NCBI RefSeq assembly: GCF_014873535.1
Contig: NZ_JADBEF010000001.1
Coordinates: 372,001 to 436,000, forward strand
Reading direction: 5' to 3'
Source: Nonomuraea africana
Lineage (GTDB): Bacteria > Actinomycetota > Actinomycetes > Streptosporangiales > Streptosporangiaceae
Length of the DNA: 64,000 bases
In this document: positions 1-64,000 of the stretch, in pieces
How positions within the stretch are numbered: position 1 is the stretch's first letter
How the letters are laid out: each line of letters opens with the position of its first letter
Position numbers and translations under genes: made by a program
The notes under the pieces: model-generated
Told to the model about the DNA's origin: nothing
The model's database searches: none
What the model saw: only the letters and a program-made list of their open reading frames with translations

Positions 1-294
1 CCTCTACACCCAGTACCTGAACCCGGAGCGGATCGCTGCGATCGTCTACCGGTGGCCGACCCCGCCCACGATCCGCTCTGGCACGCCTGCGGCATGGCCT
101 GCCTACAGATGATCCTCGACCTCGTGCGCGGCTGCCGCGCCTACGGCGGCTACCGCGAAGAAGCCTGCGGGGCGATCAAGGGCCTGTACTACGTGCGCGC
201 CGGGCACAACGTGGACGCGCGGGTGCTACCGCACCTGGTAATCCGGCGGTCATCAGATCGGTACCGCCGCGGGCCGTTCCGTTGTTTGTCGTGA
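1..294 (+). pseudogene. C39-like cysteine peptidase fragment, 5' end outside window
   Basis: The reading frame is open from base 1 to a stop at 292-294. It contains DPLWHACGMACLQMIL, which resembles the active-site Cys region of C39-type peptidases (Gln/Cys followed by a hydrophobic helix), and then GCRAYGGYREEACGAIKGL. The spacing between the Cys helix and the following GGY/IKGL block looks short for the family and the frame drops into low-complexity Arg/Ser sequence, so I read it as an internally deleted remnant. The substrate cannot be judged. Confidence 0.4.
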
Positions 295-332
295 CGCCCT
301 GATCGAGCTCGCCCTCTCGTCGAACGATCTGC

Positions 333-1328
333 TCACTGCAGTGTTCGGCGGTCGGCCAGGACCGCGGCGCCACCCACGTAGACGTTGCGGCTCTTCCCCT
401 TGGTCACGGTGAGGACCGCTGAGCGTCCGGCCCGGGTGTACTGGGCGATCTGCAGCTCCTGGCCGTCGCTGACGTGCGGGTCGGCGCTGACCTGGGCAGC
501 GCTCGAGACGCCGGTGGCCCGATCCACGACGAGGCTCCGGCCGAGGTAGGCATTCACCTGGATCACGTGCTCGGGCGACGATGTCGTGCTGTTGCGGCAG
601 AACAGGTGGATTCCGTTGATGTCGAGCTCGCGCTGCAGGGCCATCAACCGGTCGTAGTTCAGACTGTCCAGTTCCCGGCGCAGTCGAGCGAAGGTGGCGG
701 GTGTCACTTCGATGGTCAGCTTGGGTGATCCGACGGACAGGACCGGCAGACCGTCGGCCAGGGATGGCAGTGGCAGGTGGAAGATCCTCTCCAGCGCCTG
801 TTCGTGACCGTACGCAACCCAGGGCTCCTGTGAGACGAAGTGCAGCATGACCGTTCGGGCACGGGGAAGCGAGGCGCGTGCGGAGCCTCCGGCCGACGTG
901 GTGATCAGAAGATCGCGGCCTGGCACGGTGAGCCCGGCCTCGGCGAGCGTGTGTGCGGCGCCGATGAAGCCGTGGGCGCACGCGCCGAGTGTTCTGCCGG
1001 TCGGGGTCAGGACAGTGAGGTTGAGCTCGTACCCGTAGGGGTCGTCTGGCCCGCGTGGCTCGCGGACGGCGTCGATGAACACGGTTTCGGGGGTACCAGT
1101 GCGGCGGGCCAGCGCCTGGCGCTGTTCCACGTCCCAGGTTCCGACGTCGGCGCCCATGACGACGGCGAAGGGGTTGCCAAGCCCGTTATGCGGATCGCGG
1201 ATGTCGACGAAGGCCGAGCCGAACACGACGGAGGTCCGGTACGGCAGCGTCACCAGCCGCCCCATAGGCATCGCGGCAGGGGACGACGTCGCCTCGGGCA
1301 GTCGGCCCGAGGCGTTCGTGCTGCTCAT
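333..1328 (-). CDS. PhzF family isomerase-like protein
   Basis: This 331-aa protein has the PhzF/DAP-epimerase-like fold signature. It shows GNPFAVV near residue 51 (family GNPxAVV) and PETVFID with the presumed catalytic acid Glu81, followed by a second lobe with repeated NLTVLTPTGR-type strands. PhzF relatives isomerise small cyclic or unsaturated acids; no phenazine genes are nearby, so the substrate is unknown. Its ATG at 1326-1328 overlaps the TGA of the upstream MBL gene (ATGA), so the two are translationally coupled and probably act in one pathway. A longer open frame continues upstream but lacks family similarity, so I start at 1328. Confidence 0.8.
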   Translation of the reverse strand: MSSTNASGRLPEATSSPAAMPMGRLVTLPYRTSVVFGSAFVDIRDPHNGLGNPFAVVMGADVGTWDVEQRQALARRTGTPETVFIDAVREPRGPDDPYGYELNLTVLTPTGRTLGACAHGFIGAAHTLAEAGLTVPGRDLLITTSAGGSARASLPRARTVMLHFVSQEPWVAYGHEQALERIFHLPLPSLADGLPVLSVGSPKLTIEVTPATFARLRRELDSLNYDRLMALQRELDINGIHLFCRNSTTSSPEHVIQVNAYLGRSLVVDRATGVSSAAQVSADPHVSDGQELQIAQYTRAGRSAVLTVTKGKSRNVYVGGAAVLADRRTLQ

Positions 1329-2203
1329 GGATTTGGCCAGAGGACGAAAAGGGGGTAGGCGCGCCGGCTGGGCCGGTCGCCGATCTCCTTGATCGCCGCG
1401 CGGATCTCGTGCAGGTGCCCGGTGGTCATTTGCAGTGGGGGCTCGTCGGGCTGGTAGGTGGTGCGGATCGGGTAGTCCACGCCTGGCTGCCTGGTCATCT
1501 CGATGTGGCAGCCGAGCACGTGGGTGACCAGTCGGCGGTCGGAGAAGTCGATCAGGCGGTCGATGGTCTGGGCGAAGGCCGACCAGTCCTGAATGTAGAG
1601 ACGGCCCGGGTAGACCGTGTCGCCAGTGAGCAGGAACCCGGTCCACCGGTCGTAGAACGTAACCGCCGCCTCGTGGTGGCCCGGGGTGGCCAGGCACTCC
1701 AAAACACGGCCTCCCAGGTCGACCTGTGCCACGGCGTCGGGATCCTCGCTGAACCCGAAGTACTCCCAGGCGGTGGCCAGGTCCGCGCCGACCACCGTGG
1801 TGTCGGGGCGGTCGGCGAACTGATCGTCGCCCGCGATGTGGTCGCCATGCGGGTGGGTGTGCAGTACCAACAGGTGGTACTCCTCCCGGGGGTGACGGGC
1901 GAGCCAGCCGGCGACGAGCCCATCGACCACCCGGCGCAGGGGGAAGAACTCGGCGGATGCCGTGGCTCCGGTATCGATCAACACCGCACGTGCGTTTCCC
2001 AACAGCAGGAACAAGAACGGCGCCTCGTAGTCGATCGCCATATTCTGCCGCAAAATGAACGTGTGCTCGTCGTACGCGTGGATTTGGATGTCCGGATCGG
2101 TGTTGTGCTTGGCCGACGGTGAGCCGTGAATCCACCGGACATCCAGCGCACAAGGCTGTGGAGTCACTCCAGTGAAATCGACGAGGGGTGTGCCTGCATT
2201 CAT
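1325..2203 (-). CDS. MBL-fold metallohydrolase
   Basis: This 292-aa protein carries HTHPHGDH at residues 115-122, the dinuclear zinc motif HxHxDH of the metallo-beta-lactamase superfamily. Further metal-ligand blocks are ATPGHH, TGDTVYPGRLY and a late HVLGCHIE. The family hydrolyses esters, lactones or thioesters; the exact substrate is not visible. The start at 2203 is set by AAGGAG 6-8 bases upstream. The stop overlaps the start of the PhzF-like gene, giving a two-gene operon. It is cytosolic, with no signal peptide. Confidence 0.85.
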   Translation of the reverse strand: MNAGTPLVDFTGVTPQPCALDVRWIHGSPSAKHNTDPDIQIHAYDEHTFILRQNMAIDYEAPFLFLLLGNARAVLIDTGATASAEFFPLRRVVDGLVAGWLARHPREEYHLLVLHTHPHGDHIAGDDQFADRPDTTVVGADLATAWEYFGFSEDPDAVAQVDLGGRVLECLATPGHHEAAVTFYDRWTGFLLTGDTVYPGRLYIQDWSAFAQTIDRLIDFSDRRLVTHVLGCHIEMTRQPGVDYPIRTTYQPDEPPLQMTTGHLHEIRAAIKEIGDRPSRRAYPLFVLWPNP

Positions 2204-3000
2204 GACGTCTCCTTCGAGTGCGTCGTCTTTGCAGGCCGGGTACGGCGCACGTCTCGTCCGGGGCAAGCACTTGCGGGCTTCCACGGCGAAACTACCACGA
2301 CAACGATCAGCTACTCTTCGCCGCCATGGATCGTCCTGGCTCAGTGCCTGTCGCCGCGGCACAGCAGCCCCTGCCGCGTTGGAACCCCTGCGCGGTGGGG
2401 GCCAGCCGAGCACTACTCCTTGGGCAGCAAGGCCGCCCTTGCATGTGTGGCCGCAGCGAGTGCGCAGCCCGAAGATGGGAAGCCGCTTCGGTGTCCTGCT
2501 GCCCCTCACCGGCCGGAATATCGGAAGTCACATCGGGAGCATGCTTCTGATATTCAGCACAACGCAAGGGTCTCGGCGTAGGCACCGCGGTGCCGGGTGC
2601 GGCGCGGTGGCGCTCCAGAAAACAGGCGAGGGCCTCGCCGCAAAGTACGTCAGGTGAACGATCCCTCGCGCCAGCACGACCCCAGACATCTCGCTCACCT
2701 TCACCGGCGAGTTCGCAGAAACGGATCCTGCGCTCATCACCGTGAGGATCGACTCCGCGTCCCACCAGATCTCCCAGCGCAGGCGGTGCGTACGTGACTT
2801 CCGAACACCACGAGGCCATGGTCCTGTGGGCGATGATCATCCTCATGGGACGACGGCTCGCGCGATCTGCCTCTTCCAAGTCGCCCTAACGATCAGTTTG
2901 TACACGCGCACTCAAGCATTGCTCCAGTCCGGCATAGCTCAGGCTTACCGCAAGCCGCCTGCCGAACGCCTCACCCTGGTGGACCGCTGGTCGTCCTCGA
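2204..3000. other. Gene-poor stretch
   Basis: I find no coding frame with recognisable family motifs on either strand; open frames here are Arg/Pro/Ser-rich shadows of GC-rich DNA. It lies between the MBL/PhzF operon promoter side and a decayed hydrolase. Confidence 0.5.
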
Positions 3001-3365
3001 GTGGCTGCAGCGGTGGCATTAGCGTCGCCCGCAGACCTGGCCGAGGCATACCGTCTCAGCAACGGGCGCGGAGCGGTGGCCGATCTGCTCGGTGGCGGCC
3101 CTCATGATGTGCCGACCGGGACGCGGCCACCGACCCGAGCGCATTCGGCGCTCCACAGGCACCGGTCATCATCGTTCACGGCGACCAACGCCAGGTGCTG
3201 CTGGTGGACATGGCTCACCGTTACCACAACGCCCACGGATCCAAGCTGGTCGAGCCGCCGGGCGCCGACCACTTCGACCTCATCGACCCCAGGTCCGCGG
3301 CGCCGCCCTTGTCCTGGACGCATCGCGCCGACTCGTCGGCCGAGCGTCACCCGCGTCGAGTTTGT
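3001..3365 (+). pseudogene. Decayed alpha/beta-hydrolase C-terminal region
   Basis: The translation can be followed only by shifting frame. ASPADLAEAYRLSNGRGAVA and DLLGGGPHDVP lie in one frame. After a shift near 3115, APVIIVHGDQRQVLLVDMA and PPGADHFDLIDPRSA lie in the next. A further shift near 3300 gives ALVLDASRRLVGRA. The HGDQD-type loop and GADHFDLID carry the usual acid and catalytic His of a carboxylesterase or kynurenine-formamidase-like hydrolase. The nucleophile half is absent, so the gene is dead. Confidence 0.65.
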
Positions 3366-3495
3366 GGCTGCAGCCCCGCCCCAAGCCAGACGAAGGAGGC
3401 CCCCATCCCGCCACCTGATCTACGGACATGTCTACAAGTCGGACCTGCGCAGCCCGCGGACTACTGCGGCACATTCGGAGGGTGCCGTATTCCTC

Positions 3496-3903
3496 TCACT
3501 TCATGAAACGGGTGGCTTGCTGGCTCAGACGGTCAAGGCGTAGTTCGGCGACACCGCGAAAGGCGTTGCTCAGGACGCGGGCCAGGGGCCCCTGGTGCTG
3601 GAATTCGTGGGTGACCACGGTGCCCCCTTCGTGTGGCCGCAGCCGCCAGGTACCGGTTTCCAGAAACCCGGGGACTCGCCAGGTCGTGTCGATGTGTTGT
3701 TCGTCGATGCGCGTGTACTCCCAGCTCCCACTGAGCCCGCCGCGGACGGTAGTGGCGTACTGGACGCCGGCGGAAGCTTCGGCGGGTCCATCAATGAATC
3801 GGATTGCCGGGTTCCAATCAGGCAGCGCCTGAGCATCGAGCAGCAGCTGACGAACCCGGGAGGGCGGCGCGTCTACAAATCTCATCGCTCGCTGAATGGT
3901 CAT
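3496..3903 (-). CDS. SRPBCC family protein (polyketide cyclase/dehydrase type)
   Basis: This 135-aa protein has a single START-like helix-grip fold: an N-terminal strand with MRFVDAPPSRV, the helix-loop LLDAQALPDWNPAIRF, central strands SGSWEYTRIDEQHIDTTW and a long C-terminal helix ending RLSQQATRFMK. Such proteins bind small hydrophobic ligands; no catalytic residues are evident. The start at 3903 is preceded by GGAGA. The TGA of a decayed MarR gene (3900-3902) overlaps this ATG, so the gene was originally the second member of a MarR-SRPBCC operon. Confidence 0.8.
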   Translation of the reverse strand: MTIQRAMRFVDAPPSRVRQLLLDAQALPDWNPAIRFIDGPAEASAGVQYATTVRGGLSGSWEYTRIDEQHIDTTWRVPGFLETGTWRLRPHEGGTVVTHEFQHQGPLARVLSNAFRGVAELRLDRLSQQATRFMK

Positions 3904-4141
3904 GGTCTCTGTCTCCGTTTCTCTTGCTTCGTGCGGCGAGCCACGGCCTGGTCCGCGGGGAGATTGCTGACGAAGGCCCCGGGGAAGCTGGTGATCTGGT
4001 CGAGGCCCCGGCCTTCTGCCGCGGTGTTGATCAACGAACTCTTCCTCGATCACGGCAATCTGTGCGACCTACCGGAGCCCGTCCTCGGTGAGGGTCATCT
4101 CGATGTGACGGCGGTCGAGCGCGCTGGAACCACACCAGGCT
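3900..4141 (-). pseudogene. MarR-type regulator C-terminal remnant
   Basis: On the minus strand, DRRHIEMTLTEDGLR (the wing end of a MarR winged helix) runs into an in-frame TAG, then VAQIAVIEEEFVDQ. After a frameshift it continues as GRGLDQITSFPGAFV and SNLPADQAVARR before a TGA that overlaps the SRPBCC start. The recognition helix is missing. The order and overlap suggest it once controlled the SRPBCC gene. Confidence 0.5.
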
Positions 4142-4217
4142 CGATTCGCGGCTCATGGCAATGTAATCATCAGCCCACATTCGGCCGCCTGGCCACCGCC
4201 ATAGCCGGTGACGGGTG

Positions 4218-4385
4218 TGGGCAGCCCTGCGGGAAACCCCCTACGGTGAGACGATCACCTAGGTCAGCTTGCCGACCGGATAGGGAAGCCAACCGCAGCC
4301 CGAGCCGTGGGCCTGGTCAACGGCATCAATCCGAGCGGCATCATCATTCCCTGCCACCGCGTCGTCGGCGCCACCGGCCAAAATT
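4218..4385 (+). pseudogene. O6-alkylguanine-DNA alkyltransferase fragment
   Basis: The frame reads WAALRE, then PYGETIT, then after a small disruption [20 protein letters not shown] followed by [20 protein letters not shown] is the methyl-acceptor active site of Ogt/MGMT proteins and [10 protein letters not shown] is the preceding DNA-binding helix. The N-terminal domain and the extreme C-terminus are missing, so it is a remnant with an intact active-site segment. It is flanked by unrelated genes on the other strand. Confidence 0.75.
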
Positions 4386-4406
4386 CCTCCCCGGGTCGCA
4401 TCTCGC

Positions 4407-5276
4407 TCAGAGCGGAGCGTGGACAGCGGCGGCCAGGGTGGCGGTCGCGCCCGGGTCGTGGGCGGCCAGAACGGCCAGGGCGGGATTCTGCAGGCGGAGC
4501 TCGTTGACCATCTGTGTCGTGCCAGCCAGCTCGCGCTTCTCACCGACCCCCGGCACGATGCCTTTCTCCAGCAGATCCGAGTCGTAGGTCAGGTCGCCGA
4601 CCATGAGCAGCGGTGTCCGGCCTGGTCCGCGGACTAGCATCGACAGCGACCCGGGGGTATGACCGGGAGTGGGCAGCAGCACCATGCTGCCATCGTCGAA
4701 CAGGTCATGGCCGGTGGTGAAGGGGGCCAGGGCAGGGTCGGCAAGGGGCTCCGGAGAGATGTGGCGCCAGCGCAGTCCGGGCAGGTCGATGTGGGAGCGC
4801 AGCAGGCCGCGCAGTTGCGGTGCCGGCTCCTCGAGGGTCTCCCACTCGTGTCGGCTGACCACGATCTGGGCACCGGTCAGCTCCCGCAATCCGCCGATGT
4901 GGTCTTGGTGCAGATGGGAGATGACCGCGGTGTGGACATCGCCGATGTCGTAGCCGATGGCCGCCAGCTGGGCGGTGAGGGTCTGCTCGGGACCGATGTC
5001 GAAACGGGCCAGCCGGTCGTACATCACCCCGGTGATGCCGCCGGGGAAGTAGTCGGGGTCGGTCACCGACGCGCGGTCCTGTCCGGTGTCGAAGAGCACC
5101 AGCCCGTCGCGGTGCTCGATCACGTAGACGTTGATGGGCAGTGGCTGGGTCCAGCGACGCGAGGTGAACAGCCACCAGTACATCGGCTTGCGGGTGGCGG
5201 ACACGTGCTCAGGGTGGATCGACACCGATCCGGTGCTGACCATCGATACCCGCTTGATGCCTGCTTCGTTCGTCAC
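4407..5276 (-). CDS. N-acyl homoserine lactonase-like MBL-fold hydrolase
   Basis: This protein of about 289 aa has HLHQDHIGG (HxHxDH metal motif, near residue 123), [13 protein letters not shown] and VGDLTY, with a C-terminal AAHDPG. The arrangement matches AHL-lactonase/AttM-type MBL proteins, which open lactone rings. Start choice: AAGGAG lies immediately before an ATG at 5282 (spacing 0) but exactly six bases before the GTG at 5276, so I prefer the GTG. It is monocistronic. The host may quench acyl-lactone or gamma-butyrolactone signals, which is inference only. Confidence 0.8.
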
Positions 5277-5282
5277 GTTCAT

Positions 5283-5607
5283 CTCCTTGATCGAATTAAT
5301 GCGGAATACCGACGCCGGTGAGCACGGGATGGATGCCGGCGCCTGCGACGATCGCGCCTCGTCGTGTCCTCGATGAAGTGGCAGCCCAGCAGCGCCTCCG
5401 CCGGGGACCCCAGGGAGGCAGCCCACGTCGTGGCCGCCCGCTCGGGGCATTGAAGCCAGCCGTGCGGTCAGGAGGGCCTCATCGAATCGCGCCCGGGGCC
5501 TTGGCGTCTCCGAGGTGAGTGGCGGGAAAGGTCGACATCAACCTCCTCGGTCTGATGTGGACCATCCACTCCGTCGGCGAACTACTGATCCGCCTGACCG
5601 AACACGT
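5283..5607. other. Intergenic region without a supported gene
   Basis: Short open frames exist on both strands. One plus-strand frame near 5520-5610 ends VDINLLGLMWTIHSVGEL..., which could be a remnant of an oxidoreductase, but the match is too short to assign. Confidence 0.4.
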
Positions 5608-6078
5608 CTAGCTTGTTTCGAGGAGCGTTTTGAGGTCGGCCAGGAGGCGTGGCCAGCCGTTGGTGACGGCCTGCAGGACGGCGCTGCCGGGTTCGAAGTC
5701 GTCGTGGACCACGGTCAGTTTGGCCGTCTCGCCAAGGTCCTCGATGTCGAAGGTCACCTTGGAGCGGCGCTCGGCGGAGAAGCGGGCCAGGAGTTCGTCG
5801 CTGAACCCGCTGACCGCCGCCCATTGCGGGGTGAAGGTGTGCCAGGTGTAGGACAGCCGCTTGCCGGGATCGGACTCGAGCACGACCTGGGCCGGGTCGG
5901 CGATCGTCACGTCGTGCTCGGGGTAGCGCACGGTCACGGTCGAGCCGGGCTTCCAGTCCGACTCGAAGGTCAGCCCGCGCCAGCAGCGCCGGGTGATGGC
6001 GGGGTCGGTCAGCCCCTGCCAGAGGCGCTCGGGGGTGGTGTTGATGTAGGTCGTGTAGACGAACTCGGGTTTGCCCAT
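5608..6078 (-). CDS. SRPBCC/AHSA1-like protein
   Basis: This 156-aa protein shows YINTTPERLWQGLTDPAI, typical of the AHSA1 N-terminus, then SDWKPGSTVTVRYPEHDV, RLSYTWHTF and KVTFDIEDLGETAKLTVVHD, ending WPRLLADLKTLLET. AHSA1-type START domains are common next to ArsR/TetR regulators and may bind ligands or act as stress proteins. The ATG at 6078 has GGAGG eight bases upstream; the frame extends to a TTG at 6093 inside that Shine-Dalgarno, which I reject. Confidence 0.85.
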   Translation of the reverse strand: MGKPEFVYTTYINTTPERLWQGLTDPAITRRCWRGLTFESDWKPGSTVTVRYPEHDVTIADPAQVVLESDPGKRLSYTWHTFTPQWAAVSGFSDELLARFSAERRSKVTFDIEDLGETAKLTVVHDDFEPGSAVLQAVTNGWPRLLADLKTLLETS

Positions 6079-6242
6079 CGAGGTGTCCTCCAAAGCTGTT
6101 TCCAGGTCGGACAGGGCGCGGACCGGGCGCCGATGGTCGACAGGAACGCGTCAGCGGGCCGCGCGAAGAGGATCACGTCACCCGGGCCGCGCTCGGCCGG
6201 GGGACGGGCTTTGTTGGCTGCCGCCGGCGACGGATCGGTGTG

Positions 6243-7004
6243 CTACCGCAGCCGCTCGGTCAGGAAGTCCTCCCACGTCCGCTTGCCCGTAGCAGCCCCT
6301 TCGAGAGACAGATTCTCGCCGGCCCGGTAGGCGCGGCCGGCCTTGCCCGGAATCCGGACCGGCATCATCAGCCGGTGCTTGCCGCGCGCCTGCAGGTATC
6401 CGCGGCTCAGCTCGGCCATCCCGTACACCTTGGGCCCGGCCAGGTCGGGCACCAGGCCGGCCGGCTTGTGGAGCGTCAGCTCCACAAGCCTGGCCGCCAC
6501 GTCGCGCGCATCGACCGGCTGGAACCGCATTCCGCCCGGGACGGGTATCACCGGCAGTTTCGCCATCGCCTGCACGGTCTTGAGGGCAAGGTCATGGAAT
6601 TGGGCGGCCCGCAGCGTCGTCCATGGCAGGCCGGAGCCGGCCACGGCCCGTTCCGCGCCCAGCTTGGAGCTGAACCAGCTCAGCGGGATCCGGTCCGCCC
6701 CGATGACGGAGATGTACACCAGGTGCCGCACCCGGGCTCGTGACGCGGCCCGCACCAGATTCTCGGTCGCCTCGGCATCGCCCTTGCTGCTGCCCGCCAG
6801 ATGCAAGATGATCTCGACTCCGTCTACCGCGGGCTCGACTCCCTCGCCCTTGCGTAAGTCGCCGCTCACGTACTCGGCGCCGTCGCCGGCGTCGCGGCCG
6901 CTCCGGCTGAGCACCCGCACGTCACAGCCGGCATCGTGCAGGAGCGGCAGGATCAGGCGCCCCAGCGTGCCGGTGCCGCCGGTGAGCAGGATGGATGAGG
7001 TCAT
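6243..7004 (-). CDS. NmrA-like NAD(P)-binding oxidoreductase
   Basis: This 253-aa atypical short-chain dehydrogenase has a Rossmann motif TGGTGTLG at residues 8-15. It also has VRVLSRSGRD after the second strand, VEIILHLAGS, LVYISVIGADR and the helix WFSSKLGAERAVAGSGLPWT. The family includes NAD(P)H-quinone oxidoreductases and NmrA-like sensors. No YxxxK catalytic pair is obvious. It is transcribed divergently from a TetR gene across a 190-bp gap, so that regulator probably represses it. Confidence 0.85.
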   Translation of the reverse strand: MTSSILLTGGTGTLGRLILPLLHDAGCDVRVLSRSGRDAGDGAEYVSGDLRKGEGVEPAVDGVEIILHLAGSSKGDAEATENLVRAASRARVRHLVYISVIGADRIPLSWFSSKLGAERAVAGSGLPWTTLRAAQFHDLALKTVQAMAKLPVIPVPGGMRFQPVDARDVAARLVELTLHKPAGLVPDLAGPKVYGMAELSRGYLQARGKHRLMMPVRIPGKAGRAYRAGENLSLEGAATGKRTWEDFLTERLR

Positions 7005-7195
7005 GGCTTCTCCAGACTCGTGGGATCCGGGAGTCGATCTCCCAGTCGGGGTCGGACTCGACCGAGCGTCTGGAAACGCACGCGTTGTTCCCAGTGAGGC
7101 GAAACGTAACGGAACGTTCGGTTGAACGTATTAATGCAGTTGGTGGCGCCGCTGTCAAGAACGAAACGTCACGTTCTCCGTGGTACGGTGTCCTG
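7005..7195. promoter_or_regulatory. Divergent control region of oxidoreductase and TetR genes
   Basis: The interval has several AACG/CGTT half-sites (CGAAACGTAACGGAACGTTCG around 7100-7121, and ACGAAACGTCACGTTC around 7161-7176) suitable for a dimeric repressor. TACGGT at 7184-7189 lies seven bases before the GTG of the TetR gene and could be a -10 element giving a leaderless transcript. Confidence 0.45.
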
Positions 7196-7783
7196 GTGAC
7201 TGGAAAGGCTGGCGGTGCCGCACGATCGCGCGCCGTGATTCTTCGGGCCGCCCTTGATCTGTGTGCGGAACGGTCCTACGCCGCCGTGACCATGGAAGCG
7301 ATCGCCACCCGCGCCCAGGTCGGCAAGCCGACGCTCTATCGCTGGTGGCCGTCGAAGGGCGCGTTGTACCTGGATGCGATGACCGAACGGGTGGGCGAGC
7401 CGTACTTCCTGATCCCCGACACCGGCGACCTCGCAGCGGACCTGCGCACCTGGGTCCATGCCGTTACCAAGGTCTTCACCGACGGCGCGCTTGGTGAGCT
7501 CCTCGCCGGGGTGGTCGGATCGGCGCAGCATGACCCCGAACTCGCCAGCATCCTCCATGAACAGGTCCACATCCCTCTCTCGGGGCGCAACCGGGAACGG
7601 ATCCGCGCGGCGCAGGAGCGCGGGCAAGTGGCCGACCTCGATCCCTACCTGCTCGAAGACATGCTCGTCGCACCGCTGTGGTACCGGCTGCTGATCACCG
7701 GCCAGCCGATCACCCCGCAGTACGCCGACATGGTCGTGAACGCCGTCCTCAGCTTGAACCCCACGCCGACCGGCAATGACTGA
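7196..7783 (+). CDS. TetR/AcrR family regulator
   Basis: This 195-aa protein has the N-terminal HTH AVTMEAIATRAQVGKPTLYR followed by WWPSKGALYLDAM at residues 30-65. Its C-terminal ligand domain resembles the TetR_C_11/C_16 type. The GTG start has no Shine-Dalgarno sequence, and a -10-like TACGGT sits seven bases upstream, so a leaderless mRNA is likely. It is divergent from the NmrA-like oxidoreductase, its probable target. An IS begins ten bases after its stop. Confidence 0.85.
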   Translation: MTGKAGGAARSRAVILRAALDLCAERSYAAVTMEAIATRAQVGKPTLYRWWPSKGALYLDAMTERVGEPYFLIPDTGDLAADLRTWVHAVTKVFTDGALGELLAGVVGSAQHDPELASILHEQVHIPLSGRNRERIRAAQERGQVADLDPYLLEDMLVAPLWYRLLITGQPITPQYADMVVNAVLSLNPTPTGND

Positions 7784-7793
7784 GCCGAAAGCC

Positions 7794-8948
7794 TGTGGGT
7801 GCCAGAAACTCGGCCAACGCGGCTGATCTGCGGCTCGACGCTCGCGCGTGCACTGTGCATGATCGTTGCTCATGGCGCTGCGGCTGCTCTATCTGATCTT
7901 CCTCTGACTCGCGGGCTGGCTGGTGCTGCGGGTCCGTTCCGAGACGTCGAAGGACGTCGAGATCCTGATGCTGCGCCAGCAACTCGCGGTGCTGCGTCGT
8001 CAGGTGGCCCGACCGCGATTGTCGTGGGCGGACCGGGCGATGATCACCGCGCTGGCGCGGCTACTGCCCACAGCCGGTCGGCTGCGGTTGTTCGTGACGC
8101 CGGGCACGCTGCTGCGCTGGCACGCTGACGTGGTACGGCGCCGCTGGACGTTCAAACGCCGCAGGCGGGGCCGTCTTCCCACACGGGCCGCGGTGCGATC
8201 ACTGGTCCTCCGGATGGCCCGGGAGAACCCGCTGTGGGGATATCGCCGTATCGCCGGCGAACTCGCCGGTCGGGGATACCGCGTTGGTGCCTCCACCGTG
8301 TGGCTCATCCTGAAGAAGGCCGGCCTCGACCCAGCGCCGCGACGCACGGGGCCGACCTGGAGTGAGTTCGTGCGTGCGCAAGCCTGCGGGATCCTGGCGT
8401 GCGACTTCTTCCACTGCGAGACGGTGCTGCTCAAACGCCTGTACTGCCTGGTCGTCATGGAGATCTCCACTCGGAGAGTGCACCTGCTCGGCGTCACTGA
8501 TCACCCTACTGGGCAGTGGGTCGCTCAGCAGGCCAGGAACCTGGTGATCGAGCCGGGGGATCGGACCGAGGGGTTCAGGTTCCTCATCCGTGATCGGGAT
8601 GCGAAGTACACCGACATGTTCGACGAGGTGTTCATCGGCGCGGGCGTTCGGGTCTTGAAAACGCCGCCTCGGGCCCCGCGGGCGAACGCCTGCGTCGAGC
8701 GGTGGATCGGCGGCCTGCGTCGGGAGGTCCTCGACCGGATGCTGATCGTCAACGCTCGCCATCTGCGCCGGGTGCTGGCCGCGTACGAGGCTCATTTCAA
8801 CCAGCACCGTCCGCACCGGTCCCTCCGTTGCGAGCCTTGCCCGCCTCGGTCGGAGCCGATATCGAGGTCATCCGCCGCGATCGTCTCGATGGGCTGATCC
8901 ACGAGTATGCGCAGGTCGCGTAGGGTGGCCGAGTTTCTGGCATCCACA
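7794..8948 (+). mobile_element. Insertion sequence copy 1 (integrase-core transposase)
   Basis: The element is bounded by near-perfect inverted repeats, 7794-7816 and 8926-8948, beginning TGTGGGTGCC and ending in CCACA (TG...CA termini). One base differs over 23. It carries one transposase frame on the plus strand. No target duplication could be recognised. The right end lies just upstream of the promoter of a PadR operon. Confidence 0.85.
7872..8923 (+). pseudogene. Integrase-core (rve) transposase, broken
   Basis: The HTH/arm region includes DVEILMLRQQLAVLRRQV, and RENPLWGYRRIAGELA precedes the catalytic core. The core shows LACDFFHCET, RFLIRDRDAKYTDMFDEVF and RAPRANACVERWIGGLRRE, consistent with a D,D(35)E core. 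Codon 12 is TGA (7905-7907) where another copy in this window has an Arg codon. Near 8830 the frame shifts: the family C-terminus IEVIRRDRLDGLIHEYAQVA is in another frame and ends at 8923. It could restart at the GTG at 7923, but the tail is still lost. Confidence 0.75.
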
Positions 8949-8991
8949 GGTACAGGTGATGTCGAGCATCCAGGCATTGGTTCACTACTCT

Positions 8992-9010
8992 GTGTTACTG
9001 TGTAGTGGTA
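8992..9010 (+). promoter_or_regulatory. Promoter/operator of PadR module A
   Basis: GTGTTACTG followed by TGTAGTGGTA differs at two of 19 positions from the sequence at 10970-10988 before the second PadR gene. It is followed by GGTACTCGGTAGTACAAAGT with a GTAC dyad. The position, 40-60 bases before the PadR start, fits an autoregulatory operator. Confidence 0.55.
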
Positions 9011-9051
9011 CTCGGTAGTACAAAGTACCAGGAGACCGAAGAGGACCCACG

Positions 9052-9378
9052 ATGGACGACCTTACGGAGATGCTGAAGGGCACGCTTGAGGGCTGCGTGC
9101 TTGAAATCATCGGCAGCGAGGAGACCTACGGGTACGCCATCACGCGTCGGCTGCACGAACTCGGCTTCGCCGACGTCGTCGAGGGGACGGTTTACACCAT
9201 CCTGCTGCGACTGGAGAAGAACGGGCTCGTCCAGGTGACGAAACGACCGTCCGGGCTGGGCCCGCCACGCAAGTTCTATGCGCTCAACGACGCGGGGCGC
9301 GAAGAACTCGCGACGTTCTGGGCGAAATGGGAGTACATCACATCACGGATCGACAAGCTCAAGGAGGGCGGGAGATGA
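9052..9378 (+). CDS. PadR family transcriptional regulator (module A)
   Basis: This 108-aa winged-helix PadR protein shows LKGTLEGCVLEIIG, then TYGYAITRRLHELGFADVVE. EGTVYTILLRLEKNGLV is the recognition helix and start of the wing, and KFYALNDAGREELATFW is the wing and dimerisation helix. PadR proteins repress neighbouring detoxification or transport genes. ATGA overlap with the next DUF1048 gene shows coupling. A paralogue lies 2 kb downstream. Confidence 0.9.
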   Translation: MDDLTEMLKGTLEGCVLEIIGSEETYGYAITRRLHELGFADVVEGTVYTILLRLEKNGLVQVTKRPSGLGPPRKFYALNDAGREELATFWAKWEYITSRIDKLKEGGR

Positions 9379-9731
9379 ACTTCTGGGAGACCATGACAGG
9401 CAGCGATCTCACCAGGGAATGGAAGGCGTTCGAAGCTCGGGCCGAGGCATTGCCGGCCGACTACCGGGCGGCGTGGGAAGAGATCAAGGGTCATCTTTTT
9501 CCCTACGCGGACTTCACAGGTCGAAACCTGATGCCGATTCTCGACGGTGCTCTGGGGCTGCTCGAAGAGACAGCGGCCGATGGGCAGAGCATTCACGAGG
9601 TGCTGGGTGACGACATCGAGGGCTTCTGCGCGGCGCTGGCCGGCGGAGAAGGGGCTCGGAGCTATCGCGACCGGTGGCGCGAGCAGTTGAACAGGAACGT
9701 CGCAAGGAAACTGGGCCGGCTAGGAGGCTGA
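9375..9731 (+). CDS. DUF1048 family protein
   Basis: This 118-aa all-helical protein (NFWETMTGSDLTREWKAFEA, then ALPADYRAAWEEIKGHLF and DDIEGFCAALAG) matches the DUF1048 proteins habitually found beside PadR regulators. The start overlaps the PadR stop. The function is unknown; a regulatory partner of PadR is the obvious guess. It has no membrane segment. Confidence 0.8.
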   Translation: MNFWETMTGSDLTREWKAFEARAEALPADYRAAWEEIKGHLFPYADFTGRNLMPILDGALGLLEETAADGQSIHEVLGDDIEGFCAALAGGEGARSYRDRWREQLNRNVARKLGRLGG

Positions 9732-9732
9732 C

Positions 9733-10059
9733 GTGGGCATCCAAGACATCATCGAGGGCAAGAAGCAGTGGCGGGCGCACATGGCGCGGGTCAAGGCGCT
9801 CCCGCCGGACTATCAGATCGTCTACAAGGAGATTCAGAGGTACCTCTTCAAGGTTGGACCGATCGACTTGCCTGACGGGCCCCTCCTCTCAGGGATCATC
9901 GATTTCTTCGAGGAGGGCGTCGCGGCCAACAGGGGAGTCCTGGAACTCATCGGCAACGACGTCGCTGCCTTCTGCGACGACCTGATCAAGGACTCGCGCA
10001 CCTACGCGGACATCTATCAGGAGTCCATCAGCGGGAAACCCGGCACGGCCGAGAAGTAA
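9733..10059 (+). CDS. DUF1048 family protein, second copy
   Basis: This 108-aa GTG-start protein is separated from the preceding gene by only a base or two. KQWRAHMARVKALPPDYQIV, YKEIQRYLFKVG and GNDVAAFCDDLIKD align with the neighbour, indicating tandem duplication. It is part of the PadR module A operon. The family function is unknown. Confidence 0.8.
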   Translation: MGIQDIIEGKKQWRAHMARVKALPPDYQIVYKEIQRYLFKVGPIDLPDGPLLSGIIDFFEEGVAANRGVLELIGNDVAAFCDDLIKDSRTYADIYQESISGKPGTAEK

Positions 10060-10091
10060 CACCCGTCGACCGGTGCTGGCGGAGTTCTTCG

Positions 10092-10502
10092 ATGGGTGAG
10101 CCGAAGGAGAACATCGGGCCCCTGACCGTCGACAGCCTGCTTGCCGCTGCGCGCGCCGAGTTGCGCCGGTTGTCTCCCGCCGAAGCCGCCGTCGCGATCG
10201 CCCGCGGCGCTCGGCTGGTGGACACCCGCCCGCACTTCCAGCGGGCGGCCGACGGTGAGATCCCGGGCGCGATCGTCATCGAACGCAACCATCTGAAATG
10301 GCGTCTCGACCCTGCCAGCCTAGCCCGCATCCCCGAGGCGACCTGCCACGACGCCGGCATCACCTGGGACGAGCTCGCGCCGGTGCTGCGGATCGGCGAC
10401 CGCCGCGCCGCCCAGCGCCGCCACGCCCGCCTGCTGCAGGCCGCCCGCGACCGCCAGGCCCTCGACGCCGGCGAGGACCACTTGCGTGTCTTCTGCGAGT
10501 AG
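10092..10502 (+). CDS. Rhodanese-like N-half fused to an HTH-like tail
   Basis: In this 136-aa protein, residues 25-75 (LSPAEAAVAIARGARLVDTR, PHFQRAADGEIPGAIVIER) are the first half of a rhodanese domain. The part that would hold the catalytic Cys loop is absent. Instead the frame runs into TWDELAPVLRIGDRRAAQRR, which resembles the HTH of actinobacterial HSP18-type regulators (W..L...LG...RQAA.RR). I read this as an in-frame fusion of two fragments; sulfur transfer is not expected. Confidence 0.45.
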   Translation: MGEPKENIGPLTVDSLLAAARAELRRLSPAEAAVAIARGARLVDTRPHFQRAADGEIPGAIVIERNHLKWRLDPASLARIPEATCHDAGITWDELAPVLRIGDRRAAQRRHARLLQAARDRQALDAGEDHLRVFCE

Positions 10503-10945
10503 GCGCCGTCCCCTTGGACGGGCCACCGGGAGGGTGCTGGAACACCCCCTCCGAGGCCGCGCCCGCTACAGCAGAGCACGGCGAACGGAACCCCGATCCG
10601 CGAAGACGTCGGGGAGGATCCTGTGGACGCCGAACCGCCCCTTGGGAGGCGTGCCAGGCCGGCGGATGTCCCGGCGGTGAGCAGGCTGCTGCGGTGTCGT
10701 GTCGGCGGCCGTGTCAGCACCGCAACGGGCCGGTATCAGCGCTTTCGGTGATGGTGGATGCCATGAACAGTTCAGCGATTGCGCACTCGTGGTCGCGGGC
10801 GCTCCCGCCTCGTCCGCGACGATCGAACTCTCCATTGAGCCGACGGAGCCCGTCTTCGCCTAAGGAATGACGGACTCGCTCACGAACAGCGATCAGGCCG
10901 CCCGCGCCCACACGCTCAAGCTTCCGCTTTACACCTCAGCTATTC
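10503..10945. other. Gene-free stretch with one hairpin
   Basis: No coding frame with family motifs is visible. The only clear element is the hairpin at 10529-10552. Confidence 0.5.
10529..10552 (+). terminator. Possible terminator hairpin
   Basis: GGAGGGTG, a six-base loop, then CACCCCCTCC, about 30 bases after the stop of the rhodanese-like gene. There is no U-tract, as is common for actinobacterial terminators. Confidence 0.35.
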
Positions 10946-11000
10946 GGTGTTGCTAAGTACAAGTAGTCAGTGTTACTTTGTACTGGTAGTCAGCAACACC
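10946..11000 (+). promoter_or_regulatory. Nested dyads before PadR module B
   Basis: There are two nested perfect inverted repeats. GGTGTTGCT (10946-10954) pairs with AGCAACACC (10992-11000), and inside it AGTACAA (10956-10962) pairs with TTGTACT (10978-10984). The inner part includes the 19-mer shared with module A. This is probably a PadR operator overlapping the promoter; AAAGGAGG follows before the ATG at 11024. Confidence 0.65.
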
Positions 11001-11023
11001 AAGTAGCTGAAAGGAGGCGTCCC

Positions 11024-11353
11024 ATGGGCAAGCTCGTGACGGAGATGCTCAAGGGAACGCTGGAGGGCATCGTCCTGGCGATCCTGTCCAGCCGGCCCGC
11101 GTACGGCTACGAGATCACGGCGCAGCTACGGAATCAGGGCTTCTCCGACATCGCCGAGGGCACCATCTACGCGCTGCTGGTCAGGATTGAGCAGCGCGGC
11201 CTGGTCGACGTGGAGAAGGTCCTGTCGGAGAAGGGGCCGCCGCGCAAGGTGTACTCCCTCAACGACCAGGGACGGGAGTACCTCGAAGAGTTCTGGCGAA
11301 CCTGGAGCTTCCTGGCCGACCGGCTCGAACAGCTCCGCGAGGGAGGCAAGTAG
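11024..11353 (+). CDS. PadR family transcriptional regulator (module B)
   Basis: This 109-aa protein is closely related to the PadR at 9052. It shares MLKGTLEGIVLAIL, YGYEITAQLRNQGFSDIAEG, TIYALLVRIEQRGLVDVEK and RKVYSLNDQGREYLEEFW. The strong Shine-Dalgarno AAAGGAGG precedes ATG 11024; an upstream in-frame start would lie inside the operator. It heads an operon with DUF1048 and a drug-type ABC exporter, so it probably senses the exported compound. Confidence 0.9.
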   Translation: MGKLVTEMLKGTLEGIVLAILSSRPAYGYEITAQLRNQGFSDIAEGTIYALLVRIEQRGLVDVEKVLSEKGPPRKVYSLNDQGREYLEEFWRTWSFLADRLEQLREGGK

Positions 11354-11355
11354 AC

Positions 11356-11769
11356 ATGACTACAGGATCGAACGAGCCGAAGAGCCGCTACCTGCAGTAC
11401 CTGGAGATCGTCACCGGATCGCTGGAGGAGAAGAAGCGCTACCGGCAGTACAAGGCACGCATCAAGCAGCTGCCCGAGAACTACCGCATCGCGGTCCAAG
11501 CCTTGGAGCGCTACCTGATGCACTTCGGGCCGGCCGACGGCGCCGACGCGATGGCGATGTACGAGGACCTCGCCGACCTGTTCGAGCAGAGCGCGGCCGA
11601 CGCCACCCCGATCCGCGATCTCTTCGGTGACGACCCCATCGAGTTCGTCGAGACGTTCATGGCCAACTACCCCCTCGGCCAGTACCGGGCCCGCGAACGC
11701 AACCGCTTCACCAGCGCCATCGCCCGCGCCGCCGGCGACACCACCCCACCACAAGACAGGACAGAGTGA
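11356..11769 (+). CDS. DUF1048 family protein (module B)
   Basis: This 137-aa helical protein begins two bases after the PadR stop. ARIKQLPENYRIAVQALERY and LFGDDPIEFVETFMANY place it with the two DUF1048 proteins of module A. Its TGA overlaps the ATG of the ABC ATPase. The constant PadR-DUF1048 pairing in both modules argues for a joint regulatory role. Confidence 0.8.
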   Translation: MTTGSNEPKSRYLQYLEIVTGSLEEKKRYRQYKARIKQLPENYRIAVQALERYLMHFGPADGADAMAMYEDLADLFEQSAADATPIRDLFGDDPIEFVETFMANYPLGQYRARERNRFTSAIARAAGDTTPPQDRTE

Positions 11770-12533
11770 TGACGACACAGCAAGCCCCGGCGATCCAGGT
11801 GCACGGCCTGGAGAAGTCGTACAAGGAGCTGCAGGTGCTGCGCGGCGTGGACTTCGACGTGGCGCGGGGCAGCATCTTCGCCCTGCTCGGCTCCAACGGG
11901 GCGGGCAAGACCACGATCGTGAGAATCCTGTCCACGCTGCTCAAGGCCGACGCGGGCACAGCCCGCGTCAACGGCTTCGACGTCGCCACGCAACCGGCGG
12001 ACGTGCGGGAGTCGATCAGCCTCACCGGACAGTTCGCCGCCGTCGACGAGATCCTCACCGGGCGGGAGAACCTGGTGCTGGTCGCCCGGCTGCGGCACCT
12101 CAAGAACCCGGGCAAGATCGCCGATGACCTGCTCGCCCGTTTCTCGCTGACCGACGCGGGCGCGCGCAAGGTATCGACGTATTCGGGTGGCATGCGCCGC
12201 CGCCTCGACATCGCCATGAGCCTCATCGGCGATCCGCCGGTCATCTTCCTCGACGAGCCGACGACCGGGCTCGACCCCCAGGCACGCATCGAGGTGTGGC
12301 AGGCCGTCAGGGAACTCGCCGGCCAGGGCACGACGGTGCTGCTCACCACGCAGTATCTGGACGAGGCCGAACAGCTCGCCGACCGGATCGCGATCCTCCA
12401 CCAGGGCCGGATCATCGTCAACGGCACCTTGGCCGAGCTCAAGCAGCTGCTGCCACCCGCCAAGGTCGAATACGTCGAGAAGCAGCCGACCCTCGAGGAC
12501 GTCTTCCTCACCCTCGTCGGCACGAAGGCATAA
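11769..12533 (+). CDS. ABC exporter ATP-binding protein (DrrA-like)
   Basis: This 254-aa nucleotide-binding domain has Walker A LLGSNGAGKTTIV, Q-loop LTGQFAAVDEILTG, signature YSGGMRRRLDIAM, Walker B VIFLDEPTTGLDP and switch TTQYLDEAEQLADR. The Q-loop sequence LTGQ(F/Y)AAVDE and the QYLDEAEQLAD segment are characteristic of daunorubicin-resistance DrrA. It is shorter than DrrA (about 320 aa), mainly by a reduced C-terminal domain. It is coupled to DUF1048 upstream and 27 bases from its permease. It powers efflux of an unknown drug or metabolite. Confidence 0.9.
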   Translation: MTTQQAPAIQVHGLEKSYKELQVLRGVDFDVARGSIFALLGSNGAGKTTIVRILSTLLKADAGTARVNGFDVATQPADVRESISLTGQFAAVDEILTGRENLVLVARLRHLKNPGKIADDLLARFSLTDAGARKVSTYSGGMRRRLDIAMSLIGDPPVIFLDEPTTGLDPQARIEVWQAVRELAGQGTTVLLTTQYLDEAEQLADRIAILHQGRIIVNGTLAELKQLLPPAKVEYVEKQPTLEDVFLTLVGTKA

Positions 12534-12560
12534 CAAACTACGAAGGCATAAGGAACAACG

Positions 12561-13322
12561 ATGAGCAAGCATTTCTTCGGCGACACCGCCGTCCTGCTGG
12601 GACGGTCCCTGCGCCACATCACGCGCAGCGTGGACACCATCATCACGACCACGATCATGCCGATCGCCATGCTGCTGCTGTTCGTCTACGTGTTCGGCGG
12701 CGCGATCAACACAGGGTCGGAGTCGTATGTGAACTACCTGCTGCCCGGCATCCTGCTCATCACGGTTGCTTCGGGCATCGCCTACACGGCATTCCGGCTC
12801 TTCCTGGATATGAAGGGCGGCATCTTCGAGCGCTTCCAGTCCATGCCGATCGCGCGGTCGTCCGTGCTGTGGGCGCACGTGCTGACCTCGCTGATCGCCA
12901 ATCTGATCTCGCTCGTCGTCGTCGTGCTCGTCGCCCTGCTCATGGGCTTCCGCTCGGGGGCGGGAGTGCCGGCGTGGCTGTCGGTGGCGGGCATCCTGAT
13001 CCTGTTCACCCTGGCGTTGACGTGGATCGCCGTCATCCCCGGCCTGTCCGCCAAGACCATGGAAGGCGCGAGCGCGTTCTCCTACCCGCTCATCTTCCTG
13101 CCGTTCCTCAGCTCGGCCTTCGTGCCCACCGCCACCATGCCCGGCCCGGTGCGCTTCTTCGCCGAGCACCAGCCGGTGACCTCCATCGTCAACGCCCTCC
13201 GAGACCTGTTCACCCAGCAGCCGGTCGGCACCGACATCTGGATCGCCCTCGCCTGGTGTGTCGGCATCCTCGTCGTCGCGTACGTCTTCGCCATGAGGAC
13301 CTACCGCCGCAAGATCTCCTAG
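12561..13322 (+). CDS. ABC-2 type permease (DrrB-like)
   Basis: This 253-aa integral membrane protein has about six hydrophobic segments, an N-terminal FFGDTAVLLGRSLRHITRS and TIIMPIAMLLLFVYVFGGAI. The conserved ABC-2 segment MKGGIFERFQSMPIARSSV is followed by SAFVPTATMPGPVRFFAEHQ and P-V/T-----ALR near the end. It is the membrane partner of the DrrA-like ATPase. Confidence 0.9.
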   Translation: MSKHFFGDTAVLLGRSLRHITRSVDTIITTTIMPIAMLLLFVYVFGGAINTGSESYVNYLLPGILLITVASGIAYTAFRLFLDMKGGIFERFQSMPIARSSVLWAHVLTSLIANLISLVVVVLVALLMGFRSGAGVPAWLSVAGILILFTLALTWIAVIPGLSAKTMEGASAFSYPLIFLPFLSSAFVPTATMPGPVRFFAEHQPVTSIVNALRDLFTQQPVGTDIWIALAWCVGILVVAYVFAMRTYRRKIS

Positions 13323-13357
13323 GTCGGCCGCGTGCCTGCACATCGAAAGGAAAGGTC

Positions 13358-14566
13358 ATGAACGATTTTGTCCACACCCTCACGGCGATGCCGACGGCGC
13401 GTCAGTCCGGCTGCCCCTTCGACCCGCCCAAGGAGCTGATCGAGACCCGCGAGCACGGCCCGATCAGCCGCTTCCCCTTCCCCAGCGGTCACCAGGGCTG
13501 GCTGGTCACCGGCTACGACCTGGTCCGGGAGGTCCTGGCCGACTCGCGGTTCAGCTCCCGCAAGGAGCTGATGCTCCAGCACCCGCTGATCGACTACGGC
13601 GACATCGAGGTCCCGCCGGCGCCACCCGGCGAGTTCCTACTGATGGACGAGCCGCAGCACAGCCGCTACCGCAAACCCCTGGTGGGCAAGTTCACCGTCC
13701 GGCGGATGCGGCTGCTGACCGAGCGCGTCGAGCAGGTCACCGCCGAGCACCTGGACGCCATGGAGAAGGCCGGCCCGACGGCCGACCTGGTGACCGCCTT
13801 CGCCAAGCCCATCCCCGCCATCGTGATCTGCGAGCTGCTGGGCGTGCCGTACGAGGACCGGGGCCGCTTCCAGGAGAACATCGACAAGTTCCTCGGCGGA
13901 GAAGTTGGCGACGAGGAACTGTTCGCGGCCTACCGGGCGACCCAGGAGTACCTCGCCGAGCTGGTGGCCGCTAAGCGCGCCAACCCCACCGACGACGTGC
14001 TCAGCGACCTGCTCGACAGCGACCTGACCGATGAGGAGCTGCAGGGCATGGCCCTGATCCTGCTGTCGGCCGGGTTCGACACCACCGCCAACATGCTGGC
14101 GCTGGGCACCTTCGCCCTCCTGCAGAACCCGGAGCAGCTGACCGCGCTGCGCGCCGACCCCACGCTGGCCGACCAGGCGGTGGAGGAGCTGCTGCGCTAT
14201 CTGAGCATCGCCAAGCAGTTCCACCGGGTCGCGCTGGAGGACGTCGAGCTGGGCGGCCAGACCATCGAGGCCGGCACGACGGTCATCCTGTCCCTCAACA
14301 CCGCCAACCGCGACCCCGAACGCTTCCCCGACCCCCACAGGCTCGACCTGCGCAGGCAGGACGGCGGCCACCTGGCCTTCGGCCACGGCATCCACCAGTG
14401 CCTGGGCCAGCAGCTCGCCCGTGTCGAGATGCGGGTCGCCTTCCCCGCGCTGTTCAACCGCTTCCCCACGCTGCGCCTCGCCGTACCCGCCGAGGAGGTC
14501 AGCCTGCGTCCGGGGACCGCGGACATCTACGGGGTGACGAGCCTCCCGGTCACGTGGGACGCGTGA
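13358..14566 (+). CDS. Cytochrome P450
   Basis: This 402-aa soluble bacterial P450 has the I-helix AGFDTTAN, in which the usual acid-alcohol pair appears as D-T. The K-helix ExxR is EELLR, and the meander NRDPERFPDPHRLDLRR precedes the heme loop FGHGIHQCLGQQLAR with axial Cys348. It resembles the CYP105/107-like actinobacterial enzymes that hydroxylate secondary metabolites or xenobiotics. It is 35 bases after the exporter, with its own Shine-Dalgarno AAAGGAAAGG, so it is probably cotranscribed. No ferredoxin gene is adjacent. Confidence 0.9.
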   Translation: MNDFVHTLTAMPTARQSGCPFDPPKELIETREHGPISRFPFPSGHQGWLVTGYDLVREVLADSRFSSRKELMLQHPLIDYGDIEVPPAPPGEFLLMDEPQHSRYRKPLVGKFTVRRMRLLTERVEQVTAEHLDAMEKAGPTADLVTAFAKPIPAIVICELLGVPYEDRGRFQENIDKFLGGEVGDEELFAAYRATQEYLAELVAAKRANPTDDVLSDLLDSDLTDEELQGMALILLSAGFDTTANMLALGTFALLQNPEQLTALRADPTLADQAVEELLRYLSIAKQFHRVALEDVELGGQTIEAGTTVILSLNTANRDPERFPDPHRLDLRRQDGGHLAFGHGIHQCLGQQLARVEMRVAFPALFNRFPTLRLAVPAEEVSLRPGTADIYGVTSLPVTWDA

Positions 14567-14813
14567 CCACTGACCCGGCCGCCACCGCTGTGGCTATTCG
14601 CCTGTGTGGCGATCGCGTCCGCGCTGCCCGTATTCCGGTGGCACCCGGACGAGGGCAGCTCAGTCACCGAAACCGCAAAGCCGGACGCTTCACCGCCTTT
14701 GCATCACGCGCGCTGCTGACCAGCACCTGTCCCATCCCGCACTGCCCACAGGTCGGATGTCCACTGCGGATTCACCGCGGCTCACGTGAACCTCGTATCT
14801 CAGGAATCACAGC

Positions 14814-15302
14814 ATGGCAGACACGACAAGCGGTACACCCGAACAGGGACACGTCGGGCGCCGCACCGTGTTAAAGGGCGTGCTGGGCGCCGGCACGCTC
14901 GCCGGCGCACACGCCGGCCTCGCCAACGCCTCCGCGAGCGGTGACGGTGGTGACGATGTCGAGCACGGTGTGGAGCACGGCTGGGGAAAGGTCGCCGACG
15001 CGTTCCGCAAGAACTTCAGAAACCCCGGCGAGGTCGGCGCGGCGTGCAGTGTCTACGTGGGCGGCCGCCCGGTCGTCAACCTGTGGGGCGGCCTCGCCGA
15101 TCGCGACGCGAACCGACCGTGGCGCAAGAACACCATCGTCCAGGTCGCATCCACGACGAAAGGCGCAACCGCGATCTGTGCCCATATGCTGGCACAGCGC
15201 GGTGAGCTGGATCTGGACGCCCCGGTGGCCCAGTACTGGCCGGAGTTCGGCGCTGCCGGCAAGGACCAGATCCCGGTGCGCTGGTTGCTGTCACACCAGG
15301 CC
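14814..15302 (+). pseudogene. Tat-exported class C beta-lactamase-like hydrolase, truncated
   Basis: The start MADTTSG... is followed by a twin-arginine signal (GRRTVLKGVLGAGTLAGAHA). The mature part shows VGAACSVYVGGRPVVNLWGG and VQVASTTKGATAICAHML with the SxxK nucleophile motif STTK. It continues to LDAPVAQYWPEFGAAGK and VRWLLSHQA, where the family should continue with AGLP-type sequence. It is cut there by an inverted IS5-type transposase fragment, so the Tyr and KTG motifs are missing. Confidence 0.8.
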
Positions 15303-15505
15303 CCTTCCAGGCTTTCAGGGTCGCCGCGGCGCGTTCTCCGATCGCTCGGATGCGGGCGTGGGCGCGGTTGACGGATTTTTGGTTGCATGACAGGCGTGGA
15401 CGGTACCGGTGGCGCTTGAACGGGGTGCGGATCACACCTCCTGCGCCCTGGTAGCCCCGGTCGGCGAAGGTCGGTACGGCGGCGCGGGTGAGTGCGTCGA
15501 TCAGG
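15300..15505 (-). pseudogene. IS5-type DDE transposase C-terminal fragment
   Basis: Across frames, the minus strand reads GLIDALTRAAVPTFADRGYQ, GAGGVIRTPFKRHRYRPRL and SVNRAHARIRAIGERAAATL. This is the DRGYxG and last catalytic-Glu region of IS5-group DDE transposases. It is bounded by the broken beta-lactamase on one side and by an IS end (TGTGGGTGCC at 15509) on the other. Confidence 0.6.
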
Positions 15506-15508
15506 CCG

Positions 15509-16419
15509 TGTGGGTGCCGAGAACTGCGTCACGTGCTCTGACCTGGCATGCCTCCCTGGGACAGCGGCGGTATACGAGGTGCTGTCGACTCCCGTCCGGC
15601 ATGCTTGATCGTCGTGGCCTTCCGTCTGCTCTATCTGATCTTCGTCCGGCTGTGTGGCTGGCTCGTTCTGCTCGGCAGATCTGCTGCAGCTAAGGATGTC
15701 GAGATCTTGGTGTTACGCCATCAGGTGGCTGTCCTTGAGCGGCAGGTGCAGCGGCCTCGGCTGTCGTGGGCGGACCGGGCGATCCTGTCGGCCTTGACGA
15801 GGGCGCTGCCGAGGGGGCGACGTAGCCGGCTGCGGTTGATCGTCTCCCCGCGCACGCTCCTGCGCTGGCACGCCGATCTGGTCAAGCGCCGCTGGACGTT
15901 TCCGCGCCGCCGCCCAGGCAGGCCGCGAACGGGTATGACCCTCCAGCGGCTGGTGGTGCGATGGGCTCGGGAGAACGTGGCCTGGGGATATCGGCGCATT
16001 CACGGTGAACTGGTCGTCCTGGGCTACGTGGTCGCCCCATCGACAGTGTGGGCGATCCTCAAGGCCGCGGGGATGGAGCCGTCTCCGAAGCGTGCGGGGC
16101 CGACATGGCGCGAGTTCCTTGCCGCCCAGGCCAAGACGATTCTGGCCGTGGACCTCTTCCACGTTGACACCATATTCCTGCGCCGCTTATACGTGCTGTT
16201 CTTCATCGAGCACGGCACTCGCCGGGTGCATCTGGTCGGCGTGACGGCGAATCCGACCGGTGCGTGGGTCGTGCAGCAGGCCCGCAACCTGCTCATGGAT
16301 CTCCAGGAAAGCGCCGGTGGTGCGCGGTTTCTGATCCGGGATCGGGACGCGAAGTTCACCGGGTTGTTCGATGCGGTGTTCGCCTCGATCGGGGTGAAGG
16401 TCATCATGACGCCGGTGTG
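15509..16419 (+). mobile_element. Insertion sequence copy 2, right part missing
   Basis: The left end, TGTGGGTGCCGAGAAC at 15509, is related to that of copy 1. The element ends abruptly inside the transposase at about 16417, where MFS transporter sequence begins. No right inverted repeat is present, so it is a deletion derivative. Confidence 0.7.
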
Positions 16420-16420
16420 A
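15614..16420 (+). pseudogene. Integrase-core transposase, C-terminally truncated
   Basis: The frame begins at a GTG (VAFRLLYLIFVRLCGWLVLL) and is intact through KDVEILVLRHQVAVLERQV, WGYRRIHGELVVLGYVVAPS, AVDLFHVDTIFLRRLYVLFF and RFLIRDRDAKFTGLFDAVFA. It ends KVIMTPV followed by a chance TGA. The related copy at 46020 continues there with RAPRANAIAERWIG, so the catalytic Glu and C-terminus are missing. Copy 1's premature TGA corresponds to Arg in FVRLCGW here. Confidence 0.75.
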
Positions 16421-16655
16421 TCGCGGCCGCGCAACTGCTGATGGTGATGGACGGCACCATCGTGACCGTGGGCCTGCCCGTCATCGGAACCGGGCTCGGC
16501 ATCGCCGAGGTCGACCTGGACTGGGTGCTCACCGCCTACGCCCTGGCCTTCGGCGGCCTGCTGCTGGCCGGCGGCCGCGCCGGCGACGTGTTCGGCCGCC
16601 GTAGGATGTTCCGCGCCGGACTGGTCGTCTTCCTGGCCGCCTCCCTGCCCGGATC
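16417..16655 (+). pseudogene. MFS (DHA2/EmrB-type) transporter N-terminal fragment
   Basis: The translation AAAQLLMVMDGTIVTVGLPV, GLGIAEVDLDWVLTAYALAF and GGRAGDVFGRRRMFRAGLVV covers TM1 to TM3, with the motif A loop GRAGDxFGRRR. MDxTIV in TM1 is typical of 14-TM drug:H+ antiporters. Both ends are cut: upstream by the truncated IS, downstream (after VFLAASL) by an inverted Tn3 transposase fragment. Confidence 0.7.
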
Positions 16656-16979
16656 TCCCAAGCGTGCTCGTACACCGTCTGTTGCCGCCGGGCATAGTCG
16701 GCGAAGTGCGCCGGATCCATGGCGAGCTGCTCGGCCATGAACGCGACCGCGCCCGGCGGAAACGGCCAGCGGATCATTGGTCAGGAACACCCCGAGCATC
16801 CGCACCGTGCCCCATTGCACGGCCCAGCCGAGCTTGGTCGCCGGGCGTCGCTTGGACGCCAGCGCGTCCAACGCGCTGCGGTCCAGCTGGAAGAACTGCT
16901 CCAGCTCCGCGGCCGAGGGTTCCCCAGGGAAGCGGCCATAGCGGGCGATCTGCTCATCAGAGAGAAATTCGAAAGGCAT
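16650..16979 (-). pseudogene. Tn3-family transposase N-terminal fragment
   Basis: On the minus strand it starts MPFEFLSDEQIARYGRFPGE and continues LEQFFQLDRSALDALASKR and TKLGWAVQWGTVRMLGVFL, the DUF4158 N-terminal domain of Tn3-family TnpA. A frameshift near 16775 moves the rest, VAFMAEQLAMDPAHFADYAR and QQTVYEHAWEIR, into another frame. The remaining ~800 residues are absent. Confidence 0.7.
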
Positions 16980-17252
16980 GACCCAGGAACGTAGGCCCCG
17001 CAACCAGCCCAAACAGGTGCCGTCACCGAACCGGTACGAAGATCAACCCCCTACCGCTAATTCCTGCACTCAGCCTCCTCGAAGGCCTATCGGGCAGCAA
17101 ACCACGGGAGACGGGGAGCTGCATCTAATGCAGGCCACCCGTCTTGTGGTGCCGCCGAGCGGGACGCGAGCGTGAGCACGTTTCACACAGTTGGCCCCGA
17201 AACTTAGTTGCCAAACGTGGCGCGGGCGGGACGGGTGCGGGAGACTGCCTCG

Positions 17253-18008
17253 ATGGCTGCTGATTACGCCCAGAGTGACCAGTTTCGTGGTGCCCGCATC
17301 CACCTGTGCGACCTTGCCGGTCTCGAGATCCGCGATTGCGAGGTCAGCGGTCTGAAGATCGTCGACTGCTATGGGAGCGACGTCTACCTCGGTGGCGACT
17401 TCGAGCGTCTCGTCGTCAACGACGTCGACGTGACCGCCTACGTCGAGGCCGAGCTCGACCGGCAGCACCCCACGCGGGTGCTGGCGCGTGACGCCGCGTC
17501 CCCCGACGACTACCGGGCTGCTTGGGATGCCATCGAGACGCTGTGGGCGGCGACGCTCGACCGCGCCAGGCTGTTGCCCGAGGCCAAGCTGCACGAGCAG
17601 GTCAACGGCGAGTGGTCGTTGGTCGAGACCCAACGACACCTGCTGTTCGCCGGCGATGCCTGGCTCGGCAATGCCGTGCTGGAGGAGGAAGCGCCGTACC
17701 ACCCGTTGGGCTTCCCTGCCGGCGGGATGCCGCCCGACGCGACGGCGAAGCTCGGTCTCACCCTCGAAGCCACCCCGACGCTCGACGAGGTGCTCGCGCC
17801 GCGGCTCGCCCGCATGGCCACGATGCGGCGTGTCGTCGACGGGCTCACCGAGGCCGCGCTCGATCGGGTATGCGGTCGCAAGCCGGCGGACCCGTATCCC
17901 GACCAGGAGTACGTCGTGGGCCGCTGCCTCAAGGTGGTGCTGAAGGAAGAGGCCGAGCATCACCGTTATGCGGTGCGCGACCTCGCCGTGCTCGAGGCCG
18001 GTGCCTGA
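17253..18008 (+). CDS. DinB-family protein with N-terminal pentapeptide-like strands
   Basis: In this 251-aa protein, residues 1-60 (FRGARIHLCDLAGLEIRDCE, VSGLKIVDCYGSDVYLGG) look like a short pentapeptide-repeat-like beta segment. The rest is a DinB four-helix bundle: EQVNGEWSLVETQRHLLFAG, DAWLGNAVL and VVLKEEAEHHRYAVRDL with candidate metal-binding His residues. DinB proteins are often thiol-dependent S-transferases. ATG 17253 is chosen for GGGAG about 12 bases upstream. It is monocistronic and, unlike its surroundings, intact. Confidence 0.75.
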   Translation: MAADYAQSDQFRGARIHLCDLAGLEIRDCEVSGLKIVDCYGSDVYLGGDFERLVVNDVDVTAYVEAELDRQHPTRVLARDAASPDDYRAAWDAIETLWAATLDRARLLPEAKLHEQVNGEWSLVETQRHLLFAGDAWLGNAVLEEEAPYHPLGFPAGGMPPDATAKLGLTLEATPTLDEVLAPRLARMATMRRVVDGLTEAALDRVCGRKPADPYPDQEYVVGRCLKVVLKEEAEHHRYAVRDLAVLEAGA

Positions 18009-18207
18009 ACTGGCGCTGACCCGGGCCGGAAATGACCTCCAGCCGCATTGCGTGCTGCTACTCCTGGCTCCTCAACACCCATCCCTGCCCGTTCCGACCT
18101 GCGGAAACGACCCAGTGATCGTTATCGCGCCGGACTTATCCCTCGATGTTCGAGCCGTAACCCTCGCGCGCACACCTGCCGCGACCAGAGGACTGCCCCT
18201 TTCGCCG

Positions 18208-18618
18208 TTACTTGGTCTGCACCCCGACGCGGTCACGGCGGCCGGTCCAGGTGCCGGGGTCCGGGGCCGCCAGCAGCGCGTCGATCTCAGGGTCGGTGAG
18301 GTAGGTGACCAGTGCCCGGTCGAACCGCTTGGGCGGGATGGACAGCACTCGCTGGATGACCGCGGCCAGGCGGGCGTTGCGGGTGCGGACGCCGTTGCCC
18401 CGCTCGTCCTCCAGGTGGCGGAGGAAGTCGCCGATCAGCGGGGCGTCCAGGTCGGCGATGGCCAGCCGGGACGGCTCGATGCCGATGTCGCTGGGAGGCG
18501 AAAGCCAGCAGCAGTTTGAACGTGTCGCGATAGGCGGCAATGGTGTGCGGGCTGGCCTGCCGCTGGCGGATCAGCCGGTCGGTGAAGAAGGCCTGCGGGT
18601 GGGGGCGAGGCTGCTCAT
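18208..18618 (-). pseudogene. Tyrosine recombinase N-terminal domain, frameshifted and truncated
   Basis: It starts at ATG 18618 overlapping the TGA of the upstream recombinase ORF. Frames must be shifted near 18600 and 18500 to read AFFTDRLIRQRQASPHTIAA, YRDTFKLLLAFA, IEPSRLAIADLDAPLIGDFL and NARLAAVIQRVLSIPPKRFD. This is the SAM-like core-binding domain of XerC/D-type recombinases found in multi-recombinase cassettes. The catalytic domain is missing after TWTGRRD. Confidence 0.65.
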
Positions 18619-19334
18619 GGGGTGCCTGCCAGGAAGTCCTCGAGCCGGTCGCCAGCCAGGGCGAGCAGTTCCGGCGCGGCCGACAGATACCAGAAGGTGT
18701 GCTTGGGGTCGGCGTGACCGAGGTAGGTCGCAAGTCTCGGCAGCATGGCGGGCACGTCCTGGCCGGTCCGGTACCAATCCAGAAGGGTGGCGACGGCGAA
18801 GCTATGACGAAGATCATGAATGCGTGGACGGCAGTTCGCCGATCGGGGCCGCAGCCCTGCGTCCTGCCGGATCTGCCGCCAGGTCTTTTGAGCTCGGCTA
18901 TGGTCGAGCCGGGTGCCCGCGGTGGAGATGAACAGGACGCCGCTGTCAGGCAGCCGGCGCCGTTGCAGGTGCTGGGAGCGGCGCCGCAGGTAGTGGCCTA
19001 TCCCGTCGCTGCTGGTGGGATGGAGCGGCAGCAGCCGACTCTTGCCGAACTTGCCGTTGCGGACGGTGAGGACGCCGGCGTCGGCGTCGAAGTCATCGGT
19101 GTTCAACGCAGCGTTGGGGCCGTCGTAGGTCTGCGACCAGATCCGGTAACCGCCCACGGTGTCCACGCGGGCAACCTCGACGGCGGCGTCGGCCAGGGAG
19201 TTGTTGTCGAGGAGCTTGCGGATCTCGGCCAGGCGCGCCTCGACGAATGCGCGGTCGTGCTCGCCGGTGTAGGCCCGCATCAGGGCGATGCCCTCCAGGC
19301 CCAGCACGTATGCCAAAGGATGCTCGTAGATCAC
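18615..19334 (-). CDS. Chimeric ORF: methyltransferase N-terminus joined to tyrosine recombinase
   Basis: This 239-aa frame is intact. Residues 1-77 (VIYEHPLAYVLGLEGIALMR, DTVGGYRIWSQTYDGPN) match the N-terminus of a class I SAM-methyltransferase and stop before the SAM-binding motif. Residues 80-239 (DFDADAGVLTVRNGKFGKSR, HDLRHSFAVATLL, YLGHADPKHTFWYLSAAPEL) are the recombinase catalytic domain. It has HxxR and the terminal Tyr region but lacks the first catalytic Arg and the core-binding domain. The junction is near 19104. Neither half should be active. Confidence 0.6.
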   Translation of the reverse strand: MIYEHPLAYVLGLEGIALMRAYTGEHDRAFVEARLAEIRKLLDNNSLADAAVEVARVDTVGGYRIWSQTYDGPNAALNTDDFDADAGVLTVRNGKFGKSRLLPLHPTSSDGIGHYLRRRSQHLQRRRLPDSGVLFISTAGTRLDHSRAQKTWRQIRQDAGLRPRSANCRPRIHDLRHSFAVATLLDWYRTGQDVPAMLPRLATYLGHADPKHTFWYLSAAPELLALAGDRLEDFLAGTP

Positions 19335-19349
19335 CGCGACACGCTAACG

Positions 19350-20837
19350 AAGACCGCCGCGCGGAAGCTACCGAAATTCGAACCGGACGGGCTGACCTGG
19401 GCGGATGGCAAGTCGCCAATGCGGCTGAGCTTGGCCTTCACGTTGCTCAAGTCGGAGAGCGTCAGCGCCGACGCCTGGAGTGCGAGGGGGTCTCTTTCCC
19501 TCGGTAGCCGCATGGTCGGAGACATCGACAATGTTCGGCTCTACCAGCAGGCCTTGGCCGCGGGTGATATCACGTCGCTCTACACCCTTCCGAGCGCCAC
19601 CGAGAAGCGCGCGGTCCGTAAATCGCCTGCGGAAGCCGAGTCACGGACTTCGCAGGAAGACGAATCGCAGGCCATTGCTGCCCCCCCTTCCTCCGTTCGA
19701 CTACGACAGGGTGAAAACCCTCGAAGACTGCGCCAGGGCTCGAGCGAATTCTGGTTCGCCGTATGCGACGCCTGGCTGGGCGGACGTTCGTCCTTACAGT
19801 GGCTGCTGGACCCACCTGGCAAACATCAAGGGCTACGACGACGGTAAGGAGACGGGTGACTTCGACGACACGAAGTCACTTCAGCTGGACGTCCAGCCGA
19901 CCGGCAGCGACGGCACCCAGTGCAAGCTCGTCGAAGGCGAGCCGCGCAGGGAGACGATCCGCAAATGGAAGGCCAACGGCTACAACGAGTGGCTCGTCAA
20001 GTCCGACGTCGCAGAGGGCGATTCACACAACTGCACGATTCGCCCCCTGCTCTTCGAGTTCGGCGGGATTCCCTACTTCAACGAGGCGATGCCTCTTTGG
20101 AACAAGATGGAATACCAGAACGTCCTCAGCAACATCAAATTGCCCTTCGGGATCCAGGCGATCGGACTCCCCACTGCTCCGGGTCGTGAATATGCACCCA
20201 CGGTCCGCTGCGACGACATAACCTTCTCCCTGAATTTCACAGATCGCCAGCACAGGGGTGCCTGTATCTTCCCGTTCGCGAAGCGAATCTTCACCATGAA
20301 GCGCAGCGACGCAGGCATCGATGAAGTCGTGGAGCACATCGATGCGGCTCTGAAGACTCCGGGTGACACAATCCCCACGCTGCCACCGATCGGAGAGTCT
20401 GGCCCCCAGAAGAAGATCATGCCCGGCTTCATCGAAGCGCCTCGGGAGTACAACGACCAGGGAAACATCTACGTTAATCCCGCCATGCTGCCTTTGGTGC
20501 GGCATACGGACCCGAAGGACACTCCGAAGAGAGAAACGCTCACGTACAAGAATCGAAAGGCGATCGGGCCGGCGTGCCGCGCACGGCGCGCGACGATGGT
20601 CTCGGAAGGGACATGGCCGAAGAATGTGATAGTGAACGGGAAGTCCGTCCCTGCGCTGCAATGCGACGAATATCCGTTCGCCTCCACCAAGAACGGCGCA
20701 CATAACGCGAAGGGGCATTTCTCGGTCCGGTACGTCGACCGGGACAAGAACCACTGCACGGGCAGTACTTGGCTGCCTTCTACTCCAGGTACCGCGTTGG
20801 CAACAACAACCAGTTTTATGTGAGAATCACCAACTAA
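19350..20837 (+). pseudogene. LamG / NucA-NucB nuclease-domain protein, frameshifted
   Basis: A LamG-type C-terminal segment (ESVSADAWSARGSLSLGSR, DIDNVRLYQQALAAGDITSL) is followed by a ~300-aa region with Cys/Trp-rich blocks. The end is a NucA/NucB-like nuclease domain (CDEYPFASTKNGAHNAKGHF, YVDRDKNHCTG). The frame shifts at a run of seven C at 19681-19687. A second shift near 20763 is needed to read the proper end QYLAAFYSRYRVGNNNQFYV to the TAA at 20835-20837. The N-terminus is lost at the methyltransferase junction. An intact DUF6461 gene follows at once. Confidence 0.6.
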
Positions 20838-20912
20838 GGGCGGGGGCGCGGAGGTGGAAGCCTCCGCGCCCTCCGGGCCTATTGCTATTCGAACGACTGA
20901 AAGGAGGCGCGG

Positions 20913-21512
20913 ATGGATCACGACAAGGATCTCTGGGAGCTGCTCGCCGCGCACGGCATCGACTTCGACACTCCCTTCCGCTCCGTCTGGTGTGAAGGGC
21001 TCGCGGTCGAAGAGGTGGCTCGCCGTCTTGGGGCCGATATGGCCACAGCTCAGCCCGCTGGTTGGCGGGATATCTTGACGGGCAGCTACCGCGAGCGCGG
21101 GGACGGGATCATCTGGGTCGGCCCCCATGCGCCCGGCTGGGTCCTGGTGATTCAACTCGATGGGAATCACCTATGGCGCTGGGACTCCTGGGCGCAACTG
21201 TCCCGAGACGGAGGCCGGATGCTGTATCTCGGATGGCCGCTGTACGAAATCGAGGGTGTCGAAGATCTCCAATACGTCGTCGACGGCGACGTGGTCACAT
21301 CCCTGGTCGTAGGTGATCCCGAGGAACGAGATGGTAGTGACCCCGATGCCCTGGATGGCTATCTGTCAGGACTGGACTTCTTCGGTGACTCCGCGCGTGC
21401 GGAGATAACCTCGGCTCTGCGCCTCATCGGGCGGATCACCGGCAAAGAGATCGACGATGAATGGCTCGATGGTGTGCACACACGTTACGTCATTCGCGGC
21501 GGCGATCAGTAG
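20913..21512 (+). CDS. DUF6461-like protein, possible immunity partner
   Basis: This 199-aa soluble acidic protein has LWELLAAHGIDFDTPFRSVW, GLAVEEVARRLGADMATAQP, IIWVGPHAPGWVLVIQLDGN and ILTGSYRERGDG, a pattern resembling the DUF6461 family. AAAGGAGG lies six bases before the ATG. It sits 75 bases after the NucA/NucB-type pseudogene in the same orientation. A role as immunity protein for that nuclease is suggested by position only. Confidence 0.6.
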   Translation: MDHDKDLWELLAAHGIDFDTPFRSVWCEGLAVEEVARRLGADMATAQPAGWRDILTGSYRERGDGIIWVGPHAPGWVLVIQLDGNHLWRWDSWAQLSRDGGRMLYLGWPLYEIEGVEDLQYVVDGDVVTSLVVGDPEERDGSDPDALDGYLSGLDFFGDSARAEITSALRLIGRITGKEIDDEWLDGVHTRYVIRGGDQ

Positions 21513-21574
21513 CTCGCCGTCCCGGATGACCTGGAGAGTGCGGGGGCGTGCCACCGCCGTAGGCTGTGAACAAA

Positions 21575-21584
21575 AGACCAGTCT
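21575..21584. promoter_or_regulatory. TetR-type operator
   Basis: The perfect dyad AGACCAGTCT lies five bases before the ATG of the TetR remnant, typical of autoregulated AcrR/TetR genes. Confidence 0.45.
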
Positions 21585-21588
21585 GTTC

Positions 21589-21692
21589 ATGCGGAGACAA
21601 GACGCTCCAGCGTTCACCGACGCGGAGCGGGCGCGGATCGCCACCCAGCTGCTCGACACAGCCACCCGCCTGTTCTCGACGCAGGGTCTGCG
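21589..21692 (+). pseudogene. TetR regulator N-terminal stub
   Basis: MRRQDAPAFTDAERARIATQ and LLDTATRLFSTQGLR form the first helix of a TetR DNA-binding domain. Directly after GLR the sequence changes to phosphotransferase coding in another frame. Only about 35 residues remain, without the recognition helix. Confidence 0.6.
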
Positions 21693-22082
21693 CACCAGGA
21701 GCCGTCCTGGCGGGCGGCGATTGCCCGGGAGATCGGCCTCTACCAGGCCTGCGTTGACTCACCGACATCTGTGCGCGTGCCGAACCTCGTCGCGGCAGAC
21801 CCGGATCAGAGCGTGCTCATCACCGAGCGACTGCCCGGGCACCGGCTGGCGGCCAGCCGCTTCCTGCCCCGCCCGCTGGCCGCGAGCGACCTGACTGCGG
21901 TGGTGAACACCCTCACCACGCTCGCCCGTCGGCACCCAACGCCGCACCCGGCCGCCGGTTGGGACTACGCTCAACGGATCGACGACTACTGGCGCCACGT
22001 CGTCCTCGATGACGCCGACCGTGACAAGCTCCTCCAGCTCCTCGACCAGGCCGGGCCGATGCGCTGCTTTGCTCTTGGGGAT
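21693..22082 (+). pseudogene. Aminoglycoside-phosphotransferase-like internal fragment
   Basis: The frame reads SWRAAIAREIGLYQACVDSP, VPNLVAADPDQSVLITERLP and LTAVVNTLTTLARRHPTPHP, ending MRCFALGD. This is the middle of an APH-family kinase up to the HGD catalytic loop, where the catalytic sequence is altered to LGD and immediately cut by an IS end at 22083. The N-lobe is missing at the TetR junction. Confidence 0.6.
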
Positions 22083-23326
22083 TGTGCCTGCCGGGAATGT
22101 CATCCGCGCAGGTCATGCGGCTTGCTCGCTCTTCCTGGTTTGTGCCCCGCCTCGGCTCTCGAAGGCGGCCGATCGCGGCATGATGATCGCTTGTGCTTCT
22201 CCGTCTGGCTTACCTAACCGTCACGAACGCCTTCGCTGCGCTGCGGTTGTTGCCGGTGGGAGATAGGGACAAGGACGTCGAGATCCTGGCCCTGCGCCAC
22301 CAGATCACCGTTCTTGAACGCCAGCTCGGCGCGGACACCAAAGTGAAGTTCGCTCCTGAGGATCGCGCCTTCCTGGCCGCGCTCCTGATGCCGTTACCGC
22401 GCGAGGTCCTGCGTCGGCTGCGGCTCCTCGTCCGCCCGGACACCATCCTGCGCTGGCACCGCAATCTGCTCAGGCAGCGTCACGCCCGTACCTGTCAGAG
22501 GAAACGGCCGGGCCGTCCACCCACCGTGCGCTCCATCCGCGCGCTCATTCTGCGGCTGGTCCGAGAGAACCCCGCGTGGGGTTACCGGCGCGTGCACGGC
22601 GAGCTCGCCACCCTGGGCATCAAGGTCGCACCTTCCACCGTGTGGGAGATCCTTAAGCAGGAAGGCGTAGATCCATCCCCTGAGCAGGCATCGGTGACGT
22701 GGGCCGGTTTCTTGCGTTCGCAGGCCGACGCTCTGCTGGCCTGCGACTTCATCGAGACCGTCACTCTCACAGCGGGCAGCGCCAGTACGTCTTGGCGGTC
22801 ATCGAGCATGCCACCAGGCGTGTTCGCGTGCTGGGCGTCACCTCTCACCCGACCGTCACCTGGGTCATCCAGGCGATCCGGAATCTCGTGATGGATCTGG
22901 AGGATGTGGGCTGCCGGGCGCGCTTCCTGATCCGTGACCGGGACGGGAAGTTCCCGGCCCTCACATGGAGGAGATCCTCACCGATGCTGGCATCCAGACC
23001 GTGCTCACCGGTATCCGGATGCCGCGGATGAACTCCATCATGGAGCGATGGATCCAGACCTGCCGGCGCGAGCTGCTGGACCGAACCTTGATCTGGAACC
23101 AGCGCCACCTTCTGTATGCGCTGCGCGAGTTCGAGACCTTCTACAACGAACACCGGCCCCACCGGGCTCTCCAACATGCTGCCCCGCTTCGACCGCTCTC
23201 CGACTCCGACATCGACGCTGCCTCGATCACCCTGTTCGACGTCCGCCGACGTGATCGACTCGGAGGTGTCCTGAAGGAGTACCGGCACGTGGCTTGACCT
23301 GGCCGGATGATTAATCGGCACCCGCA
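22083..23326 (+). mobile_element. Insertion sequence copy 3
   Basis: The 1244-bp element has imperfect inverted ends: TGTGCCTGCCGGGAATG at 22083 and, on the other strand, TGCGGGTGCCGATTAAT from 23326. It interrupts a phosphotransferase remnant on the left and an IS5-type transposase on the right. A 307-bp piece of its right end recurs at 52421-52727. Confidence 0.8.
22193..23297 (+). pseudogene. Integrase-core transposase with two frameshifts
   Basis: It begins LLRLAYLTVTNAFAALRLLP and DVEILALRHQITVLERQL, with WGYRRVHGELATLGIKVAPS and LLACDFIETVTL. A shift near 22770 leads to VLAVIEHATRRVRVLGVTSH and RFLIRDRDGKFPAL. A second shift near 22955 leads to RMNSIMERWIQTCRRELLD and HRPHRALQHAAPLRPL, ending at the TGA at 23297. 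All three parts of the DDE core are present but in three frames. Confidence 0.75.
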
Positions 23327-23573
23327 CTACGACCACGACAAGTACCGTGACCTGGTGCGCGAGCTGCAGATCCGCCCGCTGATCGCCCGCTGCGGTACCG
23401 AACACGGCTCCGGCCTGGGCAAACACCGCTGGGTCGTGGAGCAGACGTTCGCCTTGCTGCATGCCTTTCGACGCCTGCGCATCCGTTGGGAGGTCCGCGC
23501 CGACATCCACGAGGCCTTCCTCAAGCTGGCCTGCGCACTCATCTGCTGGCGACGCCTCACCTCATTGCGTTAG
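23327..23573 (+). pseudogene. IS5-type transposase C-terminal fragment
   Basis: YDHDKYRDLVRELQIRPLIA, EHGSGLGKHRWVVEQTFALL and RLRIRWEVRADIHEAFLKLA form the end of an IS5-group DDE transposase with the catalytic Glu in VVEQTFA. It begins exactly at the right end of IS copy 3, which inserted into it or joined it by deletion. Confidence 0.7.
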
Positions 23574-23589
23574 CAGCTCTAAGGCCACC

Positions 23590-23686
23590 CATGCACGGTC
23601 CTGATGAAGTCGCCGATCTCACGGCTCCAATACAGCGGCGATCAGCCGTCAGCGGTTTGATTAGTGAGTATCTCCGAGCTGCCTAA
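23590..23686 (+). pseudogene. Tail of a further integrase-core transposase
   Basis: DLTAPIQRRSAVSGLISEYL followed by RAA and a stop matches the C-terminal tail of the IS transposases here (for example RRDRLGGVLKEYRHVA). Nothing else of that copy remains. Confidence 0.45.
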
Positions 23687-23795
23687 CGCCGAAACGAATC
23701 CGCAGGTCAAGTGATGTGCCGCGGTTTTTGGCGCCGCACAGGCGGTGGGGGCCAGGTGCAGCAGCAGATCTGCATCATGTCGAGTACACAAATAC

Positions 23796-23825
23796 TTGAC
23801 GTTCTGTCCAGTGCTGCCATACCGT
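23796..23825 (+). promoter_or_regulatory. Promoter of the D-amino acid / GGT operon
   Basis: TTGACG at 23796-23801 is followed after 17-18 bases by ATACCG/TACCGT as a -10 candidate. The surrounding AATACTTGAC is shared exactly with the promoter of the convergent GGT gene at 38.97 kb. The first gene starts 57 bases further with GGAGG as Shine-Dalgarno. Confidence 0.4.
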
Positions 23826-23881
23826 CGGAATACCACGGTTTGGGAACCGTTCACCCCCTCGTGACTCTCGGAGGCCCCTCC

Positions 23882-24823
23882 ATGTCTTCAGCCATCCCCG
23901 AAATCGACATCGTGCACGTCGGGCTTGGCCCGATCGGCAGACAGGTGCTGTCCTACCTCGCCGATCGCAGCAGGTTCAAGAGCGTCGGCGCTGTTGACCC
24001 CGCGTTCGCCGGCCAGGAGCTGACCGACGGGCTGCGCGTGGTTGTCAGCCTTGACGAGCTTCCCGAGTGGGGCACCATGGCGATCCACTGTGCGGGCTCG
24101 TCCCTGGAGAAGTCGGCGCCCACGCTGGTCGCCCTGATGCGGGCCGGCCATCACGTGGTCTCGACCTGTGAGGAACTGTCCAACCCCTGGCACACCCAGC
24201 CGGAGCTGGCCGCGCAGTTGGACAACGTGGCTCGCGAGCAGGGTGTCGTCCTGCTCGGCACCGGCGTGAACCCCGGCTACGCGATGGACTACCTGCCGGT
24301 TGTGCTCGCCGCGTCGCAGCGCTCGGTGCGCGCGGTCGACGTCCACCGTGTGCAGGACGCCGCCCTGCGGCGGCTCCCGCTGCAGCGCAAGGTCGGCGTG
24401 GGCCTGTCCGTCGAGGAGTTCGAGCAGCGTGTACGGCAGGGCGACATCCGCCATGTCGGCCTACCCGAGTCGGCGAGGATCGTCGATCGAGCCCTCGACC
24501 TGGGTTGCACCGACTTCGTCGAGACCATCGACCCGGTCGTCGGCGACGACGGCATGGTGCTGGGCATCGACCAGCTCGTCATCGGCAAGCGCGGTGACAG
24601 CACGCTGATCCGCCTCCATCTGCAGATGGCCGCAGGTCTGCCGGACCCGCGCGACATCGTCGTCCTGGAGGGCGAGCCGGGTCTCACCTCGGAGGTGCGC
24701 GGCCTGCACGGAGACACGGCCACGGCGGCCGTGGTGGTCAACTCCCTGGGCAGGGCCATGGCGGCGCCGCCCGGCCTGCGTACCGTGGACGAGATCCCGG
24801 CCTCGCCGCAGCACCGATGCTGA
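23882..24823 (+). CDS. DapB-like NAD(P)-dependent dehydrogenase
   Basis: This 313-aa protein has an N-terminal Rossmann motif IVHVGLGPIGRQVL (residues ~8-21) and VDPAFAG. MAIHCAGSSLEKSAPTLVAL and HHVVSTCEELSNPWH follow, then GTGVNPGYAMDYLP, as in dihydrodipicolinate reductase-like and 2,4-diaminopentanoate dehydrogenase proteins. Those enzymes act on amino/imino acids or diamino acids. The stop overlaps the start of the D-aminoacylase. It is the first gene of the operon, so it probably oxidises or reduces an amino-acid product of the pathway. The exact substrate is unknown. Confidence 0.75.
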   Translation: MSSAIPEIDIVHVGLGPIGRQVLSYLADRSRFKSVGAVDPAFAGQELTDGLRVVVSLDELPEWGTMAIHCAGSSLEKSAPTLVALMRAGHHVVSTCEELSNPWHTQPELAAQLDNVAREQGVVLLGTGVNPGYAMDYLPVVLAASQRSVRAVDVHRVQDAALRRLPLQRKVGVGLSVEEFEQRVRQGDIRHVGLPESARIVDRALDLGCTDFVETIDPVVGDDGMVLGIDQLVIGKRGDSTLIRLHLQMAAGLPDPRDIVVLEGEPGLTSEVRGLHGDTATAAVVVNSLGRAMAAPPGLRTVDEIPASPQHRC

Positions 24824-26307
24824 GCCTGCTCATCCGCGATGCGCTGGTCGTCGACGGATCCGGACAGCCTGGGCGCCGGGCGGACGTCGCGGTCTCTCAA
24901 GACAGAGTTGCGGCCGTGGCCGAACGGATCGATGAGCGGGCCGAGCGGGTGGTGGAGGCGGACGGCCGGGTGGTCTGCCCGGGCTTCATCGACCTGCACA
25001 GCCATGTGGATTTGACGCTGCCCGACTATCCGCGGGTAGACGGGATGATTCGACAGGGGGTCACCACCCTGGTGACTGGCAACTGCGGGCTGAGCCCTTA
25101 TCCGGGGTCGATGGATCTGGCCGGGTTCGCGGCCGTGCTCGGGGGCGTTCCGCTGGCCGTACACGTGGCTCCTTTGGTGGGGCACGGCGCTATCCGGGAG
25201 GCCGCGATGGCCGACCCCTCCGGCACCCCGTCGGAGGGGGAGATGACGCGTATGGTCGAGCTGGTCGAGACCGCGATGACGCAGGGCGCGCACGGCCTGT
25301 CGACGGGCCTAATCTACGATCCGGGCCGGTTCGCCGGCACGGCCGAGCTGGTCGCGCTGGCCAGGGTCGTCGCCGCGCACGGCGGTTTCTACGCCTCCCA
25401 CGTCAGGGACGAGGGCGACGGGCTGGTCGAGGCGATCGCCGAGGCGATCGCGATCGGACGCACGGCCGGGCTGCCCGTGCAGCTCAGCCACCACAAGGCC
25501 AAGCGCAGGCGGAATTGGGGCCGGGTCGCCGCCACGCTGGGCATGGTCGATCGGGCCCGCGCGGACGGGCTGGACGTCATGCTCGACTGCTACCCCTACA
25601 CCGCCAGCAGTACCGGCTTGTGGGCTTACGCGCCGAACTGGTGGCGCCCGGGCGACGAGGTAGCGCGCGAGCGCGTCCAGGCAGGGTTGGAGGAGCGCTT
25701 TCCCGGCTGCACGGGCCGCGACGGCGCGCGCACCGATCTGAGCGATCTCGTCCTCAGTGGACTGACCGGGGTCGGCCGGCTCCAGCGGTATGAGGGCATG
25801 TGGTTGGACGAGGCGGCCAGGGAGGAGAACGTATCCCCTGCCGACCTGGTGATCGATCTGCTCTCGACGGCCGAGCACGTTCAGGTCATCGATCATGCGA
25901 TGAGCGAGGCGGACGTGTGGCGGGTGCTTGCCCACCCGGAGTGCGCGGTCGGCAGTGACGCCCGGCTCATCCATCCGGACATGCCGGGCGTGCCGCACCC
26001 GCGGAACTTCGGAACGTTTCCTCGCGTCCTGGGGCGGCTCCCGCTCGAAGAGGCCGTTCGCAAGTGCACGGGGCTGCCCGCTAGGCGGATGGGCTGGTGC
26101 GACCGCGGCCTTCTGCGGCCCGGCGCGGTGGCCGACCTGCTGCTGTTCGATCCGGACGCGATCGGCGATCGGGCCACCTTCGAGGAGCCCAGGCGGTATG
26201 CGACCGGTATCGACCTGGTCGTGGTCGGCGGCGAGGTCGTCATCGACGGTTCCGACGACACCGGCGCTGCCGCCGGGCGGGTACTCCTGCGAACGGGGTG
26301 CGGCTGA
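24817..26307 (+). CDS. N-acyl-D-amino-acid deacylase (D-aminoacylase family)
   Basis: This 496-aa amidohydrolase has PGFIDLHSHVDLTLPDYP (HxH metal site), TGNCGLSPYPGS (bridging Cys in GNCG), VQLSHHKAKRRRNWGRV, MLDCYPYTASSTGLWAY and AVGSDARLIHPDMPG with the catalytic Asp. These are hallmark D-aminoacylase motifs. It releases D-amino acids from N-acyl derivatives; imidase or dipeptidase activity is also possible in this group. It is translationally coupled on both sides, upstream to the dehydrogenase and downstream to the permease. Confidence 0.88.
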   Translation: MLSLLIRDALVVDGSGQPGRRADVAVSQDRVAAVAERIDERAERVVEADGRVVCPGFIDLHSHVDLTLPDYPRVDGMIRQGVTTLVTGNCGLSPYPGSMDLAGFAAVLGGVPLAVHVAPLVGHGAIREAAMADPSGTPSEGEMTRMVELVETAMTQGAHGLSTGLIYDPGRFAGTAELVALARVVAAHGGFYASHVRDEGDGLVEAIAEAIAIGRTAGLPVQLSHHKAKRRRNWGRVAATLGMVDRARADGLDVMLDCYPYTASSTGLWAYAPNWWRPGDEVARERVQAGLEERFPGCTGRDGARTDLSDLVLSGLTGVGRLQRYEGMWLDEAAREENVSPADLVIDLLSTAEHVQVIDHAMSEADVWRVLAHPECAVGSDARLIHPDMPGVPHPRNFGTFPRVLGRLPLEEAVRKCTGLPARRMGWCDRGLLRPGAVADLLLFDPDAIGDRATFEEPRRYATGIDLVVVGGEVVIDGSDDTGAAAGRVLLRTGCG

Positions 26308-27251
26308 TGGCCAGGTTCGTGGCGAATCGCCTGCTTGCGCTCATCCCCGTCCTCGCCCTGGTGGCGTTGATCACCTTCGGCATTCTGCACTTCACCCCGG
26401 GTGATCCGACGGTGGCCATCCTGGGCATGGATGCCACCCAGGAGCAGCGGCAGGCGTTGCGTGAGGCTCTGGATCTCGACCGCCCGATCGCGGAGCAGTT
26501 CGCGAGCTGGGTCGGCGGCCTGCTCTCGCTCGATTTCGGCCAGTCGCTCTACTTGGGCGTTCCCGTCAGGCAAGCGCTGGCGGAGTATCTGGAGCCGACC
26601 GTGCTGCTCGCGGTCTACTCCCTCGTGATCGCGCTGCTGGTGGGCGTCCCCGCGGGCGTCGTTTCGGGGGTACGGCGCGGCGGCTTGGTCGACCGCCTGG
26701 TCATGGGCGCCTCGGTGCTGATCAACGCGGTGCCGAGCTTCTTCTTCGGCATCTTGATGATCATGTTCTTCGCGGTCCATCTGGACCTGGTGCCTACCGG
26801 CGGTTACGTCTCGCCCGTCGAGGATCCGCTGGGACACGTGAGCTCGATGCTCCTGCCGAGCCTGGTGCTGGGCATCTCGCTCACCGGCTTCGCCCGCATC
26901 ATCCGCTCCTCGGTCCTCGATGTCATGTCGGCCGAGTACATGGAGACGGCCTACTCCAAGGGCTTGACCCGTGGACAGGTCGTGACCAGGCACGTGTTGA
27001 GGAACGCGGCCATTCCGTCGCTCACCGTGATCGGCATCTCCTTCGGGCATCTGCTGGGCGGCGCGGTGGTGACGGAGTACGTCTTCAACCTCCAGGGCGT
27101 CGGCCAGCTGCTGGTCGAGAGCATCGCGCGCCGCGACTACCCGGTCATCCAGGCGGGTGTGCTGCTGTCGGCGCTGCTGTTCTGCCTGGTCAGCCTCGCG
27201 GTGGACGTCATCTACGCCTATCTGGACCCGAGGGTGCGCTATGGCCGTTGA
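26307..27251 (+). CDS. Peptide/opine ABC importer permease (DppB-like)
   Basis: This 314-aa protein has six TM segments. The N-terminus RLLALIPVLALVALITFGI and HFTPGDPTVAILG is diagnostic of DppB/OppB. The EAA loop reads YMETAYSKGLTRGQVVTRHV, followed by TEYVFNLQGVGQLLVESI. TGATG overlap with the deacylase shows co-translation. It forms the channel with the next gene. Confidence 0.92.
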   Translation: MARFVANRLLALIPVLALVALITFGILHFTPGDPTVAILGMDATQEQRQALREALDLDRPIAEQFASWVGGLLSLDFGQSLYLGVPVRQALAEYLEPTVLLAVYSLVIALLVGVPAGVVSGVRRGGLVDRLVMGASVLINAVPSFFFGILMIMFFAVHLDLVPTGGYVSPVEDPLGHVSSMLLPSLVLGISLTGFARIIRSSVLDVMSAEYMETAYSKGLTRGQVVTRHVLRNAAIPSLTVIGISFGHLLGGAVVTEYVFNLQGVGQLLVESIARRDYPVIQAGVLLSALLFCLVSLAVDVIYAYLDPRVRYGR

Positions 27252-28116
27252 CCTGAACGTCGCCGAGGCCCCGGTCGCGGCCAGGGCGGAGGGCTGGTGG
27301 CGGAGGTTTCGCACCTCCAGGCGCGGGATGATCGGGCTCTTTCTGCTCGGCCTGATCCTGCTGATGTGCGTGCTGGGGCCCGCGATCTCAGCTCACGACC
27401 CCGCCCAGGTGGACCCGCTGGCCAGGCTCGCCTCGCCGAGAGCCGCGCACTGGTTCGGCACCGACCAGTTCGGCAGGGACGTGCTCACCCGGATGCTCGC
27501 GGGCGGCCGCGTTTCCCTGATGGTGGCGGCGGCCGTCACCGTGCTGAGTGTGGTGGCCGGCTGCTTTCTCGGTCTCCTGGCCGCTATGTACGCCCGAGCA
27601 GACGGGCCGATGATGCGCGTGCTGGACGCGCTGATGGCCTTCCCGTCAGTGCTGCTGGCCATCGCCCTGATGGCCAGGCTCGGGCCCAGCCTGGTCAACG
27701 TCATCGTGGCGCTCTCGCTGGTCACCGCGCCCACCTTCGCCCGGCTGGTGCGCGGGTCGGCGCTGGTGGTCAAGTCGGCGCCGTACGTGGAGCTGGCCAG
27801 GGCACTCGGCCTGCGCCTGCCTACGCTCATGGTCCGCTACTTGCTGGCCAACTCGCTGAGCCCGCTGATCCTGGCCGCCACGTTCGGCGCGGCGAACGTC
27901 ATCCTCGCCGAGGCGTCGCTGTCCTTCCTCGGGGCCGGGTTGCCAACCTCGGTGCCCACCTGGGGAAGCATGCTGAACGACGGCCAGACCTACCTGAGGA
28001 ACGCGTGGTGGCTGGCGGTGGCGCCCGGCCTTGCGCTCACCCTCCTGCTCCTGGCGCTGAACATGATGGGCGACGCCCTGCGTGACGCGCTGGACCCACG
28101 CTCGGAGCGGCTGTAA
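27241..28116 (+). CDS. Peptide/opine ABC importer permease (DppC-like)
   Basis: This 291-aa partner permease has the Dpp/OppC N-terminal RRGMIGLFLLGLILLMCVLG. It also has FGTDQFGRDVLTRMLAGGR, EAA loop YVELARALGLRLPTLMVRYL and AEASLSFLGAGLPTSVPTWG. It overlaps the upstream permease by eleven bases. Confidence 0.92.
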   Translation: MAVDLNVAEAPVAARAEGWWRRFRTSRRGMIGLFLLGLILLMCVLGPAISAHDPAQVDPLARLASPRAAHWFGTDQFGRDVLTRMLAGGRVSLMVAAAVTVLSVVAGCFLGLLAAMYARADGPMMRVLDALMAFPSVLLAIALMARLGPSLVNVIVALSLVTAPTFARLVRGSALVVKSAPYVELARALGLRLPTLMVRYLLANSLSPLILAATFGAANVILAEASLSFLGAGLPTSVPTWGSMLNDGQTYLRNAWWLAVAPGLALTLLLLALNMMGDALRDALDPRSERL

Positions 28117-28141
28117 ACCCCCACAACGAAAGAAGCCCACC

Positions 28142-29728
28142 ATGTTGCACCGACGGATCTCGCTAGGGTTGGTGGTCAGCGCCCTGCTGCTGGTCAGCGC
28201 CTGCGGCGGAGCTAGAGACAAGGCCACGGAGTCCGGCGACGCCGGAGCTCCACGTCAGGGCGGCACCCTGCATTACGCACTCGGCGCTGACCCGCCCACG
28301 CTGGATATCCAGCAGACCACCGCCGGGGTGGTGGCCACGGTCGCCTACAACGTCGTGGAGTTCCTGTACGTCAGGGATGAGGCGGGTGCCAATATTCCAA
28401 TGCTGGCGGAGAAGGCCGAGCCCGACGGCGACAGCCGTACCTGGACCGTGTCCCTGCGCAAGGGCGTGACCTTCCACAACGGCGAGACCATGAACTCGGC
28501 CGACGTGCTGGCCTCCTACGAGAGATGGGCGAAGATCAGCCTCATGGGAGCGCAGGTCGCCAAGCGCCTGCAATCGGTCAAGGCCACCGACGACAGCACG
28601 CTCGTCTTCACCTTCAAGGAACCCTTCGGCGCGTTCCTGTCGGCCATCTCGATCAACAGCCAGGGCCTGGCGATCTATCCCGCCTCCGTCGTCAAGAAGT
28701 CAACCGACACCAAGCTCGCCGAGCTCGTCGGGACCGGCCCATACAAGCTCGACAAGCACGACCCCGGCCGGATGATCAAGCTGGTCAGGTTCGACAGGTA
28801 CGCCGCCCTGCCGGGTGATGGTCCCCGAGGGTACGGCGGGCGCAAGCCGCAGTACCTGGACGCGATCGAGTTCACTCCGGTCTCCAACGAGGGCGCGCGG
28901 CTGGCCGGATTCGAGGCGGGCAAGTACGACCTGGTCCACGGCTCTTCGGCCGACGCGCTGCTGGCGCTGGAGGGGTCGCGGAAGGTCGTCGTGGAGAAGG
29001 TCGATCCGACCGGCTTCCAAGCCATGCTGATCAATCAGAAGTCGCCGGTCACGGCCAACGAGAAGCTGCGCAAGGGCATCCAGGCCGCCCTGGACCACAA
29101 CGCGATCCTCGCCGCGGGGCTCGGCCAGGGCAACTTCCGGCTCGACCCGAGCATCCAGCTCAAGGAGACGCAGTGGCACTCCGAGGCGAGCAAGGAGAGC
29201 TACAACGTCCACGACGTCGCCAAGGCCAAGCAGCTGATCGCGGACAGCGGCTACAAGGGCCAGCCGCTGCGCCTGGTCACCTCCCGCGATCTGGTGCGCT
29301 TCTACAACCAGGCGGTCGTGGTGGAGCAGCAGCTCAAGGATGTCGGGCTGAACGTGACGATCGAGACCTACGACTGGGCGACCGCGCTGGAGCACCGCGA
29401 CGACCCGAATGGGTGGGAGCTGTTCATCACCGACTTCGGCGTCAAGAACGATCCGATCGAGCAGCCGTTCATGAAGCTGTGCGCCTACGTCGGCTGGTGG
29501 TGCGACGCCGAGGCCCAGCGGATCGTCAACGAGTTGTACGAGGTCGGTGACCAGACGCGTCGGATCGAACTGACCGGGCGGTTCCAGGAGAAGGTCTACG
29601 AGCAGGTGCCTTTCATCAAGTTCGGTGACACCGGCGGTGTCGTGGCGCACAGCGCTCGAACGGGCGGCGTCACCCGGCAGGGCGGCAACAGCGTGCTCGC
29701 CTGGAACGTCTGGCTGAACCGGCCATGA
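28142..29728 (+). CDS. Family 5 solute-binding lipoprotein (DppA-like)
   Basis: This 528-aa protein has a lipoprotein signal (LLLVSAC, Cys21-22 region). The mature SBP_bac_5 protein has RQGGTLHYALGADPPTLDIQ, WTVSLRKGVTFHNGETMNSA and LRLVTSRDLVRFYNQAVVVE. It captures the imported ligand outside the membrane. The ligand is inferred from neighbours: peptides, gamma-glutamyl or N-acyl amino compounds. Its end overlaps the ATPase start by four bases. Confidence 0.92.
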   Translation: MLHRRISLGLVVSALLLVSACGGARDKATESGDAGAPRQGGTLHYALGADPPTLDIQQTTAGVVATVAYNVVEFLYVRDEAGANIPMLAEKAEPDGDSRTWTVSLRKGVTFHNGETMNSADVLASYERWAKISLMGAQVAKRLQSVKATDDSTLVFTFKEPFGAFLSAISINSQGLAIYPASVVKKSTDTKLAELVGTGPYKLDKHDPGRMIKLVRFDRYAALPGDGPRGYGGRKPQYLDAIEFTPVSNEGARLAGFEAGKYDLVHGSSADALLALEGSRKVVVEKVDPTGFQAMLINQKSPVTANEKLRKGIQAALDHNAILAAGLGQGNFRLDPSIQLKETQWHSEASKESYNVHDVAKAKQLIADSGYKGQPLRLVTSRDLVRFYNQAVVVEQQLKDVGLNVTIETYDWATALEHRDDPNGWELFITDFGVKNDPIEQPFMKLCAYVGWWCDAEAQRIVNELYEVGDQTRRIELTGRFQEKVYEQVPFIKFGDTGGVVAHSARTGGVTRQGGNSVLAWNVWLNRP

Positions 29729-31542
29729 ACGAGCCCGTGCTCCAGATGCGTGACCTGAAGGTCGCCACGACCGGCCGCTCACCCGTGACGATCGTCGACG
29801 GTGTGGACGTCGAGGTCGGCCTGGGGGAGACGGTCGCACTGGTCGGGGAATCCGGCTCGGGTAAGACCATGGCCGCCCGGTCCGTGTTGAAACTCCTGCC
29901 GGGCAACTTGAGCGTCTCGGCCGGGCAGCTGAACGTCGCGGGCACCAACGTGCTCACGGCCTCGCTGGAGGATCTGCGGCGGCTACGCGGAGACGCGGTC
30001 GGCATGGTCTTCCAGGATCCGATGGCAGCCTTCAACCCGGTCCTGCCCGTCGGCCTTCAGGTGACCGAATCCGTGCACATCAGACGGCGAGGTATGTCCA
30101 AGCGCGAGTGCTATGCGCTGGCAGCCGAGGTGCTCGACCGGGTCGGCATCTCCGACCCGGAGGCAAGGGCCCGCCAGTACCCCCACCAGTTCTCCGGCGG
30201 CATGCTGCAACGCGCGATGATCGCGATGGCTCTGATCAATCGGCCGCGGCTGGTGATCGCCGACGAGCCCACCACCGCGCTGGACGCCACCCTGCAAGTG
30301 AAGATCGTCGAGCTGTTGCGGATCCTGCAGGCGGAGATCGGCTCCGGGATCCTGGTCATCACGCACGATCTCGGCCTCGTCGCCGAGCTCGCCAACCGCG
30401 CCGTCGTCATGTACGGCGGGCGCGTCCAGGAGAGCGGCCCGGTGGCCGAGCTGTTCACCGATCCGAGCCACCCCTACACCCGGGCCCTGCTCGACAGCAG
30501 GCCGGAAGGCAGGACGGCCGCGCAGATCCGCCCGATCCCCGGCGAGCCCGCCACACCGGCCAGCCGCCCGCCCGGCTGCGTGTTCCACCCCAGGTGCCTG
30601 CAGCGCGCCGGGCGCAGCACCTGCGTGGACGAGGTGCCGCTGTTGCAGATCACCACACCGGACCGACAGGTGGCCTGCCATTTCGCGAGTGAGGAGCTGC
30701 TGACCTCTCCCGTGCCCGCCACCGTCGCGAGCGATGCGCCCCAAGTCGAGCGCCCGGCCGCCGTGGTCGTGAAGGACGTTGGCAAGCGCTTCATCACCAG
30801 GTCCCTGTGGTCGGGGAAGGGCAGGTCGGAAATCCAGGCCGTTGACCAGGTCACGTTCACGGTGGCACGGGGCGAGAGTTTCGGGCTCGTGGGGGAGTCG
30901 GGCAGCGGCAAGAGCACCCTCGGCCGGTTGATGGTCCGCCTTCACGAACCGGACACAGGCACGATCGAGGTTCTGGACGGCGATGGGCAGCCCGTACCTG
31001 ATGATCGGCTCCGCCGTACGGTCCAGTGGGTCCATCAGGACCCCTACGGCTCGCTGAACCCGCGCATGACCATCGGGCGACTGCTCGGCGAGGTGCTCGC
31101 CCGCTATCGCCTGCACGAGGCGCGCAGGCACGAACGGGTGACCGAACTACTCTCGCTGGTAGGCCTCCCCACCCAGCTCGCGGCCCGCTACCCACACCAG
31201 CTGTCGGGCGGACAACGGCAGCGGGTCGCCATCGCCCGCGCGCTGGCCGTCGAGCCGCAGATCCTGGTGCTCGACGAACCGCTGTCGGCACTGGACATGT
31301 CCATCCAGGCACAGGTCATCACCCTGCTCGGCCGCCTACGCACCGAGCTTGACCTGTCCTACGTGCTCATCTCGCATGACCTCCATGTGGTCAGGACGAT
31401 CTGCGACCGAGTCGCGGTGATGTCCAAGGGCCAGGTCGTGGAACTGGGCACGGTCGAGGAGATCTTCGAGCGACCACAACATCCGTACACCAAAACCCTG
31501 CTCGCGGCCATGTTGAGCACGGCGAAAACGAAGGCGGTCTAA
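29725..31542 (+). CDS. Fused DppD-DppF ATPase of peptide importer
   Basis: This 605-aa protein has two nucleotide-binding domains. NBD1 has GESGSGKTMAARSVL, FSGGMLQRAMIAMAL and VIADEPTTALDATLQ. A peptide-importer C-terminal stretch (RPPGCVFHPRCLQRAGRSTC) links the two. NBD2 has GESGSGKSTLGRLM, LSGGQRQRVAIARALA and ILVLDEPLSALDMSIQ. Both sites look catalytically complete. The fusion replaces the usual two genes, completing the importer in four genes. Confidence 0.93.
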   Translation: MNEPVLQMRDLKVATTGRSPVTIVDGVDVEVGLGETVALVGESGSGKTMAARSVLKLLPGNLSVSAGQLNVAGTNVLTASLEDLRRLRGDAVGMVFQDPMAAFNPVLPVGLQVTESVHIRRRGMSKRECYALAAEVLDRVGISDPEARARQYPHQFSGGMLQRAMIAMALINRPRLVIADEPTTALDATLQVKIVELLRILQAEIGSGILVITHDLGLVAELANRAVVMYGGRVQESGPVAELFTDPSHPYTRALLDSRPEGRTAAQIRPIPGEPATPASRPPGCVFHPRCLQRAGRSTCVDEVPLLQITTPDRQVACHFASEELLTSPVPATVASDAPQVERPAAVVVKDVGKRFITRSLWSGKGRSEIQAVDQVTFTVARGESFGLVGESGSGKSTLGRLMVRLHEPDTGTIEVLDGDGQPVPDDRLRRTVQWVHQDPYGSLNPRMTIGRLLGEVLARYRLHEARRHERVTELLSLVGLPTQLAARYPHQLSGGQRQRVAIARALAVEPQILVLDEPLSALDMSIQAQVITLLGRLRTELDLSYVLISHDLHVVRTICDRVAVMSKGQVVELGTVEEIFERPQHPYTKTLLAAMLSTAKTKAV

Positions 31543-31546
31543 GCAC

Positions 31547-33208
31547 GTGAGTTACAAGAACGTCGCCCGGGGCCGGGGAGCCGCAGCGGCGGCCGAGGAT
31601 CCGCGTGTCCTGGACGCCGTCAAGAGGATTCTGGAAGCGGGCGGCAACGCCGTGGACGCCGCCGTGGCTGCTGCGGCGATTCAGGGAGTCTGCCGCCCGA
31701 TGTCGGGCGGGCTCGGCGGCGGCGGCTTCATGCTGATCCGGCTGCCCAGCGGCAAGACCGTGGTCGTGGAGCACCGCGAGCAGGCGACGGCGGCCTTCGG
31801 GCCCGAGAGCCTGGTCGACGACCACGGCGCCGAGCTGCCCAATGCGGACAGGGCCGTGCACGGTCACTCCGTTGGCGTTCCGGGCGCGGTGCGTGCGTGG
31901 GATGAGGCGCTTCGCCTGTACGGCAGGCTCAGCTTCGCTGAGGTCCTCGCTCCCTCGATTGAGCTGGCACGCGAGGGTTTCGAGGTCGACGCCACCTTGG
32001 GTAGGGAGATCGCAGAGCGGCGCGACGATTTCGCCATGTTTGAGCCGACCAGGCGGATCTACTTGACCCCTGACCTCCAGGCGCTGCCGGTCGGTACCTG
32101 GCTGCGCAACCCCGATCTCGCCCGGGCCTACGAGCTGATCGCCGAGCAGGGCGCCAAGGTCTTCTACGAAGGTGAGATCGCCGAGGCCATCGTGCGAACC
32201 GTCAACGAGCCGCCCGCCGCGGAGGGGGTGACCCGGCCGGTGCGCGCGGGCCTGATGACGCTCGACGACCTGACCCACTATACGGTCAGGCACCTGGAGC
32301 CGGTCCGCTACCGCTTCGGCGACTACGAGATCGCCGGGCCCCCGCTGCCCTCCAGCGGGGCGCTGACAGTGGGCGAGGCGCTCGGCGTGCTCGACCGGCT
32401 CGAATCTGGCTCGCTGGTCCACCAGCTCCACCGATACCTGCAGGTCAGCCGCATGGTATTCGTCGACAGGGACGCCTACCTCGGCGACGACCGGCACGTG
32501 GACGTCCCCGCGGCCGCGCTGCTCAGCGAGGACTACCTGCGGGCCAGGGCGGCCGGCATCGACAGCGAGACCGCCGTGCCCGGCGACCTGTCCACCGGCG
32601 GCGCGCCCTGGATGTCGCAGGAGCCCGACAGCCCGTCGACCATTCACATGACGGTCGACGACGGAAGGGGCATGACCGTCAGCTACACCTCGACGATCGT
32701 CAGCATGGGCGGCTCCGGCGTCGTCGTGCCCGGCCTCGGCTTCCTGCTCAACGACGCTCTGGCCGGCCGAACTGCCTTCCGCGGTGGTCTGTACGGCTCT
32801 GCCCGCCCGATGTCCCGCATGCGACCACTGAGCAGCATGGCTCCCAGCACCGTGGAACGTGACGGTGAGCTGGTGATGGCGCTGGGCTCCCCAGGCGGCA
32901 CCACGATCATCACCACTACGCTGCAGATACTGTACCTAACTCTGGGCGCCGGAATGAGTCTGGAAGAGGCACTGGCATTCCCCCGCGTGACGCAACGAAA
33001 TGAGCCCGGCGGATTGGCGCTGGCCGAGCCGGCCTTTCTCCGGCGCGACTTCGCCGATGAATTGCGCGCTCTGGGACACGAGTTCGACGTTTGGCAACCG
33101 GTGGAGGGAATTGGCGCCGCGAACGGTATAGAATTCTCCGCGAATGTCACCGCGGTCGCCGAGCCCGTGCGTCGCGGCGGCGGCGCTGCAGCGGTTTGGG
33201 AGCTGTGA
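31547..33208 (+). CDS. Gamma-glutamyltransferase, no export signal
   Basis: This 553-aa protein has GGNAVDAAVAAAAIQGVCRP, GGLGGGGFMLIRL and VEHREQATAAF in the large subunit. The autocleavage and nucleophile site is SPSTIHMTVDD with Thr365. SMGGSGVVVPGLGFLLND and MALGSPGGTTIITTTLQIL lie in the small subunit. There is no signal peptide, so unlike typical Ggt it should act in the cytosol on imported gamma-glutamyl compounds, cleaving or transferring the glutamyl group. The GTG start is four bases after the ATPase stop. Confidence 0.88.
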   Translation: MSYKNVARGRGAAAAAEDPRVLDAVKRILEAGGNAVDAAVAAAAIQGVCRPMSGGLGGGGFMLIRLPSGKTVVVEHREQATAAFGPESLVDDHGAELPNADRAVHGHSVGVPGAVRAWDEALRLYGRLSFAEVLAPSIELAREGFEVDATLGREIAERRDDFAMFEPTRRIYLTPDLQALPVGTWLRNPDLARAYELIAEQGAKVFYEGEIAEAIVRTVNEPPAAEGVTRPVRAGLMTLDDLTHYTVRHLEPVRYRFGDYEIAGPPLPSSGALTVGEALGVLDRLESGSLVHQLHRYLQVSRMVFVDRDAYLGDDRHVDVPAAALLSEDYLRARAAGIDSETAVPGDLSTGGAPWMSQEPDSPSTIHMTVDDGRGMTVSYTSTIVSMGGSGVVVPGLGFLLNDALAGRTAFRGGLYGSARPMSRMRPLSSMAPSTVERDGELVMALGSPGGTTIITTTLQILYLTLGAGMSLEEALAFPRVTQRNEPGGLALAEPAFLRRDFADELRALGHEFDVWQPVEGIGAANGIEFSANVTAVAEPVRRGGGAAAVWEL

Positions 33209-33210
33209 AG

Positions 33211-33798
33211 ATGACGCACGACACCAGCCAGGCCCAGGCCGTGGGGGGGCGCATCCGAGCCCGCAGAAAGGAGCTCGGCCGCACCCTGCAGGAGGTCGCC
33301 GACGCCGCGGGGCTCTCCAAGAGCTTCATCAGCCAGGTGGAGATAGGCAAATCGGTACCGTCGGTCGCCGCGCTCGAGCAGATCAGCGCGGCCCTGGACG
33401 TGCCGATAGGCACCTTCGTCGCCACTCAGATGGCGCGCGAGGACGGGCTTGAGACCGGCGAGGTGCTGGTGGTACGCAGCGACGGCAGGAAGTCACTGCT
33501 GTTTCCCAGGGATCGAAATCCATTGCAGCTGCTGACCCCCGATCTGCAGCGGCAGTTCGAGGTCCTGCTGGCCGAGGATTCGCCGGGCGAGTGGCATGAG
33601 GTGAAGCGCTACTCGGATTCGGGGGAGGAATTCGGGTTGGTGCTTGAGGGCGCCTACGAGATCCAGGTCGGCGACGAGATGCACACCGTCAACGCCGGTG
33701 ACAGCATTTACTTCTCCCCGGAGGGCGACTATCGCCTCCGCGCGGTCGGTGACGGGCCGTGTCGCGCCATCTGGGTCGCGACGCCGCCGGCGTTCTAA
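33211..33798 (+). CDS. XRE-cupin transcriptional regulator 1
   Basis: This 195-aa protein has an N-terminal HTH_3 (RARRKELGRTLQEVADAAGL, SKSFISQVEIGKSVPS) and a C-terminal cupin (YSDSGEEFGLVLEGAYEIQV, NAGDSIYFSPEG). Such proteins sense a small molecule in the cupin barrel. ATG 33211 is preferred (GGGAG eight bases upstream) over the GTG 33205 overlapping the GGT stop. It probably controls the operon together with its neighbour. Confidence 0.88.
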   Translation: MTHDTSQAQAVGGRIRARRKELGRTLQEVADAAGLSKSFISQVEIGKSVPSVAALEQISAALDVPIGTFVATQMAREDGLETGEVLVVRSDGRKSLLFPRDRNPLQLLTPDLQRQFEVLLAEDSPGEWHEVKRYSDSGEEFGLVLEGAYEIQVGDEMHTVNAGDSIYFSPEGDYRLRAVGDGPCRAIWVATPPAF

Positions 33799-33811
33799 AA
33801 GGGGGGCGGGA

Positions 33812-34402
33812 ATGGTGTCGGAGGCGATCCGCGACGGTGTGCGTGCGGCCGAGCTCGGCAGGCGGCTACGGGCCGCCAGGCGGGAGCGCCGTTACAGCCT
33901 GCAGCGCGTCGCGGACGAAGCCGGGTTGTCCAAGAGCTTCATCAGCCAGGTCGAGCTCGGCCAGTCGGCGGCGTCGCTTGGCACGCTCAAGCGCATCTGC
34001 GCGGTGCTCGACATCCCGGTGTGGTCGCTGCTCGACGACGAGCCACCGTCGGCGCCTTCCCGCACGGGGGTGACCATCGTCCGTCGTGACCAGCGTAAGG
34101 TCCGCAACTCTCCGGGGTCGACGACGGAGATCTCGCTGCTGACCCCCGACCTCAACCGCAAGCTGGAGGTGACGCTGAGCGTCATCCAGCCCGGCGAAGG
34201 CTACGGCCACGAGCCTTATTCTCACCGCGGTGAGGAGTTCGGCCTGGTGCTGTCGGGGACCTACGAGGTCACCGTCGAGGGGAAGGCATACGTCCTGGAG
34301 CAGGGCGACAGCATCTACTTCTCCAGCCGCCTGCTGCACAGGACGCGGGCCCTCGGCGACGAGCCGGTGACCACGTTCTGGGTGGTCACGCCGCCGTCAT
34401 AG
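33812..34402 (+). CDS. XRE-cupin transcriptional regulator 2
   Basis: This 196-aa paralogue of the preceding gene shares RRLRAARRERRYSLQRVADE, GLSKSFISQVELGQSAASLG, SHRGEEFGLVLSGTYEVTV and EQGDSIYFSSRLLHRTR. GGGGGGCGGG upstream is the ribosome site. The tandem pair suggests a heteromeric regulator or two related effectors. An IS1182-type element starts at the base after its stop. Confidence 0.88.
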   Translation: MVSEAIRDGVRAAELGRRLRAARRERRYSLQRVADEAGLSKSFISQVELGQSAASLGTLKRICAVLDIPVWSLLDDEPPSAPSRTGVTIVRRDQRKVRNSPGSTTEISLLTPDLNRKLEVTLSVIQPGEGYGHEPYSHRGEEFGLVLSGTYEVTVEGKAYVLEQGDSIYFSSRLLHRTRALGDEPVTTFWVVTPPS

Positions 34403-35844
34403 CCCTAGAAGATCACTGAAGATGTTGGGGTCTGGCCTGCCGCGAATGAGAGCGGGGTCAGACTGGGTGTTATGCAAGGTGAGTGGGCTGGGGAGCCGGT
34501 CGGGCCGGATGTGTGGGCCACCTGCCGGGAGCTGATCCCCGCGGGCAGTGTGTTCGCGTTTTTGGCCGAACACCGTGAGGACCTGTTTCCCGGGGCGATG
34601 TTCGCCGACATGTATCCCTCACCCAACGGGCGCCCCAGCATGCCGCCACAGGTGCTGGCCGCGGCGGTGCTGTTGCAGACGCTGTATGGGGTCTCACTTC
34701 GACGCGGTTCAGCAGCTGCGCTGCGATCTGCGGTGGAAGGCCGCGTGCGGGCTGGGCCTGTATGACACCGCGTTCGATCCGTCGCTGCTGACCTATTTTC
34801 GGCGCCGGCTGGCCCGCTCGGCCGATCCAGACCGGATCTTCACCCGGATCAAGGAGGTCGTGGCCGCGACCGGGGTGCTGGGCGGGCCGGCAGCGGCGGG
34901 CGCTGGATTCGGCCGTGCTGGAGGACGCGGGCCACCCAGGAGACCGTCACCCAGCTGATCGCCGCGATCCGCCGGGTGATCCGCGAGGTGGGCGGTGCCG
35001 TACCGGTCGCCGCCGCTCACTGCACCGCCTGCGACTACCGCGACCCGGGCAAGCCGTGCATCGCCTGGAACGACGAGCAGGCCCGCGCGCACCTGGTGGA
35101 CGCGCTGATGGGTGATGCGATCGCTCTGCTGGCGAATCTGCCCGAGCAGCCGCTAGATGACAAGATCGCAGGCGCGGTCGGCCTGCTGGTCGACGAGCAA
35201 GCACCGGTGCAGCTGTTCGCCGATATCGCCTACGACAGCGGCGACGCGCGGTGCCGCCTGCACCAGACCGGACACCGCCTGGTGATCAAACCGCCCCGCT
35301 GCGGTCGGCTGTGCCCCGGCGGGTTCACCCTGGACGACTTCGCATCGACACCGCCGCCGCCATCGTGACCTGCCCCGCGGGCCATACCGTCCCGTTGTCG
35401 CCCGCCAGCGGGCGCCACCATCAGCGCAAGGCCCTCTTCGGCGATCGGTGCGCCTGCTGCCCGCTGCGCGAGCGGTGCACCACGGCCGAGGCCGACCGCA
35501 TCCTGACCATCCGCCCGCACCACGACCTGATGGCCGCCGCCCGCCGCCAGGCCGTCACCGACCCGGCCTGGCAGGCCGACTACCGCCGCTGGCGACCACC
35601 CGTCGAACGCGGCGTCGCCTGGATCGTTGCCCGCGGCAACCGCCGCCTGCGCTACCTCGGCACCATCAAGAACGACGCCTGGCTCCCCACCCGCGCTGCC
35701 GCCCTCAACCTCCGCATCCTGATCGGCCTCGGACTGACCCGCACCAACGACACCTGGGCGATCAGCCCTTCCAGCGCATAGCAGAGGAGCATCTCAACCC
35801 CGAGACGCCCCTCCACCAGCAACATCTTCAGTGATCTTCTAGGG
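34403..35844 (+). mobile_element. IS1182-type element inserted at CTAG
   Basis: Perfect 25-bp inverted repeats lie at 34403-34427 and 35820-35844, beginning CCCTAGAAGATCACTG. Both ends contain CTAG, consistent with a CTAG target or duplication. The right CTAG supplies the TAG stop of the convergent GGT gene. The internal transposase is decayed although the ends are intact. Confidence 0.85.
34472..35781 (+). pseudogene. IS1182-family transposase, several frameshifts and internal deletion
   Basis: The N-terminus WATCRELIPAGSVFAFLAEH and PSMPPQVLAAAVLLQTLYG is in one frame. LRCDLRWKAACGLGLYDTAF is in the next. IAWNDEQARAHLVDALMGDA and VQLFADIAYDSGDARCRLHQ are in a third. The C-terminus GHTVPLSPASGRHHQRKALF and WRPPVERGVAWIVARGNRRL ends at 35781. 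The catalytic centre around the second Asp is shortened, so it cannot move itself. Confidence 0.75.
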
Positions 35845-38800
35845 GTGCTGCACCATGGCGCTGCCACCTCCCCTGCGGACCGGTTCCGAGACAGCCTGGA
35901 TCTCCCCGGTTGGCAGGAAAGCGATCGCGTTGACCGCGCCGATGCCGTAGGTGAGCGCGCTGACGTCGAAGTGGTGGCCGTGCTTGGTCTTGAGTGCGGT
36001 GTACTCCGGCGTCGTGGTGAACTCCGGTTCCACCATCGTGTTGCCCAGTGGGCTGTGGTTGCGCTGGCTCAGCCGAGGCGCGGCCACAGCCTGGGGCAGT
36101 GTCATGCCGAAGTCCAGGGAGTTCACGATCACCTGCAGCACGGTCGAGACGATCGTGCCGCCGCCCGGTGAGCCGAGCGCCATGACCGGCTTACCGTCCT
36201 TGGTGATGATCGTGGGTGACTGGGTGCTCAGCGGGCGCATGCCGCCGCGCGGCCCGTTGGGGTGCCCGACTGGGGCGTCGTCCGGGGTGCGGCCGGAAAC
36301 CTCGTTGTTCAGCAGGAAGCCGCGGCCCGGGACGACCATCCCGTTGCCGCCGATGGCGCTGAGCGTGTGGGTGTAGGTGACGATGTTGCCGTCCTTGTCG
36401 GCGACGGTGAGGTGGATGGTCGACTTCTTCTCGTCTCCGGGGGAGGTCTTCCCGGTCACAGCGGCGTGGTCGAACAGGGTCAGGTCGTCGATGTGGAAGG
36501 CGCCGCCGGCTGCCGCGCCGGTCGACTCCGTGGCGGAGATCAGCAGCTTGCCCGGGCCTGGGATCTCGGCGTCAGCCTTCTGCAGCTGCCAATCCTGTGG
36601 CTCCTGCTCGCCATCGGTCCAGACGCGGGCCTTGAGTCCCTCGCCGGTGACCCTGAACCGGAGCCATTGCCAGCCTGCGGGCATGGTCCGCTTGACTCCG
36701 GCGAGCGCGAAGGCCGCGTTGCCCTGCCGCACGCGAAGAAGCCGGATGTTGTCGACGCTCGTGTCGGTCGTCGACTTGATCTCGATGCCGTAGCCGTGGC
36801 TGGGGGTGACCAGCGTGTTCCAGGCGTCGCCGCGCAGCCAGAACCTCAGCCTGCGGTCGCCGCCGGGGTCGGTGACGCGGAATTTCACGAGCAGTTCGCT
36901 GTCGGTGAGCTGAGGCGCGTGGGCCTCGGCTCGGGCGTAGGAGAACTGCGGCTTGTCCAGGTAGAGGCGCCCAGTCTCGGATTGCACGTCGATCGCCGCA
37001 CCCACACCCGGTTTGCTGGCGCCGTTGCCGAACTGGGTGGTGAATCCGCTCCAGCTGGCGCCGTCGGGCAGGCCGGTGAAGTCGGCGTTGAAGGCGACCG
37101 GGTGCAGGTCGGTGACCTTGAGGTCGTCGACGCTGAACGCGCCGCCGGCCGCGCCGCCGGTCAGCTTGATCGCCGAGATCAGCAGCTTGCCCTTGCCCGT
37201 CACCGAGGCGTCCTGGAGCTGCCCGGTCCAGCTCTGGCGCGGCTCGCTCTGCCCGTCGGCCCAGATCCGGAACTTGAGCGCGCCACCCTCGACGCTGAAG
37301 CGCAGCCACTGCCAGCCGGTGCTCCTTGTGAAGGGGAGGGAAGCAAGCTGGTGTACGGCGTTGCCGTCCCTGGTCCTGATCAGCCGGACGGTGTCGGCAG
37401 CGGCATTGACCTCGACCGCATAGCCGTTCACGGGGGAGCTGCTGTTGTTCCAGGTGTCGGCGCGCAGCCAGAAACGCAGCCTGCGGTCGCCCCCCAGGTC
37501 GTTGATCCGGAACCGGGTCAGCAGTTCGCTGTCGGCGACCGGTTGCATGCCCGACGCGGCTCGCGCGAAGGAGCTGGCGGCCGGACCAACCGTCATGACC
37601 CCGGCGTTGTCCCTGACCTCGACGGCGCCCTCAGTGGCGAAACCCGCCCACGTGCCGCCGGAGAAGTCCGCGGCGAACACGCCCTTGCCGGTTGCAGGCT
37701 GCGGGGTGACCTGCCGGTTTGGGTCGGCGTCGAACGGCCATGGGTCCTCCGGCGGGACGGCACCCTCGGGGCTGGTCTCGGTGATGCGCTGGCGCACCTG
37801 CTCCGCGTACCTCTCTGAGAGCAGGCCGGCGATGGGCAGCGGGTTGGGGTAAGTTGCCGGATCGCCGAGGTAGGCCTGCTGGTCGGCGAATGCGCGCCTG
37901 GAGGCCTCCAGGTAGTAGTGCAGCGCCTGCTCACGCGGCACTCCCGTGAGGTCGTAGCCCTCCAGAATGTTCAGCGCCTGCGCGACCGTGACGCCACTGG
38001 TCGACGGCGGCGCGACGTGCACCTGGTAGCCGCGGTAGTCCACGGTGGCCGCGCCATACTCCTTGACCGTGTACCCGCTGAGGTCGGCCGTCGTCGCGGA
38101 ACCGGGGAGGATCTTGAACGGCGGGTTCGCCACCGTCTTCGGATGGTTGATGGTGTCGACGATCGCATCCGCGACCGCGCCCTTGTAGAAGGCGTCGCTG
38201 CCGCTCTTGGCGATGAGGTCGTAGGTGGCGGCGAGATCGGGGTTGCGGATCAGCGTTCCCGCGGGCGGGACCGTGCAGTCGGGGTTCAGGTAGAGCCTGG
38301 TCGTCTCGGGAAAGACGCAGAACCTGGCGGCGTTCTCGGTGATCTCGCGGACCAGGTTGGCGTCGGAGTAGAAACCCTTCGTCGCGACCTGGATGGCGGG
38401 CTGCAGGATCGCATTGAGCGACATGCCGGAGCCGTAGGCATGCACGGCCTGCTCCCACGCCTTGACTACGCCCGGCATGCCGACGCCAACGCCGCTGTTG
38501 GTCACCGTGTCCTCGTCGTAAAGGACTCCTGTGGCCGGGTCGATGAAGCTCTGGTCGTCGAAAGAAGAGGCGGCCGTGCTGCGGTGGTCGAGGACGGTGA
38601 ACTTGCCGGTTTCCTTGTCGTAGACCTGCATGTAGCCGCCGCCCCCAATGCCGCCGGAAAACGGCCGCACCACGCTCTGCACGGCCGAGGCCGCGACTGC
38701 CGCGTCGACGGCGTTGCCGCCCGCGTTGAGCACGTCGATGGCCGCCTGCGTGGCAAGGGGGTGCTCCGTGGCCGCGGCGCCGCCGTGACCTGTGGCGGTG

Positions 38801-38898
38801 GGCTGGCGGGAATAGGGGTCGGGCGCCTGCGCCGTCGCGGGAGACGGCGCGGCTAAGAGGAGAGCGGTTGCGATGGCCAGACAGCGAAACTTGCGCAT
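35839..38898 (-). CDS. Secreted gamma-glutamyltransferase with two inserted beta-sandwich repeats
   Basis: This 1019-aa protein has signal peptide LAIATALLLAAPSPATAQA. Residues ~50-400 are a GGT large subunit (GGNAVDAAVAASAVQSVVRP, GGIGGGGYMQVYDKETGKF). Then come two similar ~200-residue modules (about 407-600 and 601-815), each with DSELLxxFRxxDxGGDRRLR, GWQWLRF, GKLLISA and AGGAFxxDDL. These look like concanavalin/LamG-type sandwiches. The nucleophile site KSTIHLTVADKDG (Thr827) and small-subunit motifs NGMVVPGRGFLLNNEVSGR and GSPGGGTIVSTVL follow. Usual GGTs are ~580 aa. Stop TAG lies in an IS end. Confidence 0.85.
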   Translation of the reverse strand: MRKFRCLAIATALLLAAPSPATAQAPDPYSRQPTATGHGGAAATEHPLATQAAIDVLNAGGNAVDAAVAASAVQSVVRPFSGGIGGGGYMQVYDKETGKFTVLDHRSTAASSFDDQSFIDPATGVLYDEDTVTNSGVGVGMPGVVKAWEQAVHAYGSGMSLNAILQPAIQVATKGFYSDANLVREITENAARFCVFPETTRLYLNPDCTVPPAGTLIRNPDLAATYDLIAKSGSDAFYKGAVADAIVDTINHPKTVANPPFKILPGSATTADLSGYTVKEYGAATVDYRGYQVHVAPPSTSGVTVAQALNILEGYDLTGVPREQALHYYLEASRRAFADQQAYLGDPATYPNPLPIAGLLSERYAEQVRQRITETSPEGAVPPEDPWPFDADPNRQVTPQPATGKGVFAADFSGGTWAGFATEGAVEVRDNAGVMTVGPAASSFARAASGMQPVADSELLTRFRINDLGGDRRLRFWLRADTWNNSSSPVNGYAVEVNAAADTVRLIRTRDGNAVHQLASLPFTRSTGWQWLRFSVEGGALKFRIWADGQSEPRQSWTGQLQDASVTGKGKLLISAIKLTGGAAGGAFSVDDLKVTDLHPVAFNADFTGLPDGASWSGFTTQFGNGASKPGVGAAIDVQSETGRLYLDKPQFSYARAEAHAPQLTDSELLVKFRVTDPGGDRRLRFWLRGDAWNTLVTPSHGYGIEIKSTTDTSVDNIRLLRVRQGNAAFALAGVKRTMPAGWQWLRFRVTGEGLKARVWTDGEQEPQDWQLQKADAEIPGPGKLLISATESTGAAAGGAFHIDDLTLFDHAAVTGKTSPGDEKKSTIHLTVADKDGNIVTYTHTLSAIGGNGMVVPGRGFLLNNEVSGRTPDDAPVGHPNGPRGGMRPLSTQSPTIITKDGKPVMALGSPGGGTIVSTVLQVIVNSLDFGMTLPQAVAAPRLSQRNHSPLGNTMVEPEFTTTPEYTALKTKHGHHFDVSALTYGIGAVNAIAFLPTGEIQAVSEPVRRGGGSAMVQHP

Positions 38899-38945
38899 CG
38901 TGCGTCGTCCTTGATTCGGGGGGATGGACAGGCGGCCGCGCAAGA

Positions 38946-38976
38946 AAAGTACGGTTATAGTGAACTTGAGTCAAGT
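38946..38976 (-). promoter_or_regulatory. Promoter with palindrome upstream of secreted GGT
   Basis: Read on the minus strand, TTGACT (38974-38969) and TACTTT (38951-38946) are 17 bases apart. The -35 lies inside a perfect dyad ACTTGAGTCAAGT (38964-38976), a good operator. AATACTTGAC is identical to the promoter at 23.79 kb. Confidence 0.5.
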
Positions 38977-39007
38977 ATTACTGGATTCGAAGCCCTGGTG
39001 TGAGCCC

Positions 39008-39706
39008 TCACGTGATCACGTCGAGAGGCAACCCCGGTTCTGAACTGAAGTGGCAGGCAGCGTGGTGCAGGCGCTGCCCCGCCCACACTTGCCGGGTCGA
39101 GCTCGCGACAGATCTCGCGATCGGGCAGGACTGACGGGCCGATCGGGCAGGAGGGTGGAATCTGCAGCCTGAAGGTGGGTGATGCGGGTCCGCTGGTTCG
39201 ACATCGGCCACTTGGCTCGGGTTCGGGTCAGAACCGGCCCTGCTCGGTACGTGTGACCCGGGATATGGCGCTGAAGCGAGGAGTTCGCGGGTATAGGGGT
39301 GCTGCGGATCGGCGAGCACCGCCTCGGCGGGTCCGAACTCCACGATTCGGCCCGAATGCATCACTGCGATCATGTCGCTCACGTAGCGCACCACCACGAG
39401 GTTGTGCGAGATGAACAACATGCTCGGCCACAGACAGACCACCTTGACGCCGCGCGCTCGGAGGTCTTTGACCACGGTGAGGACGTGAGCCGCAGAACGG
39501 CCGAACCTGTCGGACTTCCAGAACAAGAAGGTGTCTCCCTCTTCGACTGCAGCGAGAGCCTTCTTGAACTCGGGGCGGTCATCCCGGCCGCCGGAGATCT
39601 TCTCGTGGAAGATGACGTCGTAGCCGTGGGCGTTGAGCGCGTCCAGTTGGAGTTGAGGATTTTGATCGCGCGATGAGACGCGGGCGTAGGCGATGGCGCG
39701 TGGCAT
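39008..39706 (-). CDS. Chimeric ORF: serine resolvase N-terminus joined to peptide ABC ATPase tail
   Basis: In this 232-aa open frame, residues 1-90 (AIAYARVSSRDQNPQLQLDA, DDRPEFKKALAAVEEGDTF, WKSDRFGRSAAHV) are a resolvase catalytic domain with the nucleophile Ser in RVSS. It loses its end and HTH near 39430. The rest (LFISHNLVVVRYVSDMIAVM, ADPQHPYTRELLASAPYPG) is the C-terminal part of an OppF/DppF ATPase after Walker B. It lacks the ATP site. The product is unlikely to function in either role. Confidence 0.6.
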   Translation of the reverse strand: MPRAIAYARVSSRDQNPQLQLDALNAHGYDVIFHEKISGGRDDRPEFKKALAAVEEGDTFLFWKSDRFGRSAAHVLTVVKDLRARGVKVVCLWPSMLFISHNLVVVRYVSDMIAVMHSGRIVEFGPAEAVLADPQHPYTRELLASAPYPGSHVPSRAGSDPNPSQVADVEPADPHHPPSGCRFHPPARSARQSCPIARSVASSTRQVWAGQRLHHAACHFSSEPGLPLDVIT

Positions 39707-39719
39707 GGCAGGCGCTCCC

Positions 39720-39815
39720 GAAGGCTCTGGACGTCCAGAACACATTCTTGGACGGACGGTCGACCAGGAGCGACACCGTCCAGAAACCTCCGTCCAAGAA
39801 CCGCCAGGCCGCCCT
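39720..39815. other. Possible res site of the resolvase
   Basis: The 100 bases upstream of the resolvase start hold repeated GTCCAGAA and TTCTTGGACGG/CCGTCCAAGAA half-sites in both orientations (around 39728-39760 and 39778-39802). This is the arrangement expected of a resolution site next to tnpR. Confidence 0.4.
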
Positions 39816-39850
39816 CACTGATCCTGGCTTGGGGAGAGCCTGCCGGACGC

Positions 39851-40645
39851 TCACATGATGTCTCGCCGCAACGGTGCCGCGACGGCGATGGCAATCGCGA
39901 TCAAGGCATAGCAGAGCAGGACGGCGCCGCCCGCGGGCGCGGACAGTAGCTTGGCGGAGGATGTGCCGGTCTGGCTGGCGATAGCGTCCGCCAGGTAGGT
40001 GAAGCCGGTCAATGCGGCTGTGGCGCCGCCCGGGAGGTAGGGATAGAGCACTTTGATGCCCGGGATAAGCATCAGCACGGTCTCGATCATGTAGAAGTAG
40101 GCGCCGACGGCGACGAGGGCGGTCACCTGGTTGCGAAGGAGGGCGCCCACGGCGACGCCCAGCAGGGTGTAGACGGCCATGGTCAGCGCGATGCGGGCCA
40201 GCAAGGCCGCGACCGTGAGGGTCGGGAGACCAAGCGTGATGCCCTTGAACATGGCCACGCCGAACAGGGCGGCGCCGGCCACGGTCGCGGCAATCGCGCC
40301 GTAGGCGAGCCCTGTCCCGGTGTAGACCACCAGCTTGGCTGCCAGCCAGGTCCAGCGTCTGGGTGCGAACAGCGTCGTGGTAGTGATAGTCCGGTGCCGG
40401 TACTCCGCGGACACGGCGATGGTGCCGAGCAGAGCTGGGGTGAAGACGGTGAAGCCGAGCAGGCCCAGCAGCACTTGAGCGCCTTGGGCGGTGTCCAGCC
40501 CGGGGAGCGGTGGGGTGAAGTTTTCCGGGCCGACAAGTGCGAGCAGGCCGACGAGTGCTCCGCTGCCCAGCGCGGCCAGCAGACCCCACAGCCAGAGCCT
40601 GGTGCTGGTCAGGCGCGTCCATTCCGCGACCAGGAGCGCAGTCAT
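39851..40645 (-). CDS. ABC-2 type permease
   Basis: This 264-aa protein has six hydrophobic segments. Motifs include LVAEWTRLTSTRLWLWGLLA at the N-terminus, AVSAEYRHRTITTTTLFAPR (ABC-2 cytosolic loop) and YLPGGATAALTG. It is the membrane part of an ABC exporter; its ATPase is the upstream overlapping gene. The substrate is unknown; YtrA-linked exporters often act in cell-envelope stress. Confidence 0.85.
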   Translation of the reverse strand: MTALLVAEWTRLTSTRLWLWGLLAALGSGALVGLLALVGPENFTPPLPGLDTAQGAQVLLGLLGFTVFTPALLGTIAVSAEYRHRTITTTTLFAPRRWTWLAAKLVVYTGTGLAYGAIAATVAGAALFGVAMFKGITLGLPTLTVAALLARIALTMAVYTLLGVAVGALLRNQVTALVAVGAYFYMIETVLMLIPGIKVLYPYLPGGATAALTGFTYLADAIASQTGTSSAKLLSAPAGGAVLLCYALIAIAIAVAAPLRRDIM

Positions 40646-41523
40646 CGGGAACCTCCGGTGAGGTGCAGGAATGCTTGTTCGAGGGTGGGATGTTCGGGGG
40701 TGATCCCGTGCAGCGTGACGCTGTGGGAGGCGGCTGCGGTGGCGACCTCTGCGGTGCTCAGGCCATAGATGCGCAGGTGGTCCGGTTGCGGATGTTCTAC
40801 CCGGATCCGGTTCTCCATCAGCCTGGCTGCGAACAGGTCCGCTTGCGGGGAGCGGATCAGCACGGTGGCTGTGCCGTACAGGCCGGCGATGGGCCCCGTG
40901 GTGACCAGCCGTCCGTCACGGATCACCACGACGTGGTCGGCCATGTGCTCGACCTCGCCGAGCACATGGCTGGAGACCAGGATGGCGCGCCCCTCGGCCG
41001 CCAGAACGCGCACGAACTGGCGCAACCAAGCGATACCTTCCGGGTCGAGGCCGTTGCTCGGTTCGTCCAGCAGCAGCACCTGGGGATCGCCGAGCAGCGC
41101 GGTGGCCAGGTTGAGGCGTTGCCGCATGCCGGTGGAGAGAGTGCGCGTTTTGCGGTCGCCGAACGCTGACACCCCGGTCAGGTCGGCGATCCGCGTGGCC
41201 CGGGCCGCGCCGTAGCGGCCCATGCGGGCGTAGACCCGCAGGTGGTCGCGGGCGGTATGGGCGGGGTGGAAGCCCGCGCTGTCCAGCACGGCTCCAACGG
41301 TTGCCGACGGCTTGGGCAGGTCGGCGTAGCGCTTGCCACCGAAGGTGGCGGTGCCGGAGCTCGGCGCGACCAGGCCCAGCATCATCCGCATGGTGGTGGT
41401 CTTGCCCGCGCCGTTCGGTCCGAGGAAGCCGGTTACGGCCCCGGGTGCGACCTCGAAGCTGAGATCGGTGACGGCGGACACCGGCCCGAACGTCTTCGTC
41501 AGGCCGCGTACCTCGATGTTCAC
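40642..41523 (-). CDS. ABC transporter ATP-binding protein
   Basis: This 293-aa protein has Walker A LGPNGAGKTTTMRMM, signature LSTGMRQRLNLATALLG, Walker B VLLLDEPSNGLDPEG and SSHVLGEVEHMADH. The GTG start overlaps the TGA of the upstream small gene (GTGA) and the stop overlaps the permease start. The unit is small protein, ATPase, permease, opposite to a GntR regulator. Confidence 0.9.
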   Translation of the reverse strand: MNIEVRGLTKTFGPVSAVTDLSFEVAPGAVTGFLGPNGAGKTTTMRMMLGLVAPSSGTATFGGKRYADLPKPSATVGAVLDSAGFHPAHTARDHLRVYARMGRYGAARATRIADLTGVSAFGDRKTRTLSTGMRQRLNLATALLGDPQVLLLDEPSNGLDPEGIAWLRQFVRVLAAEGRAILVSSHVLGEVEHMADHVVVIRDGRLVTTGPIAGLYGTATVLIRSPQADLFAARLMENRIRVEHPQPDHLRIYGLSTAEVATAAASHSVTLHGITPEHPTLEQAFLHLTGGSR

Positions 41524-41876
41524 GCCGTCACCGCCGTCAGCCGGCCCTGGAGCTGCTGGGCGTCCGGAACACTGAGGATCAGCTCGTCGTAGCCCGACAC
41601 CCGGCCCTTCAGGACGATCCGCAGGCCGGCGACCTGCCGGTGGGCGGCGACCAGGCGCTTGACGCCGGTCAGGGACGTCCAGATGCCGACCTTGGTGACG
41701 CCGCAGACGAGCATGCCGAAGTGCATTCCCGTGGCGGCCGCGAGGGGCTGGTCGAGGTGGTGCACCTCTGCGATGGCCGCCAGCGGCACGCTCACGGTGC
41801 CGGCCCTGGTGAACGGCCGTGCCCACGGGGCGAATCGCACTGTCAGCGTTCCCTGGTGAATCTCTGCCTGCATCAT
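41520..41876 (-). CDS. Small PH-like protein of the ABC operon
   Basis: This 118-aa protein is predicted mostly beta (GTLTVRFAPWARPFTRAGTV, VGIWTSLTGVKRLVAAHRQV, RIVLKGRVSGYDELIL), reminiscent of bacterial PH-like domains that accompany ABC exporters. No membrane segment was seen. GGGGGACAG precedes a double ATG. The function is unknown; an exporter accessory role is inferred from coupling. Confidence 0.65.
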   Translation of the reverse strand: MMQAEIHQGTLTVRFAPWARPFTRAGTVSVPLAAIAEVHHLDQPLAAATGMHFGMLVCGVTKVGIWTSLTGVKRLVAAHRQVAGLRIVLKGRVSGYDELILSVPDAQQLQGRLTAVTA

Positions 41877-41900
41877 AACTGTCCCCCAAGTCGTATCTGT

Positions 41901-41926
41901 TCTATTAGTTGTATATCAGATAGACT
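41901..41926. promoter_or_regulatory. GntR operator and leaderless promoter
   Basis: TCTAT at 41901-41905 and ATAGA at 41920-41924 form a spaced dyad in the 56-bp divergent gap. TAGACT at 41921-41926 lies seven bases before GTG 41933, as expected for a leaderless transcript. Confidence 0.5.
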
Positions 41927-41932
41927 CGGGGT

Positions 41933-42322
41933 GTGCACCTGACCCTTGACCTCGACAGCGAGGTCCCGATCTACCAGCAGATCCGGGATCGGATCGTGGA
42001 GGCGATCGCCGAACGCCAGGCGCGCGAAGGCGACCCGCTACCCTCGACGCGGCAACTCGCCGCGGACTTCGGCATCAACTTCCATACCGTGAACAAGGCC
42101 TACGACCTGCTGCGACAGCAGGGCGTGATCCGGATCAACCGCAAGAGCGGCGCGGTCGTACGGCGTGATGCCGCCACCGGCCCGCCCGAGGCACCCTTTA
42201 TCGATGACTGGGAGGAACGCATGCGTGTGCTGCTGGCAGAAGCCACCGTTCACGGCATGGACCGGCAGGATGCGCTGCGTCGGTGCGAGGCGCTACTGAT
42301 CGGTTTTGAGGAGAGCGCGTGA
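41933..42322 (+). CDS. GntR family regulator, YtrA type
   Basis: This 129-aa protein has a winged helix VPIYQQIRDRIVEAIAERQA, LPSTRQLAADFGINFHTVNK and AYDLLRQQGVIRINRKSGAV with a very short C-terminal tail, which defines the YtrA subfamily. It has no Shine-Dalgarno sequence and is probably leaderless. It probably represses both divergent units: the ABC exporter on the left and the coupled DUF1648 gene on the right. Confidence 0.9.
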   Translation: MHLTLDLDSEVPIYQQIRDRIVEAIAERQAREGDPLPSTRQLAADFGINFHTVNKAYDLLRQQGVIRINRKSGAVVRRDAATGPPEAPFIDDWEERMRVLLAEATVHGMDRQDALRRCEALLIGFEESA

Positions 42323-43464
42323 TCCCGCTCCTCTGCGCCGGCCTGATCCTCATCGCACTGGTCACGTCCCTAATGCTGGCGCTTCCGGCGCTGGCCAGGC
42401 CCACCCTGCCGTTCGGAGTGCGCGTGGGCATCCAGAGGGTGGGCGATCCGGCCATCATCGCTGCGCGTCGGTTCTACGCTCGCCTGACCGTGGTGGTGGC
42501 TGCGCTCGCCGCGGTGGTCTCGATCCTGGTGCTGCTGGTCACGGGATCTGCCGCCGCGATCGCCATCCCTACGTCGGTGGTGATGGTCGTGGACCTGCTG
42601 TTGCTCTACCGCGCTCATCGCATGATCCGCACCGCCAAGCTCACCGGGGGGTGGACGGCCGAGCGACGTCAGGGCGTCGCCGTGGACACCACCTTCCGCA
42701 CCGACCCGGTTCGCGTGCCGTGGTTGTGGGGCCTGCCTGCTTTGGCCGTCCTACTGCTCACCGCGGGTATCGGCTGGGCACGCTACGGCGGGCTGCCCGC
42801 CACGCTGCCCCTGTTTCTCGCGTTCGGCACGGCCTCCTCGCAGCGTGAGCCCACGACCGTGCTGAGCGCCTTCCAGTCGGTGATCTACCAGATCGCCGTC
42901 ACTCTGATCGTCGTCGCAACGGTCCTGGCCGTGCTGCGCGCCCGCCCCGACCTTGATGCCGCCAGACCCAAGGGCTCAGCCCGCCGCTACCGCATCTACC
43001 TGCGCGGCGTCGCGGTGATGTCGCTACTGTCAGCGGCCTGCCTGAACCTGAGCCTGCTTTTCGCGGCTCTGCAGCTGTGGGAGATCGTCAATCCCGCGAT
43101 CGTCTGGCAGGTGTCCATCTACGTCCCGCTCATCGTCTTGCTGGGCGGCTGGCTGATGTGGGAGATCAAGGTGGGCCAGGCCGGGCACCGGCTCCCCGCT
43201 CTGCCGGGCGAGGAGCGGGAGGACTCGGGACTCGGCCAGCGCGACGACGACCGCCACTGGTTCCTCGCCGGCACCGTCTACGTCAACCGCCGCGACCCGG
43301 CACTGCTCGTGCACGCCCGTCTCGGCTCCTCCTCGTGGACCCTCAACCTCGGCCATCCGATCGCCTGGCTCCTGCTCGGTGCCCTCGCCGTTGCCCTGAT
43401 CGTGCTCGCGGGGCTGGCTCTGGCTGGTGTCGTTGATCTCCCAGAGAAGCACAGCCTCTTCTGA
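42319..43464 (+). CDS. DUF1648/DUF5808-like membrane protein
   Basis: This 381-aa protein has about eight TM segments. A DUF1648-like stretch (RYGGLPATLPLFLAFGTAS) lies near residue 160. The C-terminal DUF5808-like part is DDDRHWFLAGTVYVNRRDPA followed by LGSSSWTLNLGHPIAW. Its GTG overlaps the GntR stop (GTGA). Such genes commonly pair with YtrA-type regulators; the role is unknown. Confidence 0.8.
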   Translation: MIPLLCAGLILIALVTSLMLALPALARPTLPFGVRVGIQRVGDPAIIAARRFYARLTVVVAALAAVVSILVLLVTGSAAAIAIPTSVVMVVDLLLLYRAHRMIRTAKLTGGWTAERRQGVAVDTTFRTDPVRVPWLWGLPALAVLLLTAGIGWARYGGLPATLPLFLAFGTASSQREPTTVLSAFQSVIYQIAVTLIVVATVLAVLRARPDLDAARPKGSARRYRIYLRGVAVMSLLSAACLNLSLLFAALQLWEIVNPAIVWQVSIYVPLIVLLGGWLMWEIKVGQAGHRLPALPGEEREDSGLGQRDDDRHWFLAGTVYVNRRDPALLVHARLGSSSWTLNLGHPIAWLLLGALAVALIVLAGLALAGVVDLPEKHSLF

Positions 43465-43552
43465 TGACTTGCCGGTAACATGTCCCGGCTCAGCTCGGAG
43501 TCACACGCGGGTTACGTTTCGGGGGGCCTTCCACCCGAGGACTGGACACGAC

Positions 43553-43705
43553 TTATGCGGCTGGTGCCAGCGTAGTTGAAGGTGCAGGAAGGGCGGTTTC
43601 GTAGCTGTGTGGGCTGCGTTGCCCGAGCCTGGAGTGGGGGCGCCGGGTGTTATAGCGGCTGGCCCACCGAAACACCTCCAGACGGGCGTGGCGGGCCGTC
43701 TATGC
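43553..43705 (-). pseudogene. IS3-type transposase (OrfB) C-terminal fragment
   Basis: On the minus strand TARHARLEVFRWASRYNTRR, PHSRLGQRSPHSYETALPAP and a stop match the end of IS3-family OrfB (RYNxRRxHSxLGxxSP). It abuts the N-terminal stub of another IS at about 43734. Confidence 0.6.
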
Positions 43706-43733
43706 CGGCGCGAGCGCGGATCAGAAGTCCTCG

Positions 43734-43984
43734 TGCACCCAACTGCCGTTCAAGAACGGTGATCTGGTGGCGGAGGGCAAGGATCTCGGCGTCCTTGTCC
43801 CTATCCCCCAGCGGCAGCACCCGCAGTGCGGCAAAGGCGTTCGTGACAGTCAGATTGGCCACGCGAAAGAGCACAAGTGATCATCCTGCCGCGATCGGCC
43901 GCCTTCGAGAGCCGAGGCGGGGCACAAGCCAGGAGGAGCGAGCAAGCCGCATGACCTGCGCGGATGACATTATCGACAGGCGCA
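43734..43984 (-). mobile_element. End stub of an IS related to copy 3
   Basis: It reads leftward from the outer end at 43984 (TGCGCCTGTCGATAATG on the minus strand) through the transposase start at 43874 (LFRVANLTVTNAFAALRVLP, AEILALRHQITVLERQLGA), then breaks off. It closely matches the left end of copy 3 at 22083-22340. Confidence 0.65.
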
Positions 43985-44139
43985 GTGCCGCGGCCGTCGG
44001 CGGTGATGGTGTGGACGCCGGAGCAGACCCGGTTGTTTCTGGAAGAAGCCAGTCGGCATCGGCTGTTTGCCCTGTACCGGTTGATCACGCTTCGAGGTCT
44101 ACGACGTGGCGAGGCGTGCGGGCTGCGCTGGCGGCAGGT
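43985..44139 (+). pseudogene. Tyrosine integrase fragment
   Basis: VMVWTPEQTRLFLEEASRHR and ALYRLITLRGLRRGEACGLR contain the first catalytic Arg (GLRRGE) of a phage-type integrase. It is cut by an IS stub on the left and by the GNAT-fusion gene on the right. No HxxR or Tyr box is present. Confidence 0.6.
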
Positions 44140-45110
44140 CATCGCACGTCATCCCAGGCCATCGAGCTCATCCTCCAGCCGGCGGGCGTCCGTACGAACT
44201 GGGTGGTCTTGCGGCCGGAGCCCTCGAACCACTCTCCGTTGAGGAAACCGGACTTGCGGTACTCGCTGAAGCGGTGCGCGATCGACCCGAAGATCTCGGT
44301 CCGCTCGGCCACCTCCCATTCGGTGAACTCGGTCAACGTCCCGTCGGTCAGAATCTTCTCCCGAGGCTCGATGAACGCCTCGAGGTCGTAGATCACGGGC
44401 TCGGCCCCGACGTTCTTGATGATCGTTCCTTCTGGAATGAACACCTCACGGATGACGTCGAGGTTCGGCCGACGCCGGCCGGTGTTGGTGAACGCGCCGA
44501 GGAAGGCGCGCGTCAGCTGGTCGAGCTCGGGCTTGACGTCGGCGCCCCTTCTATCCGGTTGGACGGATTGCGGCCATTCGGTGGCGAGCACGGACCAGAC
44601 CTGCTTGTCGTGCCGGAGCCCGTCGGTGCCCGGGACGGATTGCCGCAACGTGCCGTCGAGGCTCATACCCAGTCTTTTGGCCACGTTGATGCTGCGCACG
44701 TTGCCGGACAGGGTGCGCCACTCGGCGCGTTTCAACCCGCGCACCCGGAAAGCCCAGTCGATCATCGTATGGACCACCTGGGTGATCAGCCCATGTCCCT
44801 CCGCGGCGGGCTCGAGCCAGCAGCCGATCTCGCATACCCCGAGGGCGGGGTCGAAGCCGACGAACATGGTGCCGCCGACGAGGGCGCCGTCGAGCCAGAT
44901 GCCGTACAGGCGCTGCCGGTCGGCGGCCTGGCCGTCGGCGTAGCGCTGGAGCACCACCCGCGCGGCGTCGAGATCGCCCGCGATGAAGCTCGTGCCCACC
45001 CAGGGGGCGATGTGCATGCGGGCACGGTCCAGGTGGGCGAAGAACTCTTCGGCATGATGCGGCTCGAGCGCACGCAGCTCGGCATTGCCACGCAGCGGGG
45101 TGGCGAACAT
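44139..45110 (-). CDS. GNAT acetyltransferase fused to an NTF2/SnoaL-like domain
   Basis: In this 323-aa protein, residues 1-185 are a RimJ/RimL-type GNAT (ELRALEPHHAEEFFAHLDRA, CEIGCWLEPAAEGHGLITQV with the acetyl-CoA loop, NVRSINVAKRLGMSLDGTL). Residues ~196-323 (REVFIPEGTIIKNVGAEPVI, SIAHRFSEYRKSGFLNGEWF, RTPAGWRMSSMAWDD) are an NTF2-like alpha+beta barrel. No start codon separates them (ADVKPEL uses GTC), so the fusion is genuine in this sequence. The start at 45110 follows GGGGGG. It is divergent from a TetR gene. Confidence 0.75.
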   Translation of the reverse strand: MFATPLRGNAELRALEPHHAEEFFAHLDRARMHIAPWVGTSFIAGDLDAARVVLQRYADGQAADRQRLYGIWLDGALVGGTMFVGFDPALGVCEIGCWLEPAAEGHGLITQVVHTMIDWAFRVRGLKRAEWRTLSGNVRSINVAKRLGMSLDGTLRQSVPGTDGLRHDKQVWSVLATEWPQSVQPDRRGADVKPELDQLTRAFLGAFTNTGRRRPNLDVIREVFIPEGTIIKNVGAEPVIYDLEAFIEPREKILTDGTLTEFTEWEVAERTEIFGSIAHRFSEYRKSGFLNGEWFEGSGRKTTQFVRTPAGWRMSSMAWDDVR

Positions 45111-45147
45111 GGAACCCCCCATTCACATTACGGATGTTTTGCGAACG

Positions 45148-45153
45148 TATCCT
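45148..45153 (+). promoter_or_regulatory. -10 element of a leaderless TetR gene
   Basis: TATCCT lies six bases before ATG 45160, with no Shine-Dalgarno sequence between. The preceding CATTACGGATGTTTTGCGAA may hold the operator shared with the divergent GNAT fusion. Confidence 0.4.
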
Positions 45154-45159
45154 GTCGGC

Positions 45160-45759
45160 ATGCCACGCCACAAGGGAGATCACCACGCCCGCCGCCGCGA
45201 CGTGTCAGCGGCCGTGTGGCGTGTGCTGGCCACGTACGGGTTCGGCGGCCTGACCCTGCGCGCGGTCGCCACCGAGATGGGCGCGACGACCGGACTGCTC
45301 ACGCACTACTTTCCGAACAAGAAGGACCTGGTCGCGTATGCGTTGACGTTGCTGGACGAACACCGTGCGGCACAGCCGAGACGCACCGCGCCAGAAGGGC
45401 TCGCTGCCCTGCGCGCGGTGCTCATGGACACCCTGCCGACCACACCGCAGGCCATAGCGGACAACCGGATCTGGGTCAGCTCGTGGGACGCCGCGCTGGC
45501 CGACCCGGACCTCGCGGCCGGGCACGCGGCCCGCTATGCGCGATCACGCGAGCGGATCCGCCACCATGTGGAGGCGGCGCAGCGCCTGGGGGAGCTGCCG
45601 CCGTCGGATCCGGACGATCTCGCGGTGGCGATCCAATCCTTCGCGCTCGGCCTCATCGTGCAGGCGCTGTTCGACGTGGAGGAATTCCCGCCCCAGCGGC
45701 AGATCCGCCTCCTCGACGGCTACCTGGCCACGCTCTCCACCACAGCCGGGGATCTGTAA
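45160..45759 (+). CDS. TetR family regulator (TetR_C_6/BetI-like)
   Basis: This 199-aa protein has the HTH LTLRAVATEMGATTGLLTHY followed by FPNKKDLVAYALTLLDEHRA at residues ~28-65. The C-terminal domain has NRIWVSSWDAALADPDLA, as in BetI-type regulators. It is probably leaderless. It is divergent from the GNAT fusion gene, which it may regulate. Confidence 0.87.
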   Translation: MPRHKGDHHARRRDVSAAVWRVLATYGFGGLTLRAVATEMGATTGLLTHYFPNKKDLVAYALTLLDEHRAAQPRRTAPEGLAALRAVLMDTLPTTPQAIADNRIWVSSWDAALADPDLAAGHAARYARSRERIRHHVEAAQRLGELPPSDPDDLAVAIQSFALGLIVQALFDVEEFPPQRQIRLLDGYLATLSTTAGDL

Positions 45760-45829
45760 GCCGCATGTGTCGCGGATCACTTCTGCCTCATGTCACGGAC
45801 AGACGGGCAACTTGCGTCTGGGGGTCGTC

Positions 45830-46019
45830 AGTAGGTAGCGGCATCCTTGTCCCATCTCCCATTGGCAGCAACCGCAGACGCGGCGAAGGCGTTCGCGACG
45901 GTCAGATAGGCCAGGCGAAGAGGACAGTCGGTTCTCCTTCCGCGTGGCCGGAGCTCGCGCGCGCCATGCGAAGCCCTGCAAGGCCACGACCTGGGCGGAT
46001 GACATTATCGGCAGGCACA
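45830..46019 (-). mobile_element. Second end stub of an IS related to copy 3
   Basis: From the outer end at 46019 (TGTGCCTGCCGATAATG on the minus strand) it runs leftward into a decayed transposase start (RLAYLTVANAFAA, then KDAA after shifts). It has the same orientation as the stub ending at 43984, so two direct stubs flank the GNAT/TetR pair. Confidence 0.55.
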
Positions 46020-46573
46020 GAGCTGGTGGGCCTGGGCTTCGCGCTCGCCCCATCGACGGTGTGGGCGATCCTCAAGGCCGCTGGGATCGACCCGTCTCCT
46101 CAGCGTGCGGGGCCGGCGTGGCGCGAGTTCCTTGCCGGCCAGGCCAAGACGATTCTGGCTGTGGACTTCTTCCACGTGGATACGGTGTTCCTGCGTCGCT
46201 TGTATGTGCTGTTCTTCATCGAGCATGGCACGCGGCGGGTCCATGTGGTTGGCGTGACGGCGAACCCGACCGGAACGTGGGTTGTGCAGCAGGCCCGCAA
46301 CCTGCTCATGGAACTACAGGAACGGGCCGTCGAGGCGCGGGTCCTGGTCCGGGATCGGGATGCGAAGTTCACGACGATGTTCGACGCGGTCTTCGCCTCG
46401 ATCGGAGTAAGCGTCATCACGACACCGGTGCGGGCGCCACGTGCGAACGCGATTGCCGAGCGGTGGATTGGTAGCGTCCGCCGCGAATGCCTGGACCGGA
46501 TCCTGATCATCGGTGAGCGGCACCTGCGACACGTCCTGTCGCAGTACGCCGATCACTACAACCGTCATCGACC
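46020..46573 (+). pseudogene. Integrase-core transposase, middle and C-terminal part
   Basis: ELVGLGFALAPSTVWAILKA, AVDFFHVDTVFLRRLYVLFF, VLVRDRDAKFTTMFDAVFAS and RAPRANAIAERWIGSVRREC give the complete DDE core, ending YADHYNRHRP. The N-terminus is cut by the IS stub. The C-terminus is cut at 46573, where GntR coding on the other strand begins. It is closest to copy 2. Confidence 0.7.
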
Positions 46574-46657
46574 CATGAGCAGCCGCTCGCCCGGCTTGAG
46601 CTCGCCGGACAGGATCGCCTCTCGCAGCTGGCGGTCGACCCACTCGGAACGGGTCAT
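46572..46657 (-). pseudogene. GntR regulator N-terminal stub
   Basis: MTRSEWVDRQLREAILSGEL followed by KPGERLLMG is the start of a FadR-type GntR winged helix. It begins 23 bases after the esterase-SnoaL chimera stop and is destroyed after 28 residues by the transposase fragment. Confidence 0.6.
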
Positions 46658-46679
46658 CGGCGGCCTGCCGGCCGCGATG

Positions 46680-47903
<1,224 letters not shown>

Positions 47904-47922
47904 CGGCGCCGGCGGGTGCGAA

Positions 47923-48378
47923 TCACGCCAGGTCCATCTCCCGGTCTTGGGCTGCTCCTTGCCGATCTTTTTTCCGCGCTGCCAAGATGATGAGTGCCCC
48001 GGAGACGACCCCGGCGAAGTACGGGGATGGCACAAGAAGGACGCCGCCCAGCACACACCATGTCGCGAGGCCCCAGCCGATCCAGGCGGGCACAGCCACC
48101 CTGCGTCCAGCGAGGTGCCATGTCAGGCCACCCAAAAGAACGAGGGGCACGGAGAAGCCTCCCGGACCGGCCCAGAAGGTGATCTTGTTCTGAAGGGACT
48201 CCACCGGCTCAACGGCGCCCCCATCGGTGAGCACGAGAGGGACCGCTGCCCACATCCCCCGATCCACCCAGCCGGTGATGGCTTCCCAGTCGACCAGTGC
48301 CAGCAAGGACAGGTGTCCTATGCCCAGCACGAGCATGATCCCGCTCGCCCAGCGGAGCAGCCGCTTTCTGGAGTTCAT
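47923..48378 (-). CDS. DUF6463-like small membrane protein
   Basis: This 151-aa protein has four TM segments: WASGIMLVLGIGHLSLLALV, the loop DWEAITGWVDRGMWAAVPLV, FSVPLVLLGGLTWHLAGRRV and GLATWCVLGGVLLVPSPYFA. It is like DUF6463. GAAGGGACG precedes the ATG. It is not obviously linked functionally to neighbours. Confidence 0.7.
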   Translation of the reverse strand: MNSRKRLLRWASGIMLVLGIGHLSLLALVDWEAITGWVDRGMWAAVPLVLTDGGAVEPVESLQNKITFWAGPGGFSVPLVLLGGLTWHLAGRRVAVPAWIGWGLATWCVLGGVLLVPSPYFAGVVSGALIILAARKKDRQGAAQDREMDLA

Positions 48379-48451
48379 CGTGACGTCCCTTCTTGGTACT
48401 CCGCCTCCGCATGGCTGCGGTCGCGCCAGGCTTGTTCCGATTGCGGCAGGT

Positions 48452-50383
48452 TCACGAGAGCCCTCTTTCGGCCATCATGGCCATCAGCGTCATCTGGTCC
48501 AGCTGGGGTGTGGTGGTGGGGTCGAGTTCGCGGTAGCGGCGGTAGAGGTTGACCACGATCCGCTCGGCGTCCAGCCAGGTGACGTACTCGTCGAGGTCCA
48601 CTGCGGCGAGCGCCTCGGAGTAGGACAGGCCGCGGGCGTGGGCGGCGTCCGCCTGCGCGACCACGTGGGTGAGGTAGCCGCGCACCGCGCGGATCCCGTC
48701 GGGGTCGGTGATCGGGCCGTGGCCGGGGACGATCGTGCTGGCGCCGGTGTCGATCATCTTGTCGCAGGCGGCGATCCAGTTGGCGATCGGGCCGCTCCAC
48801 ACGATCGGGGTGCAGCCGACGAACAGCAGGTCGCCCGCGAAGAGCACGCCCGTGTCCGGCACGTGCACGACTGAGTCGGCGCCGGTGTGGGCGGGGCCGA
48901 GGTTCATCACCCGCACCTCGCGGCCGCCGACGTCGAGGGTCAGTTCCCATTCATAGGTCAGGTCGGGCAGCCGCAGGCGGATGCCGCTGAAGTCGAAGGC
49001 ACCGAAGCGTTCGCGAAAGTAGCCGGTCGCCGGTCCCATGTCCGCGACCTGGGTGGCGGTCAGCATCTCAGGAGGCATCTCATGCCGCATCTCGGTGCAG
49101 GTGGCCTCCGCGGCGATGATCTGTACCTCCTCGTCCAGCAGTTGGTTGCCGTGGGTGTGGTCGCCGTTGGAGTGGGTGATGACGGCGTGGGTGAGCGGGT
49201 GCCGATCGGTGATGCCGCGCATGGCGTCCAACATCTCGGCCGTCAGCGGCAGGTCGAACAGCGTGTCGACCAGGAGGGAGGCGCCTTCGCCCGCGATTAG
49301 TCCCGCGTTGCTCCAGCCGTACCCGCCATCGGGCAGCAGCCAGGCCCACACGCCCGCGCCGACCTCGTGCAGGCCGCGCGTGTAGGGCAGTTTCGACGGG
49401 GCGCGGTTGACGCGCGGGCGTGGCGTCCGCCGGTCGGGGTTGTGCCGGGGGGTCAGCAGGTACGGCGCGGCGGACGCGCGGACGGTCTGGCGGGTACGGC
49501 CCAGCCCCTCGACCGTCAGCTCGACGACGTCGCCGTCCCGCAACCAGCCGGGGAAGGCGGCCGGATCGGTGAGGGACAGGTGCTCGATGAGGCAGCAGCC
49601 GGGTACCGTACCCGAACCGAACACGTCACCGGGCAGCAGGTCCACACCGCGCGAGGCGTAGGAGATGACCTCGCCGAAGCTCCAGTCCATGGCGTCGGTA
49701 CGGCCCGAGCCGATGGTCCTCCCGTTGACCTTCGCCTCGACCCGCAGGGCGAGCCTGCCGTCGCGGCGGTAGGGCTCCAGCTCGTCCGGGGTGACCAGGT
49801 ACGGACCGAGCGTGGTCGCGCCGTCCTTGCCCTTGGCCTGGCCGATCGCCAGCGGCGTCTCGCGCATCTGGAGGTCGCGTGCCGACCAGTCGTTGTAGAT
49901 GGTGTAGCCGATGATGTGCTCCTCAGCCTGCTCCGGCGTGAGGTCCCGGCCGCCCGGGCCGATGACCGCGGCGATCTCCAGCTCGAAGTCGAACCAGGCG
50001 CTGCCGGGCGAGATCGTCACATCGTCGTACGGGCCGGCGATCGTCGAGGGGCAGGCGAAGTAGAAGGCCGGGATCTGGTACCAGGCGTCCTTGAGCGTGC
50101 GTGGCTGACCGGCGGCCTGCAGGCAGTTGCGCATGTGGTCCAGGAAGCACAGGCAGTCGCGGACCGAGGGCGGGCGCGGGATCGGCGCGCGCAGCCTGGC
50201 CTCGGTCAGCGGAACCGTCTGTGCCGCCGAGGCCAGGGCCGCTTCCCCGGTCGCTCTCAGCTCCTCGGCGCCCCTGCCGATGAGCTCGATCAGGCTGACG
50301 TGCGATGCGGCGGGATGGATCCGGTCTTCGCCGATCACGCCGACGCGGTCTCCGTTGTCCGTCGCGTAGGTCACCCAACGCAT
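48452..50383 (-). CDS. Fumarylacetoacetate hydrolase-like / MBL-fold fusion protein
   Basis: This 643-aa protein has two domains. Residues 1-300 are FAH: GSAWFDFELEIAAVIGPGGR (acidic metal ligands), YTIYNDWSARDLQMRE and VFGSGTVPGCCLIEHLSL. Residues ~325-643 are an MBL domain with THSNGDHTHGNQLL (HxxxDH-type motif with Asn), GPAHTGADSVVHVPDTGVLF and AGDLLFVGCTPIVWSG. FAH enzymes cleave C-C bonds of acylpyruvates; an MBL partner could hydrolyse the lactone or ester before or after. It is divergent from a TetR gene 82 bases away. Confidence 0.85.
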   Translation of the reverse strand: MRWVTYATDNGDRVGVIGEDRIHPAASHVSLIELIGRGAEELRATGEAALASAAQTVPLTEARLRAPIPRPPSVRDCLCFLDHMRNCLQAAGQPRTLKDAWYQIPAFYFACPSTIAGPYDDVTISPGSAWFDFELEIAAVIGPGGRDLTPEQAEEHIIGYTIYNDWSARDLQMRETPLAIGQAKGKDGATTLGPYLVTPDELEPYRRDGRLALRVEAKVNGRTIGSGRTDAMDWSFGEVISYASRGVDLLPGDVFGSGTVPGCCLIEHLSLTDPAAFPGWLRDGDVVELTVEGLGRTRQTVRASAAPYLLTPRHNPDRRTPRPRVNRAPSKLPYTRGLHEVGAGVWAWLLPDGGYGWSNAGLIAGEGASLLVDTLFDLPLTAEMLDAMRGITDRHPLTHAVITHSNGDHTHGNQLLDEEVQIIAAEATCTEMRHEMPPEMLTATQVADMGPATGYFRERFGAFDFSGIRLRLPDLTYEWELTLDVGGREVRVMNLGPAHTGADSVVHVPDTGVLFAGDLLFVGCTPIVWSGPIANWIAACDKMIDTGASTIVPGHGPITDPDGIRAVRGYLTHVVAQADAAHARGLSYSEALAAVDLDEYVTWLDAERIVVNLYRRYRELDPTTTPQLDQMTLMAMMAERGLS

Positions 50384-50465
50384 GGAGAACCTCCTTGAGT
50401 TCTATGTTCGCCAACACAGGCTATATCGGGCAGCATTTGGTCTGCCATCCGGCATACCTGGTTAG

Positions 50466-51047
50466 ATGGACCGCATGGCCACGCGACGTATCGAGAGGAC
50501 TCAAGAGTCCCGCCGACTGCTGGTGGCGGCCGCCGCCGAGCTCTTCGCCGAGAAGGGATACCGGCAGACGAGCTTCATCGACATCGCCGACAAGGCCGGC
50601 ATCAGCCGCGGCTCCATCCCCTGGCACTTCGGCAACAAGCTGGGCCTGCTGGAAGCGGTGGTCGACGACCAGCTCCAGACCGTGCTGACCGGTTTCCCCT
50701 CGTCCCCAGGCGAACTCCCCGGCGACTCGCTGGACCAGGTCATGAGCTTCATCCGCCTGCCTGCCACGCGCTTGTTCATCACTCTGCTCGCCGAGGTCGT
50801 GGAGGTCGACTCGCCGATCCGCGAGCACTATGCGCGGCTGCATGCAGCGCTCCGTCAGACGGTACGGGCCCGAATACCGGCGGAGGCGCTACCCCCGGGA
50901 ACCACCCCGGAGGCGTTCACAGTCCTGCTGGTGGGGGCCATCATCGGCGTTCACGCCCAGTGGCGGGTCGCTCCCGAGGCGGTGGACCTCGAGGCCGTCC
51001 GCGCCGCAATCCGCGCCCTGCTGCCGGCGGGCCTCCGCCAGCCCTGA
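50466..51047 (+). CDS. TetR family regulator
   Basis: This 193-aa protein has LLVAAAAELFAEKGYRQTSF, IDIADKAGISRGSIPWHFGN and KLGLLEAVVDDQL at residues 14-63. Its C-terminal domain is of a generic TetR type. The start may be ATG 50466 or the ATG nine bases later. It is divergent from the FAH-MBL fusion, its probable target. An IS lies 146 bases downstream. Confidence 0.87.
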   Translation: MDRMATRRIERTQESRRLLVAAAAELFAEKGYRQTSFIDIADKAGISRGSIPWHFGNKLGLLEAVVDDQLQTVLTGFPSSPGELPGDSLDQVMSFIRLPATRLFITLLAEVVEVDSPIREHYARLHAALRQTVRARIPAEALPPGTTPEAFTVLLVGAIIGVHAQWRVAPEAVDLEAVRAAIRALLPAGLRQP

Positions 51048-51192
51048 CACCGCGCCGCCTTCACGGCTCACGGCACCCCTGGCGCATCCCTCCGCAGGTG
51101 AGCGCGGCGAGCCTGCCCAGCCCGCTCCGGGCGTTGACCAGGCGGGGCTCATCACTGAGTGTCGAACGGCGGACGATCCATCCCTACAGATC

Positions 51193-52420
51193 TGCGGGTG
51201 CCGAAAATTCATCCGCGCAGGCCAGAGTGCTGACTGGTGATCACGTACCTCGGATCTTGGAGTCGTGAGGCTTACGTCGCCGCGGCATGATGACCTGTCG
51301 TGCTGCTGCGCCTGGTCTACCTCACCGTGACAACCGTCTTCGCGTTCATGCGGCTGCTGCCGGAAAGCGATCGTGACAAGGAGATCGAGATCCTGGTGCT
51401 GCGGCACCAGGTGGCGGTCCTGCAGCGCCAGGTGGCCAAGCCCGCCCTCACGCCCGGCGACCGCTTCCTGCTCGCCGGACTGCTCGGCCACCTGTCGATG
51501 GACAAACTGCGCCACCTCACGCTGCTGGTACGCCCGGAGACCATCCTGCGCTGGCACCGCGATCTGCTCAGACGCGGCCACTCCGCAGCCTGCACGCCTC
51601 GGCGCCGAGGACGGCCGCGCACCATCTCCTCCATCCGCCTGCTGGTGCTGCGCCTGGCTCGGGAGAACCCCTCCTGGGGGTACCGGCGCATCCACGGCGA
51701 GCTGGCCGCGCTCGCTATCACGGTCGCCGCCTCCACCGTGTGGGAACCTTGAAGGTTCACGGCATCGACCCAGCCCCCGAGCGGCAGCACACCACCTGGT
51801 CCGGCTTCCTGCGCAGCCAGGCGGATGCGTTGCTGGCTTGTGACTTCTTCGAGGTCCGCACCTTGACCGGGGGCACGGCTGTACGTCATGGCCGTCATTG
51901 AGCACGCCACCCGGCGTGTCCGGATCCTCGGCGCCACCGTGCACCCCACCGGCCAGTGGGTCACCCAGCTCGGACGGAACCTCATCATGGACCTGCAAGA
52001 GGCGGGCAGCGCGGCCAGGTTCCTCATCCGTGACCGCGATGCGAAGTTCTCTGCGGCCTTCGACGCCGCGCTGGCTGATGCCGGGATTCGAGTCGTCACG
52101 ACTGGTATCCGGATTCCCCGGATGAACGCCATCATGGAGCGGTGGATCCAGACCTGCCGGCGTGAACTGCTGGACCGCACCTTGATCTGGAACCAGCGCC
52201 ACCTGCTTCATGCCCTACGCGAGTTCGAGACGTTCTACAACGGTCACCGGCCACACCGGACCCTCCGGTAGGCCGCCCCGCTCCGACCGCTCCCCGGCCC
52301 GGGCGCCGACCGAGCCCAGATCGCTCAGCTCGACGTCCGTCGACATGATCGTCTGGGCGGTGTCCTCAGGGCGTACCGACATGCCGCTTGACCTGAACGG
52401 ATGAATTTTCGGCACCCGCA
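51193..52420 (+). mobile_element. Insertion sequence copy 4, complete ends
   Basis: The 1228-bp element has perfect 23-bp inverted repeats at 51193-51215 and 52398-52420, starting TGCGGGTGCCGAAAATTC. It abuts, base to base, a 307-bp right-end piece of copy 3, so it inserted into or recombined with that copy. Confidence 0.88.
51300..52391 (+). pseudogene. Integrase-core transposase of IS copy 4, broken
   Basis: The N-part (LLRLVYLTVTTVFAFMRLLP, EIEILVLRHQVAVLQRQV, WGYRRIHGELAALAITVAAS) breaks at 51752 after STVWEP. The core (LACDFFEV, VIEHATRRVRILGATVHPTG, RFLIRDRDAKFSAAFDAALA, RMNAIMERWIQTCRRELLD) is in another frame from about 51880. A TAG at 52269-52271 interrupts HRPHRTLR-AAPLRPL before the natural end RHDRLGGVLRAYRHAA at 52391. 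Confidence 0.75.
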
Positions 52421-52727
52421 ATGCCGCGGATGAACTCCATCATGGAGCGATGGATCCAGACCTGCCGGCGCGAGCTGCTGGACCGAACCTTGATCTGGAA
52501 CTAGCGCCACCTTCTGTATGCGCTGCGCGAGTTCGAGACCTTCTACAACGAACACCGGCCCCACCGGGCTCTCCAACATGCTGCCCGCTTCGACCGCTCT
52601 CCGACTCCGACATCGACGCTGCCTCGATCACCCTGTTCGACGTCCGCCGACGTGATCGACTCGGAGGTGTCCTGAAGGAGTACCGGCACGTGGCTTGACC
52701 TGGCCGGATGATTAATCGGCACCCGCA
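52421..52727 (+). mobile_element. Right-end fragment of IS copy 3 type
   Basis: It matches 23019-23326 almost base for base. The differences I see are a C-to-T change making a TAG (in LIWNxRHLL, near 52502) and one missing C in a CCCC run near 52583. It ends in the same TGCGGGTGCC terminal repeat. It is a direct repeat of about 307 bp, 29 kb apart. Confidence 0.85.
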
Positions 52728-52931
52728 ACCACGCCAGCTCCAAAGATCCACAGCTTGGCGTACGTTCTTGCTCCGTGCGGGCCGCGTCCTACCTCGAGTG
52801 TCGCCGGAGCTTCGAGACTCTTGGATCTAGGTGGCGGTTGGGGACACGCTCGCGAGAAGACCCCCGTATCCCGAAGTCGAGAAGAAGCGTGGGCCGGCAC
52901 AGGCCGGCCGCGCTCCCGGGGTCCGTCCGGG

Positions 52932-53816
<885 letters not shown>

Positions 53817-54095
53817 TCAGACCGTGTTGACCGTCTATGCCGGGACTTCTCCGTGAAAGCGAGACCCGGGTCACGTTGACGCCGCGCCGGGGATCGGCTC
53901 TGCGTTGCCCGACGGTCCCGCTTGTGATGCCCGGCACCAGCGGGAACGATTCTCCGAACGCCATCCTCCCAAGTAATTTTCAGGCCAGATTCTCCGCCCG
54001 ACCATCACCGCCCTGGCTCACCGCCACTCCTGCCCACGCTTCTTGGTTGCCCGCCACCACCACCGCTGGTGCGGGGTCAGAACCGGTAGCGGAGC

Positions 54096-54227
54096 ATGCG
54101 CAAGCGGCTGGCCGAATGCCAGGACGAACTGCTGGCTCCGCTGTCACCCGAGGAGCGACAGCACACGATCGCGCCACTGATCGTTCCATTGCTCCCCGAG
54201 AGCCTACGCCCGGGGACTCGCTGTTGA
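54096..54227 (+). pseudogene. MarR regulator C-terminal remnant
   Basis: MRKRLAECQDELLAPLSPEE followed by RQHTIAPLI resembles the C-terminal dimerisation helix of MarR proteins (ELLAPLSPEER). It lacks the DNA-binding part. Confidence 0.4.
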
Positions 54228-54285
54228 GCTCCAGAAGGATCTGGTCTGGCAGAACGAGGAACCCGGCTGGCCTGGCCACTGGAAG

Positions 54286-54800
54286 GTGGGCGACAAGAAA
54301 CTCATGTCCCCTCTTTGGGGTCTGACGGCTGCTGCGCTGGAGTTCTTCCGGCAGTACGCAGGGCCCGAGAGCTACTGGACCGAGCGCGCAAACCAGATCT
54401 ACGCCGAGAAGGGTGACTACCAGTCACTCGAGACTGGCATTCATGCGATCGCGGACTTGCTGAGAGCCTGGTGCGACCAGGTCGAGGCGGGTATCACAGA
54501 GATTCTCGGCGCGCATGCTTGGCAGGAGTACGGCGAGGCCAGGACCGACCTCATGGAACAAGCTCGCCGGCTGCTCGAGGATCGGAAGACCCACCCTGCA
54601 GGGGAGTGGATGAGGCAGTCCGAGCAGGTGCTCGCACGGGTGCTGGAGTGCGTCGAGCGGATCGAGGCGCGTGTCATCGACCTGGAGCGGCGCTTGGGCG
54701 GCGAGGTGGAGGTGCGCACCTTTGACGGGCGCGTGCGCACCTTCGACCTTCCGAGGGCAGGTGTCGAGCGGGGCCGGTCGATATGTGACGTTCGTTGCCC
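54286..54800 (+). pseudogene. Unrecognised helical protein, 3' end lost
   Basis: The frame LWGLTAAALEFFRQYAGPES, WTERANQIYAEKGDYQSLET and AGITEILGAHAWQEYGEART, then RIEARVIDLERRLGGEVEVR, is a coherent mixed helix/coiled-coil sequence of about 165 residues. It may extend upstream in frame (LAVELQKDLVWQNEEPGWPG). I do not recognise the family. Past 54800 the frame stays open by chance through a DUF5996 remnant into the VOC gene, so its true end is missing. Confidence 0.4.
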
Positions 54801-54877
54801 GGCTAACCCCCGTCCGGCCGGGTATGACCCCCTTGCGCGAGAACGGCGCACGACCGATCCGGCCGAGGGGGACGGCG

Positions 54878-55034
54878 ATGGGACGGCAGGTCTGGCCGCG
54901 GCTGCGCGTGGCCGAGTGGCACGAGACCCGCGACACCTTGCAACGAGGCCGCCGCCGAGCTCGCCCACTGGGACCGGGACGCCCTGGAGGCCGACCCCGC
55001 CCGCTGGGCGCACAAAGCGCACCACAACCTGTGA
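54878..55034 (+). pseudogene. DUF5996 remnant with internal deletion
   Basis: MGRQVWPRLRVAEWHETRDT matches the DUF5996 N-terminus. After a shift near 54940, NEAAAELAHWDRDALEADPA and a stop matches its C-terminus. The ~230 residues between are gone. Confidence 0.5.
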
Positions 55035-55044
55035 GGGGATGAGC

Positions 55045-55491
55045 ATGGTCGACCGCGAACAGCTGCCCGCGCCCGTCGAGGGGCTCGTGGTCACGCACTT
55101 CCTGACCGTCCGGGACGTGGCCCGCTCGCGCGCGTTCTACGCGGACGTCCTGGGCGGCGAGGTCGTCCTTGAAGAGAACCCGGCGATCGTGAAGGTCGCC
55201 AACACGTGGATCATCATGAACCCCGGTGGCGGCCCCACCCCGGACAAACCGGACGTCACGCTGCGGGCGCCCGAGCCCGGCGACCCGGTGACCGCGTTCA
55301 TGAACGTCCGCGTCGCCGACATCGCCGCCTTCCACACGCACGCGACGTCGCTCGGCGTCCGGTTCCTCACCGAGCCGATCGACCGCAAGGCCGAGATCCG
55401 CTGCTACATGCGCGACCCGGACGGGCACCTCATCGAGGTCGGCCAGGCCACCGGCATGCTGCACGGCGTCTACGCCGACTCGCCCGCCTGA
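55045..55491 (+). CDS. VOC (glyoxalase-like) family protein
   Basis: This 148-aa protein has two beta-alpha-beta-beta-beta units: VVTHFLTVRDVARSRAFYAD, LGGEVVLEENPAIVKVANTW, TAFMNVRVADIAAFHTHATS and IRCYMRDPDGHLIEVGQATG with the terminal Glu metal ligand. VOC proteins include glyoxalases, dioxygenases and antibiotic-binding proteins. ATG 55045 is preferred (AGGGG spaced six to seven bases). Confidence 0.8.
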   Translation: MVDREQLPAPVEGLVVTHFLTVRDVARSRAFYADVLGGEVVLEENPAIVKVANTWIIMNPGGGPTPDKPDVTLRAPEPGDPVTAFMNVRVADIAAFHTHATSLGVRFLTEPIDRKAEIRCYMRDPDGHLIEVGQATGMLHGVYADSPA

Positions 55492-56126
55492 CCCCGTCCG
55501 GCCGGGGACGGGCGCGAGGGCGCATGCCGAGGTCAGCGGATCATCCTCGCATGAGCCAGGTGCGGGCGTCGCGCCACGGCGCGTCCGGCGCGGGCAGGCT
55601 CGCGGCGTCGGCGGCTCCGGTGAGGGGCAAGACAAGATGGTCGCGGCCTGCCTTTACACGAGACGGGCCCTCAGGGGGTGCAGAACCTCGACGTGCGCCC
55701 CGGAGGGCGAACCGGGTCATGGGCTGCGGCCGAACCAGTCGAGGAGTCCCCACAGGGTGGCCCCGCCGGCGGTGAGTCCGCCGAGGAGTGCGGCGAGCCA
55801 CTTGGCGCCGTCCGCTAGAAGGGGTGCCGGTAAGAAATGTGTCAGTGCGCCATGGGAAAGCGCTGCTTGTCCGAACGGAGGTGGAAGACCACCGTCGCTC
55901 TGCCGTCGTAGCGGTGGGGTGAAGCGGGGGCGCACAACCCGACCTCGTTCACACCTCCTCGCACCGTGAGGCAGTTTGCCGGCCGAGGCAAGGCGTCAGA
56001 TCCACACCGATCAATCCGACTTCCGGAATCACTTAAGTGGACTCCAGGAGTGACTTCGGAAACACAATCCCAGAGATCGCGCAGACCCCCTGAACAGCTT
56101 CTGGAAACACAAACTGGTCCCGGACC
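55492..56126. other. Stretch without a supported gene
   Basis: A minus-strand frame at 55717-55935 ends with a hydrophobic helix (WLAALLGGLTAGGATLWGLL) and could encode a 72-aa membrane peptide, but it has no clear Shine-Dalgarno sequence or family. Another minus frame ends APDAPWRDARTWLMRG near 55550, perhaps the tail of a lost gene. Nothing else is supported. Confidence 0.35.
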
Positions 56127-56675
56127 GTCGCGCTCCCCGGCCCATATGCGGCGATCCTCGACCAGTACGCCACCGCGCTCGAGCGCTCACCGCTGGCCGA
56201 CTCCAGCAAGACCAAGTTCCACTCCCGGCTGCGCGGCTACCTGGCCTGGCTCGCTGGCCAGGCCGACGCCGACGTGCTCGACGGCGACCCGCTCACCGAC
56301 CCCATCGCCGCCACCGGCGCCGTGCGCGACTTCCGCCGCCACCTGAAGAACGGCCGCCGCGCCCCCAACACCATCGACACCTACCTGTCGGCCATCGACG
56401 ACTTCCACGCCCGCCGCGGCCTCGGCAAACCCCAGGCCCGCCGCGAACGCGACTCCCGCCGCACCGCCCCCCGCACCCTGGACGAACGCCGCGCCCGCCG
56501 CTACGTCCGCCACGTCCAGCTCACCGCCACCCCGCGCGACAAAGCCCTCGCCCTGCTGCCCTACTTCGCCGGCCTGCGCATCGCCGAAGTCGTCGTGCTC
56601 GACCTGGCCGACATCCGGCTATCGGCCTGCAAGGGCGAGTTGCGGATCCGCGGCAAGGGCCGCGACGGCGGCGGG
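56127..56675 (+). pseudogene. Tyrosine recombinase, C-terminal half missing
   Basis: The core-binding domain (ILDQYATALERSPLADSSKT, HSRLRGYLAWLAGQADADVL, APNTIDTYLSAIDDFHARRG) and the start of the catalytic domain (LLPYFAGLRIAEVVVLDLAD with the first catalytic Arg, ELRIRGKGRDG) are present. The frame then runs into unrelated sequence at ~56675, so HxxR and Tyr are lost. No proper start is visible either. Confidence 0.65.
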
Positions 56676-56714
56676 CTCGAGGACGGGGGTGGGGTTGGTC
56701 TGCTTCTCGGACAT
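56673..56714 (-). pseudogene. N-terminal stub of an unknown gene
   Basis: AAGGAG six bases before ATG 56714 starts MSEKQTNPTPVLEP, which stops abruptly at the recombinase junction. It probably followed the NTF2-like remnant in an operon. Confidence 0.35.
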
Positions 56715-56776
56715 CTTGCTGCTCCTTGTCGTACGATCGGCCGCGAACCACAGGCGGTGGCGGCCATCTGTGTTTG

Positions 56777-56990
56777 CTACTGCGTGAGGGCGTGCGTGTC
56801 GAAGACGTTCTCGAATCGCTGGATGACGCCGTCCTCCAGGAATTAGATGTGCACGAATGTGGCCGCTCCGACCTTGCCGGTGACCTGGTGCACGTCCCAG
56901 CTCTTGCCGAGCACGAAGACTCGGCAAGAGCTGGGGTGAGTCGAAGGGGGTGTATTCGAAGTCGTCCCACTCCGCCAGCGGTCGCGCTGC
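56777..56990 (-). pseudogene. NTF2/SnoaL-like remnant with a nonsense codon
   Basis: The minus strand reads GKSWDVHQVTGKVGAATFVH, then TAA at 56843-56845, then FLEDGVIQRFENVFDTHALT. This is the C-terminal half of a SnoaL-like fold. It lies directly downstream of the intact DUF1348 gene, which has the same type of fold. Confidence 0.6.
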
Positions 56991-57012
56991 TGGCCAGCCG
57001 CCGGGTGGGGTT

Positions 57013-57483
57013 TTACAGCCCGAGGTCGGACAGACCCGGGTGATCGTCGGGCCGGCGGCCCAGCGGCCAGTGGTACTTGCGCTCCTCCTCGGCGATGGGC
57101 AGGTCGTTGATGCTCGCGTGGCGCGCGCGCATGAGGCCGTTGTCGTCGAACTCCCAGTTCTCGTTGCCATAGGCGCGGTACCACTGGCCGGAGTCGTCGT
57201 GGTACTCGTAGGCGAACCGCACCGCGATGCGGTTCCCGTCGAACGCCCACAACTCCTTGATGAGGCGGTAGTCCAGTTCCCGGTTCCATTTGCGGGTCAG
57301 GAACTTCACGATCTCGTCGCGGCCGGTGACGAACTCCGCGCGGTTGCGCCAGCGCGAGTCGGGCGTGTAGGCGAGGGCGACCTTTTCGGGGTCGCGGGTG
57401 TTCCAGCCGTCTTCGGCCAGGCGGGCCTTGGTGATCGCCGTTTCCCGGGTGAACGGCGGGAACGGGGGACGCTGCTCGGACAT
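57013..57483 (-). CDS. DUF1348 (NTF2-like) family protein
   Basis: This 156-aa protein has [60 protein letters not shown] and [20 protein letters not shown]. All are strongly conserved DUF1348/nuclear-transport-factor-2-like motifs. The function is unknown; a small-molecule isomerase or ligand-binding role is typical of the fold. The operator GAGAACGCTCGTTCTC lies 32 bases upstream, next to the divergent TetR gene. Confidence 0.88.
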
Positions 57484-57514
57484 GAGGCACTCCTCTGGGA
57501 AGCCATACGACAGC

Positions 57515-57530
57515 GAGAACGCTCGTTCTC
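57515..57530. promoter_or_regulatory. TetR operator, copy 2
   Basis: GAGAACGCTCGTTCTC lies on the DUF1348 side of the divergent gap and is identical to the site at 53797. Confidence 0.75.
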
Positions 57531-57550
57531 GCGATGTGCCCTGATACTAT

Positions 57551-57566
57551 GAGAACGATGGTTCTC
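57551..57566. promoter_or_regulatory. TetR operator, copy 3 (autoregulation)
   Basis: GAGAACGATGGTTCTC has GAGAAC/GTTCTC arms with four central bases. It sits immediately after a -10-like TACTAT (57545-57550) and 20 bases before the TetR start, where binding would block transcription. Confidence 0.7.
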
Positions 57567-57585
57567 ATGCAAGGGGGCAGAAATT

Positions 57586-58164
57586 TTGGACACCGATCTG
57601 GCACGCGAGCGCATCCTGGACGCCGCCGAAGACCTCTTCTACGCCCGAGGTATCCAAGCTGTCGGCATGGACGTGATCCGCGACGCCTCGGGCGTCACGC
57701 TGCGGCGCCTCTATCAGCTGTTCCCCTCCAAGGGCGACCTCGTCGAGGCCTACCTGACCCGCAGGGACACCCGCTGGCTCCAAAGCCTTGCCACCCATGT
57801 CGACACAGCCGCGGAAACCCCGCAGGAGCGGCTGCTCGCCGTCTTCGACTGGCTGGAAGACTGGTTCATCCAGCCCGACTTCCACGGGTGCGCCTTCGTC
57901 AACTCCTTCGGCGAGCTGGGCGGCACATCACCCCAGGTCGCTGCCGCGGCCCGCCACCACAAGGACACCTTCCACGCCTACCTGCGGGAACTGGCAACAG
58001 CTGCGGGAGCAGCAGCAGATACCGGCACCCAGATCGCCCTGCTGGCCGAGGGAGCCATGACCACCGCCGCTATCTCAGGCACACCCGCAGCGGCCCGCCA
58101 GGCCAAGCACGCGGCGCAGCTTCTGCTGACGCTCGACATGTCAACACTGGCCTTCCCCTCGTAG
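57586..58164 (+). CDS. TetR family regulator with TTG start
   Basis: This 192-aa protein has RERILDAAEDLFYARGIQAV, GMDVIRDASGVTLRRLYQLF and PSKGDLVEAYLTRRDTRWL. The C-terminal region has DWLEDWFIQPDFHGCAFVNS and GELG, the TetR_C group with a conserved FxGCxFVN motif seen in regulators of hydrolase/oxidoreductase genes. TTG 57586 has AAGGGGG nine bases upstream and no better start in frame. It is autoregulated through the adjacent palindromes and probably also controls DUF1348 and the hydrolase at 52.9 kb. Confidence 0.85.
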   Translation: MDTDLARERILDAAEDLFYARGIQAVGMDVIRDASGVTLRRLYQLFPSKGDLVEAYLTRRDTRWLQSLATHVDTAAETPQERLLAVFDWLEDWFIQPDFHGCAFVNSFGELGGTSPQVAAAARHHKDTFHAYLRELATAAGAAADTGTQIALLAEGAMTTAAISGTPAAARQAKHAAQLLLTLDMSTLAFPS

Positions 58165-58600
58165 CGGGGAGGCACAGGCGCCTTCGCCGTGCGGGAGGGT
58201 GACGGTGCGGGACGGTCGCGACTTCTGAGAACACGCACGGCTGAGAGGTGAAACCCCAGCTCGGCGCCTCCGAGAAGAGGACCGCGTCGCTAGTTGGCGG
58301 CGGGGGACACGTTCGGGAGGAGGAGGCCAGCAAGTCGTCCATCCTGCGCTGCATCTCCGGGGAGGCCTCGCGGCCGAATTCGACGACGTCCGGGTCGAAG
58401 GAGTGCTTGCCGGGATGGCCGTCGAACAGCAGGCATCGCTCGGGGTCGTCGACGGGGCCGTCCTCGGCCAGGCAGGGCGGCAGGTCGACCAGCTCCCGGA
58501 CGCCGCGGTCGACCCAGCGAAGCCAGGTGTCGCGATCAGCGAAGGACTGGGCCAGCGACAGGTGCGGGCGCGGGTCGGGCCTTGAGCAACAACGGAACGG
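58165..58600 (-). pseudogene. Unrecognised remnant
   Basis: One minus-strand frame lacking any start codon reads coherently: HLSLAQSFADRDTWLRWVDR, ELVDLPPCLAEDGPVDDPER and LLFDGHPGKHSFDPDVVEFG, then EASPEMQRRMDDLLA. I do not recognise the family. It has lost its N-terminus near 58600. Confidence 0.35.
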
Positions 58601-58757
58601 CCAGTGGCGTTAGACACCCCAGGAGCTAAGTGGGTCAAGCTGCGAGGTGTTGGCAGCAGCAGCGGGACCAGCCGTGCCTGGTGCACGATGTCGGGCTCCA
58701 GCACCAGCCCGGGGTCCGGCCCTCTGCCGGTGGACGGCGCCCCTCGTTTCGGCGGTC

Positions 58758-59234
58758 TTACATCGAGTAGGCGCCGGAGGCGAGGGCGATGACGCCGACC
58801 ACGGTCATCAGCAGCGCCGAGCCGGGGTGCATGGCGATCGAGATGCGGATGTCCTGCTTCTTCCAGGCGAGCCAGACGCCCGGGTAGAGGAAGACGAGCT
58901 TCGACAGGACCGTCCAAGGGGCCCAGAAGTGGTACACCGAGAAGAAGAAGGTGTTGAAGAACGGGGCCCACTTGCCGAGCTGCGGGAGGCGGGGCAGCAG
59001 GAAGCCGCGGAAGTAGTACTCCTCGAGCAGGGGCAGGGTGAAGCCGGTGAACGGCGCGCAGATGAGTAGCGTGGTGAGCACGAGGTCCTGCGAGTAGCCC
59101 TGGAGGTAGGTGGTGCCGTCGGGGCCGGCGCCCTGGTAGTCCACCCAGGTGAAGAACCAGTCGTAGACGATGTTGTCCAGCGGGGTCAGCGAGAGCGAGA
59201 CCACGGTCATCCACACGTGAAAGGCGTAGGTCAC
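58758..59234 (-). CDS. CPBP-type intramembrane protease, N-terminally truncated
   Basis: This 158-aa protein has the CPBP (Abi) core: FTLPLLEEYYFRGFLLPRL with the EExxxR motif, FNTFFFSVYHFWAPW with the FxxxH motif, and a last helix SIAMHPGSALLMTVVGVIAL with the final His. Family members of this type are about 250-300 aa with more N-terminal TM helices. Here the frame opens at a GTG near 59234 right after a junction, so it is likely broken though the catalytic motifs remain. Confidence 0.65.
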   Translation of the reverse strand: MTYAFHVWMTVVSLSLTPLDNIVYDWFFTWVDYQGAGPDGTTYLQGYSQDLVLTTLLICAPFTGFTLPLLEEYYFRGFLLPRLPQLGKWAPFFNTFFFSVYHFWAPWTVLSKLVFLYPGVWLAWKKQDIRISIAMHPGSALLMTVVGVIALASGAYSM

Positions 59235-59378
59235 GGCGGGTGCGGACCGGACAGAAGCTATCGGGTCGCTCCCGCGTCGCGGGTTCGACGGGGATCGGAA
59301 TTATCTCCAGGAGCTGCTGTACGGCGACGCCTGTACCGCGTCAAAAAGCCGTCGTGGCCCCTCTGAACTGGGGCTTGA

Positions 59379-59651
<273 letters not shown>

Positions 59652-59803
59652 TAGCCAAGCCGACCGCCATCTGAACGTCCATGGAGAGGGAAGGTCCCCG
59701 CCCGAGTCCCGGTGCTTCCGCGGACCGGGCAGCTACCGGTCAAGAGAAGGACGGCCGGGACCAGGCGGGGACGCGCCGTGGGCGATGATCCCACGGCTCG
59801 CGA

Positions 59804-62800
59804 TCAGTTCCGGGATGCGATGCGGTAAGCCCGGATGACGGTCTGCTCGACGATGTTGCCCGCGGTGTCGGCGGCCTTGGCGCGCAGGGAGACGAACCCC
59901 TCCACGGCCGGGTGGTTCACCACGACCTGGCCCTTGCGGATCTGGGCCGGGCTCCAGGTGGCGCCGTCGTCGAAAGAAGTCTCCACGGTGAGGCGGCGCA
60001 CCCCGCCGCCGCTCGAGCCAGGCTGTCGTTCCACGCGGACCGGTATCCGGTAGGTCCCACCGCTGGATGCGGTGTTGCGGGCGTCCAGCTTGGGGGAGAA
60101 GCGGATAACGGAGACCGGCAGCGGCAGCGGGTTGTCACCCTCGGCGTGCTCGGAGCGGAACCTCCAGGCAGTGGAAGTGCGGGTCGACAGGGTGGCGGGG
60201 GCGCCCCGTTCGGCCTCCACGACCAGCCGGTAGTCCGCGGCGCCGGGCGGGACGGGGAAACCCTTCCCCCCGAGCGTGGGCTGTTCGGCGACCAGGTCGC
60301 CGTCGCGGTAGAGCGCGGTGCGCGCCCGGGTGATTGCCGCCCGGCCGACGTGCCCGGCGCCGTCGCCGTACATCGGCGCGTTCGCCCGGATCACGTCTCC
60401 CGTACGGGTCAGCCCACCGTTCTCGTCCGCCGAGAGGAGGACGGGAGAGAAGACACCCCGGTTCCACGATTCCGGGTAGGTGCGACCGGGTGTGTAGTCG
60501 ATGAGCGGCGATTCGAGGGCGGTCTCCCCGCCTTCGGGGGCGTTTTCCCAAAAATAGCGCCGCCACTGTGCGCCGCCGTCGGTGTTGACGTACTCGGTGT
60601 GAACCGACGGCGTGGTGAACCTGGTTTCGGTCAGGAGGTTGGAAATCCGCCTGCCGGGCAGCCAGGCGCCGCTGGCGGCGCGGCCCTGGCCGCCGGTCAG
60701 GTGGGCGGCGTAGTCGGTGTGGATGGCCGCCAGGTCACGGTCGGCGACCTCGCGGCGGAACCTGCTGATCATGCCGCCGTCGTGGAACCACGCGAGGTGG
60801 TAGACACGGGGGCTGTTGTCGGTGCTCCCGTCTGCACCGGTCTGCGCCCACGTCCCGCCGACTTTGGTCACCGCCGCGTCGTAGGTCCGGTCGGGGCCGA
60901 GCTGCGCGGTCGCCATGTTCTCGAACCGATCCGACGTGAAGTGAAAGGAGGAATTCCCGTCGTGGTAGGTCACTTGGGCGCTGACCTGCACGGCCGACGG
61001 GTTGGGCACGGTGACCGAGATCGGCTTGCCCAGGCGGGCGTCCAGTTCCAGGGTCTGGTCCTCGGTGAGGTCCAGGTCCGGGTGGACCAGGTGGGTGGTG
61101 TGCTCGCCGTCGAAGAGGTCGCTCCTGACCAGCCATCTGCCCTTGGGCAGCCGGACCGTGACGGAGCTGTCGTCGGGGTCCTGCACGGGGATCTCGTAGG
61201 CGGGGCCGGAGGGGTCGGCCTGGCGCAGGGTGGTGAGGTAGTGAACGGTCGGACTGCCGGCGCGGCTGGTGTGCTTGAGCGTTAGCGCGTAGGTCTCTTT
61301 CTCGCTCTCCACCGCCAGCGGGGTGCTCACCCGGACGTCGCCGCCGCCGGCGATTAGGTGGCCGCCGAGGTTGCCCACCGGGGCTTTGGCGGTGTCGGCG
61401 GTGACCGAGACGTCGGCCTGCCCGCCCGCGGGCACCGTGACGGTGGTGGGACTCACCGTGAACGGCTTCGCATCGTCCTGGTTCTCCACGGACAGCTCAA
61501 GGGAAACCGGGGTGGTGCCGGGGTTGTGGTATGTGACCTTCCGGGTGAGGGGTTCATCGTCGTCGTGTGGCCATTGCTGCACGCCGAAGCTGACGCCGCC
61601 GGGTTCGGCGGTCACCGGCTGGGCCGTGGCCCGCGCCACGTCGATGCGGCCGGCGCCCTGGTCGAAGACGCCCAGCGCCGGGTTCGGGAGCGCCGATCCC
61701 ATCAGCGCCGCCTTGAGTGTGCCCGCGGTCCAGTCCGGGTGCTGCCCGGCCAGGATCGCCGCGGCCCCCGCGACGTGCGGGGTGGCCATCGAGGTGCCGG
61801 ACATCGAGGTGTAGGAGCCGTCGCCGTGCGATGCGTCCTTGGCGCGCGCGGCGACGATGTCCACCCCGGGCGCGGTGATCTCGGGTTTGAGCGCCGAGTC
61901 GCCGATGCGCGGCCCCCGGCTGGAGAAGTCGGCCAGCGCGTCGGACTTGGTGACGGCGCCCACCGCCAGGGCCGCGTCGGCGCTGGCCGGTGACTCCACC
62001 GACCGCTCGTTGCCACTGTTGCCCGCGGCAATCACGAAGAGTGTGCCGTAGCGCTGGGTGAGCGTCGCCACCGCCGACTCCAGCGGGTCGATCTCGACGG
62101 AGTCGGTGCCGCCCAGGCTCAGGTTGACCACCTTCGCGCCCTGCTCGCCGGCCCACTGCATGCCCGCCAGAACCGCCGACTCCTCGCAGAAGATCTCGCA
62201 GACCTTGCCGGCCAGGATGGTGGCGCCGGGGGCGACCCCCTTGTACTTCAGCGGAGGCCGCGCCACTGCCGGCGATGGTGGAGGCTATGTGGGTGCCGTG
62301 CCCGTTTCGGTCAACGGCATCGGGGGCCCCGGTGAAGTTGGCCTGCGCGCCCACCCGGTCGGCCAAATCGGGGTGGGTGGCGTCCACGCCGGTGTCGAGC
62401 ACCGCGACCTTCACGCCGGCGCCGGTGTGCCCGCTCTCCCACGCGGCGGGCGCGCCTATCTGCTTGACGCTAACGTCCAGCGTGGGCTTGCGCAAACCGT
62501 CCAGCCAGATCTTCGTCGCGCCGTCGGACAGGGCCCTCCCGCCGCCGGTGACGCCGTTCCAGAACCGGACCCGGTCCTTCTTCGCGGTCCGGACGGCCAA
62601 GCCGTCCACCGCGGTCAACTCCCGGGCCACCCGGGCGCCGCCCGCGGTCATGGTCGAGCGCAACCCGCCTGCGGCTGCCGGGCCCGAACGGGTCACGATG
62701 AGCGGCAGGTCGTCGCGGCGGTCGTCGTAGCCGAACTCGACGAGCGTCGTCACGTCGAACAGTCGTGGATCAAGTCGTCCCTGGCGCAGCAGCGCGGCGG

Positions 62801-63074
62801 CGTCGCTGGGCAAGACTCGTAGCCGCCCGTCCCGCTCGTCGGTGACGAAGGAGATCCCGGTGCGGCCCGCACCCCGTTCGACCAGGACGCCGCCGTTCGA
62901 GCCGGTCAGCGTCACCCGGTCTCCGGTGATCAGGGTGACGGTGACCGGGGCGGTGCCTTCGCCGGTCGGCCGTGCCGGCGTGGGGCCGCCCTCGGCCGCT
63001 GCCTGCGGCGCGGCGAGCGCCATCATCACGACCCCCGCCACCAGCGCGCCCGCCGTTCGTCGTCTGCTTGTCAT
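59804..63074 (-). pseudogene. Secreted subtilisin-like (S8) protease, one frameshift
   Basis: It starts at 63074 (AAGGACGAT before ATG) with a signal peptide (GALVAGVVMMALAAPQAAAE). The Asp (VAVLDTGVDATHPDLADRV) and His (NGHGTHIASTIAGSG) motifs are in one frame. Near 62260 the frame shifts and continues YKGVAPGATILAGKVCEIF, VIAAGNSGNERS and the Ser motif GTSMATPHVAGAAAILAG. A ~550-residue C-terminal beta-rich extension ends at 59804. Without the indel it would be about 1090 aa. It may be a recent pseudogene or a sequencing error. Confidence 0.8.
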
Positions 63075-63446
63075 ATCGTCCTTCCAGCCGGAGTACATCT
63101 GGTCCGCCTCGAATGACGGACCACATGTACTCCGCCGGATACGCCTGCGGCTTTCACCGGTGGGGTCGCCGGCGGTGGAGCGACGTCCTGGGTGGAGGTG
63201 CCAGCGTCGCCCATCGGCAGAGGCGCGGATGGTTCACCGTACGGAGTGCGATGACCCGATGTCCCCAGACGGTCACTGAGCTCGATCTTTATCGTGGGTG
63301 GTCCGGGAGACGACTTCGGATGATCAGTGGGCTTAAGCCGCCCAGCGTGGCAAGCACGTTCCTCAGCCCATGCCCACCGGAATCGCCAAACGGCCGGCGT
63401 GAAAGCAGAACGCCCCATCGGTTGAGTAAGGGGTGTGACTGCCAAT
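63075..63446. other. Intergenic region between S8 protease and sigma factor
   Basis: Divergent control region of about 370 bases. I see no coding frame with family motifs and no clear operator. Confidence 0.4.
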
Positions 63447-64000
63447 ATGACGGCTCCGGATCTCACCGAACCATCGGAGACGATCAGCGACGCGGCCCTG
63501 CTGGAGCTGTCGCGCCGAAGACCCGAGCGGTTCGGGGAGATCTATGACCGGTACGTGAGCGAGATTCACGCGTACCTGGGACGGCGACTCGACCGGCAGG
63601 CTGCCGACGATCTCACCGCGGAGGTCTTCCTGGCCGCGTTCAGGAAGCGCGAGGCGTTCGATCCCGAGCGTGGAGAGGTCCGCCCGTGGCTGTACGGCTT
63701 CGCCACCAACCTGATCTCGTCGCACCGGCGTACCGAGACCAGGCGGCTGGCCGCGCTGCAACGCAGCGCCACCGCGCACGACGGCGCAGAGCACGGACAC
63801 GAGGAACGCGTGGTCACCCGCGTCGACGCCGTGAGCGCGCAGGGGCGGCTCGCGGCCGAGCTGCGCGCGCTGTCCGAAGGAGACAGGGACGTGCTGCTGC
63901 TCAGCGCGCTGGGCGAGCTGAGTCATGAAGAGGTGGCCAAGGCGCTGGACATCCCGTACGGCACCGTCGGATCCCGTCTGTCGCGGGTGCGCAGGAAGCT
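63447..64000 (+). CDS. ECF RNA polymerase sigma factor, 3' end outside window
   Basis: At least 184 residues: region 2 is RFGEIYDRYVSEIHAYLGRR, DDLTAEVFLAAFRKREAF and RPWLYGFATNLISSHRR. Region 4 is LRALSEGDRDVLLLSALGEL followed by SHEEVAKALDIPYGTVGSRL. ATG 63447 or GTG 63435 could start it; neither has ideal Shine-Dalgarno spacing. Actinobacterial genes of this type are usually followed by an anti-sigma-like membrane gene, which would lie outside this window. Confidence 0.88.
   Translation, partial: MTAPDLTEPSETISDAALLELSRRRPERFGEIYDRYVSEIHAYLGRRLDRQAADDLTAEVFLAAFRKREAFDPERGEVRPWLYGFATNLISSHRRTETRRLAALQRSATAHDGAEHGHEERVVTRVDAVSAQGRLAAELRALSEGDRDVLLLSALGELSHEEVAKALDIPYGTVGSRLSRVRRK

Follow-up and report, generated by a model that had tools for sequence, protein, structure and literature searches.

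A gamma-glutamyltransferase-superfamily protein with predicted lectin-fold modules directly before its nucleophile threonine in Nonomuraea africana and other bacteria

We describe a protein of the gamma-glutamyltransferase (GGT) superfamily that carries two lectin-fold modules directly before its nucleophile threonine. It is encoded in a stretch of 64,000 nucleotides from Nonomuraea africana (contig NZ_JADBEF010000001.1, positions 372,001 to 436,000; hereafter the window). The lectin-module GGT, as we call it, is real, well-formed and recurrent, and it has no name in the libraries searched: it represents a GGT to which a mobile accessory module of lectin fold has been added. The maturation of GGTs is a classic example of self-cleavage; here folded domains of about 200-820 residues are tolerated exactly before the nucleophile and the amino clamp is lost, which makes both maturation and substrate range testable. 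Specialists in GGTs would find the architecture moderately surprising. In the open-access literature that we searched we found no description of the pre-Thr lectin-module architecture, and terms for it do not occur in PMC4568574 and PMC13114784.

The gene is a 1019-codon open frame on the minus strand (35839..38898) that starts at the ATG at 38898, so that length, frame and strand are those originally predicted; its third-position GC of 0.90 is the codon bias of a real gene. The gamma-glutamyltransferase family PF01019, which we take to be MEROPS T3, matches both subunits as two stretches (E = 1.1e-123; 414.3 bits against a cutoff of 27), and the predicted structure has a pLDDT of 89.9 and a pTM of 0.86. 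Approximately the first 25 residues (38824..38898, minus strand; pLDDT <50) look by eye like a typical Sec signal sequence, and it is in this sense that we call the protein secreted. The remaining parts, all on the minus strand, are the large-subunit core (about residues 26-404; 37687..38823; large chains in the PDB align to about 32-402), module 1 (residues 405-598; 37105..37686; placed by the module alignment and by strands in the model), module 2 (residues 601-811; 36466..37098), a flexible linker before the cleavage site (residues 812-826; 36421..36465; pLDDT <50 at 816-824), and the small-subunit core (residues 827-1019; 35842..36420; placed by Pfam and PDB alignments). Thr827 (36418..36420) is the nucleophile and the expected N-terminus of the small subunit: its counterpart in PDB small chains is residue 1, residue 827 being where most PDB GGT small chains among the matches listed begin. 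Both modules accordingly belong to the large subunit and immediately precede an intact nucleophile, as had been proposed. Disruption of the Ntn fold, raised as a possible objection, is not seen in the structure prediction; structure comparison of the model finds the predicted fold undisturbed by the modules.

Fragments of mobile elements occur around this gene. A DDE transposase fragment (PF13751; 35251-35781, plus strand) adjoins it, and a frame with an HTH_32 domain (22193-22891, plus strand) resembles, on visual inspection, a piece of a transposase. In the frame at 39008-39745 (minus strand), a resolvase N-terminal domain continues into the C-terminal region of an oligopeptide-transporter ATPase; this upstream frame reads as a broken or fused mobile-element gene.

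The two modules are similar to each other, as first noted (46% identity over 209 columns; pair E = 2e-61, far beyond chance), and the limits given for them then, residues 407-600 and 601-815, are good to a few residues, the strands in the model covering 405-597 and 601-810. Module 2, modelled alone (residues 600-814; pLDDT 95.6), is by structure comparison of the model a jelly-roll sandwich of the ConA-like or L-type lectin fold. The beta-sandwich nature claimed for the modules is thereby borne out, in the LamG/ConA-like fold class, for a predicted structure in which one of the two was modelled alone. The solved folds closest to the module are L-type lectins, a mycobacteriophage receptor-binding domain, and CBM66. 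Membership of LamG or DUF1080 did not hold up, since no such Pfam family matched the whole protein. Indeed, a whole-protein scan, reporting matches with E up to 10 that pass HMMER's filters, assigned the modules to no Pfam family, and the lectin-module GGT gave no NCBIfam match in the modules at E up to 1; in the further proteins scanned the module was likewise matched by no Pfam model, and the module profile found no chain at E up to 10 among PDB sequences. A lectin fold shared at the level of a model is no proof of sugar binding.

Distant, weak matches to the module in other long proteins share Trp149, Glu155, and Trp159 (model numbering; 42 of 42 alignments) and Pro156 (41 of 42). Judged from these residues, the weak matches appear to reflect a general superfamily signature only; a few of them were assessed by eye, and in three of the four surveys they come from about eight to nine first-look candidates per genome. 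R79, D85, and N95 are present in 1 of 10, 1 of 11, and 3 of 16 distant alignments, respectively (few of the 42 cover these positions). These three residues look specific to GGT-type modules and offer a weak lead to a candidate binding site.

The architecture is widely scattered. A search with residues 400-820 returned 31 proteins at E up to 10, own entry included, from 7994 candidates scored, the weakest match being P0032 (E = 1.7), which is not a GGT. When the core alone (residues 26-400) was used and the best 120 of 3273 matches were taken, the first 34, own entry included, all had modules; these were followed by P0046, which has none, three more proteins with modules, and 82 plain GGTs. Among the matches listed, modules stand directly before the Thr in 44 database proteins, the N. 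africana protein included, with one copy in 14, two in 24, three in five, and four in one. The linker from the last module to the Thr is 8-75 residues long (42 sequences measured, two of them loci). The architecture is thus no one-off, though none of the curated families scanned describes it. The lectin-module GGT falls short of the NCBIfam equivalog TIGR00066, at 351.8 bits against a cutoff of 357.85, and the module-free paralogue in the window (see below) misses that cutoff as well. Where they are named, such enzymes mostly bear the plain label "gamma-glutamyltransferase," which may mislead.

The named phyla of the 44 proteins are Actinomycetota and Bacillota, and the hosts named, which we take to be mostly Gram-positive, are Sinosporangium, Phytoactinopolyspora, Aeromicrobium, Paenibacillus, Sutcliffiella, Evansella, Oceanobacillus, Ammoniphilus, and Pseudalkalibacillus. 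At least nine loci were recovered when the module alignment was run against GTDB genomes (an undercount, as a single pattern was used), one of them in Steroidobacter agaridevorans, of the Pseudomonadota. Some relatives have further C-terminal additions: FIMAH, PF00963 (cohesin), or PF04122, presumably a cell-wall-binding repeat. Strong module matches (E < 1e-30) occur in two of 341 genomes of the family of N. africana, in one of 396 genomes of its phylum (its own), in eight of 348 genomes of the order of Evansella, with a GGT core in all eight frames, and in five of 104 genomes of the family of P. flagellatus, four of which were already known. The own-family, phylum, and Evansella-order surveys scored about eight to nine candidates per genome, so weaker or further matches may be missing from these figures. 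None of the 20 genomes listed for the same genus has a module match. The scattered distribution of the hosts suggests that the architecture has spread by horizontal transfer.

Two candidate descriptions of the modules were rejected. The architecture is not unique to the N. africana genome, the same fusion being present in other genomes and in databases. Nor are the modules general surface domains of their hosts: the N. africana genome has no second module-bearing protein at E ≤ 1, and in nine other genomes all 21 module matches at E ≤ 0.01 lie inside each genome's GGT-length frame.

In a tree of 84 core sequences (like the module tree below, a quick tree with SH-aLRT support alone), the 42 pre-Thr sequences (40 database proteins and two loci) fall in one group (SH-aLRT 99), together with the module-free P0046 and the module-free paralogue encoded in the window at 31547-33208, which sits on a long branch and whose placement is unsure. 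The three loop-permuted proteins included (described below) fall outside the pre-Thr group. Plain sequences were thinned to 38, P0046 among them. The tree leaves out P0038, P0040, P0042, P0051, P0055, P0071, P0074, P0094, P0103, and P0110, as well as two paralogues from the N. africana genome, and L003, a paralogue from the N. africana genome that had been read in a wrong frame, was dropped from both the tree and the counts. Three proteins (P0059, P0077, and P0095) were split at the wrong site for the tree, in which the first two are included; residue counts are unaffected. In the N. africana genome, two further weak GGT-like places lie near 1.03 and 1.69 Mb.

Residues of the active site were counted over 45 pre-Thr sequences (the 44 database proteins plus the locus from Steroidobacter). 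All 45 keep the nucleophile Thr and the equivalents of T409 and S462. The Asp at the position of Escherichia coli D433 is found in none of the 45, versus 82 of 82 plain GGTs from the best 120 of 3273 core matches; it is present in 20 of 20 loop-permuted proteins and in P0153, whose module is C-terminal. Because the module-free P0046 and the window paralogue (Gly at this position) also lack the Asp, we regard its loss as a trait of the clade that is accompanied, not caused, by the insert. The insert as the cause of amino-clamp loss is unsupported on both sides, two module-free members of the clade having lost the Asp and the proteins with loop or C-terminal modules having kept it. In the lectin-module GGT, E. 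coli N411, Q430, and D433 correspond to S847, E866, and G869, and the residues at N411 and Q430 vary among the 45 sequences. Of the 45, 34 retain the carboxylate clamp R114 and 11 have lost it; S463 is kept in 25 and replaced in 20; the oxyanion glycines are replaced by Ser in eight (G483, kept in 37) and in 23 (G484, kept in 22). Substrate or activity may therefore vary among the pre-Thr proteins. The lectin-module GGT itself keeps the nucleophile, T409, R114, S462, and both oxyanion glycines. At the R114 position, 10 of the 45 sequences have Val, probably those of the FIMAH-bearing P0033-P0042 group, and this substitution is perhaps a further change of substrate.

The Asp at D433 binds the alpha-amino group of the substrate, and the accessible text of one review of GGTs reports that substituting it eliminates transpeptidation, that 40-82% of the hydrolysis remains in two examples, and that acylase activity is gained (PMC8062742). 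Its absence from all 45 pre-Thr sequences suggests that their substrate is something other than an ordinary terminal gamma-glutamyl group as handled by E. coli GGT. The loss is compatible with the idea of a polymer substrate and is no proof of one.

The module also occurs at other sites. In P0029-P0031, a single module lies in a large-subunit loop after the MFID motif, with its last part placed first (model positions from 164/166 to 203, then 1 or 3 to 166-168). A search with the loop-module region (866 candidates, 44 hits) brought to 19 the loop-permuted proteins in which both pieces are present (P0029-P0031, P0132-P0144, P0146, P0148, and P0149; those named are from Oceanobacillus) plus one partial record. 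In P0153 the module stands after the small subunit. Three proteins of Virgibacillus carry it as well: P0151, a D-aminoacylase-type amidohydrolase with a signal-like start, has an internal module permuted at almost the same point, and P0145 and P0147 each have two modules and FIMAH, with no enzyme domain recognised by Pfam. By eye, the latter two seem to keep a remnant of a D-aminoacylase-like enzyme.

In the module tree, the amidohydrolase modules lie beside the pre-Thr modules of FIMAH-bearing GGTs (SH-aLRT 98), the loop modules join the second modules of P0039, P0044, and P0045 (97), and the C-terminal module of P0153 pairs with P0028 (85). These groupings fit several moves of the module out of the pre-Thr setting. 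Within pre-Thr proteins, the first modules of P0001, P0003-P0010, P0016, P0018, and P0019 form one group (87), and the second modules of the same proteins likewise cluster, along with a few others; in P0011, P0012, P0014, P0017, and P0020 the first module lies instead near second ones, and the two modules of P0013 pair with each other. Module duplication thus appears to be old, with a history that is not simple.

The window also contains an apparent plus-strand operon. It comprises a 2,4-diaminopentanoate-dehydrogenase-like gene (23711..24823; PF19328, E = 5.5e-19; 149.1 bits to the NCBIfam Ord model, short of its cutoff of 400), a D-aminoacylase-like amidohydrolase (24817..26307; PF07969; no signal sequence by eye), two genes taken by eye for oligopeptide permeases, an oligopeptide-type solute-binding protein (28082..29728; SBP_bac_5 by Pfam), a double ABC ATPase of the oligopeptide-transporter type (29725..31542; matched in two stretches by each of ABC_tran and oligo_HPY), and the module-free GGT paralogue (31547..33208; PF01019, E = 1.2e-119; no signal sequence by eye). 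Two HTH-cupin regulators follow, and then the lectin-module GGT on the opposite strand; the paralogue lies 2.6 kb from it. The best PDB match of the D-aminoacylase-like protein is an N-acyl-D-glutamate deacylase (3gip; E = 2.6e-85).

Parts of this neighbourhood recur. In all five Paenibacillus loci (L011, L013, L014, L015, and L016), a LysR regulator, a dehydrogenase-like protein, a C26 gamma-glutamyl-hydrolase-like protein, and a solute-binding protein are encoded within 6 kb of the GGT; identities between window and Paenibacillus are 25-28% for the solute-binding protein and 37-43% for the permease. In Sinosporangium, where one flanking gene was recovered via codon bias and similarity, the dehydrogenase adjoins the lectin-module GGT and is 69% identical to the window copy. 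Counting near lectin-module GGTs alone, the best dehydrogenase match lies within 12 kb of the GGT in seven of 10 genomes (G000, G210, G341, G343, G344, G345, and G346); it is unlinked in G348, represented by a distant match alone in G342, and absent in G347. None of the ten other loci examined showed the D-aminoacylase-like gene of the window. A second GGT near the lectin-module GGT is also seen in Steroidobacter and Ammoniphilus. Module and recurrent neighbours together point to a catabolic route for which we found no description.

From the computed architecture, predicted fold, recurrence, residue losses, and gene linkage we infer secretion, self-cleavage, binding by the modules, a substrate, and an order of pathway steps. 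Our preferred reading, to which we give a little less than an even chance, is that of a secreted self-cleaving amide hydrolase with lectin-fold targeting modules that performs the first scavenging step for gamma-glutamyl or acyl-amino-acid oligomers. The secreted Ntn hydrolase would cut itself before Thr827, leaving two ConA-like modules, flexibly tethered, as an extension of the large-subunit C-terminus next to the entrance of the active site. Through them the enzyme would stay attached either to a surface rich in glycan or polymer or to the polymer that it acts on. As the alpha-amino clamp of the classical GGT is missing, the reaction would probably be hydrolysis rather than transpeptidation, and accepted substrates would be gamma-glutamyl or other acyl amides that lack a free alpha-amino group, such as those within a gamma-glutamyl oligomer. 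The oligopeptide transporter would import the products, and cytoplasmic enzymes encoded nearby (the GGT paralogue, the D-aminoacylase-like enzyme, and the dehydrogenase) would finish their breakdown. The recurrence of the module in relatives from very different bacteria suggests a reusable, unnamed targeting part, and its presence in a D-aminoacylase-type enzyme and the module-free gene of that type in the window operon are two separate hints, neither of them proof, at oligomers containing D-amino acids as the target.

Several other explanations bear on the same evidence. The modules may instead fix the enzyme to the cell wall or exopolysaccharide of the bacterium that makes it, serving for localisation and having no part in the choice of substrate, which would be a small gamma-glutamyl or acyl amide. 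The mostly Gram-positive hosts, the C-terminal FIMAH, cohesin, or PF04122 additions of some relatives, and a copy number ranging from one to four, of a kind common in binding modules, all favour such anchoring, but the locus in the Gram-negative Steroidobacter does not, and we consider it unlikely while still a serious contender. Somewhat less probable again is a core that acts as an N-acyl (glutaryl-like or D-amino-acid) acylase in the manner of class IV cephalosporin acylases, with modules that help it reach natural polymers. The loss of the alpha-amino clamp, the variable N411 and Q430 positions, the acylase activity that D433 changes confer according to the accessible text of PMC8062742, and the narrowly missed TIGR00066 cutoff speak for an acylase. 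However, the Asn said to mark class IV acylases is found in only six of the 45 sequences, and the carboxylate clamp R114 is present in the lectin-module GGT as in most of its relatives; the missed cutoff may stem from the insert splitting the match, yet the module-free paralogue misses it too.

That the modules control maturation, with ligand binding gating self-cleavage of the secreted precursor, we hold to be improbable. The modules do end close to the nucleophile, and in the accessible text of PMC8062742 the C-terminus of the large subunit flips out after cleavage in E. coli GGT, though not in all microbial GGTs; but the linkers are variable and partly disordered, which disfavours tight coupling, and related modules in a loop, at a C-terminus, and in an amidohydrolase cannot gate cleavage. 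Finally, the transposase and resolvase fragments flanking the gene might be taken to indicate an assembly-error fusion or a dying gene. Against this we set the codon bias, the recurrence of the fusion in other genomes and databases, and the intact catalytic residues, and we give it hardly any credence. A broader version of the scavenging reading, which we regard as doubtful, would see an unnamed lectin-fold cassette that has moved repeatedly among secreted amide hydrolases (before the Thr, in the permuted GGT loop, at a GGT C-terminus, and in the D-aminoacylase-like enzyme), and that guides each of these enzymes to a common target outside the cell, probably a polymer of gamma-glutamyl units or D-amino acids or the glycan matrix of such a polymer, in an undescribed pathway horizontally spread across three phyla.

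Among known systems, the GGT precursor of Bacillus licheniformis (4y23) shares the core fold (Foldseek E = 1.2e-30; TM 0.90 on the target) and the nucleophile Thr; the lectin-module GGT differs from it and from the GGT family in having about 400 extra residues before the Thr and no alpha-amino clamp Asp. Bacillus GGTs are described in the accessible text of PMC8062742 as having no lid loop and an extra stretch of 14 residues at the C-terminus of the large subunit. The module has the same L-type lectin or ConA-like fold as the recognition domain of ERGIC-53 (LMAN1), at 15% identity. CBM66 of Bacillus subtilis (15% identity) and the receptor-binding domain of gp23 from phage TM4 (11%) are alike in fold, and the ligand of neither is transferable to the module. 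The Virgibacillus protein P0151, of the D-aminoacylase or N-acyl-D-glutamate deacylase type, has the same module, permuted, inside an enzyme; it differs from the lectin-module GGT in catalytic family (PF07969), and it is 34% and 37% identical in two stretches to the module-free amidohydrolase of the window. Class IV cephalosporin acylases, as treated in the accessible text of PMC8062742, resemble the lectin-module GGT in having a GGT-like core without the conserved Asp, and they carry Asn at the D433 position where the lectin-module GGT has Gly.
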